Shown here: positions 1 to 39,577 of the stretch, one piece after another | How the letters are laid out: each line of letters starts with the position of its first letter | Position numbering within the stretch: position 1 is the first letter of the stretch | Assembly (NCBI RefSeq): GCF_001748285.1 | Contig: NZ_BDGT01000044.1 | Coordinates: forward strand, 1 to 39,577 | Reading direction: 5' to 3' | Source: Thermogemmatispora onikobensis | GTDB taxonomy: Bacteria; Chloroflexota; Ktedonobacteria; Ktedonobacterales; Ktedonobacteraceae | DNA: 39,577 nucleotides | The notes under the pieces: generated by a model | The model's input: only the letters and a program-made list of their open reading frames with translations | What the model was told of the DNA's origin: nothing | Database searches by the model: none | Made by a program: the position numbers and the translations under genes

Positions 1-2435
1 TGATCCGCAAACTGGGGCGCGGCGGCTTCAGCACGGTCTACCTGGCGCGACACCGTCTGCTCAGCCGCTGGTCCACTGTAGCCCTCAAACGCCTCCAGAC
101 CCCACTTGACACAGCCGAAGCCCGAGAGGAATTCCGGAACGAAGTCCGCCTCCTGGAACGGCTCAGCCATCCCCACATTCTCCCGCTACTCGACGCCGGA
201 ATCGACCAGCAAGACTGCCCCTACCTGGTGACCCCCTATGCCGAAGGCGGCTCGCTGCGCCAGCGCCTGCGCCAGGCGGCTGGGCACCCGCTCCCGCTAA
301 GCGAGAGCCTGCAGATCCTGGCCCAGATCGGGGCCGCCCTGCAGTACGCCCACGAGCGCGGCATCATTCACCGCGACCTCAAACCCGAGAACATCCTCTT
401 CGCCGCCGACAGCACGGCCCTGCTGGCCGACTTTGGCCTCGCCCTGCAGCTTGGCTCGCGCAGCCTGGAGGCAGCCAGCATCAGCGGCACCCCGGCCTAC
501 ATGGCCCCCGAGCAATTCAGAGGGCAGGTCGGACGCGAGAGCGACCAGTACGCCCTGGCCTGCATCGCGTACGAACTCTGCACCGGGCGGCGCCTCTTCG
601 AACACCGCGACCCGGTAACCCTGATGTACTGGCACGCCCAGCGCGCACCACAGTCGCCGCGCCGCTTCAATCCAGAGCTACCGCCGGCGCTGGAGGCTGC
701 CATCCTGCGCGGGCTGGCCAAAGAGCGCCAGGAGCGCTACCCCTCAGTGAACGACTTTATAACGGCCCTGCTGAGCGGCGCAACGGCAGGCCCGGTACCG
801 GCCAGGACCCGCGTCTCGCTCTGGAAAGGCGCCATCTGGGGCGAAGAGGAGAACAAGGAGGCGGCGCAGGCCAGCGAGGACCAGCAGCCAGAGCCGCTGG
901 AGCAGCTCCCAACCAGCCGGCTGGCTGCCCACAAGGGAGAGGTAGAGGAGCTGGAGACGCCACCCCCACCGGCAGCCGGCCCAGAGCAGCAGCGCTCATG
1001 GCAGCGCTTTCCCCACCTGCGCCGTTCACAGCTCCAGCGCCGGCAGCAGAGAGAGAGGCTGGAAAGCAGCGCCGCACCTGAACCCACAGGAGCGCCCCCG
1101 CGGGAGAGAGCCAGCCTGGCTGCCCTTACTCCCCCGCCCCTCATACTCTCCAGAAGCCAGAACGCGGTGGAGCGAGTGGCCACCAGACACCTGCCGCCGC
1201 CAGAGCAGTCGCCAGGTAAGAGAGGAGGGCGCCGTCCAGCAGCCCCCTGGAGCCGGCTGCTGCTGCCTGCAGTGGCGCTGCTGGTGCTCCTTCTGGCGGG
1301 CGGGCTGGTCATGGCCTACAGCGAGCCAGCGGCCCTCGGTCCCCTGGGAACGATCCTGCCTTTCGGGGCCCCGCTGGCAACGGTGCATATCACGCCGGCC
1401 AGCGTGCTGCTGACGCGCCAGTACCTGATCACGGGCGTGACAGGGACGCCCGACCCGGCCCAGCGCCAGATTCAGGCTCGCCGCCTGAGTGCGATGGTCA
1501 GCTCACCGGCGAAGACGGTTCAGGCGACGGGCCACGGTATGACAGCCGGAACCCAGGCGCATGGGACAATTACGTTTTCCAGACGGGCCGGAACATCATT
1601 CACTGTGGCTAAAGGCACCACCCTGAGCGTGGTACAACGTGGCCTGACCATCGAGACGGATGAGGATGCCTTCCTTGCCGCAAGCCTGAACTTCCAACCC
1701 TCTATAGTGACGGTGCCAGCCCATGTAGTGCAGCCGGGCACCGCAGGGAACTTACCTGCTGGGTTCATTGACACTTTCTGCTGCAGCTCTGATTTGTCAG
1801 TGAAGGTCGTCAATGGCCCCTTCACTGGAGGGCAAGACCCGCAGCCCTACACCTACGTCCAGCAGAGCGACCTCGACAACGTCGTCACCCCGCTCAAAGC
1901 CGGCCTCCTGCAGCAGGCCCAGCAACAATTTCAGCAGCAAGTTCACAGCGGCGAGCGCGTCGTCGGTCCCGATTGCAGCACCAGCACCAGGAGCAACCAC
2001 CAGGTTGGCGACCACGCCACCAGCGTCACCGTCAGCCTGGCGGTCACCTGCGGCGGCGCAGCCTACAACCAACAGGCCGCCCTTGACATGGCCACAGCCC
2101 TCCTGCGCCAGGAAGCCGCCCGCGACCCCGGGCCAGCCTACGGCCTCGTCGGCCAGGTCAGCAGCACCATCGTCGACGCCAGCCTCAGCGATCCCCAGAG
2201 CGGGCGCCTCATCATCACCGTGAAAGCGCAGGGGCGCTGGACGTATCAATTTAATGAGGCGGCCAGGCAGCGACTCAGCCAACTCATCGCCGGCAAGGCG
2301 AAGAGCGTCGCACTCCAGCTCCTGCGGAGGCAGCCCGGCGTCAACCAGGCGGGCATCAGCATCGTCCGCAACGGCGGCGACCAGCTTCCCAGCAACCCGG
2401 CCTTTATCGCCATCACCATCGAAAACAGTACCTAG
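1..2435 (+). CDS. Membrane Ser/Thr protein kinase with baseplate-J-like outer domain (5' truncated)
   Basis: The open frame runs in from the left edge (first full codon at base 3), so the start lies outside. Visible residues 5-16 hold a glycine-rich loop (GRGGFSTVYLAR), followed by the VALK lysine (about 29), HRDLKPEN (Asp about 125), DFG (Asp about 143) and MAPEQ, so all catalytic residues of a Hanks-type kinase are present. A Pro/Gln/Arg-rich juxtamembrane stretch leads to one membrane helix at about residues 419-439 (bases 1257-1317). The C-terminal ~370 residues lie outside the cell and resemble the baseplate J/gp47-like fold, with a vicinal Cys-Cys at about bases 1781-1786. The next gene encodes a paralogue with the same architecture. 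The kinase is expected to phosphorylate Ser/Thr in the cytosol in response to an outside signal; ligand and substrates are unknown. The kinase call is firm, the outer-domain family is inferred. Confidence 0.93.
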   Translation, partial: IRKLGRGGFSTVYLARHRLLSRWSTVALKRLQTPLDTAEAREEFRNEVRLLERLSHPHILPLLDAGIDQQDCPYLVTPYAEGGSLRQRLRQAAGHPLPLSESLQILAQIGAALQYAHERGIIHRDLKPENILFAADSTALLADFGLALQLGSRSLEAASISGTPAYMAPEQFRGQVGRESDQYALACIAYELCTGRRLFEHRDPVTLMYWHAQRAPQSPRRFNPELPPALEAAILRGLAKERQERYPSVNDFITALLSGATAGPVPARTRVSLWKGAIWGEEENKEAAQASEDQQPEPLEQLPTSRLAAHKGEVEELETPPPPAAGPEQQRSWQRFPHLRRSQLQRRQQRERLESSAAPEPTGAPPRERASLAALTPPPLILSRSQNAVERVATRHLPPPEQSPGKRGGRRPAAPWSRLLLPAVALLVLLLAGGLVMAYSEPAALGPLGTILPFGAPLATVHITPASVLLTRQYLITGVTGTPDPAQRQIQARRLSAMVSSPAKTVQATGHGMTAGTQAHGTITFSRRAGTSFTVAKGTTLSVVQRGLTIETDEDAFLAASLNFQPSIVTVPAHVVQPGTAGNLPAGFIDTFCCSSDLSVKVVNGPFTGGQDPQPYTYVQQSDLDNVVTPLKAGLLQQAQQQFQQQVHSGERVVGPDCSTSTRSNHQVGDHATSVTVSLAVTCGGAAYNQQAALDMATALLRQEAARDPGPAYGLVGQVSSTIVDASLSDPQSGRLIITVKAQGRWTYQFNEAARQRLSQLIAGKAKSVALQLLRRQPGVNQAGISIVRNGGDQLPSNPAFIAITIENST

Positions 2436-2537
2436 CGACCCGAAGCGCACCATCAGCGGCACCCGCAGCAGTCAACGCGCAAGAAAAACCGCCGCTGAGG
2501 AAAACGTCTCTACTAGTAGGTCAGCAGCCGACGGCTG

Positions 2538-2546
2538 TGGTACAAT
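2538..2546 (+). promoter_or_regulatory. Extended -10 promoter for second kinase
   Basis: TGG immediately followed by TACAAT forms an extended -10 element about 150 bases before the kinase start. No good -35 hexamer is visible 16-18 bases upstream, which fits extended -10 promoters. The rest of the gap 2436-2699 holds an inverted repeat (TCAGCGGC at 2453-2460, GCCGCTGA at 2491-2498) that may end the previous transcript. I see no gene in the gap. Confidence 0.45.
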
Positions 2547-2699
2547 AAAACGACAGCCAGAGCAACGAGGCACTCGACAGGAAAGAGAAGCCGGCCTGTC
2601 GCCGGTACGCCGACCAGAGAGCGGAGCGGGGCCGGTCCTTCCTGGTCCCATTCACAGACACAGCCACAGATGAGACGAAAGGATAGAGAGGCAGCAGGC

Positions 2700-5165
2700 A
2701 TGCTCGCGTTGGAAGGCAGGCAGCTCGGCAACTACGACGTCATCCGGCGCATCCGTGTCGGAGGCATGGGCGCCGTCTACGAAGGGCGCCAGCGCACCGC
2801 CTTTGGCAGGCGCGTCGCCATCAAAGTCATCCTCGGCGACTACGCCAGCGATCCCGACATGCGGCGGCGCTTCGCCCGCGAGGCGCGCACCATTGCCCGC
2901 CTGCAGCACCCGCACATCCTGCCGCTCATCGAATTTGGCGAAGAGCAGGGGCTGCTCTACCTCGTCATGCCCTTCATCGACGGAGGTACCCTTACCAGCT
3001 ACCTGCGCCGCATCTACCGGCCCCACGTCACCGGGCGGGAGCCACTTCCCTTCAACCTGCACGAACTCATCGACATGTACCTGCAGCTCCTCGACGCCGT
3101 CGAATACGCCCACGACGAGGGCCTCGTTCACCGCGACATCAAATCCTCCAACGTCCTGCTTGAGCTACCGCGCAGCGGCGTTCCCCACGTCTACCTGGCC
3201 GACTTCGGCCTCGTCCGTCCCGCGCGCCAGCCCGAGCACCAGATTGGCCGTCCCATCCCCCTCGACCAGGTCCCTGGCACCCCCCAGTACATGGCCCCCG
3301 AACAAACGCGCGGCATCGTCACCCCCCTCACCGACATCTACGCCCTCGGCGTCCTCCTCTTCCAGATGCTCACCGGCGAACTCCCCTACGACGACCCCGA
3401 CGACATCAAAGTCATCCAAATGCAACTACGCGCCCCCATCCCGCGCCCCTCGCGGCGCAACCCGCGCATCCCGCCCGCCCTCGACCGCGTCGTCCGCAAA
3501 GCGATGGCCAAGCGCGACGACGAACGCTTCCAAAACATCGCCGCCCTGCGCGAGGCCGTCCTGCTGGCCCTGGAAGAAGACCAGCAGGAACAGCAGCAAG
3601 ACTGGCCAGAAACAGCGATCGAGCAACCACGGGAACCGCAAGAGCCACACCCCTCGCGGGAGCTGCCTCCCCTGGACTACGCCTACGCCGGCGCCAACGA
3701 GCCGCAGATCGAAGAACTGCCGCCCGAGGAAGACATCGCCGCCGCCGCCACCCTCCCCGACGTCACCGCCGAAGCCCTCTCGCGGCCCAGGCCCCTGCCC
3801 GACTACCGCTCGCGCCAGGAGCCACGCACCGTAGCCCTTCCCATGCCCGAGCCCCTCACCATCCCACGCCGGGGCCGTCCGCCCGCGCAGGCCCACCCTG
3901 CCGTCCAGCGCATCACCGAAGAGCCACAACCACCACTCAGAGGGCGAAGCAGCCGCCACCAGACCAGCGGCAGGCGCCCCCTCTCGCTCTTCGTCGCCAT
4001 TGCCCTCATTGTCATCGCCATCCTCCTGCTCCTCCTCTTCGCCGCCCGCGGCCTCAACATCGGGCTGTTCCCGCCGGGCGTCCCCCTGCTCGGCGCTGAT
4101 CCCAGCGTCGTCATCACCATCAAAGCCCAGAGCCGAACCCTGCAGGACACCTATCTGTTGACAGCCGCCCCCCAGGTGCAGGCCGTTGACCTCAACACGC
4201 GCACCATTCCCGCCCGCCGCCTCAGCGCCAGCCGCAGCCTCACCCAGACCATTGCCACCAGCGGCACGCGCACCACCCAGGGCAGCAACGCCCAGGGCCT
4301 CCTCCTCTTCAGCAACCACGGCCCGCAGCCGGTCACCGTCCCAGCGGGCAGCACCTTCACCGGCACCTCCGGCATCAGCGTGCGCCTCCTGACCACGGTC
4401 ATCGTCCCACCACGCCAGGACAACCGGGATGGCACCGCCAGCGGCCCCGCCCAGGCCGTCACCGCTGGCGCCCAGGGCAACATCCCCGCCGGCGACATCG
4501 CTCAGCCCTGCTGCGGGCGCCTGACACAGCTCCAGGTCACCAACCCTACTGCCTTCAGCGGCGGCAGCGACGGCCAGACCATCCACATCGTCGCCCAGGC
4601 CGACCTCGACCGTGCCCGTCAGACCCTCCTTCCCCAACTGGAGCACCAGCTCGCGGAGCAACTGCAAGCCGCCCTCAAGAACGGCGAAGCCCTGGCTGGC
4701 ACCCCGACCTACCAGGTCACCCTCACAGCCAACCCACCGCTCGGCAGCCAGGCCAATCAGGTACGCATCCAGCTCCAGGCCACCGCCAGCGCCACCGCCT
4801 ACAACTCAACCCAGGCCCGCCAACTGGCCGGCGACCTCCTCAGTCGCCAGGCCCAGCACGCCCTTGGCTCCTCCTACCAGCTGCGACCCCGCAGCCTCAG
4901 CGCCTCCACCCCGACCGTCACCGCCCACGGCAGCCGTGGCATCGTCTACCTCAGCGTCACCGTCCACGGCACCTGGAACTACCAGATCAGCCCCCAGACC
5001 ATCGCCCGCTGGCAACAGGACCTGCGCGGCACCAGCAGCGAAGTGGCCCAGACCTACCTGCGTTCCCAGCCGGGCGTCGCCTCCGTCGACATCCGCCTGC
5101 CCTTTGGCAGCCAAAACCTGCCCCAGCGAGCCGACCAGATCCAGATCGTCGTCAACGACCAATAA
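2700..5165 (+). CDS. Membrane Ser/Thr protein kinase with baseplate-J-like outer domain
   Basis: A Hanks-type kinase of 821 residues. ATG 2700 is preferred because GAGAGG lies 8 bases before it; an in-frame ATG at 2670 has no ribosome binding site. The glycine loop is RVGGMGAVY (19-27), Lys is at 42 (VAIK), Asp146 sits in HRDIKSSN, Asp168 in DFG, and MAPEQ follows. A Pro/Glu-rich linker precedes a single membrane helix at about residues 428-452. The C-terminal half lies outside and carries the baseplate-J-like pattern seen in the preceding gene, including a Cys-Cys pair (in PCCGR) and a G-N-(I/L)-PAG-(D/F)-I motif. The two genes are tandem paralogues but have diverged strongly outside the kinase core, suggesting different ligands. 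Substrates are unknown. Confidence 0.95.
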   Translation: MLALEGRQLGNYDVIRRIRVGGMGAVYEGRQRTAFGRRVAIKVILGDYASDPDMRRRFAREARTIARLQHPHILPLIEFGEEQGLLYLVMPFIDGGTLTSYLRRIYRPHVTGREPLPFNLHELIDMYLQLLDAVEYAHDEGLVHRDIKSSNVLLELPRSGVPHVYLADFGLVRPARQPEHQIGRPIPLDQVPGTPQYMAPEQTRGIVTPLTDIYALGVLLFQMLTGELPYDDPDDIKVIQMQLRAPIPRPSRRNPRIPPALDRVVRKAMAKRDDERFQNIAALREAVLLALEEDQQEQQQDWPETAIEQPREPQEPHPSRELPPLDYAYAGANEPQIEELPPEEDIAAAATLPDVTAEALSRPRPLPDYRSRQEPRTVALPMPEPLTIPRRGRPPAQAHPAVQRITEEPQPPLRGRSSRHQTSGRRPLSLFVAIALIVIAILLLLLFAARGLNIGLFPPGVPLLGADPSVVITIKAQSRTLQDTYLLTAAPQVQAVDLNTRTIPARRLSASRSLTQTIATSGTRTTQGSNAQGLLLFSNHGPQPVTVPAGSTFTGTSGISVRLLTTVIVPPRQDNRDGTASGPAQAVTAGAQGNIPAGDIAQPCCGRLTQLQVTNPTAFSGGSDGQTIHIVAQADLDRARQTLLPQLEHQLAEQLQAALKNGEALAGTPTYQVTLTANPPLGSQANQVRIQLQATASATAYNSTQARQLAGDLLSRQAQHALGSSYQLRPRSLSASTPTVTAHGSRGIVYLSVTVHGTWNYQISPQTIARWQQDLRGTSSEVAQTYLRSQPGVASVDIRLPFGSQNLPQRADQIQIVVNDQ

Positions 5166-5200
5166 GCGGAGCGGAGCGGGCAAACCTGGCCCACCCACCC

Positions 5201-5230
5201 TTGACAGCCAGGCCGCCCCACAGGTATCAT
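5201..5230 (+). promoter_or_regulatory. Sigma70-type promoter of the R2lox gene
   Basis: TTGACA (5201-5206), an 18-base spacer, then TATCAT (5225-5230). This is one of the best consensus promoters in the window. The predicted transcription start, near 5237, lies at the left edge of a perfect palindrome. Confidence 0.75.
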
Positions 5231-5238
5231 TAAAAACG

Positions 5239-5265
5239 ATGACTGACTGAATACCAGTCAGTCAT
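5239..5265. promoter_or_regulatory. 11-bp inverted repeat, candidate TetR-type operator
   Basis: ATGACTGACTG (5239-5249) and CAGTCAGTCAT (5255-5265) are perfect inverted arms around AATAC. The repeat begins about 8 bases after the -10, at the expected transcription start. The TGACTGAC/GTCAGTCA pattern resembles operators of TetR-family repressors, so a bound repressor would block initiation. It could instead fold in the mRNA as a 5' stem. No regulator gene is nearby. Confidence 0.55.
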
Positions 5266-5345
5266 TCAGTCAAACGAAACGGAACGAACCGGCAGAGAAA
5301 GACCCGGCTCACAGCAGAGGCCGGCCAGACAGAAAGCAGGCAAGC

Positions 5346-6257
5346 ATGATCCAGAGCACACACGCCGCCTTCGTCACCACCAGCGAACGCGGGCTACGTC
5401 ACGACATCCTCCCGATGCGCCTCTACCACAAAGCCAAGAAACTGGGCATCTGGGACCCGCGTGCCATCGACTTCTCCCAGGACATCCAGGACTGGCAGCG
5501 CCTCGACGAAGACGAACGCGAAACCCTGCTCTACCTCAGCTCCCTCTTCCAGGCCGGAGAAGAGAGCGTCACCCTTGACCTGCTCCCCCTCATCCTCACC
5601 ATCGCCCGCGAGGGCCGGCTCGAAGAAGAGATGTACCTCACCACCTTCCTCTGGGAAGAAGCCAAGCACACCGAATTCTTCCGCCGCTTCCTCGACGAAG
5701 TAGCCCACGAGCACAGCGACCTCCACCGCTACCACACCCCCAGCTACCGCAAAATCTTCTACGAAGAGCTGCCCCAGCGCATGCATGCCCTCCTCAGCGA
5801 CCCCTCGCCCGAAGCCCAGGCCCGCGCCAGCGTCGTCTACAACATGATCGTCGAAGGCGTCCTGGCCGAGACCGGCTATCACGCCTATTTCAACATGCTC
5901 GAACGCCTCAACATCCTGCCTGGCCTGCGTCAAGGTGTCGGCTACCTCAAGCGCGACGAATCGCGCCATCTGGCCTACGGGGTCTTCCTCCTCTCGCGCC
6001 TGGTCGCCCAGGAGCCGCGCCTCTGGGATGTCATCCAGACCTACATGAGCGAGCTGCTCACCTACGCCCTCGGCGTCATCAACGAACTCTTCGATGCTCG
6101 GGCCACCCAAGAGAACCCACCCTTCGACCTGCAACTGGACGACTACCTCTCCTACGCCACCAGCCAGTTCCAGAAGCGTCTCGACCGCATCGGACGCGCA
6201 CGCCAGCAAAGCCTCGAAGAAATCTATCAGTCCAGCGAAACAGACGAACCGGCATAG
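5346..6257 (+). CDS. R2-like ligand-binding oxidase (R2lox)
   Basis: A 303-residue ferritin-like dimetal protein, the usual length for R2lox. All six metal ligands can be placed: Glu72, Glu105 and His108 (EEAKH), Glu170, Glu205 and His208 (DESRH). The pair that forms the Val-Tyr ether cross-link in characterised members is present as Val75 and Tyr165; every position is shifted by exactly +3 from the Geobacillus kaustophilus enzyme. Known members assemble a Mn/Fe cofactor, bind a fatty-acid-like ligand and activate O2; the physiological substrate is not known. It is not a ribonucleotide reductase subunit in function. The gene stands alone between its own promoter/palindrome and a terminator. 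The family call is firm. Confidence 0.93.
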   Translation: MIQSTHAAFVTTSERGLRHDILPMRLYHKAKKLGIWDPRAIDFSQDIQDWQRLDEDERETLLYLSSLFQAGEESVTLDLLPLILTIAREGRLEEEMYLTTFLWEEAKHTEFFRRFLDEVAHEHSDLHRYHTPSYRKIFYEELPQRMHALLSDPSPEAQARASVVYNMIVEGVLAETGYHAYFNMLERLNILPGLRQGVGYLKRDESRHLAYGVFLLSRLVAQEPRLWDVIQTYMSELLTYALGVINELFDARATQENPPFDLQLDDYLSYATSQFQKRLDRIGRARQQSLEEIYQSSETDEPA

Positions 6258-6308
6258 CCTTCTGTGTAGTGCAGCGTCTCCTTCATAACGATGTATGGTC
6301 ACCGCTCA

Positions 6309-6346
6309 CCGAGGCCCCCTGAGTCAGCCAGCTCAGAGGGCCTCGG
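6309..6346 (+). terminator. Terminator hairpin after R2lox gene
   Basis: A 15-bp stem with one mismatch: CCGAGGCCCCCTGAG (6309-6323) against CTCAGAGGGCCTCGG (6332-6346), with an 8-base loop, 50 bases after the stop codon. The following tract is pyrimidine-rich (TCCCTCC) rather than pure T, so termination may be incomplete or factor-assisted. Confidence 0.6.
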
Positions 6347-6460
6347 TCCCTCCACCCTATTCCTGGCATCCTGGCAAATAACCAGCCCGCCAGCATCTGA
6401 ATCAACCGAACCTGACCAATCGACAGCAAACAAACACCCACCTCCCCAGGCCCCCCGAGA

Positions 6461-6476
6461 TGTGCTATAGTACAAT
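6461..6476 (+). promoter_or_regulatory. Extended -10 promoter upstream of DCC protein gene
   Basis: TGTGC followed by TATAGT (6466-6471) and an overlapping TACAAT (6471-6476). The same TGTGCTAT core occurs on the minus strand at 8962-8972 and 7722-7733. No -35 consensus is obvious. The gap 6258-6605 otherwise holds the preceding terminator, an ACC repeat and an AAGGAGG at 6526-6532 that has no start codon at a useful distance. Confidence 0.5.
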
Positions 6477-6490
6477 CAAGCAGAGACAGC

Positions 6491-6514
6491 ACCACCACCA
6501 CCACCACCACCACC
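6491..6514 (+). repeat. (ACC)8 trinucleotide microsatellite in 5' leader
   Basis: Eight perfect ACC units lie between a putative promoter and the DCC-family gene. Read from ATG 6460, the shifted frame gives eight consecutive His codons inside a 47-codon open frame ending at 6603, but that ATG overlaps the -10 region. Confidence 0.85.
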
Positions 6515-6605
6515 AAAAGCAAAGAAAGGAGGGTCAGACCACCTGGCCCCAGCCTGCCACACCGCCCCCACAGAGCGCGCGGCAAGAACCAGGGCCAGCC
6601 TGACC

Positions 6606-7043
6606 ATGTCCAACCAGGACGACTATCGCCATCCCGTCAAAGCCATCGTCATCTTCGACGGCAGCTGCGACTTCTGCACCGCCACCGCCGAACTCCTGCG
6701 CCACCTGGACCGCAGGCGACGGCTCACCTGTCTTCCCTTCCAGATTACCGGCCTGCCCGAGCGCTACGGCCTCAGCGTCCATCAGTGCGAAGAGAGCGTC
6801 TGGACCATCCTCCCCGACGGACGACGCTACCGCGGCGCCCAGGCCCTCGCCTGCATCCTGGACCTGCTGACCGGCGTCCCCTTCTGGCAGCACCTCTACC
6901 GCCTGCCCGGCCTGGGGCCGCTCGCCGAGCACCTCTATCGCTGGGTCGCGGCCCACCGCCAGTACCTGCCAGGCATCAGACCCTACTGCCAGCGTCCCGG
7001 TGCCCCCTGCGGTACCGCTCGCCCTGAGCCAGCGCAACGCTAA
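6606..7043 (+). CDS. DCC-family thiol-disulfide oxidoreductase-like protein (DUF393)
   Basis: A 145-residue protein with the family signature near the N-terminus: IFDGSCDFC, i.e. Asp18, Cys21 and Cys24 in a D-G-x-C-x-x-C arrangement. The rest (ADP-like Arg-rich helix, then a hydrophobic C-terminal half with several Trp/Leu/Tyr) fits the thioredoxin-like DCC fold. Redox activity is predicted from family membership; no substrate is known. Only one ATG fits the domain start, and it lacks a good ribosome binding site. It converges with the minus-strand gene that ends at 7087, 43 bases away. Confidence 0.85.
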   Translation: MSNQDDYRHPVKAIVIFDGSCDFCTATAELLRHLDRRRRLTCLPFQITGLPERYGLSVHQCEESVWTILPDGRRYRGAQALACILDLLTGVPFWQHLYRLPGLGPLAEHLYRWVAAHRQYLPGIRPYCQRPGAPCGTARPEPAQR

Positions 7044-7086
7044 GCCTCGTCCCTCTTCCACTCACCCGCCGGCCAGCCCCTACGCC

Positions 7087-7638
7087 TCACTGCTCCTCTG
7101 GCTCCGCCAGCAGGGTACCACTGCGCAACGCCTGGCGTACCTCCTCCACCTCACGCTCGTCACGGAGAGCGCGCTCGCTATAGGAGCGCTGCCAGATGCG
7201 CAAAGGCGGTGTCGGGCCGGGCGCGCGCACCTGCTCCAGATGAGCCAACCAGGCCACCGCCACCAGCGACTTAAAAGCCTCCACCACCCGCCCCAGCGTC
7301 ATCGTCCGATTCGTATTGCCCTCAAAGGAAAGAATAAACTGCACCTGCTGTGGCCCGACCACCAACGTATCCAGCCTCAGCCCGGGGAAAGGACGAGGCA
7401 GGGCCTGCCAGGTCTCCTCTACAATCCGGCGCAGCGCCGGGTCCTCAAAACTCGGCGCATACGGCTCCGCCTCTAACGTCACCAGATAGGTCCCCGTCCA
7501 GCCATAGTTATGCGTCGGCAAGCGCAGCGGGCGCCCCACGAGGCTTTTCTCATAGCGGGGAGTAGCAGGAATAGCCGTCTTCTTCAGCTGCATACGCCAC
7601 ACACCACACACCTCTTTCCACATAACCTCCACAATCAC
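7087..7638 (-). CDS. RAYT-like (Y1 transposase fold) protein lacking catalytic residues
   Basis: A 183-residue protein that follows the REP-associated tyrosine transposase layout: YLVTLEAEP strand, a W-x-x-LPxxFPxLxLD segment, VVGPQQVQFIL, TLGRVVEAFKS and IWQRSYSERALRDE. In active members the strand after VV-x-P carries the HxH metal site (for example NHVH); here both histidines are Gln (Q-V-Q). No tyrosine follows the WQRSYS segment, so the nucleophile-bearing helix also lacks its Tyr. The protein is therefore probably unable to cut DNA but could still bind a hairpin. The start taken is GTG 7638, with GAGAGGG 4-5 bases upstream; ATG 7623 is an alternative. No REP-type repeats are visible beside it. 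Family call moderately sure; function unknown. Confidence 0.7.
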   Translation of the reverse strand: MIVEVMWKEVCGVWRMQLKKTAIPATPRYEKSLVGRPLRLPTHNYGWTGTYLVTLEAEPYAPSFEDPALRRIVEETWQALPRPFPGLRLDTLVVGPQQVQFILSFEGNTNRTMTLGRVVEAFKSLVAVAWLAHLEQVRAPGPTPPLRIWQRSYSERALRDEREVEEVRQALRSGTLLAEPEEQ

Positions 7639-7721
7639 CGAACCCTCTCAAGACGACACCATCACCAAGATATCTATCCGTCAAAAGAGAGAAAAGACGA
7701 ATTACGCGGCAGCTCCTTTAC

Positions 7722-7750
7722 AGGATAGCACAGCAGCACAGCCGCGGCAA
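7722..7750 (-). promoter_or_regulatory. Promoter of the RAYT-like gene
   Basis: Read on the minus strand: TTGCCG (7750-7745), 17-base spacer, TATCCT (7727-7722) preceded by TGTGC. Predicted start of transcription is near 7715, about 77 bases before the coding start. Nothing else is evident in the gap 7639-7788. Confidence 0.5.
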
Positions 7751-7788
7751 GTCTCCCCACATCGCACCAGGAGCGAGGAGGGACCCGC

Positions 7789-8817
7789 CTACGGCTCAGC
7801 AAGAGGACGCTGCACACAGAAAGGGCGGCGGGAAGGCAACTGGAGCAGACGCTCGCGCGTCACCTCGATCGCCAGCGGGCTGCCATCGCAAGCAATCCAG
7901 CGCCGGCCCAGGCGCTCGGCCACCGCCGGCGTCACACCACTACCGCAGAAGCAGTCGAGCACCAGATCGTGCTCCTCACTGGAAGCCAGCAAAATGCGCT
8001 CCAACAGCGCCGCCGGCTTCTGCGTCGCATAGCCGTTGCGCTCGGGATCACGCTGGTGCAAATGACTGATATCGCACCAGACATCGGCGGGCGTCATCGG
8101 CTCATCCTCATAATAGCGATAGAGACGGCCCCCGGAGCGGATCGTCCAGCACACTCGCCCATCAGCCTCCACCTGGCGCCGCATATGGTTACGCCGCTCA
8201 CGCCCCCGCGGCGGACCGACCCGCTCACCGTGAAAACGATACTGACGCGAGCGCGTATAGAGCAGCAACGTATCATGCTTCCGCGCAAACCCCCGGGAGC
8301 GCCGGGGCCGTCCGCCGGAATGATAATGCCAGATAATCTCATTCTGGAAACCGCCACCAGCGGAAGCTGCTTCCCCAAAGACCTCATCCAGCAGCAGGCG
8401 AGCAAAATGAACGGCGCGCCAGTCCAGGTGCACATAGAGGCTCCCATGAGGGGCCAACAGACGATAGAGCAGCAAGAACGTCTCATAGAGCCACTGCAGA
8501 TACCCATCCAGATTGCCCTGCCAGCGATCGTCATAGGCCAGGCCCCGGCCCCCGCGATAGGTCCGCTCGCTCATAAAGGGAGGATCGATATAGATCAGAT
8601 CAACAGCCCCGGCAAACTCCGCCAGCAAGGCCGGCAGCACCAGCCGCTTATCACCCTGGATCAGACGATTCTCCCACTCAGCCACCGCCTCGGCCTCGAC
8701 TGCAGAACCGGGACCAGCCAGAGCCGGAATGCGCTCGCAGGTCTGCAGGCGCGGGGCCGGCGGCAGCCCCGCCGCAAAGGGATTATGCTTCTGCTGCCAG
8801 ATCAGTTCTGCCACCAC
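7789..8817 (-). CDS. Site-specific DNA methyltransferase, beta class (N6-adenine or N4-cytosine)
   Basis: With GTG 8817 as start the protein has 343 residues. Motif IV (IYIDPPF, residues about 75-81) comes before the AdoMet-binding motif I (DCFCGSG, about 289-294), the order of beta-class amino-methyltransferases such as type III Mod subunits. The middle holds the HYHSGGRPRRS and TQKP segments common in this class. The open frame extends upstream to 9003, but that part translates the promoter and a G-rich repeat, so an internal start is likely: GGAGGGAGG lies 12 bases before GTG 8817. No restriction gene is adjacent, so it may be an orphan regulator of gene expression or part of a decayed system. 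Recognition site cannot be predicted. Confidence 0.85.
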   Translation of the reverse strand: MVAELIWQQKHNPFAAGLPPAPRLQTCERIPALAGPGSAVEAEAVAEWENRLIQGDKRLVLPALLAEFAGAVDLIYIDPPFMSERTYRGGRGLAYDDRWQGNLDGYLQWLYETFLLLYRLLAPHGSLYVHLDWRAVHFARLLLDEVFGEAASAGGGFQNEIIWHYHSGGRPRRSRGFARKHDTLLLYTRSRQYRFHGERVGPPRGRERRNHMRRQVEADGRVCWTIRSGGRLYRYYEDEPMTPADVWCDISHLHQRDPERNGYATQKPAALLERILLASSEEHDLVLDCFCGSGVTPAVAERLGRRWIACDGSPLAIEVTRERLLQLPSRRPFCVQRPLAEP

Positions 8818-8915
8818 TCCCGAACTGATGCCTCCCTCCGGGGAAGTCTCTGTCAGCCCTCTCCCACCAGACCAGCCGGGCAGAAGCGCCTGGCCTGATC
8901 GATGACGGCTGCGTG

Positions 8916-8945
8916 CCCACCCACCCACCCACCTACCCACTCCCA
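8916..8945. repeat. (CCCA)n tetranucleotide repeat; G-rich in methyltransferase leader
   Basis: Four perfect CCCA units (8916-8931) continue imperfectly to 8945. On the minus (transcribed) strand this is a run of six GGG tracts separated by 1-4 bases, which meets the usual pattern for a G-quadruplex. It lies between the putative promoter and the chosen GTG start of the methyltransferase gene. Confidence 0.8.
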
Positions 8946-8961
8946 GTGAGCACAATCTATT

Positions 8962-8989
8962 ACTATAGCACAGCAACACGCGCCCGCAA
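8962..8989 (-). promoter_or_regulatory. Promoter of the DNA methyltransferase gene
   Basis: Minus strand TTGCGG (8989-8984), 16-base spacer, TATAGT (8967-8962) preceded by TGTGC. Transcription starting near 8955 would exclude the upstream-most open frame start (9003), which supports an internal translation start. Confidence 0.5.
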
Positions 8990-9054
8990 ATACAAGCCCT
9001 CATCAGCAGGCCCCGACAGAGGTCGTACCGCCCACACGCTCCACAGACCTATCT

Positions 9055-9088
9055 CCATATGGACATATGGGGAGAGAGAAGGTACAAT
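9055..9088 (+). promoter_or_regulatory. Promoter with overlapping inverted repeat, MFS transporter gene
   Basis: TGGACA (9060-9065), 17-base spacer, TACAAT (9083-9088). A perfect inverted repeat CCATATG (9055-9061) / CATATGG (9064-9070) with a 2-base centre covers the -35 hexamer, so a repressor bound there would block RNA polymerase. The repeat could also act as a hairpin only if transcription began further upstream. Confidence 0.55.
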
Positions 9089-9248
9089 GAAAACCAGTGG
9101 GAGCGTGAGGAATGGCGGAAGCCACAGCAACGGGCCAGAAGGAGGTGAGACCCCCTCAAGCGCGACAACTCCCACAACTCCACAGAAGCAGCAGCAGCAC
9201 ATCAGGCAAGGCACTCATTGCCACGGCGCCCACTGGCGGGCGAGCCCT

Positions 9249-9282
9249 GGCTACTCGCTGGCGACCAGTGCCCCGAGTAGCC
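9249..9282 (+). other. Stable hairpin in long leader of MFS transporter gene
   Basis: GGCTACTCG (9249-9257) pairs with CGAGTAGCC (9274-9282), enclosing a nested CTGG-CGA-CCAG hairpin. A competing pairing exists: CACTGG at 9231-9236 can pair with CCAGTG at 9265-9270. The leader between promoter and ATG is about 260 bases long and also holds a near-direct repeat of GCAGTGCGC (near 9285 and 9302). I do not recognise a known riboswitch class. Confidence 0.5.
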
Positions 9283-9356
9283 TGCAGTGCGCCGAGCACG
9301 TGCAGTGCGCTGAGTACGCGCACGTTCACCATCACTGCAATGGAGGCAAAGCGCTC

Positions 9357-10721
9357 ATGGAAGCAGCAGAACGTCGCATTACCGTAGCCTCACGCATCGA
9401 TCGCCTGCCCCTCTCCTCACTGCACCGCAGGCTCAGCTTCGTGCTAGGCATCGGCACCTTCTTTGACCTCTACGACATCTTCCTGGGCGGCCTGCTTGGG
9501 GCCGTCCTCACCCCCCTCTTCCACCTCTCCACCTTCGAGACCGCCCTCATCATCGGCTCCGGCTTCTTCGGCATGTTCATTGGTGCCATCGTCCTGGGCG
9601 TCGTCTCCGACTACATCGGGCGGCGCAGCATGTACATGATTGACCTGCTGATCTACTCCCTCTTCTCCCTCATCGCCGCCTTCGCCCCAAACTTCATCTG
9701 GGTCGTCATCTTTCGCTTCCTGGCTGGCATCGGCCTGGGAGCCGAGCCACCCCTGACGGACATCTACATGGGCGAAATGATCCCGCGCCATGCCCGCGGA
9801 CGCTACACCGCCTGGTGCTACACCCTGGGCTTCTTTGGTGTCCCCCTGGCCGGCTTCGTCGGGCGCTTCGTCGTCAAAGGCAGCTTCCTCGGCCTGGACG
9901 GCTGGCGTTGGCTCCTCATCGTCGGCTCGCTCGGTGCCTTGATCGTCTGGCTCCTGCGCCGCAACCTGCCCGAATCGCCGCGCTGGCACGAAATCCGTCA
10001 GGACGAAGCTGCCGCCAACGCCGCCCTCGCCAGCATGGAAGAGCAAATCATGCGCGAGCACGGTCTCAAAGAGCTACCAGAGCCGCAGCCGGTCATCGTC
10101 GAGCCACAGACGCGGGCTACCATCGCCGAGATCTTCAGCGGCGTCTACGCCAAACGCACCATCATGCTCTGGATCTTCCAGATCCTCCAGACCGTCGGCT
10201 ATTACGGCTTTGGCTCCCTGGCCCCCGTCGTCCTCACCGCCAAAGGCTTCAGTGTCGTCAGCTCGCTGGGCTACACCGCCCTCAGCTTCCTGGGCTACCC
10301 CCTCGGCTCCTTCATCTCCATCTTCCTCGTCGAGCGCATTGAGCGCAAATGGCTGATCGTCGTCTCGGCCCTCCTGATCGCCCTCTTCGGCCTCAGCTTC
10401 GGCTTCGCCACCTCCGCCATTGTCCTGGTCATCTCGGGCTTCCTCCTCACCACCGTCAGTAACATCTTCTCCAACGCCTTCCACATCTACCAGGCCGAGA
10501 TCTTCCCCACCCGCATGCGCGGCACCGCGGTCGGCATCGCCTACAGCCTGAGCCGCCTGGTCAGCGCCATCCTGCCCTTCGCCGCTCTGCCCGTGCTCCA
10601 ATCGCTGGGGCCAGTCGCGGTCTTCGCCGGCGAGGCCGTCTTGCTCGTCCTTCTCTGCCTGGACGTCGCCCTGCTCGGCCCCCGCAGTACCGGGCGCACC
10701 CTGGAGATCATCGCCCGCTAG
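9357..10721 (+). CDS. MFS transporter, sugar/metabolite:H+ symporter type
   Basis: A 454-residue, 12-helix major facilitator. The start is ATG 9357, with GGAGGC 9 bases upstream; the open frame extends further 5' but that part is leader. The helix 2-3 loop carries the MFS signature GVVSDYIGRRS, and the stretch GLGAEPPLTDIYMGEMIPRHARGRY in helix 4 and its flank is typical of the metabolite/aromatic-acid:H+ symporter branch. A long cytosolic loop follows helix 6 (LPESPRWHEIRQDE region), as in the sugar-porter superfamily. Substrate cannot be assigned; the divergent neighbour is a DNA methyltransferase and offers no clue. The gene has its own promoter with an operator-like repeat and a structured leader, so it is likely regulated. 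Confidence 0.92.
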   Translation: MEAAERRITVASRIDRLPLSSLHRRLSFVLGIGTFFDLYDIFLGGLLGAVLTPLFHLSTFETALIIGSGFFGMFIGAIVLGVVSDYIGRRSMYMIDLLIYSLFSLIAAFAPNFIWVVIFRFLAGIGLGAEPPLTDIYMGEMIPRHARGRYTAWCYTLGFFGVPLAGFVGRFVVKGSFLGLDGWRWLLIVGSLGALIVWLLRRNLPESPRWHEIRQDEAAANAALASMEEQIMREHGLKELPEPQPVIVEPQTRATIAEIFSGVYAKRTIMLWIFQILQTVGYYGFGSLAPVVLTAKGFSVVSSLGYTALSFLGYPLGSFISIFLVERIERKWLIVVSALLIALFGLSFGFATSAIVLVISGFLLTTVSNIFSNAFHIYQAEIFPTRMRGTAVGIAYSLSRLVSAILPFAALPVLQSLGPVAVFAGEAVLLVLLCLDVALLGPRSTGRTLEIIAR

Positions 10722-10786
10722 CCTGGCCCGCCTGTCCTGCCTGCCCGGCATTGGACCTTGCCACTTCGACTGGCCAGGGGCACAAT

Positions 10787-10832
10787 AGAAGGCTGAGGGA
10801 ATAGCCATCGCACCTCCCTCCCTCAGCCTTCT
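10787..10832 (+). terminator. 14-bp stem-loop between MFS and decarboxylase genes
   Basis: AGAAGGCTGAGGGA (10787-10800) and TCCCTCAGCCTTCT (10819-10832) are perfect arms around an 18-base loop. There is no T-run directly after it, so it could terminate with help or protect a transcript end. A possible -10 (TATGAT, 10841-10846) for the next gene follows directly. Confidence 0.55.
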
Positions 10833-10880
10833 CTGCTGGCTATGATCTTTTCTCTGTGAGAGGAGCGAACCCATACCGCT

Positions 10881-12392
10881 ATGAATCTCTCGAACCTCCC
10901 GATCTCAGCCTTCATCGCACCCGACGGCAGCAACCGCCAGACTGTGGTACCGCTCCTGGAAGAAGCCCTGCGCCTGGCCCTGGACGACGCAACCCACACC
11001 GTTGACCTGCCGCCGTTGCCAGGTGGGCAGCCTCCCCTGCCGGCACCCTCACTGCCGGAGCAGGGCCTGCCCACGCCAGAGCTGCTGGCCCATCTGCGCA
11101 CGCTTGTCACTGCCTCCATGCACGCCGCCCATCCCGGCTACATCGGCCATATGGACTCGCTGCCCACGACGATGTCTCTCATTGGCGACCTGCTGAGCGC
11201 AACGCTCAATAACAATATGCTCAGCGTCGAGATGTCGCCCGCCTTCTCACGCCTCGAATGGGCCACCCTGCGCGAACTGGCCCAGCTCTTCGGGCTGGGA
11301 GCGCGGGCCGGCGGCCTCCTGCTCAGTGGCGGCAGTCTGGCCAACCTGGAGGCCCTGGCCATTGCCCGTAACCACGTCCTCGGACTGCACGACGGCGCCC
11401 TGACCACTCTCAACTCTCGCCCCGTGCTCTTCGCCTCCGAGGCCGCCCATACCTCGCTCCAGAAGGCCGCCATGCTCCTCGGCCTGGGCAGCCAGGCCGT
11501 CATCCCTGTGCCAGCCGACGAGAACGGCCATCTCGACGTGCGCCAGCTCCCCTCGCTGATCGAGCAGGCCCAGGCGCGCGGCGAACGCCCCTTCTGCGTC
11601 GTCGCAACCGCCGGCACCACCGTGGCCGGACTGATTGACCCCCTGGCCGCTATTGCCAACGTGGCCCAGCGCTATGGCCTCTGGTTCCACGTCGACGCGG
11701 CCTACGGCGGCGCCCTCATCTTCTCCAGACCCCTGCGCCAACGGCTCGCCGGCATCGAGCAGGCCGATTCCCTGACCTTCAACCCACAGAAATGGCTCTA
11801 CATAGCCAAAACCTGCGCCATGCTTCTATTGCGCGATAAGGAGCTGTTCATGCGCTCCTTCCGCATCCCGGCGCCCTACATGCGCCAGCGCCCAGAGGAG
11901 GATGACCCCGATGCTCCTCCCAATCTGGGCGAGATCGGTCTGCAAGGCACACGCCACGCCGACATCCTCAAGCTCTGGCTCTCGCTCCAGCACCTGGGGC
12001 GGCGCGGCTACGCTCAGCTGGTCGAGGAAGCCTGTCGCCTGACCAACCTGGCCTACGAGCACCTGCGCACTCTGCCCGATCTGCGCTTCGCCCACGCTCC
12101 CGAGACCAATCTCCTCTGTTTCCGCTTCGAGCCAGCCTGGCTGGCCCCCACAGCTCACGACGCCCTGAACGCTCGGGTGCAGGCGGCACTGCTGGAGCAA
12201 GAGCGCATCTTTCTCTCCCTGCCCCTCTACCAGGGCAAGCGCTGGCTGCGCGCCGTCCTGCTCCATCCCGCCACCGATGAGGCCCTCATCGAGCGGCTGC
12301 ACACAGGGCTGGCGCGCCTCATCACCCAGGAGCGCCAGCAAGCCGGACCGCGGCAGACCCCCCAACCTGACCCCGACGCCGACCCGCATTGA
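10881..12392 (+). CDS. PLP-dependent group II amino-acid decarboxylase
   Basis: A 503-residue fold-type I PLP enzyme of the family that includes aromatic-L-amino-acid, glutamate and histidine decarboxylases. Key residues: His190 in SEAAHTSLQKA (stacks on PLP), Asp272 in WFHVDAAYGG (binds the pyridine nitrogen) and the Schiff-base Lys304 in FNPQKWLY, where the family usually has DPHKW. HPGYIGHMDSLP near residue 88 resembles the N-terminal substrate-loop motif. It would release CO2 from an L-amino acid; the substrate cannot be told. AGGAG lies 15 bases before the ATG, longer than usual. The following ABC operon has its own promoter overlapping this stop codon, so a functional link is unproven. 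Confidence 0.88.
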   Translation: MNLSNLPISAFIAPDGSNRQTVVPLLEEALRLALDDATHTVDLPPLPGGQPPLPAPSLPEQGLPTPELLAHLRTLVTASMHAAHPGYIGHMDSLPTTMSLIGDLLSATLNNNMLSVEMSPAFSRLEWATLRELAQLFGLGARAGGLLLSGGSLANLEALAIARNHVLGLHDGALTTLNSRPVLFASEAAHTSLQKAAMLLGLGSQAVIPVPADENGHLDVRQLPSLIEQAQARGERPFCVVATAGTTVAGLIDPLAAIANVAQRYGLWFHVDAAYGGALIFSRPLRQRLAGIEQADSLTFNPQKWLYIAKTCAMLLLRDKELFMRSFRIPAPYMRQRPEEDDPDAPPNLGEIGLQGTRHADILKLWLSLQHLGRRGYAQLVEEACRLTNLAYEHLRTLPDLRFAHAPETNLLCFRFEPAWLAPTAHDALNARVQAALLEQERIFLSLPLYQGKRWLRAVLLHPATDEALIERLHTGLARLITQERQQAGPRQTPQPDPDADPH

Positions 12393-12419
12393 CGCCCTCC
12401 CAGCAAGACCCGCTATACT
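12389..12419 (+). promoter_or_regulatory. Promoter of the ABC-2 exporter operon
   Basis: TTGACG (12389-12394) overlaps the decarboxylase stop codon; TATACT (12414-12419) follows after a 19-base spacer. A short stem (GGAAGG/CCTTCC, about 12448-12470) lies in the leader. Confidence 0.5.
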
Positions 12420-12491
12420 CAAGCCAGACAGAAAAAATGCAATGCAAGGAAGGGAGAGAAGCCTTCCCACACGAAGGAGCGAGCAAACACT

Positions 12492-13475
12492 ATGACAGCC
12501 GTAGCGGCAGTCAACGTTGCCCACTTACGCAAAGTCTACCGCGTCTACGAGCGCGAGGCCGGTCTGGGTGCCGCCCTCCGCGCCCTCTTTCAACGCCAGA
12601 TGCAGGAAATCATTGGGGTCGACGACCTGACCTTCCGCATAGCAGCGGGCGAAATCGTCGGCTTCCTCGGCCCCAACGGGGCCGGCAAAACCACCACCCT
12701 CAAGATGCTGGCTGGCCTGCTCTACCCGAGCGCCGGCGATGTCCACGTCCTGGGCTACCTCCCCTGGCGACGCGAACGCCCCTTTTTGCGCCAGATCGCC
12801 CTGGTCATGGGCCAGCGCCACCAGCTCATCTGGGACATCCCCGTCATCGACTCCTTTGAGCTGAACCGGGCCATCTATCGCATTCCCCTGGCCCAGTACC
12901 GTCGCATGCTGGACGAACTCACGGAGCTGCTAGAGCTGGCCCCCCTGCTGCACAAGCCCGTGCGCAATCTCTCGCTGGGCGAGCGCATGAAATGCGAAAT
13001 CGCCGGCTCCCTGCTCCATCGCCCCCAGGTCCTCTTCCTCGACGAACCGACCATCGGCCTCGACATCGTCATGCAGCGCCGCATCCGCGACTTCATTCGC
13101 GAATACAACCGCCGCACCGGGGCCACAGTACTCCTGACGAGCCACTACATGGCCGACGTCGAAGCCCTCTGTCGGCGCGTCATCCTCATCCACCATGGCA
13201 CCATGCTCTTCGACGGCGATCTCACCCGCCTGGTCGAGCGCTTCTCACCCTACAAGACCATCATCGTGCGTCTGGAAGAGCCAGCCGACCTGCACCACTA
13301 CGGCGAAGTCCTCAGCCAAAGCGAGGACCAGGTCAGCCTGCGTGTGCCCAAAAGCGCGGTCGCCCGCGTCACCGCTCGCCTGCTGACGGACCTGCCGGTC
13401 ATCGACCTGAGCGTCGAGGACCCACCTATCGAGGCCGTCATCGAACAAATCTTTACCCAGGAGGAAGTCCCCTAA
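12492..13475 (+). CDS. ABC-2 type transporter ATP-binding protein
   Basis: A 327-residue ATPase that energises the two following permeases. Walker A is GPNGAGKTT (residues 60-68), the signature is LSLGE (160-164), Walker B is VLFLDEPTIGLD (Asp184, Glu185), and the switch His is in LLTSHYM. The C-terminal ~80 residues (after LVERFSPYKTIIVRLEE) form the regulatory extension typical of the drug/antibiotic exporter branch. GAAGGAG is 12 bases before the ATG. Four bases separate it from the first permease, so the three genes form an operon. The exported substrate is not known; homologous trios are often annotated as viologen- or daunorubicin-type exporters, which is only a family label. Confidence 0.93.
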   Translation: MTAVAAVNVAHLRKVYRVYEREAGLGAALRALFQRQMQEIIGVDDLTFRIAAGEIVGFLGPNGAGKTTTLKMLAGLLYPSAGDVHVLGYLPWRRERPFLRQIALVMGQRHQLIWDIPVIDSFELNRAIYRIPLAQYRRMLDELTELLELAPLLHKPVRNLSLGERMKCEIAGSLLHRPQVLFLDEPTIGLDIVMQRRIRDFIREYNRRTGATVLLTSHYMADVEALCRRVILIHHGTMLFDGDLTRLVERFSPYKTIIVRLEEPADLHHYGEVLSQSEDQVSLRVPKSAVARVTARLLTDLPVIDLSVEDPPIEAVIEQIFTQEEVP

Positions 13476-13479
13476 GCCC

Positions 13480-14283
13480 ATGCGCTACCTCATCGCCGTC
13501 TATCGTCAGCAGCTCAAAACGGCCATTGCCGAGCAGCTCCAGTATCGCGCTGCCCTCGTCATCTGGCTGATCGAGGTTGCCCTGGGACCAGCCGTCTCGA
13601 TCAGCGTCTGGTCGACCGTGGCCCGCAACGAAGGCGGGGAAGTGAACGGCTACAACCCCTCTGGCTTCGCTGCCTACTTCATCGCCACCATGCTGGTCAA
13701 CTACGCCACCCAGACCTGGGTCTTCTGGGAATTCAGCCGGCGTGTGCGCGAAGGTGAATTCTCGCCTTTGCTGCTGCGACCTCTCCACCCCATCCACGCC
13801 GACATTGCCCAGCACCTGGCCTACAAGATCCTCATGCTACCAGTCATCGGACTGGTCACGCTGCTCCTCTGGCTGGCCTTCCATGCTGGCTTCACTCCCA
13901 GCCCCGCCAGCCTGGCTACCTTCCTGCCGGCGCTGCTCCTGGCCTTCGCCCTGCGCTTCACCCTGGAGTGGACCCTGGCCCTCCTGGCCTTCTGGCTGAC
14001 CCAGGTCAATGTCATCAACCAGCTCTATGTGGTCGTCGTCCTCTTCCTCTCGGGGCAACTGCTCCCTCTATCCTTCTTGCCAGCCCCGCTGCAAGCGGCC
14101 ACCGCCTGGCTCCCCTTCCAATGGATGGTCGCCTTCCCGGCCCAGTTGCTCAGCACTGGCCTTAGCGCCCAGTCCGTGGTCGCTGGCTTCCTCGCTCAGC
14201 TTCTCTGGCTGCTTATCGGCCTCGGCCTGCTCAGCTTCACCTGGCGACGGGGCCTCAAACGCTACACGGCAGTAGGAGGATAA
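13480..14283 (+). CDS. ABC-2 family permease (PF06182-like), first subunit
   Basis: A 267-residue integral membrane protein with about six predicted helices, matching the ABC-2 permease family usually found as a pair behind an ATPase. The pattern ARNEGGEVNGYNPSGFAAYFIATMLVNYATQTWVF (given in part) and the FSRRVREGEFSPLLLRPLHP cytosolic segment, where the ATPase is contacted, are characteristic: E-G-x-(F/L)-(S/D)-x-x-L-x-(R/K)-P. It probably forms a heterodimer with the next gene product. Start ATG follows the ATPase stop by four bases and the GAGGAAG in the end of that gene serves as ribosome binding site. Confidence 0.9.
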   Translation: MRYLIAVYRQQLKTAIAEQLQYRAALVIWLIEVALGPAVSISVWSTVARNEGGEVNGYNPSGFAAYFIATMLVNYATQTWVFWEFSRRVREGEFSPLLLRPLHPIHADIAQHLAYKILMLPVIGLVTLLLWLAFHAGFTPSPASLATFLPALLLAFALRFTLEWTLALLAFWLTQVNVINQLYVVVVLFLSGQLLPLSFLPAPLQAATAWLPFQWMVAFPAQLLSTGLSAQSVVAGFLAQLLWLLIGLGLLSFTWRRGLKRYTAVGG

Positions 14284-14290
14284 AGCACGC

Positions 14291-15079
14291 ATGCGTACCT
14301 ATCTGCGTCTCCTGTGGACCTTTTTCCGCGTCAGTCTTCTGGGCGAGCTGGCCTATCGCGCCAGCTTCTGGCTCCAGGTCGCCGAGTCCCTCATCGACCT
14401 GGGGACGGCCCTGGCCTTCGTCGGCGTTGTCTTTTCCTATACCCGGGCCCTCAATGGCTGGAGCGCCGACGAACTGCTCACCCTCATCGGCGTCTACTTC
14501 CTCATCGGGGGCGCCATCAACATGATCATCATGCCCGGCATGAACCGCCTCATTGAGCAGGTTCGTCAGGGAACCCTCGACTACGTGCTCACCAAGCCCG
14601 AAGACGCCCAGCTGCTCGCCAGCATCCAGCAGATTGACATCTGGAAGCTCCTCGACATTCTGCTGGGGCTGGCCCTGCTGGCAGGGGCCACCCTCTGGCG
14701 CGGCAGTGTGCCCGGACCGCTCCAGCTGCTGGCCTTCGCTCTGACCTTGCTGGCTGGCACCGTCATCATCTATAGCTTTGTGCTCTTCCTGGCCACCCTC
14801 TCCTTCTGGTACGTGCGCATGGAAAATATCCTGGTCATCTTCGAGAGCATGTACGAGGCCGGGCGCTGGCCCGTCAACATCTACCCCGGCTGGTTGCGGG
14901 CCATCCTCACCTTCGTCGTCCCGGTAGCCTTCGCCGTCACCGTGCCCGCCGAAGCCCTGACCGCCCGTCTCACCTGGCTGGTCCTGGCGGGCACCCTCCT
15001 GCTCGCAGCCCTCGCACTGCTGGCCTCGCGCCTCTTCTGGCGCTTTGCCATTCGCTACTACAGTGGGGCCTCATCCTGA
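14291..15079 (+). CDS. ABC-2 family permease (PF06182-like), second subunit
   Basis: A 262-residue protein with about six membrane helices, paralogous to the preceding permease: the matching cytosolic segment reads EQVRQGTLDYVLTKPEDAQ, again E-x-x-x-x-G-x-(L/F)-D-x-x-L-x-(K/R)-P. It starts eight bases after the previous stop, with AGGAGG just upstream. A weak stem (CAGGAAAG 15095-15102 with CTTTCCTG 15124-15131) after the stop may end the operon; its right arm runs up to the -35 of the next promoter. Confidence 0.9.
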   Translation: MRTYLRLLWTFFRVSLLGELAYRASFWLQVAESLIDLGTALAFVGVVFSYTRALNGWSADELLTLIGVYFLIGGAINMIIMPGMNRLIEQVRQGTLDYVLTKPEDAQLLASIQQIDIWKLLDILLGLALLAGATLWRGSVPGPLQLLAFALTLLAGTVIIYSFVLFLATLSFWYVRMENILVIFESMYEAGRWPVNIYPGWLRAILTFVVPVAFAVTVPAEALTARLTWLVLAGTLLLAALALLASRLFWRFAIRYYSGASS

Positions 15080-15132
15080 ACTCCACCCCAAAAACAGGAA
15101 AGAAGTACCAGGGGAGAGCCAGCCTTTCCTGC

Positions 15133-15161
15133 TTGACTTCCGACACAACATATGGTATCTT
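15133..15161 (+). promoter_or_regulatory. Promoter of the riboswitch-nrdA-nrdB-metE operon
   Basis: TTGACT (15133-15138), 17-base spacer, TATCTT (15156-15161) with TGG directly before it (extended -10). Transcription should start near 15168, leaving a ~385-base leader that contains the riboswitch and a terminator. Confidence 0.7.
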
Positions 15162-15217
15162 ACCGCCCGTACCTGCCTATATCTTGTGCTCATTGGCAAC
15201 CGAAGAGAGAAAGACAC

Positions 15218-15430
<213 letters not shown>

Positions 15431-15498
15431 GGCTCGATCCCTTCGCGTGAAAGGGGAGACCAGCCGACAGCTCAGTCACGAGGCTGTCTGTGCGTGTC

Positions 15499-15530
15499 AG
15501 CCTGTTTCCGTCGAGGGAACAGGCTTTTTT
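15499..15530 (+). terminator. Intrinsic terminator of the riboswitch expression platform
   Basis: AGCCTGTTTCC (15499-15509) pairs with GGGAACAGGCT (15515-15525; one G-T pair) around a 5-base loop, followed by a T-run to 15530. It ends 7 bases before the nrdA ribosome binding site (AAGGAGGG, 15537-15544). Confidence 0.88.
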
Positions 15531-15552
15531 CATCTCAAGGAGGGAAAACGGC

Positions 15553-18078
<2,526 letters not shown>

Positions 18079-18091
18079 AACGACTGCGCCC

Positions 18092-18114
18092 GGCTCACCC
18101 AGGAAGCGTGAGCC
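18092..18114 (+). other. Intercistronic hairpin between nrdA and nrdB
   Basis: GGCTCAC (18092-18098) and GTGAGCC (18108-18114) form a 7-bp stem in the 155-base gap; a second GC-rich stem (TGGCCC...GGGCCA, about 18171-18190) follows. No T-run is present. They may stabilise mRNA ends or lower nrdB output. nrdB has its own AGGAGGAG at 18214-18221. Confidence 0.5.
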
Positions 18115-18233
18115 AGGCGCCAGGCGCTGCCTGCGCCGCTCTGGCGGTGATGCACTCCAACCGCTGCTGCCTGGCCCCGGTGCCGGGCCATGTACCAGCA
18201 AGTAAGGCACCCTAGGAGGAGAACCGTAGACCA

Positions 18234-19268
18234 ATGGCGACGCACGCCTTCAATGAACAGGACATTCTCGCTGAGAAGCGTCTCATCAATGGACCAGCTG
18301 TCAGCGTTAACCAGCTGATGCCGCTCAAATATCGCTGGGCCTGGGAGCACTACCTCAACGGCTGCGCCAACCACTGGATGCCCAATGAGGTCCCAATGGC
18401 CAGCGACATCGAACTCTGGCGCAGCCAGCGCCTCTCCGAGGCCGAGCGCCTGGTCATCATGCGCAACCTCGGCTTCTTTGCTACCGCCGAGAGCCTGGTG
18501 GGCAATAACCTGGTCCTGGCTATCTTCAAGCACATCACCAACGCCGAATGTCGCCAGTATCTGCTCCGGCAAGCCTTTGAGGAGGCGGTCCATACTCACG
18601 CTTTCCTCTATATCGTCGAGAGCCTGGGCCTGGACGAACGCGAAGTCTTCACCATGTATCACCGCATCCCTGCCATTCAGCGCAAGGATGCCTTCGAAAT
18701 GAAGCTCACTTCCGCCCTCCTTGACCCCACCTTCTCGACCGCCGAGCCGGAACAGGCTCAGCAGTTCCTGGACAACCTCATCGGCTACTATGTGATCATG
18801 GAGGGCATCTTCTTCTACAGCGGCTTCGCCATGATCCTCTCCTTCCACCGACGCAACCTCATGACCGGTATTGGCCAGCAGTTCCAGTATATCCTGCGTG
18901 ACGAAACCATCCATCTCAACTTCGGCATTGACCTGATCAACGGGATCAAGGTTGAGAATCCTGGCCTCTGGACACCCGAGTTTGAGCGGCATATCATGGA
19001 ATTGATTGAGGAGGCAGTGGAGTTAGAGATTGCCTACGCACACGACTGCCTGCCAGAGGGGATCGCGGGCCTCCAGGCGCCGGCCTTTGCTCGCTATGTC
19101 CGCCATATCGCCGACCGGCGCCTGGAGCGCATCGGCTTGCCGGCGGTCTACCACGAGCCGCATCCCTTCCCCTGGCTGAGCGAGACCATTGACTTGAGTA
19201 AGGAAAAGAATTTCTTTGAGACACGGGTCACGGAGTACCGGTCGGCGGCAACGCTCGAATGGGACTAA
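18234..19268 (+). CDS. nrdB: Ribonucleotide reductase small subunit NrdB, class Ic (Phe in place of radical Tyr)
   Basis: A 344-residue ferritin-like R2 protein that makes the radical initiator for NrdA. Metal ligands are Glu86 (ATAES), Glu117 and His120 (FEEAVH), Glu190, Glu224 and His227 (RDETIH). The first ligand is Glu, not Asp, and position 124, where standard R2 has the radical Tyr, is Phe (EEAVHTHAF). These are the hallmarks of class Ic enzymes; all seven positions are offset by exactly -3 from the Chlamydia trachomatis numbering. Class Ic proteins use a Mn/Fe cluster instead of a tyrosyl radical. The second gene of the riboswitch operon, 155 bases after nrdA. Confidence 0.95.
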
Positions 19269-19353
19269 GGTGGATGAGCGCACCCGCACCGTCCCGCTTG
19301 CCGCTGAAGCGGACCGGACCGGACCAGATGCGAGAAAAGGAAGAGGGAGGAGT

Positions 19354-21702
19354 ATGGTGCAGGCTACCAATCTCGGCTACCCGCGCATTGGCGCAAAACG
19401 CGAGCTGAAACGGGCGCTTGAGCAGTTCTGGGCGGGGAAACTCGACGAGCAAGGACTGCGCGAGCAGGCCGCGACGCTGCGCCGGCAACACTGGCAGCTC
19501 CAGCAGCGCCTGGGGCTGGACCAGATCCCGGCGAACGACTTTTCCCTGTATGACCACGTGCTGGATATGGCACTGGTAGTAGGGGCAGTTCCGCGGCGCT
19601 ATCGCCGCGCCGGCGGCACCGGTGCGCCGGAGCTGGACCTGTCGACCTATTTTGCGATGGCCCGCGGCATTGAGGCCGGTCCGGGTGGCGAGGCGGTGCC
19701 GCCGATGGAGATGACCAAATGGTTCGACACCAATTATCATTATATCGTGCCCGAATTTGAGGAAGATCTCTCGTTTCGCCTCGCCTCAACCAAGCCACTC
19801 GATGAGTTCAACGAGGCCAAAGCCTTGGGCATCCAGACGCGCCCGGTTCTGCTGGGACCCGTCTCGTTCCTGCTCCTCGGCAAGACGCACCGCGAGAACC
19901 TCTCGCCCCTGACGCTGCTGGAGCAGCTGCTGCCGGTCTACGAGGAGCTGCTCCAGCGCCTGGCCGCCGCAGGAGCCGGGTGGGTGCAGCTGGATGAGCC
20001 ATGCCTGGTGCTCGACCTGGAGCCGGCCACCCTGCGGGCCATCGAGCAGAGCTACGCCCGGCTCAGTCAGGCAGCGCCGCAGCTGCGTCTGCTGTTGGCG
20101 ACCTACTTCGGCGACCTCGGCCTGGCCCTCTCAACGGTGCTGCACCTCCCAGTGGCTGCCGTTCATCTCGACCTGGTGCGCGCCCCGCAGCAGCTGGAGC
20201 GCGCCCTGGCCGAAGCTCCCTCGACACTGACGCTCTCGCTGGGTATCGTCGACGGGCGCAACGTCTGGCGCACCGATTTCGAGCAGGCCCTCACCCTCAT
20301 CGAGCAGGCCGTCGCGCAACTCGGCTTGGAGCGTGTCCTGCTGGCTCCCTCCTGCTCGCTCTTGCATGTACCAGTCGACCTGGAGCTGGAGAGCGAGCTG
20401 GACGCCGAACTGAAGCAGTGGCTGGCCTTCGCCAACCAGAAGCTGCAGGAAATCGTCCTCCTGACGCGCGCGGCCAACGAAGGACGCCAGGCCATCACCG
20501 AGGAGCTGGAGCACAATCGCCAGGCCATCGAGCGCCGGCGCGCTTCGCCTCGCATCCATAGCGAGGAGGTGGCTCAGCGCGTGCGCCAGGCGCGGGCGCA
20601 GCCTGCGCGGCGCCAGAATCCTTACCCTGTGCGCCGCCAGCGCCAGCGTGCTCAGCTGCAGCTCCCACCCCTGCCAACTACGACCATCGGCTCCTTCCCG
20701 CAGACCGACGAAGTGCGGGCGGCCCGGGCCGCCTTCAAGAATGGGCGCCTGGACCCGGCTGGCTATGAGGCCTTTCTGCGCGGCGAGATCGAGCGCACCA
20801 TTCGCTTCCAGGAAGAGATCGGCCTCGACGTCCTGGTGCATGGGGAATTCGAGCGCAGCGACATGGTCGAGTACTTCGCTGAGCAGCTCGACGGCTTCCT
20901 CTTCACGCGCAATGGCTGGGTGCAGAGCTATGGCTCGCGCTGCGTGCGCCCGCCAGTCATCTACGGCGATGTCCAGCGCCGCGGCCCCATGACCGTGCGC
21001 TGGTCAACCTTTGCCCAGTCGCTGACAACGCGCCCCATCAAGGGCATGCTCACTGGCCCGGTGACCATGATGCAATGGTCGTTTGTTCGTGACGACCAGC
21101 CGCGGGCCGAAACTTGCTATCAGCTGGCGCTGGCGCTCCACGACGAGGTGCAGGACCTGGAAGCGGCTGGCATCCGGCTCATCCAGATCGATGAGCCTGC
21201 TCTGCGCGAGGGCCTGCCCCTGCGCCGCTCGGAATGGGCCAGCTACCTTGACTGGGCCGTCGACTGCTTCCGCCTGGTCTCGGCCTCGGTGCGCGACGAG
21301 ACGCAGATCCATACCCACATGTGCTACGCCGAGTTCGGCGATATCATCGAAGCTATCGCCGCGATGGACGCTGACGTCCTCTCCATCGAAGCCTCGCGCT
21401 CGCGCCTGGAGTTGCTTAATGTCTTTGTCCGCTACCGCTATCCGAATGAGATCGGGCCAGGCGTCTACGATGTGCATTCGCCGCATGTCCCTTCGGTGAG
21501 CGAGTACGAGCAGCGCCTGCTGCGTATCCTGGAAGTGCTACCTGCTGAACAGCTCTGGGTCAATCCCGACTGTGGCCTCAAAACTCGCCGCTGGGAGGAG
21601 GTCAGGCCAGCTCTGACCCACTTGGTCCAGGCTGTGCGCGCCGTACGCGCGCGGCTGGAAAGCGGGCAGGGCCTGGCGGAATCCCAGCAGCCGGCCCGCT
21701 AG
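19354..21702 (+). CDS. metE: Cobalamin-independent methionine synthase MetE
   Basis: A 782-residue enzyme that transfers a methyl group from 5-methyltetrahydropteroyl-glutamate to homocysteine without B12. The N-terminal half begins with the typical LGYPRIGAKRELKRALE; the C-terminal half carries the Zn ligands His655 and Cys657 (THMCYAEF), Glu679 (SIEASRSR) and Cys740 (NPDCGLKTR), spaced exactly as in E. coli MetE. TTTIGSFPQTDEVR marks the start of the second barrel. ATG 19354 has GGAGGAGT just upstream; the frame is open further back without a better start. It lies 85 bases after nrdB with no terminator between them, so it is probably cotranscribed and governed by the same riboswitch. Confidence 0.96.
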   Translation: MVQATNLGYPRIGAKRELKRALEQFWAGKLDEQGLREQAATLRRQHWQLQQRLGLDQIPANDFSLYDHVLDMALVVGAVPRRYRRAGGTGAPELDLSTYFAMARGIEAGPGGEAVPPMEMTKWFDTNYHYIVPEFEEDLSFRLASTKPLDEFNEAKALGIQTRPVLLGPVSFLLLGKTHRENLSPLTLLEQLLPVYEELLQRLAAAGAGWVQLDEPCLVLDLEPATLRAIEQSYARLSQAAPQLRLLLATYFGDLGLALSTVLHLPVAAVHLDLVRAPQQLERALAEAPSTLTLSLGIVDGRNVWRTDFEQALTLIEQAVAQLGLERVLLAPSCSLLHVPVDLELESELDAELKQWLAFANQKLQEIVLLTRAANEGRQAITEELEHNRQAIERRRASPRIHSEEVAQRVRQARAQPARRQNPYPVRRQRQRAQLQLPPLPTTTIGSFPQTDEVRAARAAFKNGRLDPAGYEAFLRGEIERTIRFQEEIGLDVLVHGEFERSDMVEYFAEQLDGFLFTRNGWVQSYGSRCVRPPVIYGDVQRRGPMTVRWSTFAQSLTTRPIKGMLTGPVTMMQWSFVRDDQPRAETCYQLALALHDEVQDLEAAGIRLIQIDEPALREGLPLRRSEWASYLDWAVDCFRLVSASVRDETQIHTHMCYAEFGDIIEAIAAMDADVLSIEASRSRLELLNVFVRYRYPNEIGPGVYDVHSPHVPSVSEYEQRLLRILEVLPAEQLWVNPDCGLKTRRWEEVRPALTHLVQAVRAVRARLESGQGLAESQQPAR

Positions 21703-21720
21703 CTACAGGAGTAGATCGAC

Positions 21721-21787
21721 AGCAGCGCCGGTCAGGTAGGGTGCAGCCAGTCTGGCTCTCTGGTTGCCTGGCCTCGCCGGCGCTGCT
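21721..21787 (+). terminator. Branched stem-loop after metE, putative terminator
   Basis: AGCAGCGCCGG (21721-21731) and CCGGCGCTGCT (21777-21787) are perfect 11-base arms 18 bases after the metE stop; the interior holds an AGCCAG/CTGGCT hairpin. A pyrimidine tract (CGCCTTCTTCCCCTCCTC) follows. The rest of the gap to 22121 holds no gene that I can support. Confidence 0.6.
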
Positions 21788-22051
21788 CGCCTTCTTCCCC
21801 TCCTCGCCCGCACCCGCACTGTGAACGAGGTCACACTGCGTCTGTGAGCTGCGTCCTGGCAGCAGTTGCTCTCCTCCGCTATCGTGCCATGCAGATGATG
21901 CAGATGAGGCGGGCAGATGACAGGGACTCTCGCGCAGCGCAGACCGGCTAGCCACCAGCCCGTCATCGGGCGCGCTTTCTTTAGCTGGAGCACAGCTGGC
22001 CTGAGACAACTGTCTCGCTCTCTTCTCCCTGTGTGAGGAAAAAGCAGGACT

Positions 22052-22066
22052 GATCATCTGATGATC
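22052..22066. promoter_or_regulatory. Palindrome upstream of giant kinase gene
   Basis: GATCATC (22052-22058), one base, GATGATC (22060-22066): a perfect 7-bp inverted repeat, 55 bases before the start codon. TATCTA/TATCTT at 22070-22079 may be a -10, in which case the palindrome sits in the -35/spacer region. Candidate operator. Confidence 0.35.
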
Positions 22067-22121
22067 TCGTATCTATCTTTCTTTCACTCTTCTGGGTTCG
22101 TGGCTTCAACGAGGTGAACGC

Positions 22122-25100
22122 ATGACAACTGCGGGCGAAGCAGGGACGCCAGATGCCTACCGCCTGAGCCGTCTCCTGGGAAAAACCAGTCTCGCCGAGA
22201 CCTATCTTGGCGAGGAGCGCGCCAGTGGCACCCCCATTGTCTTCAAGCGGTTGACGCTGCCCCTGAACGAGGGCGACCGCCAGCGTTTGCTTGCAATGCT
22301 GCAAGCCTCTGCGCGCATCCTTCACCCTGCCCTGGTGCGAGTACGTGCTGTGGGCTTGCACGATAATGCTCCTTTCGCGGTGACAGAGTATGCACCCGCT
22401 GGCTCGCTACGCCAGCGCTATCCGCGGGGAATACGCCTGCGACCAGAAATCCTGCTCTCGTTTCTTCCGCAACTCGGGTCGGCCTTGCAGCATCTGCACC
22501 GTCAAGGCGTCTTCCACCTGGACCTCAAGCCCGAGAACATCTTGCTGAAGGCCGATGGGAACGTGATGCTCAGCGATGCCGGCTGGCTGAGCGTGCCAGC
22601 ACTGCTGCAGGTGCGCCTGACCGCCGAGCCCCATAGCGCGGCCTATCTGGCCCCCGAGCAGCTTCTGGGCTTGCCAGTAGCGGCCAGCGACCAGTATGCT
22701 CTGGCCTGCTTGCTCTACGACTGGCTGAGTGGACAGCCGCCGTTTGTTGGCTCTCCCCGAGACGTCTGTAGACAGCATCTGTATGCACCCCCGCCCCCAC
22801 TGGCAACCTCTGTGCCGGCAGCGTTGACGATGGTGCTCTGGCGCGCCCTGGAGAAAGACCCTGGCAAGCGCTTCCCCAGCGTCACCGCCTTCGTCGAGGC
22901 ATATACGCAAGCCTTGCGTGGAACGGCCAGCCGACCAGCCAGCACCTCCGTCTCTTCCAAAGAGAGTTCTCCCAGCCACACGCCCTCGGCGCCACCACCC
23001 GCTCCGTCGGAGCTGGTACTCCACCAACAGGAGGGGAGAAGAGAGGAGGAGACGGGTCAGCCTCCCTCCTGCCGGCTGTGCGGTCGGCCCCTCCCCACAA
23101 GCAGCAGACCACTGGCCTGTCCTGTCTGTGGCTACCCGGCGGATCTCCAGGAGGAGCAACGCTTCCTGGAGCAGCTGACGAGTGAACTGAGTCGCCTGGC
23201 CCACGCTGGCGCGGCCTCGCTGCCATTGGGCGTACTGGCAGCGTTTTCTGTCCCCTCACTGCTGGCGCTCAGGCGCGAGGCCCACGCTGGTCATGCCTCC
23301 TTGCCGTTGGGGCTGGCCGTTGACCGCTACTGGCACCGCTTGATGGAGGTGCGACGCCTCCTTGCCACTGCCTCCGAGCGTGCGCGTCTGAGCCAGCCAG
23401 CCAGTCCTTCGCCTTCCCTGCAGCAAAGAACCCAGGGCGAGGCAACTTTTCCCACTGCCTCCTCTCAGCAGACCTCAGCAGCCACGCCCGTCAAGCCAGC
23501 CTCCCAGCAGCAGATCAGGCAAGAGCTGCCTGACTCGGCAGCGCCATCACCGGCACCCTCGCAACGGGAGTCCCAAAGCGCACCTGCTGCCCCCGTAGAT
23601 TCCCAACCACAGGTGGTCGCTGCGGCCCGAGAAGCGGCGGGTGTCGGCCCGACCCCTGCCCCTGCTCCTGTACCATCGGCGCCTCCGCCCCCGCTCCCGT
23701 CCCGCCCCAGTCCCATTGCTACCTTGCGACCGCTGGTTGAGTCGCCTGTGGCTCTGATGGTTGCTCTGGGAACCTTTCTTCTGCTTGCTGCGCTTGTGGT
23801 CTTCCACATTGCCGATCAATCCCATGCCCTCCCGGTGACCATTTGCGCTCAAGGCTTTTTTGCTCTGATGATGATCATCACTGGCCGCTCTTATCGATTC
23901 CATGAGTTTAGAGGTATCTATGCCATCTTCTTCGCCCTCACGGTGCCACTGCTCTTCCCCGATCTGGAGCCGTTCCTTCAGCACTACCAGCCCTGGCTGC
24001 TGGCCTTAACGGCGCTCTACGCAGCGGTGACCTATGGGGTGCTGGCCGTCTCCCAGCGCTTCGCCCCGTTTGCGATCCTCTGCGCTGTGGCCCTGGTGGT
24101 CTCGACCGTCTCCCTGGTTGGGGCCGTTTTTGGCAGCCAGGGATGGCTCTGGATACGCTGGGTGCCGGCTGGCCTGCTCGCGCTGGCGCTGGTCGAGGCG
24201 GAAGCCCTGGGAGCACCACCCCAGGGGGCACGTGGCTCACCTCTGGCCCGGCTACTCTATAGCTCCTGGGATGTGTTGCGGCTGCCACTGGCCTTTTCAT
24301 CACAGACGCTGGCCTACACGATCACTGGACTGGCGTTCATCGGTAGCCCCATCCTGCTCATCCTCCTCTGGACATCGACGCCAGTGGAGGAAACACTGCG
24401 CGTCGCGACGTCGGCTCCTGTGACCTTACTCCTGGCCTCCGTCTGGCTCCTGCGCCTGGGCGCGCTCACACGCCAGTCCCCTGCACAGTACCCGCTCATG
24501 GGCCTGCTGACCCTGGCCGTACTACTCACCGCTAGCCTGATCGCCCCAGAGGCGGCCCGGCTGATGAGCAGTCTGGGCCTGCTCCTGCTGGCGACTTGCA
24601 GTGAAGGCTATGCCCGCCTGGCACCACCCTCGCTCTGGCTCTACCTGCGTCCCGGGCGCGAGCTGACGACAGTGCGCTTCCTCCTGCTCCTCCTGCTCCC
24701 TTTCCTGGCCGTTCTGCCTGCACAAGCAACTGGCCAGACGAACGGCCTGCTGACTGGCTCTTCGCTCGTCTTCGCCAGCGCCGCTCTTCTGTTGCTGGTG
24801 GTGCTCTGGCCCGCACCGGAAGCCTCCCCTGGGGACAATCGGCGCCTCAGCACGGACCGCTCGCCCTGGCTGCTGCTGCTCCCCGCGGGAATGCTCCTCT
24901 GGGGCTATGCAGCCCTCGGGCAGGCTCTCAATTGGGCATCAGTTGGACCCTTGTGGTGGTTTGGCCTCTTCTGTGGGGCCTTCCTGGCGCTCTCCTCCCT
25001 GATCCGTCGCCTGGCCGGGCGTCAGCAGGCCGCTCTCTGGGAGATCGTGGCGCTCGCCGCGGCCATCCTGATCCTGGTCCTGCTGCCACTTCAGCAGGAC

Positions 25101-27917
25101 CTGCTTGCTATGGCACTGGTGCCGCTGCTACTAGGAACGGCGAGTTATGGACTGCTGATCGTGCAGCGCCGTTCACTCTGGCTCTTCCTGCCTGGCTTGT
25201 TCCTTGGGGTCGGGCTGCTGCTGCTTGGATTCTGGATCAGGCACCTCCAGGGCAACGATGCCTGGGCGGTCGTTCTGTTGGGGAGCGCTGTCCTGTTGCC
25301 CCCTCTCGCTGCCACACTGCGGCGCTGGCTACCAGCCGGTCAGACGAACTTGGTACAGTCGGCGGCCCAGACCTGGACGAGCGAGCGCCTCTTGACCACC
25401 TGGGAATGGGACTGGCCGTTGACTGCTTTAGCCCTGGGAGCCGGCTGCTGGTTGGCCAGCTTGCTGTTGGGGAATGCGGCCTATTGGAGCAGGATGGCCC
25501 TGGCGATGACGAGCGGCTGGCCCTGGCTGGCTGGCCTGGCACAATCCGGCTGGCTGGCAGTGGAAGAGACGCTGATAGTGGCTCTGGTCTCCTACCTGGC
25601 TGGACTGTGGGCCAGGTCACGCCTCTGGCTGGTTCCCGCAGCCCTCTTTGCTCTGATTGCGCTCTGGCTGGTCCAAGACCAGTTCTGGGCCTTGACTGGC
25701 GTGGTCGTCGGCACCGCTGCAGTCGGTCTGGTGGTCAGTCGCCTGAGTGGCCAGCGCTGGGCTGTTCCCTGGTATGTCGCTGCCCTCTTCAGCCTGCTGC
25801 TGGTCATGAGACACGCCTTGCTTCCCTCAATCCAGGCAGAGAGCACCTATGTGCTGCTGGGGCTGGCAGGCGTTGTCACAGTGGTCGGCCTGATGGAGGG
25901 GCAGCCGAAGGTGTTATGGCTGGTGCCACTCCTGCTGCTGGAAGCGAGTGCGGTCGCCTTGCTGTACAGGCAGCTCTGGCTGCTTGATGTGCTCCTTGTG
26001 CCGGCTCTGGTCCCACTGAGTGCGCTGGTGGGCCTGGGCGTCAGCCGTTGGGACCGGTTGCGGCAAGGCCCTCCGAGCAGGGCGCAACGCTGGCGCTGGT
26101 CCCTCCCCTGGTACGTGGGAGGCCTGGTGGGCCTGGGCGCAACGAGCCTGGTCGCCTTTGGGGGACCGTGGAAGGCGAACCCGTTACAGATCCTGTGGCT
26201 GGTGGGTCCCTACCTGCTGCTGAGCTTCGCTGTGCTCGCCACCGCGGTCGCCTGGCTGGAGCGCACTCCCGAGCTGCTCTGGCTGGCTCCCGTCCTGGTG
26301 TTGGAGGCCTCCACGTCGGCTCTGAAAAATCTCTGGGCTGCAACGCTGGCTCAGCCTCAGCAGGCGACGCCAGGGCTGCTCTTGCCACTCCTGGTGCCCG
26401 CCTGCGCCCTGGTAGGGCTCCTGCTGAGTCGCCTGCACAGGCACCAGCGCCTCTTGAGACTGCGATGGGCTGCCCCCTGGTATGTCGGCGCCCTGGTGGG
26501 CATAGCTGCTAGCAGCCTGGCGCTCTTCACAGGACGCTGGGCAGTCCATCTACCGATACTGGCCCAGGTGGGACCATACTTGCTGCTGGGCTTCGCTGGC
26601 CTTGCCACCGCCGTAGGCCTGGTCGAGGCTCTCCCCGAGGTCCTCTGGCTTGTCCCCCTCCTGACGGTCCTCGCCATTGCGGCGGCTCAGCTCACCACCG
26701 GTTCTGACCGCGGGCGCGCTCTGCTCCCGCCCGGCCTGGTCCTGCTTTCCACCCTCGTGGCGCTCGGCACGAGCCGCGCCGTGCGGGGGCGCTTGAGACA
26801 ACGATCGGCAGATGCTGCTGTCTTGCCCACCTGGTTCCGCCTGCGGCTGACAGCTCCCTGGTATCTGACGGCGACCTTTGCGGCCTGTGCCACTGCGACA
26901 TTCCCTTTTGTCCAGCGAGGAATGCCCTGGCCTGGCGCCGTGCCCATCCTGCTTCTCGGCTATGCCCTGCTGGCTTTCCTTGCTGCGCTGCAAGAACAAT
27001 GGCTGTGGCTTTCCCTGGCGACCGTCGTCTTCGGACTGTGGGGGCTGAGGCTGTTGATTGGACGTGTCCCAGATCTGCTTCTGCCGCTAGGCGTCGGAGC
27101 GCTCGCAGTGGCCTTCCTGGCTGACGTGCTGTTGCACCCCCTTCCCTCCAGGGCCTGGCCTGCCTCACTGGTGAAGCTGATCCGGCCTTCCTGGGCCTTG
27201 GTCTGGGTCCCGCTCATTGTCCTGACCTGGAGCGCGCTGGGCTGGCTTCGCCCACAGCCGGTGGCCTTCCTCCTGACACTTTTCCCGACACCGGCTTTCT
27301 GGGGCGCTGCCCTGGTCGCTTTCCTCGTCTACGGCTCCGGTTTGCTGCTGCGTCAGCTGCTGGTCTGCTGGCTGGCATTGCCGCTGGCCCTCTCCGCCCT
27401 CGCCCAGGTCAGCGTTGCCTCAGAGCACGGCCAACCAGGACCGGGTATGAGCGAGTTGGCTCTCTTCTGCCTCTTGTGCACCCTCGGCCTGGCCATTGGA
27501 GCCTCTCTTGAACGCCGCTGGCCGCTGCGTCCCTACTTGCTTCCTCTCCTGGCCTCCAACTGCGCCGGAGTCTTGATGCTGGGCATGGCTGGCACCACTG
27601 CCCACAGCGCACAAGGCCTGGTCCTGGCCTCGGCCCTCCTGCTGGGGTATGGCTTCTTGAGCTGGCTCCTGGCTCTCCACCTGGGCTTGCCCTGGCTCAC
27701 GCTGCTCACTGGGCTCTGGACCATCTGGGGCCTGGCCCTCCTTGCTCTCAACGGCCAGCTGGATCAGCGAGGCAAGATGCTGTTGGTCATTCCCATCGGC
27801 GCCGCCGCCACACTGCTGGGCCTGCTCGGCCTCCATCGCTCGACGAGCAGCGCTCCTCCCCGGCGGCACCAGCCACCTGACGCACGTCCTCAGCCTCATG
27901 AGGAGGAACCGCTATGA
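22122..27917 (+). CDS. Giant kinase-like / zinc-ribbon / polytopic membrane protein
   Basis: A 1931-residue protein. Residues 13-270 form a Hanks-type kinase fold with unusual motifs: the glycine loop is LLGKTSLAETY (glycines lost), Lys42 is kept (VFKRL), the catalytic loop is HLDLKPEN (Asp134 kept, Arg replaced by Leu), DFG reads DAG (Asp152), and LAPEQ is intact. It may be weakly active or a pseudokinase. A CxxC-x12-CxxC zinc ribbon follows (Cys317, 320, 333, 336), then a Pro/Ser/Ala-rich linker to about 540. The rest is hydrophobic, with several dozen predicted membrane helices and four diverged tandem repeats starting with PWY (residues 1216, 1329, 1452, 1579). GAGGTG precedes the ATG. 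Its stop overlaps the start of the next gene (ATGA), so both products probably act together in the membrane. Function unknown. Confidence 0.85.
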   Translation: MTTAGEAGTPDAYRLSRLLGKTSLAETYLGEERASGTPIVFKRLTLPLNEGDRQRLLAMLQASARILHPALVRVRAVGLHDNAPFAVTEYAPAGSLRQRYPRGIRLRPEILLSFLPQLGSALQHLHRQGVFHLDLKPENILLKADGNVMLSDAGWLSVPALLQVRLTAEPHSAAYLAPEQLLGLPVAASDQYALACLLYDWLSGQPPFVGSPRDVCRQHLYAPPPPLATSVPAALTMVLWRALEKDPGKRFPSVTAFVEAYTQALRGTASRPASTSVSSKESSPSHTPSAPPPAPSELVLHQQEGRREEETGQPPSCRLCGRPLPTSSRPLACPVCGYPADLQEEQRFLEQLTSELSRLAHAGAASLPLGVLAAFSVPSLLALRREAHAGHASLPLGLAVDRYWHRLMEVRRLLATASERARLSQPASPSPSLQQRTQGEATFPTASSQQTSAATPVKPASQQQIRQELPDSAAPSPAPSQRESQSAPAAPVDSQPQVVAAAREAAGVGPTPAPAPVPSAPPPPLPSRPSPIATLRPLVESPVALMVALGTFLLLAALVVFHIADQSHALPVTICAQGFFALMMIITGRSYRFHEFRGIYAIFFALTVPLLFPDLEPFLQHYQPWLLALTALYAAVTYGVLAVSQRFAPFAILCAVALVVSTVSLVGAVFGSQGWLWIRWVPAGLLALALVEAEALGAPPQGARGSPLARLLYSSWDVLRLPLAFSSQTLAYTITGLAFIGSPILLILLWTSTPVEETLRVATSAPVTLLLASVWLLRLGALTRQSPAQYPLMGLLTLAVLLTASLIAPEAARLMSSLGLLLLATCSEGYARLAPPSLWLYLRPGRELTTVRFLLLLLLPFLAVLPAQATGQTNGLLTGSSLVFASAALLLLVVLWPAPEASPGDNRRLSTDRSPWLLLLPAGMLLWGYAALGQALNWASVGPLWWFGLFCGAFLALSSLIRRLAGRQQAALWEIVALAAAILILVLLPLQQDLLAMALVPLLLGTASYGLLIVQRRSLWLFLPGLFLGVGLLLLGFWIRHLQGNDAWAVVLLGSAVLLPPLAATLRRWLPAGQTNLVQSAAQTWTSERLLTTWEWDWPLTALALGAGCWLASLLLGNAAYWSRMALAMTSGWPWLAGLAQSGWLAVEETLIVALVSYLAGLWARSRLWLVPAALFALIALWLVQDQFWALTGVVVGTAAVGLVVSRLSGQRWAVPWYVAALFSLLLVMRHALLPSIQAESTYVLLGLAGVVTVVGLMEGQPKVLWLVPLLLLEASAVALLYRQLWLLDVLLVPALVPLSALVGLGVSRWDRLRQGPPSRAQRWRWSLPWYVGGLVGLGATSLVAFGGPWKANPLQILWLVGPYLLLSFAVLATAVAWLERTPELLWLAPVLVLEASTSALKNLWAATLAQPQQATPGLLLPLLVPACALVGLLLSRLHRHQRLLRLRWAAPWYVGALVGIAASSLALFTGRWAVHLPILAQVGPYLLLGFAGLATAVGLVEALPEVLWLVPLLTVLAIAAAQLTTGSDRGRALLPPGLVLLSTLVALGTSRAVRGRLRQRSADAAVLPTWFRLRLTAPWYLTATFAACATATFPFVQRGMPWPGAVPILLLGYALLAFLAALQEQWLWLSLATVVFGLWGLRLLIGRVPDLLLPLGVGALAVAFLADVLLHPLPSRAWPASLVKLIRPSWALVWVPLIVLTWSALGWLRPQPVAFLLTLFPTPAFWGAALVAFLVYGSGLLLRQLLVCWLALPLALSALAQVSVASEHGQPGPGMSELALFCLLCTLGLAIGASLERRWPLRPYLLPLLASNCAGVLMLGMAGTTAHSAQGLVLASALLLGYGFLSWLLALHLGLPWLTLLTGLWTIWGLALLALNGQLDQRGKMLLVIPIGAAATLLGLLGLHRSTSSAPPRRHQPPDARPQPHEEEPL
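25767..27030 (+). repeat. Four diverged tandem protein repeats in membrane domain
   Basis: Units begin at P-W-Y at bases 25767, 26106, 26475 and 26856, spaced 113, 123 and 127 codons. The shared pattern is PWY(V/L)-small helix, then (V/I)GPYLLL-x-FA-x-LAT-x-VG-x-(V/M)E, then P-(E/K)-(V/L)-LWL-x-P-(L/V)-L. Each unit is probably two to four membrane helices. The last is the most diverged. Confidence 0.6.
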
Positions 27918-28984
27918 AGACAACACATTCCTTTCCTCTCGTCAGCCGCCTGCTCTGGAACTGGCCCTGGTACCTGCTGGCGTTTCTGGCTGCCCTCATC
28001 GTCGGGCTAAGCTCTAGCCCCTTCCGGCTGCCCGGCCTGGCCATGTTTGTCTTGCTCTCTACGCTCGTGATGCTCCGCGAGCGTCTCCCCGAGGCCCTGG
28101 TCTGGCCGGCGGTACTCCTGGCCTGGCTGCTGAGCCTGTTGCCGCAGACGCAACACTGGACCCTGGAGGGGACCTTGCTCCTGGCTAGCCTGGCCTGCGT
28201 CCTGCTCTTTTGCTCACAGTTCATCTGGCGCCTCATCAGACCACTGCCGCTCTGGCTGGCGCCAGCCACCCCGGCCCAGCTGCTGGCGCTCGCCGGCCAG
28301 CTGACTATTGTCATCATCAGTGGCGGGGCCGCCCTTGTAAACAGCCAGCCCCGCACCCCGCTGGGCGCTCTGGCGCGTCTGTTCGATCTCTCTCTCCAGA
28401 TAGGCCCGCTGACTTTGGCCACCCTGGGTCTGCTGCTGGTCTGGCAGGCCCTGCTCCAGCCACGGCGCGCTCCGCGCCTCTGGAGAGGGTACACTGCGGG
28501 CTTGCTCCTGGCCCTGGCCCTTTCCTGGGAGATTGGACGCCTCTGGCAACCATCGCTTGATCTCCTCTGCCTGCCTCCGGCCAGCTACCTTATCGTGCTG
28601 TGTCCCTTCCTGCTCCGCGATCGCCAGACGATGGGCAGCCAACAGGTGGGGCATCTGCTGGCCGTAGTCGGCTCCTGCCTGTTGCTGATGCCCGCCTTCA
28701 TTCTGAGCATCGTCACTCCGCAGCTGGATGCGCAGATGATCTCGCTCCTACTGGCTCTGGCAGAGTCGCTGAGCCTCTTCTCCTTCGGTATCGCCGTGCG
28801 CGTCCGTTTCTTCGTCCTGGGAGGCGCCGCTTTGGTGGTGGGCGGGGCAATCAGAGCGGTCATCTATACACTGGCCAACCCTCACAGCGCCCCTATCGTC
28901 TGGCCAGCTCTGGGCCTGGCGGGCCTGGCCTTGCTCGGAGGCTCCATCTTCTTGACTTTGCGCCGCTCTGCTCCCCTGCCCTGA
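27914..28984 (+). CDS. Polytopic membrane protein coupled to giant kinase
   Basis: A 356-residue protein with about ten to twelve predicted membrane helices and no soluble domain. The start overlaps the preceding stop as ATGA, with AGGAGG 8 bases upstream, which indicates translational coupling. The C-terminal part (a polar FGIAVRVRFFVLGGAALVV segment, then two closing helices and LRR) resembles the end of large predicted membrane proteins of the DUF2157 kind, and may represent a split-off continuation of its neighbour's membrane domain. No motif points to an activity. It is followed by a convergent gene after 87 bases. Confidence 0.8.
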   Translation: MKTTHSFPLVSRLLWNWPWYLLAFLAALIVGLSSSPFRLPGLAMFVLLSTLVMLRERLPEALVWPAVLLAWLLSLLPQTQHWTLEGTLLLASLACVLLFCSQFIWRLIRPLPLWLAPATPAQLLALAGQLTIVIISGGAALVNSQPRTPLGALARLFDLSLQIGPLTLATLGLLLVWQALLQPRRAPRLWRGYTAGLLLALALSWEIGRLWQPSLDLLCLPPASYLIVLCPFLLRDRQTMGSQQVGHLLAVVGSCLLLMPAFILSIVTPQLDAQMISLLLALAESLSLFSFGIAVRVRFFVLGGAALVVGGAIRAVIYTLANPHSAPIVWPALGLAGLALLGGSIFLTLRRSAPLP

Positions 28985-29071
28985 ATAGCCGGAGATCGTT
29001 GCCAGAGACCACACGCACATGGCCCGCCCTGGCTCGGCCCCGGCAAGGAAGCGGATTACTTCGGCGCGCCC

Positions 29072-31126
29072 TCAGACATAGCCCCGGAGCCGATCCGCTT
29101 CTCGATAGGCCGCCTGAGCGTCACGCTCTCGCCCAAGACGCTTGAGGGTGTTACCACAGCGCTCATAAATCTCGGGATCTGCCGGATCTTTCTGCTGGAG
29201 CTGCTCGTATAGAGCAAGCGCCTCGCCATAGCTCCCCAGCACAAAAAGTGCATCAGCACGCCGCAACACTGAGAAACCCATCCCGCTACGCTCCTCTGCC
29301 TCCAGCGCCTGCTGATAAGCCTGGCGCGCTTCCCGCTCTCGCCTCAGCTTCAACAGCGCATCGGCCTGGCCATAGCGCGCAGCTACCAGCCCAGGGTCGT
29401 AGCGCAGCGCCTCCTCATAAGCCGCCAGGGCGGCCCGATACACACGCTGCTGGTAGAGCACATCACCTCGGGCACAGTGCGCCGCGGCAAAACCCGGCTG
29501 GAGCTGGAGAGCACGCTCAAAGGACGCCAGGGCCTCCCCATACTCCCCACGGGTCAGCAGCAGAAGACCACGGCCATAATGGGCCGCGACATTGCTCGGG
29601 TCAGCCTCCAGCGCCAGCTCGTAGGCGGCCAGCGCCTCCACAGTCCTGCCAAGCCGCTCCAGCGCCGCTGCACGCCCGCTTTGGGCAGCGCTGTCTTGCG
29701 GATTCTGCCGCAGCGCCAGCTCATAGGCGAGCAGCGCCTCCTGGAAATGCCCACCTTGCCAGCAGCGATCACCTAGCCCCCGCCAATCGAGGACCAGCTG
29801 GGGATCGCAGGCCGTCGCCCGCAGATAGCTCTGGAGCGCCTCAGCATACTGCCCCTGCCGGGCTAGCTGATCCCCAAGCCCCTTCAGGGCTTGGGCCTGC
29901 AAGCGGACCTGTGCCAGCTTCGGCTCCTCTTCCAGCAACGAGGCAGGCACTGCAACCGGAGAGACAGCGGCAGGCTCAGGCTGAGAAGCAACAGGTTTGG
30001 CTGGATGAGCAGAAACTGAATGAAGAAGAGCATCAGCAGAAGGATGAAGCAGTGGAACAGAAGCAGCATTTGATCGCCAGGAGGGGGACACTTCTGCGGA
30101 AGCCCCCTGCTGAGGCGCTGGCGTGAGCATCCTGCTTGCATACCGTAAAGGAGGATCAGCAGGATCAAATCGCTCAAGCAGCTGATAGCGCAGCAAGGCT
30201 GTCTCTGCCTGACCGCGAACGGCCTCCCTGTGAGCCCGCTGCAGCCAACAGGCTTTCAGCTCCCCGTACTGCGCAGGATCATGTGGGGCCGTACGCAATG
30301 CCTGCACAAACTCGCCTACCGAGGCGTGGCGCTGCTCTGGCACCTTCATCAGCGCTTTCAACACGGCCAGCTCGATATGTAGCGGTAGGTCCGGGCGAAC
30401 ATGCGAGAGCGGCAGGGGCAGTTCCTCACGGTGCTGCAGGGCCCAGCTGAACCAGCTCCCACCGGCGGCAGCCAGGGGCTTATGACCGGTCAGCAGCTCA
30501 TAAGCCAGGCAGCCGAGCGCGTATTGATCACTGGCCGGCAACGCTCGCCCCTCGAATTGCTCCGGGGCCATATAGGGCAGCGTTCCAGCAATCGGCAGGC
30601 GCTGCGTCGCTGCTGCATCCAGAATCACCGCGATCCCAAAGTCAGCCAACAAGACGCCGCCGGCGGCATCAAACAAAATATTCTCCGGCTTCAGATCGCG
30701 ATGAATCACAGGCTTCTCCTGGGAATGGGCATGTTCTAGCGCCTGTCCAACCTGCTCCAGAATCTGCAGCGCCTCCTCCACTGGCAAGCCACACGGTTGC
30801 TGGTGCAACCGCTCACGTAGCGATCCACCAGCAGCATAGGCAGCGATCAGATACGGAGGAAAATCCTGGGCAAGGCCGGCATCATACAGCGGCAAGATAT
30901 GGGGGTGACGCAGCGCCTCCAGCAACCGGGCCTCTTGAAGAAAAGCCTGTTGCTCCTTGGCGGAGACACCATGCGCGCTACTGAGAAACTTGATCGCTGC
31001 GCGGCGAGGCAGCAGCAAATGCTCAGCCAGGTAGACCTCGCCAAAGCTACCGCTTGCTAAGCGCTCTCCAATGCGATAGTTCCCAAGTTGTTTCCCGGTA
31101 TAGGGTGCCGGTCCGGTCGAGGCCAT
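29072..31126 (-). CDS. Cytosolic Ser/Thr protein kinase with C-terminal TPR array
   Basis: A 684-residue protein. The kinase domain spans about residues 17-280: glycine loop LASGSFGEVY (23-32), Lys46 (AAIK), Asp144 (HRDLKPEN), Asp162 (DFG) and YMAPEQ, all intact. A Pro/Ala/Ser-rich linker (about 340-400) leads to roughly eight tetratricopeptide repeats (about 405-680) with the usual G-x-x-x-x-x-x-G-x-x-x-x-A spacing and the A-L-x-x-(D/N)-P turn. There is no membrane helix, so it should be cytosolic and the TPRs likely bind partners or substrates. No strong ribosome binding site is visible directly before ATG 31126. It is convergent with the preceding membrane protein gene. Confidence 0.94.
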   Translation of the reverse strand: MASTGPAPYTGKQLGNYRIGERLASGSFGEVYLAEHLLLPRRAAIKFLSSAHGVSAKEQQAFLQEARLLEALRHPHILPLYDAGLAQDFPPYLIAAYAAGGSLRERLHQQPCGLPVEEALQILEQVGQALEHAHSQEKPVIHRDLKPENILFDAAGGVLLADFGIAVILDAAATQRLPIAGTLPYMAPEQFEGRALPASDQYALGCLAYELLTGHKPLAAAGGSWFSWALQHREELPLPLSHVRPDLPLHIELAVLKALMKVPEQRHASVGEFVQALRTAPHDPAQYGELKACWLQRAHREAVRGQAETALLRYQLLERFDPADPPLRYASRMLTPAPQQGASAEVSPSWRSNAASVPLLHPSADALLHSVSAHPAKPVASQPEPAAVSPVAVPASLLEEEPKLAQVRLQAQALKGLGDQLARQGQYAEALQSYLRATACDPQLVLDWRGLGDRCWQGGHFQEALLAYELALRQNPQDSAAQSGRAAALERLGRTVEALAAYELALEADPSNVAAHYGRGLLLLTRGEYGEALASFERALQLQPGFAAAHCARGDVLYQQRVYRAALAAYEEALRYDPGLVAARYGQADALLKLRREREARQAYQQALEAEERSGMGFSVLRRADALFVLGSYGEALALYEQLQQKDPADPEIYERCGNTLKRLGRERDAQAAYREADRLRGYV

Positions 31127-31210
31127 CGTTAGCGTGCTCAGATGGGCGCGCTCCTCTCTCCTTCAGAGACACTGCGCCCTGCCCTATCCGTGAGCTCCTG
31201 CTCCCCACTA

Positions 31211-31219
31211 AGGATACCA
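31211..31219 (-). promoter_or_regulatory. Extended -10 promoter of the kinase-TPR gene
   Basis: On the minus strand TGG is followed directly by TATCCT (31216-31211), about 85 bases before the coding start. No -35 is apparent. The remaining gap 31127-31391 contains only this element and the terminator of the cellulase gene. Confidence 0.4.
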
Positions 31220-31278
31220 TAAGCGAGGAGCAGCACGCCAGTACATCCCCCCAGCTCTGGAAAGCATGTCTGTCAGCG

Positions 31279-31328
31279 CCACAAAACAGACCTGGTGCCG
31301 CGGCTAGTCCCTCAGCCGCAACACCAGG
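31279..31328 (-). terminator. Intrinsic terminator of the cellulase gene
   Basis: On the minus strand CCTGGTG (31328-31322), then GCGGCT/AGCCGC, closing with CACCAGG (31297-31291): two stacked stems with a two-base internal loop. A T-rich stretch (TCTGTTTTG, 31290-31282) follows. It lies about 65 bases after the cellulase stop codon. Confidence 0.8.
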
Positions 31329-31391
31329 CCGCTGCGCAGGTAATGGAGCTTTGCCGCCAGAGCAAAGAACCTGCTGATCGATCGAACCGGC

Positions 31392-33287
31392 CTAGAAGGG
31401 CGGATAGGCGTTCTGGACCAGGGTATCGAAGCCCGCCTGGAACCAGGCCCCCGAGACCGGTGCGTTCGGCATCGCTCCCGTCGGCTGGTTATTGTTCATC
31501 GAATTGCCCCCATAGGTCGGGTCGCACATTCGATCGAAGCCTTTGCCCGTCGGGTTGTTCGGTCCCTGTGGGATCAGGCTGCTGGACCCATCCGACTCCC
31601 CTGGTGGCTTGATCCACACAAAGGCGTCAAAGCCGCTCGACGGGTTGGCCTGCGGACGCGCTCCAATCCCGCCTGGCTGGTTGCACCAGTTCCCCCGGCT
31701 GTAGCGGCGATCAATGCGCGTCTGATCCACGAACGTGTTCACATCCGTGGCACTGCTCGGCCCCGTCGGACGGTTCGGCCCACCCCAGCCGTTGCGCGAG
31801 GTATCGATGAGCATCCCGATCGTGCTCGGGAACCCCTGCGCAATGAAGGCGTTGCGCATATCAATGTCGTAGGGCAACTCATCGATGTAGTTGTTCCACT
31901 GGTAGAAGTTCGCCGAGCGCACCGGCTGCCCCCCGATGGTCTGATTGGCCGTCATGTACGGCTCCGTCGTCGGGGTGTAGTTGGCCGTGTTACTGATGAA
32001 ACCATCAATGCTGTTGACCCCCGCCGTCGTCCCCTTGATCGTGTTGCTGATCAGGGTCACCGCCGGCTGGAAGTTGCTGCTCCAGCCCAGCCAGCCACTA
32101 TGAGCAATGTCGACGTAGAGATAGACGTTGGGGATGGCATGCAGCTTGTTGATGGCGTACTGAATCCCTTGTACGTAGGCTCCGCTAGAGTTGGCCTCCG
32201 CACACTTGGCAATGCTGAGGTTGGTCACCAGGTTGGGCAGTGAGTCCGGCTCAATGATGGCCACAATGCGCAGGTTGCTGTACTTGGACTGGCTGAAGGT
32301 GGCCGCAATCGGGTCGATGAACTGCGACTTGTAGGTGGCCAGCCCATTGTTAGAGACGCTCAGCTCTCCGTTGGAGGCCAGAGCGGCACAGTCTCGATTG
32401 GGCAGATCGTAGACCACAAAGGTGATCACAATCGGCTGGCTGCTGGAGGCCGCCTGCTGCTCCGCTGCGTCCAGATAGCCGGAGAGGTTGGTCGGGTAGC
32501 CGGTCCCGCCCGTGACCGCCGCAATGCTATCCAGCCAGACCGCCGTCGAGTAGCTGGCAACCTGGGCTTCCTTCTGACCCAGCGTGCCCCCAACACTGGC
32601 CGCACCCGCCCTCACTTCCGCCGCCCAGTAGGGGTTGATGAAGCCCTGGGCCCCCGCGTAGGGGTTGTCCACGTGCACGCCCGGCGTGGGGGTGCTCGTC
32701 GGCGCCGGCGTTGGCGTGGGGGTCGGCGTGGTGCCCGGCGTTGGCGTGGGCGTTACTGTTGGTCTGGGCGTGGGAGTGGGAGTCGGGGTGCTGCCCGCGG
32801 TCGGCGAGGGCGTGGGGGTCGGCGTGGGGGTGCCACTACCGCTGCTGCCCCCGCAGGTGTTGCCGTTGACCGCAAAGGTGGTCGGCGTCGGGTTGCTGGT
32901 CGTCCAGCTACCGTTGAAGCCCAGACTGACCGAGCTGTTGACCGCTACGGTGCCGTTCCAACTGGCGTTGGTGACGGTGACGTTCTGCCCCGACTGGCTG
33001 AAGTTGCCGTTCCAGCCCTGGGTGACCGCCTGACCGCTGGCGGGGAAGGTAAAGGTGAGGGTCCAGCCGTTCCAGGTGCTGCTGCCAGTGTTCTGTAACA
33101 CTAGGTTAACGCTGAAGCCGCCAGGCCATTGGCTGACAACGCTGTAGCTGACCTGGCAGTAGCTGGCTGCGTGCACTCGCGCCTGACTGCCAAATAACCC
33201 CGTCAGCAGCAGGACGGGCAGGGCCAGCAACGCCAGCAGCTGCTTGCGTCTCCACAGACGCTGACGCCTGGGTACCTGTGATGCCAT
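31392..33287 (-). CDS. Secreted GH6 cellobiohydrolase with N-terminal CBM2
   Basis: A 631-residue secreted cellulase. A basic N-terminus and hydrophobic core end in RVHA-AS, so signal peptidase should cut near residue 40. A family 2 cellulose-binding module follows (about 41-148: YSVVSQWPGGF, W-N-G-W, GWNG, NGSW), then a ~55-residue Pro-Thr linker of PTPT repeats, then the GH6 catalytic barrel (about 206-631). The GH6 signature VYDLPNRDC-x-A-x-ASNGE carries Asp299, and IIEPDSLPNL carries Asp348, the probable catalytic acid. The loop-rich C-terminal half (WCNQPGGIG, FVWIKPPGESDG) fits exo-acting cellobiohydrolases that attack cellulose from the non-reducing end. AAGGAAAG precedes ATG 33287. 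LacI-type operators lie just downstream of its promoter. Confidence 0.95.
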   Translation of the reverse strand: MASQVPRRQRLWRRKQLLALLALPVLLLTGLFGSQARVHAASYCQVSYSVVSQWPGGFSVNLVLQNTGSSTWNGWTLTFTFPASGQAVTQGWNGNFSQSGQNVTVTNASWNGTVAVNSSVSLGFNGSWTTSNPTPTTFAVNGNTCGGSSGSGTPTPTPTPSPTAGSTPTPTPTPRPTVTPTPTPGTTPTPTPTPAPTSTPTPGVHVDNPYAGAQGFINPYWAAEVRAGAASVGGTLGQKEAQVASYSTAVWLDSIAAVTGGTGYPTNLSGYLDAAEQQAASSSQPIVITFVVYDLPNRDCAALASNGELSVSNNGLATYKSQFIDPIAATFSQSKYSNLRIVAIIEPDSLPNLVTNLSIAKCAEANSSGAYVQGIQYAINKLHAIPNVYLYVDIAHSGWLGWSSNFQPAVTLISNTIKGTTAGVNSIDGFISNTANYTPTTEPYMTANQTIGGQPVRSANFYQWNNYIDELPYDIDMRNAFIAQGFPSTIGMLIDTSRNGWGGPNRPTGPSSATDVNTFVDQTRIDRRYSRGNWCNQPGGIGARPQANPSSGFDAFVWIKPPGESDGSSSLIPQGPNNPTGKGFDRMCDPTYGGNSMNNNQPTGAMPNAPVSGAWFQAGFDTLVQNAYPPF

Positions 33288-33408
33288 AGCTTTCCTTGCT
33301 TTCCTTTCCTTGTGCTACTACTCCTGCGCTCCCCGCTCCGCGAAACCGTCCCTGATTTCCACGGATCACGGGGGCGAGTTCCCCTCGCTTGCATCCCGCA
33401 AGCGGTAC

Positions 33409-33434
33409 CGTAAACGATTACGTAAACGGTTACG
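33409..33434. promoter_or_regulatory. Overlapping LacI-type operators at cellulase promoter
   Basis: CGTAAACGATTACG (33409-33422) and CGTAAACGGTTACG (33421-33434) are tandem near-identical 14-mers; a third, centred palindrome CG-N-TTACGTAA-N-CG spans the junction (33415-33428). The CG-centred symmetry resembles LacI/GalR-family sites that control sugar and cellulase genes. The array starts where transcription is predicted to begin, so binding would repress. Confidence 0.7.
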
Positions 33435-33440
33435 AATAAA

Positions 33441-33470
33441 TATATACCTGTAGGGGGCGCGCTTTGTCAA
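33441..33470 (-). promoter_or_regulatory. Consensus promoter of the cellulase gene
   Basis: On the minus strand TTGACA (33470-33465), 18-base spacer, TATATA (33446-33441). Predicted start of transcription near 33434, leaving a ~150-base leader before the ATG. Confidence 0.8.
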
Positions 33471-33485
33471 GGGAGGGAGAGAAAG

Positions 33486-33531
33486 GAGGCAGAGGAGCAA
33501 GGGGAGCGTTCCCCTTTGCTCTCTCTGCCTC
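33486..33531 (-). terminator. Long hairpin terminator after the crotonase gene
   Basis: GAGGCAGAG...GCAAGGGGA (33486-33505) pairs with TCCCCTTTGCTC...CTCTGCCTC (33510-33531) with two small bulges and a 4-base loop. On the minus strand it follows the crotonase stop by about 45 bases and is followed by CTTTCTCTCCC. Confidence 0.7.
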
Positions 33532-33574
33532 GTTGGCTGGTATCCACCTGAGAGATACACCGGCGCGAGGGGCA

Positions 33575-34393
33575 TCACAGGTCATCGTAGCGACCGTGGC
33601 GGCCATGTCCCTCCATGAAGCGCCTGGCCCCGATCTGGGCCTCATCCGACTGGAGTGTCTCGAGGCCGTAGCTGGCTTCATGGCGCAGGGCCTCTGGCAG
33701 AGGAAGAGACCATTGCTCATAGAGCGAGCGTCGGTCAGAGCGCAGGCATTGCTGAGGGAAGCGTGCGAGGTTGCTCGCCAGGGCCAGCGCGGTGGGCAGT
33801 GCCTCGCCATGTGGAGTCAGGCGGTTGACCAGGCCCATGCGCCAGGCCTCCTCGCCCGAGACCCCACGTCCGGTCAGAATCAGGTCAAGCGCGTGGCTCT
33901 GACCAATCAGGCGGGGCAGGCGCACTGTTCCCCCGTCCATAAGAGGCACGCCCCAGCGACGATTGTAGACCCCCAGGATGGCGTCCTCAGCGGCCACGCG
34001 CAGGTCGCACCAGAGCGCCAGCTCCAGGCCGCCCGCCACTGCATAGCCCTCAATTGCTGCAATCACTGGCTTCTGCAAGAGCAGGCGCGTGGGACCGAGT
34101 GGCCCATCTCCCTCGCTCTCAAGCCTGGGCGTCTGTCCTGCTGCCAGCTCCTTCAGATCGAAGCCGGAGCAAAAACTACCGCCGGCCCCTGTCAGTACCG
34201 CTATGGCTAGCTCCGCATCATTGTCAAAGCTGCGGAACGTCTCCAGTAAGGCGCCGGCTAGCTCAGCCGTGATGGCGTTACGGCTTCCTGGGCGATTCAG
34301 TGTCACGATCAGCACCGCCCCTTGCCGCTCCACCAGCAGCGGCCTGGTCTCGCTGGGGAGATTCGTCGTGGTGGTCTCAGCATGCTCGGACAT
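33575..34393 (-). CDS. Enoyl-CoA hydratase/isomerase (crotonase) family protein
   Basis: A 272-residue crotonase-fold protein. GGSFCSGFDLKEL supplies the first oxyanion-hole NH, and YAVAGGLELALWCDLRVA the second together with the first catalytic Glu position. In classical enoyl-CoA hydratase a second catalytic Glu lies in a P-E-I motif; here the equivalent stretch is VYNRRWGVPLMDGGTVRLPRL (given in part), typical of a branch annotated only as crotonase family. The exact reaction (hydration, isomerisation or other acyl-CoA chemistry) is thus open. ATG 34393 has GAGAGGAG 5 bases upstream, better than the earlier GTG-type start at 34426. No fatty-acid genes are adjacent. Confidence 0.9.
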   Translation of the reverse strand: MSEHAETTTTNLPSETRPLLVERQGAVLIVTLNRPGSRNAITAELAGALLETFRSFDNDAELAIAVLTGAGGSFCSGFDLKELAAGQTPRLESEGDGPLGPTRLLLQKPVIAAIEGYAVAGGLELALWCDLRVAAEDAILGVYNRRWGVPLMDGGTVRLPRLIGQSHALDLILTGRGVSGEEAWRMGLVNRLTPHGEALPTALALASNLARFPQQCLRSDRRSLYEQWSLPLPEALRHEASYGLETLQSDEAQIGARRFMEGHGRHGRYDDL

Positions 34394-34522
34394 CGTTGCT
34401 CCTCTCTTTCTTCTGCGAATGGACACTGACCATTCACGAGACCCATTGGCAGGCCCCGCTCAGCCCATCGCTCACCCTACTCTATCCTCACAGGCCGCTG
34501 CTTGTCCAGCCGCTGCCACGGC

Positions 34523-35086
34523 CTAGTATTTATACGGGTTGCCCCCAGGCGTTGGCGTTGCCAGCTCGGAAAGCGACGGGGTGGCCACGAACCAGCGCCC
34601 TCCAATGCCGTTGCCTTGTGTCTGCCCCGGAGCGGTATCCCCAGCATACGTGTAGAGTAGGTGCCCGTTGTAGGCCACCTGCTGGCCGTGGGCGTCCTTG
34701 ACGACGCTTAGCTTGCCAGGCAAAGGAGAGGCGCTCTGAGGCGAGCCGCTCCCCTGAAACAGCAGCGGAGGCCAGGTACTGGCACAGCCACCCGTACAGG
34801 CCGACTGCGTCGGCGTATCCGCGGTGAAGTAGTAGAGCGTCTTGCCCTGGCTATCCGTCAGAATTGCTGTCGACTGGCCGTTGAGGGAGACCGTGGCGAT
34901 CTTCACAACCGCGCTGCCAGGCATACTGGCCGTCGTCGGCGTCCCGTTTATCGAGCCGCTGGCGCCGCTCGTAGTACTACTTTTGCCTGTATTCTGATCG
35001 CTGCTTCCACATGACGCCAAAACTATTCCTAAAGCCAGTATCAGCAGAAAGAACTTCAGCGGAGTCTTATGCATCCATTGCATCAT
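34523..35086 (-). CDS. Lipoprotein with COG4315/PF03640-type repeats
   Basis: A 187-residue lipoprotein. The hydrophobic signal FFLLILALGIVLASCGSS ends in the lipobox L-A-S-C, so it should be lipid-anchored on the outer face of the membrane. A Ser/Thr-rich spacer leads to the repeat domain, recognised by LTDSQGKTLYYFTADTP, CTGGCASTWPPLL and YNGHLLYTYAGDTAPGQTQGNGIGGRWFV. The function of this family is not known; the paired Cys in CTGGC may form a disulfide. GGAGGG lies 3 bases before ATG 35086 and 6 before a second ATG at 35083; either may be used. The gene is not obviously in an operon with the crotonase gene 129 bases downstream. Confidence 0.88.
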   Translation of the reverse strand: MMQWMHKTPLKFFLLILALGIVLASCGSSDQNTGKSSTTSGASGSINGTPTTASMPGSAVVKIATVSLNGQSTAILTDSQGKTLYYFTADTPTQSACTGGCASTWPPLLFQGSGSPQSASPLPGKLSVVKDAHGQQVAYNGHLLYTYAGDTAPGQTQGNGIGGRWFVATPSLSELATPTPGGNPYKY

Positions 35087-35375
35087 TGACCCTCCAGTGT
35101 CGAAAGTAAGAGCGAAAAGCCGGGTGCACAATAGTCCGGCCACCGGGGTATCCGCTTAAGTCCTACGCTCGCAGGTTACAGGGCACCGAGGTCTGGATCG
35201 GGAGCTGCTGCCGAGACGCAAGCTCCTTCATTTCCAGATTGGCCCGGGGGGACGTGATCGGGGTGCCTCTCAGGCCCAGCAGTAGGGGACCAACCAGCCG
35301 CCGTTCCTTGCCAGAAAGGGGCCTGCCTGAAGCAAGGTCAGGCGGCTCCGCGATCCAGCAAGCGCGCACAGGCCA

Positions 35376-35408
35376 AAAAGTGCTCGAGTGCCGGCCTACC
35401 ACCGGCAC
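35376..35408 (-). terminator. Terminator after the anchored unknown protein gene
   Basis: On the minus strand GTGCCGG (35408-35402) and CCGGCAC (35394-35388) form a perfect 7-bp stem, with TTTTT at 35380-35376. A second hairpin (GCCTGA/TCAGGC) lies about 40 bases further on. The stretch 35087-35434 holds only these and the lipoprotein upstream region; the open frame that spans it looks non-coding. Confidence 0.55.
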
Positions 35409-35434
35409 CCAGCAAGCTGCGCAGAGCAGCGAGG

Positions 35435-36571
35435 CTAGTTCCCGTAGGAGATCACCATTGGCGGCGGCTGTAATGCCAGTACCTGAGCAGGGGTCATCAG
35501 TGTTCGCGCCTCGATATGGTAGAAGAGCTTGAAGCCTCCATAGCGGAAATTGTGATACTTCTGCATGTCTTGCTGTACCCACATCGTATATTGGCGAATC
35601 TTATCCTGCTGATCACCGCGATAGCCGCCGACGCTATCAACGTGGATCACCACGTCAACGCGCGGATCATAGACGAGATTGCGCTTATCTGCAAATTCGG
35701 CCATCGATGCATCATAGGGATTCTTCAGTCCGTCCCCATCGCCACGATACTGATGAATCACCAGAATCTTGCGCGGCACATGGTACTGCATCGGCAAGGC
35801 GGCCAGCGTCTCAATGACGGGATTCAGATCGGAGGCTCGCACATTGCTGAGGTTGACGCCTGGAATACCGTTGTGGCGCGGAAACATCCACTCGGGATCG
35901 ATCGCCAGTTCCACAAAGCTATAGTGCTCCAGGTAGGGCAGAAAGAAGCGCAACTCCTGCATCACCGGCGCTTGCCCGAAGCTCAGGTCTAGAAACAGCA
36001 GTAGATTATGTTGCTGACAGAAGCGGATATACGTTCCGATGGTTGTCGGGTCCAGGCGATGGCTGTAGGTCTGCTCAGGCCCGGGATAGCGGTCGGGGAC
36101 GCTGGCCACCAGGTCGATGGCCAGTTTCACGGGGTGAGCGGGATCAAGCCGGGCATAGACTGCCCCTTGGGCCTGGAGGTGGGCCAGCATCTGGGCGTTG
36201 AGCTGGTAGGCCGGCCCGGTCGCTGGCGCCCCGGGAATCCCGTAGAAGGCTACCACCCGGTAGCGAGGGAAAATCGCCCCCGCATTAGGATCAAAGGGCT
36301 GTATCGCTTCGGCTCGCTCACCCAGGCGCTCCTCATTGAGCAGCGCCGAGGGCTGCTGCTGGCGAGCCACTAACTGCCAGGCCAGCACCGTCCCTGCTAC
36401 CAGCAGCGGCAGCAGAAGAAGCCCAAAGAGCAGCCCCATCGCGACTGAGGTCTTCCTGGAGCCGCGCGGAGAACTCCACGGACCAGGACCTGTTGTGGCT
36501 CCCCCCAGGGGCCTGGTCGGAATGGTACTGAGCGCCTCCCCCCGGCTGGAGCGTCTTGTCGGAGTTGTCAT
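35435..36571 (-). CDS. Membrane-anchored protein of unknown function, barrel-like outer domain
   Basis: A 378-residue protein with a Ser/Arg/Gly-rich cytosolic N-terminus, one membrane helix (MGLLFGLLLLPLLVAGTVLAW, given approximately, about residues 45-64) and a ~300-residue outer domain. The outer part alternates strands and helices: FPRYRVVAFYGIPG, LAIDLVASVPDRYPG, NLLLFLDLSFGQ, FVELAIDPEWMFP, KILVIHQYR and DVVIHVDSVGG. This pattern suggests a TIM-barrel, as in glycoside hydrolase-like domains, with several acidic residues at strand ends, but I do not recognise the family. ATG 36571 has GAGGAGG 12 bases upstream; the frame is open to a TTG at 36592. A terminator follows. Location outside the membrane is a fair inference, activity is not. 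Confidence 0.8.
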   Translation of the reverse strand: MTTPTRRSSRGEALSTIPTRPLGGATTGPGPWSSPRGSRKTSVAMGLLFGLLLLPLLVAGTVLAWQLVARQQQPSALLNEERLGERAEAIQPFDPNAGAIFPRYRVVAFYGIPGAPATGPAYQLNAQMLAHLQAQGAVYARLDPAHPVKLAIDLVASVPDRYPGPEQTYSHRLDPTTIGTYIRFCQQHNLLLFLDLSFGQAPVMQELRFFLPYLEHYSFVELAIDPEWMFPRHNGIPGVNLSNVRASDLNPVIETLAALPMQYHVPRKILVIHQYRGDGDGLKNPYDASMAEFADKRNLVYDPRVDVVIHVDSVGGYRGDQQDKIRQYTMWVQQDMQKYHNFRYGGFKLFYHIEARTLMTPAQVLALQPPPMVISYGN

Positions 36572-36744
36572 GACGATCCAGATCCTCCTCAAAAACCCCT
36601 GCTCTCTTTCCCAGAAACAACAAACGGCGATACCGTAATCAATGGACGGTCAAGAAGGTTTGTCTCCTCAAGCTCCCAAACAGAACACCATAGATGGAAA
36701 CGGAGCAGTGGCAGGATTCGGGATGCCCTCCCCCAGATAGGCTA

Positions 36745-36758
36745 CTTGCCCCGGCAAG
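36745..36758. promoter_or_regulatory. Short palindrome in divergent intergenic region
   Basis: CTTGCC (36745-36750), CC, GGCAAG (36753-36758): a 6-bp inverted repeat between the divergent genes at 36571 and 36903. It could be an operator for either; no gene is visible in this 331-base gap. Confidence 0.3.
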
Positions 36759-36811
36759 GGAGACGGGGCGGAAACCGCGGGCAGGGATATAGCTCCCTCT
36801 CGCCAGCCATA

Positions 36812-36820
36812 TGCTATCAT
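36812..36820 (+). promoter_or_regulatory. Extended -10 promoter of the acu operon
   Basis: TGC followed directly by TATCAT (36815-36820); no clear -35 hexamer. Transcription near 36827 would give a ~75-base leader ending in AAAGGAGGAGG (36885-36895). Confidence 0.5.
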
Positions 36821-36902
36821 AAAGACGGCTGAAGGTCGTTCTCTCTATCTCCCGGCGTGACGAACGCTGCCGGAGCGGTCCGCTAAAGGAGGAGGGCACG
36901 CT

Positions 36903-37613
36903 ATGCTTGTCAAAGATGTCATGACCAGAAAGCTGATTACGGTGACCCCCGATGATACCCTCGGGCACGCTGCCACGCTGCTGCGCCAGTTTCAGTTTCA
37001 TCATCTGCCAGTAGTTCAAGGGGAGCCAGCTATCTTCGGCTTCACGGGAGCGACGAAGCCTCTCTATCTGGAAGGGCTGCTGACCTCGCAGGATATCGAC
37101 CTGGCTGTCGCCGCCTCGGCGCAGCAACCCTGGCAGGAGCGACATGTCCAGGAGGTCATGGACCGCAGCCCCGTCTGCGTGACTCCCACGACCAGCGTCG
37201 CCGCTGCAGCCCAGGTGCTGGTTGAGCGCGGCCTCAACGGGCTGCCCGTCGTCGAGTATGAGCAGCAGGAGCAGCGAACGCGCACCCTCCTGGTGGGCCT
37301 CTTGACCCGCAGCGATCTACTCATCGCGCTCGCCCGCGCTCTGGGAGCTTTCGAGCCAGGGATGCAGCTCCTGATCCCCTTCACCACGGGCAATCCGACC
37401 CCGCTGGCCCGCCTTCTGCTCCTGGCTGCTGAACTGCATGTTCAGGTCCGCAGCCTGGTCGTTGTTCCTCCCAAGAATGGCCAGCCGCGAATGGCGACCG
37501 TACGCCTGGGCACCATTAACCCGGCCCCTCTCTTGATGCGCCTGCAGGATGAAGGCATCGAGTACTCGTTTCCCGATCTTGCTCTAGAGGAGCGCAGCCA
37601 TGACCAAGCCTGA
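36903..37613 (+). CDS. acuB: CBS-domain protein AcuB-like
   Basis: A 236-residue protein with two CBS domains (about 1-80 and 84-146), each starting with the D-V-M-(T/D)-R motif (KDVMTRKLITVTPDD, QEVMDRSPVCVTPTT) and closing with GLLT-S/R-x-D. The C-terminal ~80 residues have an ACT-like strand-helix pattern. This layout and the overlap with an AcuC gene match AcuB of the Bacillus acetoin-utilisation (acuABC) locus. CBS pairs usually bind adenine nucleotides, so it may tune the acetylation system to energy state. Its stop codon overlaps the next start by 14 bases. A strong AAAGGAGGAGG precedes the ATG. Confidence 0.85.
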   Translation: MLVKDVMTRKLITVTPDDTLGHAATLLRQFQFHHLPVVQGEPAIFGFTGATKPLYLEGLLTSQDIDLAVAASAQQPWQERHVQEVMDRSPVCVTPTTSVAAAAQVLVERGLNGLPVVEYEQQEQRTRTLLVGLLTRSDLLIALARALGAFEPGMQLLIPFTTGNPTPLARLLLLAAELHVQVRSLVVVPPKNGQPRMATVRLGTINPAPLLMRLQDEGIEYSFPDLALEERSHDQA

Positions 37614-39577
37614 TCTTGCTTCTTCTCACCCCCGCGTTTGCCTGGCTTTTGACCCGCTGGAACTCCACTACGATTTTGGGGCCGCCCACCCCCTCCAGGC
37701 GGACCGCATGCGGGCCTTGCTGGACCTGCTGGAGACCTGCCAGCTGTGGCGCCAGGGCGATCCCCTGTTGCACCTTCCGATCCGCCCCGCCTCCCTCGAT
37801 GAGCTGCGGCTGATCCACACCGATGACTACCTGGCCGCGGTTCAGCGGCTCGGGGCCGCGGCGGCAGAGCTGCCTGCTCTTCCCCCACAGCAACGGCAGG
37901 AGTTGGAGCAGCAGGCGCTCCGCTACGGCTTCGGCGATGGCGATACGCCCATTATGCCAGCAATGCACGAGGTTTCGGCGATGATCGCCGGCGGGACACT
38001 GGTCGCAATGAGTGCCGTGCTCGGCTTGCCCGAGGGCGGCCAGTTCTCCTCACCCGAGGAGCGGCCTGTGCATGTCTTCCATCCCGGCGGCGGCCTCCAT
38101 CATGCCTGGGCCAGTCGTGCCTCGGGCTTCTGCGTCTATAATGATGCTGCTGTGGCCATTGCTCATGTGCTGCGCGCCAGCGAGGCCAAAGTCCTCTATG
38201 TCGATTTCGACGCCCATCATGGCGATGGGGTACAGCGTGCCTTTTACGATGAACCGCGCGTCTTGACGGTCTCCCTCCACGAAACGGGCCGCTACCTCTT
38301 CCCCGGCACCGGCGATGTCCTGGAATTGGGGAACGGCCTTGGTCGCGGCTATTCTGTCAATGTGCCTCTGGAGCCATTTACACAGGATGACTCCTACATT
38401 GAGGTCATCGAGAACCTGCTACCGCCCCTGGCCCTCTCTTTCGCCCCCGACGTGATTATCAGCAACCACGGCTGCGATACCCATGCCTGGGACCCGCTGA
38501 CTCACCTGGCCTTGACCACACGCGCCTTGCAGGCCCAGGTGCGACTGGTGCACGAGCTGGCTCATCGCTACTGCGGTGGGCGCTGGGTCGCTCTTGGCGG
38601 CGGCGGCTATGATCCCTATCGGGTCGTGCCGCGGGCCTGGGCCCTGGTCTGGGCGGAACTGTCCGGTCAGCCGCTCCCTGCTCAGCTGCCCACCGATTGG
38701 ATCGAGCGCTGGCGCCCGTCGTGGGAGGCCATGCGCGAGCGCGAGCGCGAGACCTGGGAGGTGATGGGCAAACCGCAACAGGAAAGCAACTTCCCTGCAA
38801 CCTTTGAGGACCAGCCAGAACACTTCCCACCGGTGCCACGTATCCAGGAAATCACGCGGGCCAACCGCCATACGGCCTCGCTCGTTCGCCATCTCGCTGT
38901 GCCGCCTGCCGTGCGACCGGCTTTTCCACCGCTGCGCCAGCGCTCGCCGCTGGCGGGCCTCTTCGATTTGCTCCACCTGCGCGGCGCTGATACGCCCTCG
39001 CGTAGCCAGACCTTGCAGACGGCGCGCGGCCCGATCCTCTTGCGCGATTTCTGTCCCCCCTCGCTGGTCGAACGCTTTCGCCCCTCCAGCGGTCTCTGCT
39101 CCTTCACGCGCCTGCCCGAGCGCGAGCATCGTCTGCTGCTGGAGATTGCGCAGCGGGCCGATTGCGCGCTGGCTCTTGCCCATACCCCCGGAGGTGAGAT
39201 CGTCGGCGAGGTGACTCTGGCCCCCGGCGACGCCTGGTGGGAGGGGTTGGAGCAGGTCTATGAGGTAGCCATTGAGGTCAGCCGAGACTGGCGTGGTCTG
39301 GGCATCGCGCGCAATCTGCTGGCTTTTGCCCTCGATCTGGAGGCTCGCGAGGACTTGATTTTCTTTGCCGTTGGCCTCTCCTGGCACTGGGATACCGAGG
39401 GCACCGGCTTGTCAATCTATCGCTATCGGGAGATGCTCATCAAGCTCTTTGGCTCTCAGGGCTTTAAGGAGTATCCTACCAATGAGCCGAATATCGCCAT
39501 GGACCCGGCCAATGTCTTGCTGGTTCGCGTCGGCAGCCGGGCCGATCAGCGCATCGTCAGCCAATTCTTCAGTCGGG
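37600..39577 (+). CDS. AcuC-AcuA fusion: lysine deacetylase joined to acetyltransferase (3' truncated)
   Basis: The open frame leaves the window after 659 codons. Residues about 10-380 are a histone-deacetylase-fold protein like AcuC: catalytic His167-His168, Zn ligands Asp204, His206 (FDAHHGDG) and Asp293 (GCDTHAWDPLTH), and Tyr337 (GGGGYD). A ~90-residue Pro/Arg-rich linker follows. From about residue 472 the sequence matches Bacillus AcuA, a GNAT acetyltransferase: VYEVAIEVSRDWRGLGIAR is the acetyl-CoA-binding segment, and SWHWD...YRYREML...NEPNIAMDPANVLLVRVG mirrors the AcuA C-terminal half. In Bacillus AcuA acetylates and AcuC deacetylates acetyl-CoA synthetase; here both activities seem to be in one chain. 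GAGGAG lies 7 bases before ATG 37600, inside acuB. The end of the protein is not seen. Confidence 0.92.
   Translation, partial: MTKPDLASSHPRVCLAFDPLELHYDFGAAHPLQADRMRALLDLLETCQLWRQGDPLLHLPIRPASLDELRLIHTDDYLAAVQRLGAAAAELPALPPQQRQELEQQALRYGFGDGDTPIMPAMHEVSAMIAGGTLVAMSAVLGLPEGGQFSSPEERPVHVFHPGGGLHHAWASRASGFCVYNDAAVAIAHVLRASEAKVLYVDFDAHHGDGVQRAFYDEPRVLTVSLHETGRYLFPGTGDVLELGNGLGRGYSVNVPLEPFTQDDSYIEVIENLLPPLALSFAPDVIISNHGCDTHAWDPLTHLALTTRALQAQVRLVHELAHRYCGGRWVALGGGGYDPYRVVPRAWALVWAELSGQPLPAQLPTDWIERWRPSWEAMRERERETWEVMGKPQQESNFPATFEDQPEHFPPVPRIQEITRANRHTASLVRHLAVPPAVRPAFPPLRQRSPLAGLFDLLHLRGADTPSRSQTLQTARGPILLRDFCPPSLVERFRPSSGLCSFTRLPEREHRLLLEIAQRADCALALAHTPGGEIVGEVTLAPGDAWWEGLEQVYEVAIEVSRDWRGLGIARNLLAFALDLEAREDLIFFAVGLSWHWDTEGTGLSIYRYREMLIKLFGSQGFKEYPTNEPNIAMDPANVLLVRVGSRADQRIVSQFFSR

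Follow-up and report, generated by a model that had tools for sequence, protein, structure and literature searches.

A conserved AcuC–AcuA fusion encoded beside acuB in Ktedonobacteria is a candidate single-chain writer and eraser of acetyl-CoA synthetase acetylation

In Bacilli, AcuA acetylates and inactivates the acetyl-CoA synthetase AcsA, and AcuC deacetylates it (PMC11255334, PMC13121692, PMC13039410). At the 3' end of the DNA analysed here, both enzymes appear within one open reading frame, which raises the question of whether the joining is genuine and whether one protein could write and erase the same acetyl mark. The window, that is, the whole stretch of 39,577 nucleotides that was analysed, is one entire contig (C44) of a 5.56 Mb Ktedonobacteria genome. 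The features that bear on the question are the following.

36886–36892, plus strand: ribosome-binding site of acuB (AAGGAGG), read from the sequence
36903–37613, plus strand: acuB, full length (Pfam CBS E 6e-25; PDB 9s4v E 3e-21, 9qs7, 9s4w)
37356–37574, plus strand: ACT-like domain of AcuB (alignment to 9s4v)
37587–37592, plus strand: ribosome-binding site of the fusion gene (GAGGAG), 7 bases 5' of its ATG and within acuB, read from the sequence
37600–37613, plus strand: 14-base overlap of the acuB end with the fusion start
37600–39576, plus strand: acuC-acuA fusion gene, stop-free up to the contig end
37687–38658, plus strand: AcuC catalytic domain, HDAC/arginase fold (PF00850 E 4e-80; AcuC clade tree; Foldseek)
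38098–38103, plus strand: H167-H168, HDAC catalytic histidines (alignment)
38209–38217, plus strand: D204-A-H206, Zn ligands (alignment)
38476–38478, plus strand: D293, Zn ligand (alignment)
38608–38610, plus strand: Y337, transition-state tyrosine within GGGGY (alignment)
38659–38889, plus strand: AcuC C-terminal tail, FPPxPR...NRxT... (alignment with Anoxybacillus and Paenibacillus AcuC)
38890–38997, plus strand: fusion linker, conserved RSPLxGLFDLLHL...TPSR (alignment; AF2)
38998–39576, plus strand: AcuA acetyltransferase domain (GNAT), its C-terminal end lost at the contig end
39274–39276, plus strand: E559, equivalent of the BsAcuA general base E102 (alignment)
39292–39294, plus strand: R565, equivalent of the acetyl-CoA-locking BsAcuA R108 (alignment)
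39382–39393, plus strand: W595-H596-W597-D598, equivalent of BsAcuA W138-D141 (alignment)

Elsewhere the contig carries two protein-kinase-domain genes (22122–27917 and 29072–31126), one encoding 1931 aa without a further Pfam domain and one with TPR repeats, and a gene (31392–33287) for a secreted GH6 cellulase that includes CBM2 as well as a long proline-threonine linker.

We aligned the fusion with acuC and acuA from Anoxybacillus amylolyticus and Paenibacillus cellulosilyticus (loci L121 and L122), where the two are separate genes. The order was a whole AcuC with its tail (PPxPRxxxI...N), a linker, and a whole AcuA: residues 1–430 form a complete AcuC deacetylase of the class I-like HDAC type and residues 467–659+ a complete AcuA acetyltransferase, with about 36 conserved linker residues between them. 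The nearest relatives are in Thermogemmatispora species (97–93% identity). The earlier note had pointed beyond the window end, and there the frame that starts at 37600 does continue: the 97% identical homologue of T. carboxidivorans (L002) reaches its stop after ten more codons, at 669 aa. The genes that follow it in L002, short-chain dehydrogenase-like and sigma-factor-like by eye, look unrelated. An AlphaFold model of the fusion, built from only 20 sequences, was of moderate confidence (pLDDT 76, pTM 0.62), and we therefore claim no domain packing; the linker has low confidence at residues 435–448 and forms a helix at 450–458.

The AcuC half was recognized by Pfam as Hist_deacetyl (residues 30–353, E 4e-80), and Foldseek matched it to HDAC2 and HDLP at E about 1e-20, with nothing but HDACs among the top-ranking matches. 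It aligns with Bacilli AcuC over the full length, C-terminal tail included. The complete AcuC catalytic set that had been claimed for this part (HH, DxH, D and Y) is all present and invariant: H167, H168, D202, D204, H206, D209, D293 and Y337 were identical in 25/25 aligned fusions. The same genome encodes two more HDAC-family proteins, both outside the AcuC clade; in a tree built without Bacilli AcuC, the fusion clade was split from these two with support of 100/99.

The AcuA half gave a modest Pfam GNAT match (residues 509–584, E 3e-5), and its C-terminal 210 residues matched solved AcuA structures end to end (2q04, E 6e-27; BsAcuA 9g7f, E 6e-24). Profile comparison returned AcuA at 8e-36 and 2e-34, with the next family at 4e-4. 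The alignment to AcuA, including the WHWD motif, holds as the earlier note described it, and residues E555, E559, R565 and W595-H596-W597-D598 were invariant in 25/25 aligned fusions. These correspond to BsAcuA E97, E102, R108 and W138-D141, of which E102 is the general base and R108 and D141 lock acetyl-CoA (PMC11255334). Two features of the Bacilli enzyme are altered. The position of BsAcuA E135 is glycine in 28/28 fused and 4/4 solo Chloroflexota AcuA sequences; in BsAcuA, E135A and E135Q raised acetylation rather than lowering it, and E135 is dispensable for activity (PMC11255334). The Bacilli AcuA tail (203–210, ..RFMNRFMY), whose last residues enter the AcsA CoA site (PMC11910552), is replaced by a conserved, unrelated tail of similar length of the type S-R-x-L-S-x-P-x-L, and FMNRFMY is absent. 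With both changes, the non-catalytic mode in which AcuA locks onto AcsA may not carry over. An AcuA profile search and the HDAC tree revealed no stand-alone AcuA and no second AcuC-clade enzyme in the fusion's own genome. In several other Ktedonobacteria (L112, L113, L114 and L115), the fusion is accompanied by stand-alone AcuA paralogues, each of which keeps the catalytic residues.

The claim that AcuC and AcuA are fused in a single polypeptide was confirmed by the domain matches and by independent assemblies, more than 20 in all, in which the frame is continuous. That unbroken frame also rules out a sequencing error concealing a stop and a start at 38750–39010. A tblastn search located 22 full-length or frameshifted fusion copies in named genomes, comprising Thermogemmatispora, Ktedonobacter, Dictyobacter, Tengunoibacter, Ktedonospora, Thermosporothrix and MAGs. 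Against L006, base changes across the junction and linker fell 2/2/43 on codon positions 1/2/3 (third position in 43/47), and against L003 the linker changes fell on the third position in 27/33 cases; this concentration indicates selection for protein through the junction. Purifying selection was strong on the AcuC half and on the AcuA half. Production of a free AcuA from an internal start was considered and rejected, since no start codon in the region of the AcuA part, where they are scattered, is conserved together with a ribosome site.

The AcuC–AcuA domain order was also sought elsewhere, and it was found across the window's GTDB family f1 (intact in 23/29 genomes), twice in the one genome (G001) of its sister family f2, and, among 400 Chloroflexota genomes, in the more distant G217 (f67) and G175 (f55), both of which carry acuB upstream of it. 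A class-wide search found no fusion in families f3 and f4, which have other HDACs only, and AcuA profile matches occurred in just 32/400 Chloroflexota genomes. Outside Chloroflexota, coverage consisted of a single pattern scan over genome contigs and a single search of plasmids, the latter returning acuA, acuB and acuC of Bacilli as separate genes. In the AcuC-domain tree one clade (99/98) takes in the fusions, the f22 group, and the f17 and L082 members, which are unfused. The AcuA-domain tree places the fused domains together (97/93), separate from solo paralogues and from Bacilli. Each tree is compatible with a single origin, and one fusion event followed by losses would be the simplest reading.

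Several copies depart from the intact form. In G026 (L100:6864–7483), the fusion has lost about 1.4 kb internally, most of both catalytic cores is gone and the frame is broken; the upstream acuB is intact. Dictyobacter kobayashii (L018:6001–8003) has a single frameshift inside AcuA with AcuC open, and Ktedonobacter robiniae (L021:5872–7960) has two frameshifts; either decay or assembly error would account for these. In G175, a paralogue of the AcuC half (L082:5952–7190) ends right at the fusion point, possibly through fission or loss of the writer.

AcuB adjoins the fusion, as had been claimed: it lies directly upstream, overlaps it, and matches solved AcuB structures end to end with two CBS modules and an ACT domain. 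A single-sequence structure model of AcuB reached only pLDDT 40, too low for use. The overlap of acuB with the fusion start probably reflects translational coupling; the acuB/acuC overlap of B. subtilis is four bases (PMC13039410). In almost all relatives acuB adjoins the fusion, overlapping or nearly so, and in Thermosporothrix it is 6 kb away; G029, a genome without the fusion, yielded no convincing acuB. In Bacilli, AcuB loaded with AMP uses its ACT domain, the AcuC-binding part, to attach to AcuC and covers the active site (PMC13121692, PMC13039410). This inhibition has an IC50 of 38 nM with AMP, and there is none with ADP, ATP or Ap4A (PMC13121692). By analogy, AcuB here would be an adenine-nucleotide sensor that inhibits the AcuC half with AMP. 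The equivalents of M188 and W206 are isoleucine and phenylalanine.

The expected target is present in the same genome. Its acsA lies on another contig (C10), unlinked to the fusion, and the C-terminus of the encoded protein, ALPKTRSGKIMRR, keeps the target motif PKTRSGKIMRR intact, the target lysine being residue 623 when numbered from MSNLGF. The motif also occurs in AcsA of the Ktedonobacteria genomes checked, in the form PKTRSAKIMRR in G217 and G175, and AcsA-family ligases with the target lysine are encoded in all fusion genomes checked. The own genome has a second ligase (L058) with the identical motif, and it encodes a sirtuin, which could deacetylate AcsA. One f22 genome (L102:3808–9438) has an acetyl-CoA synthetase-like gene directly after an unfused AcuC-clade gene, an adjacency that supports a functional link.

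Taken together, these results make it probable that the fusion, AcuCA, is a bifunctional enzyme of the AcuABC system, writer and eraser of AcsA acetylation with the eraser under AcuB control. Three lines argue for this: the AcuC and AcuA parts are complete with invariant catalytic residues, in a widespread fusion whose junction is under protein selection; acuB is linked, the AcsA motif is kept and no other AcuA or AcuC-clade enzyme was found in the own genome; and in Bacilli AcuA and AcuC act on AcsA while AMP-AcuB inhibits AcuC. Against it stand the unlinked acsA, the replacement of the AcsA-plugging tail, the change of E135 to glycine, the sirtuin, and the substitutions at the M188 and W206 equivalents of AcuB. 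Of the bifunctional switch on AcsA that the earlier note proposed, the sequence shows the fusion and its conservation, catalytic sets that are intact, linkage to AcuB and a preserved target motif; both activities, AcsA as substrate and the AcuB effect we infer from Bacillus biochemistry, and switch behaviour is likewise a proposal.

AcuCA would be expected to work as follows. With acetyl-CoA present, the AcuA half would acetylate the catalytic lysine of AcsA (PKTRSGK) and turn AcsA off, and the AcuC half would strip the acetyl group and turn it on again. At low energy charge, AMP-loaded AcuB would cover the deacetylase site, leaving the chain, on balance, a writer; bound to ATP, ADP or Ap4A, AcuB would release it and the chain could act as an eraser. 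A more specific form of this proposal is tentative, and we hold it as possible rather than expected: that AcuB, through AMP, ATP and Ap4A, toggles the single chain from net acetylation of AcsA to net deacetylation and back, with the linker coupling both sites. That one half gates the other, or that the two communicate through the linker, is conjecture.

The alternative that survives best, albeit as an unlikely one, is that one half serves chiefly for targeting, with AcuA-type binding bringing the deacetylase to AcsA or the reverse, so that a single activity matters in the cell. The stability of the B. subtilis AcuA–AcsA complex (PMC11910552), the D. kobayashii frameshift that affects the AcuA half only, and the G175 paralogue that stops at the fusion point would all fit such a role. 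However, both catalytic sets have stayed invariant over deep divergence and both halves are alike under strong purifying selection. A slightly less probable alternative accepts an active fusion with a main substrate other than AcsA, either another ANL acyl-CoA ligase or many proteins. The L058 ligase shares PKTRSGKIMRR, acsA is not linked to the fusion, and BsAcuC has several substrates (PMC13039410); on the other side, Bacilli link the AcuA lineage to AcsA, the acsA gene there being divergent from acuA, and no fusion genome checked lacks an AcsA-family ligase with the target lysine. Artificial joining of two genes by assembly or sequencing error, to which only the coincidence of contig end and window end lends anything, is already refuted by more than 20 independent assemblies that share the frame at 58–97% identity, the linker conserved among relatives, and the codon-position pattern over the junction.

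AcuCA, read as writer and eraser, is closest to the AcuABC system of Bacillus and Geobacillus. The two share the AcuA GNAT, AcuB CBS-ACT and AcuC HDAC families with all catalytic residues, an acuB that overlaps the deacetylase gene, and an AcsA with PKTRSGK in the genome. They differ in that Bacilli have separate acuA-acuB-acuC genes, whereas here the order is acuB-[acuC-acuA] with deacetylase and acetyltransferase in one chain; in that acsA is divergent from acuA in Bacilli and on another contig here; and in the altered AcuA tail and E135 position. A second set of proteins, the f22 fusions (L083, L084, L086, L087, L103, L104 and L106) and L024, likewise joins an AcuC-clade deacetylase in-frame to a C-terminal GNAT; this GNAT lacks WHWD, has an (A)ERD(P/V) motif and is unrecognised by the AcuA profile. 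Comparison of the f22 GNAT with the AcuA profile was weak (Prob 85), the best solved matches being other GNATs, and filing these proteins as AcuC–AcuA fusions was not adopted, as such a comparison fits a diverged AcuA or another GNAT.

The AcuC, AcuA and AcuB families are already known, and what appears new is the fused arrangement, for which we found no description in the open literature and a light search outside Chloroflexota. Full-text searches, and term searches within AcuABC and bacterial-deacylase papers, gave no mention of an AcuC–AcuA fusion. To our knowledge, no single-chain writer and eraser of lysine acetylation has been described. The arrangement suggests that a single protein could turn acetate use on and off in this class of bacteria from soils and hot springs. 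If this reading is correct, AcuABC logic, studied in Bacilli, extends to Chloroflexota, the coordination of opposing acetylation activities becomes testable, and so does whether the AcuB nucleotide signal acts on a pair coupled one to one. AceK (the isocitrate dehydrogenase kinase/phosphatase), GlnE, GlnD and HPrK/P likewise place opposing activities on one metabolic enzyme in a single polypeptide. The fusion would differ from them in using lysine acetylation rather than phosphorylation or nucleotidylation, in combining two catalytic folds from pre-existing enzymes, and in having a separate partner, AcuB, in control. It would then be a bifunctional acetyl writer-eraser akin to these classic kinase/phosphatase switches, retained over deep Ktedonobacteria divergence.
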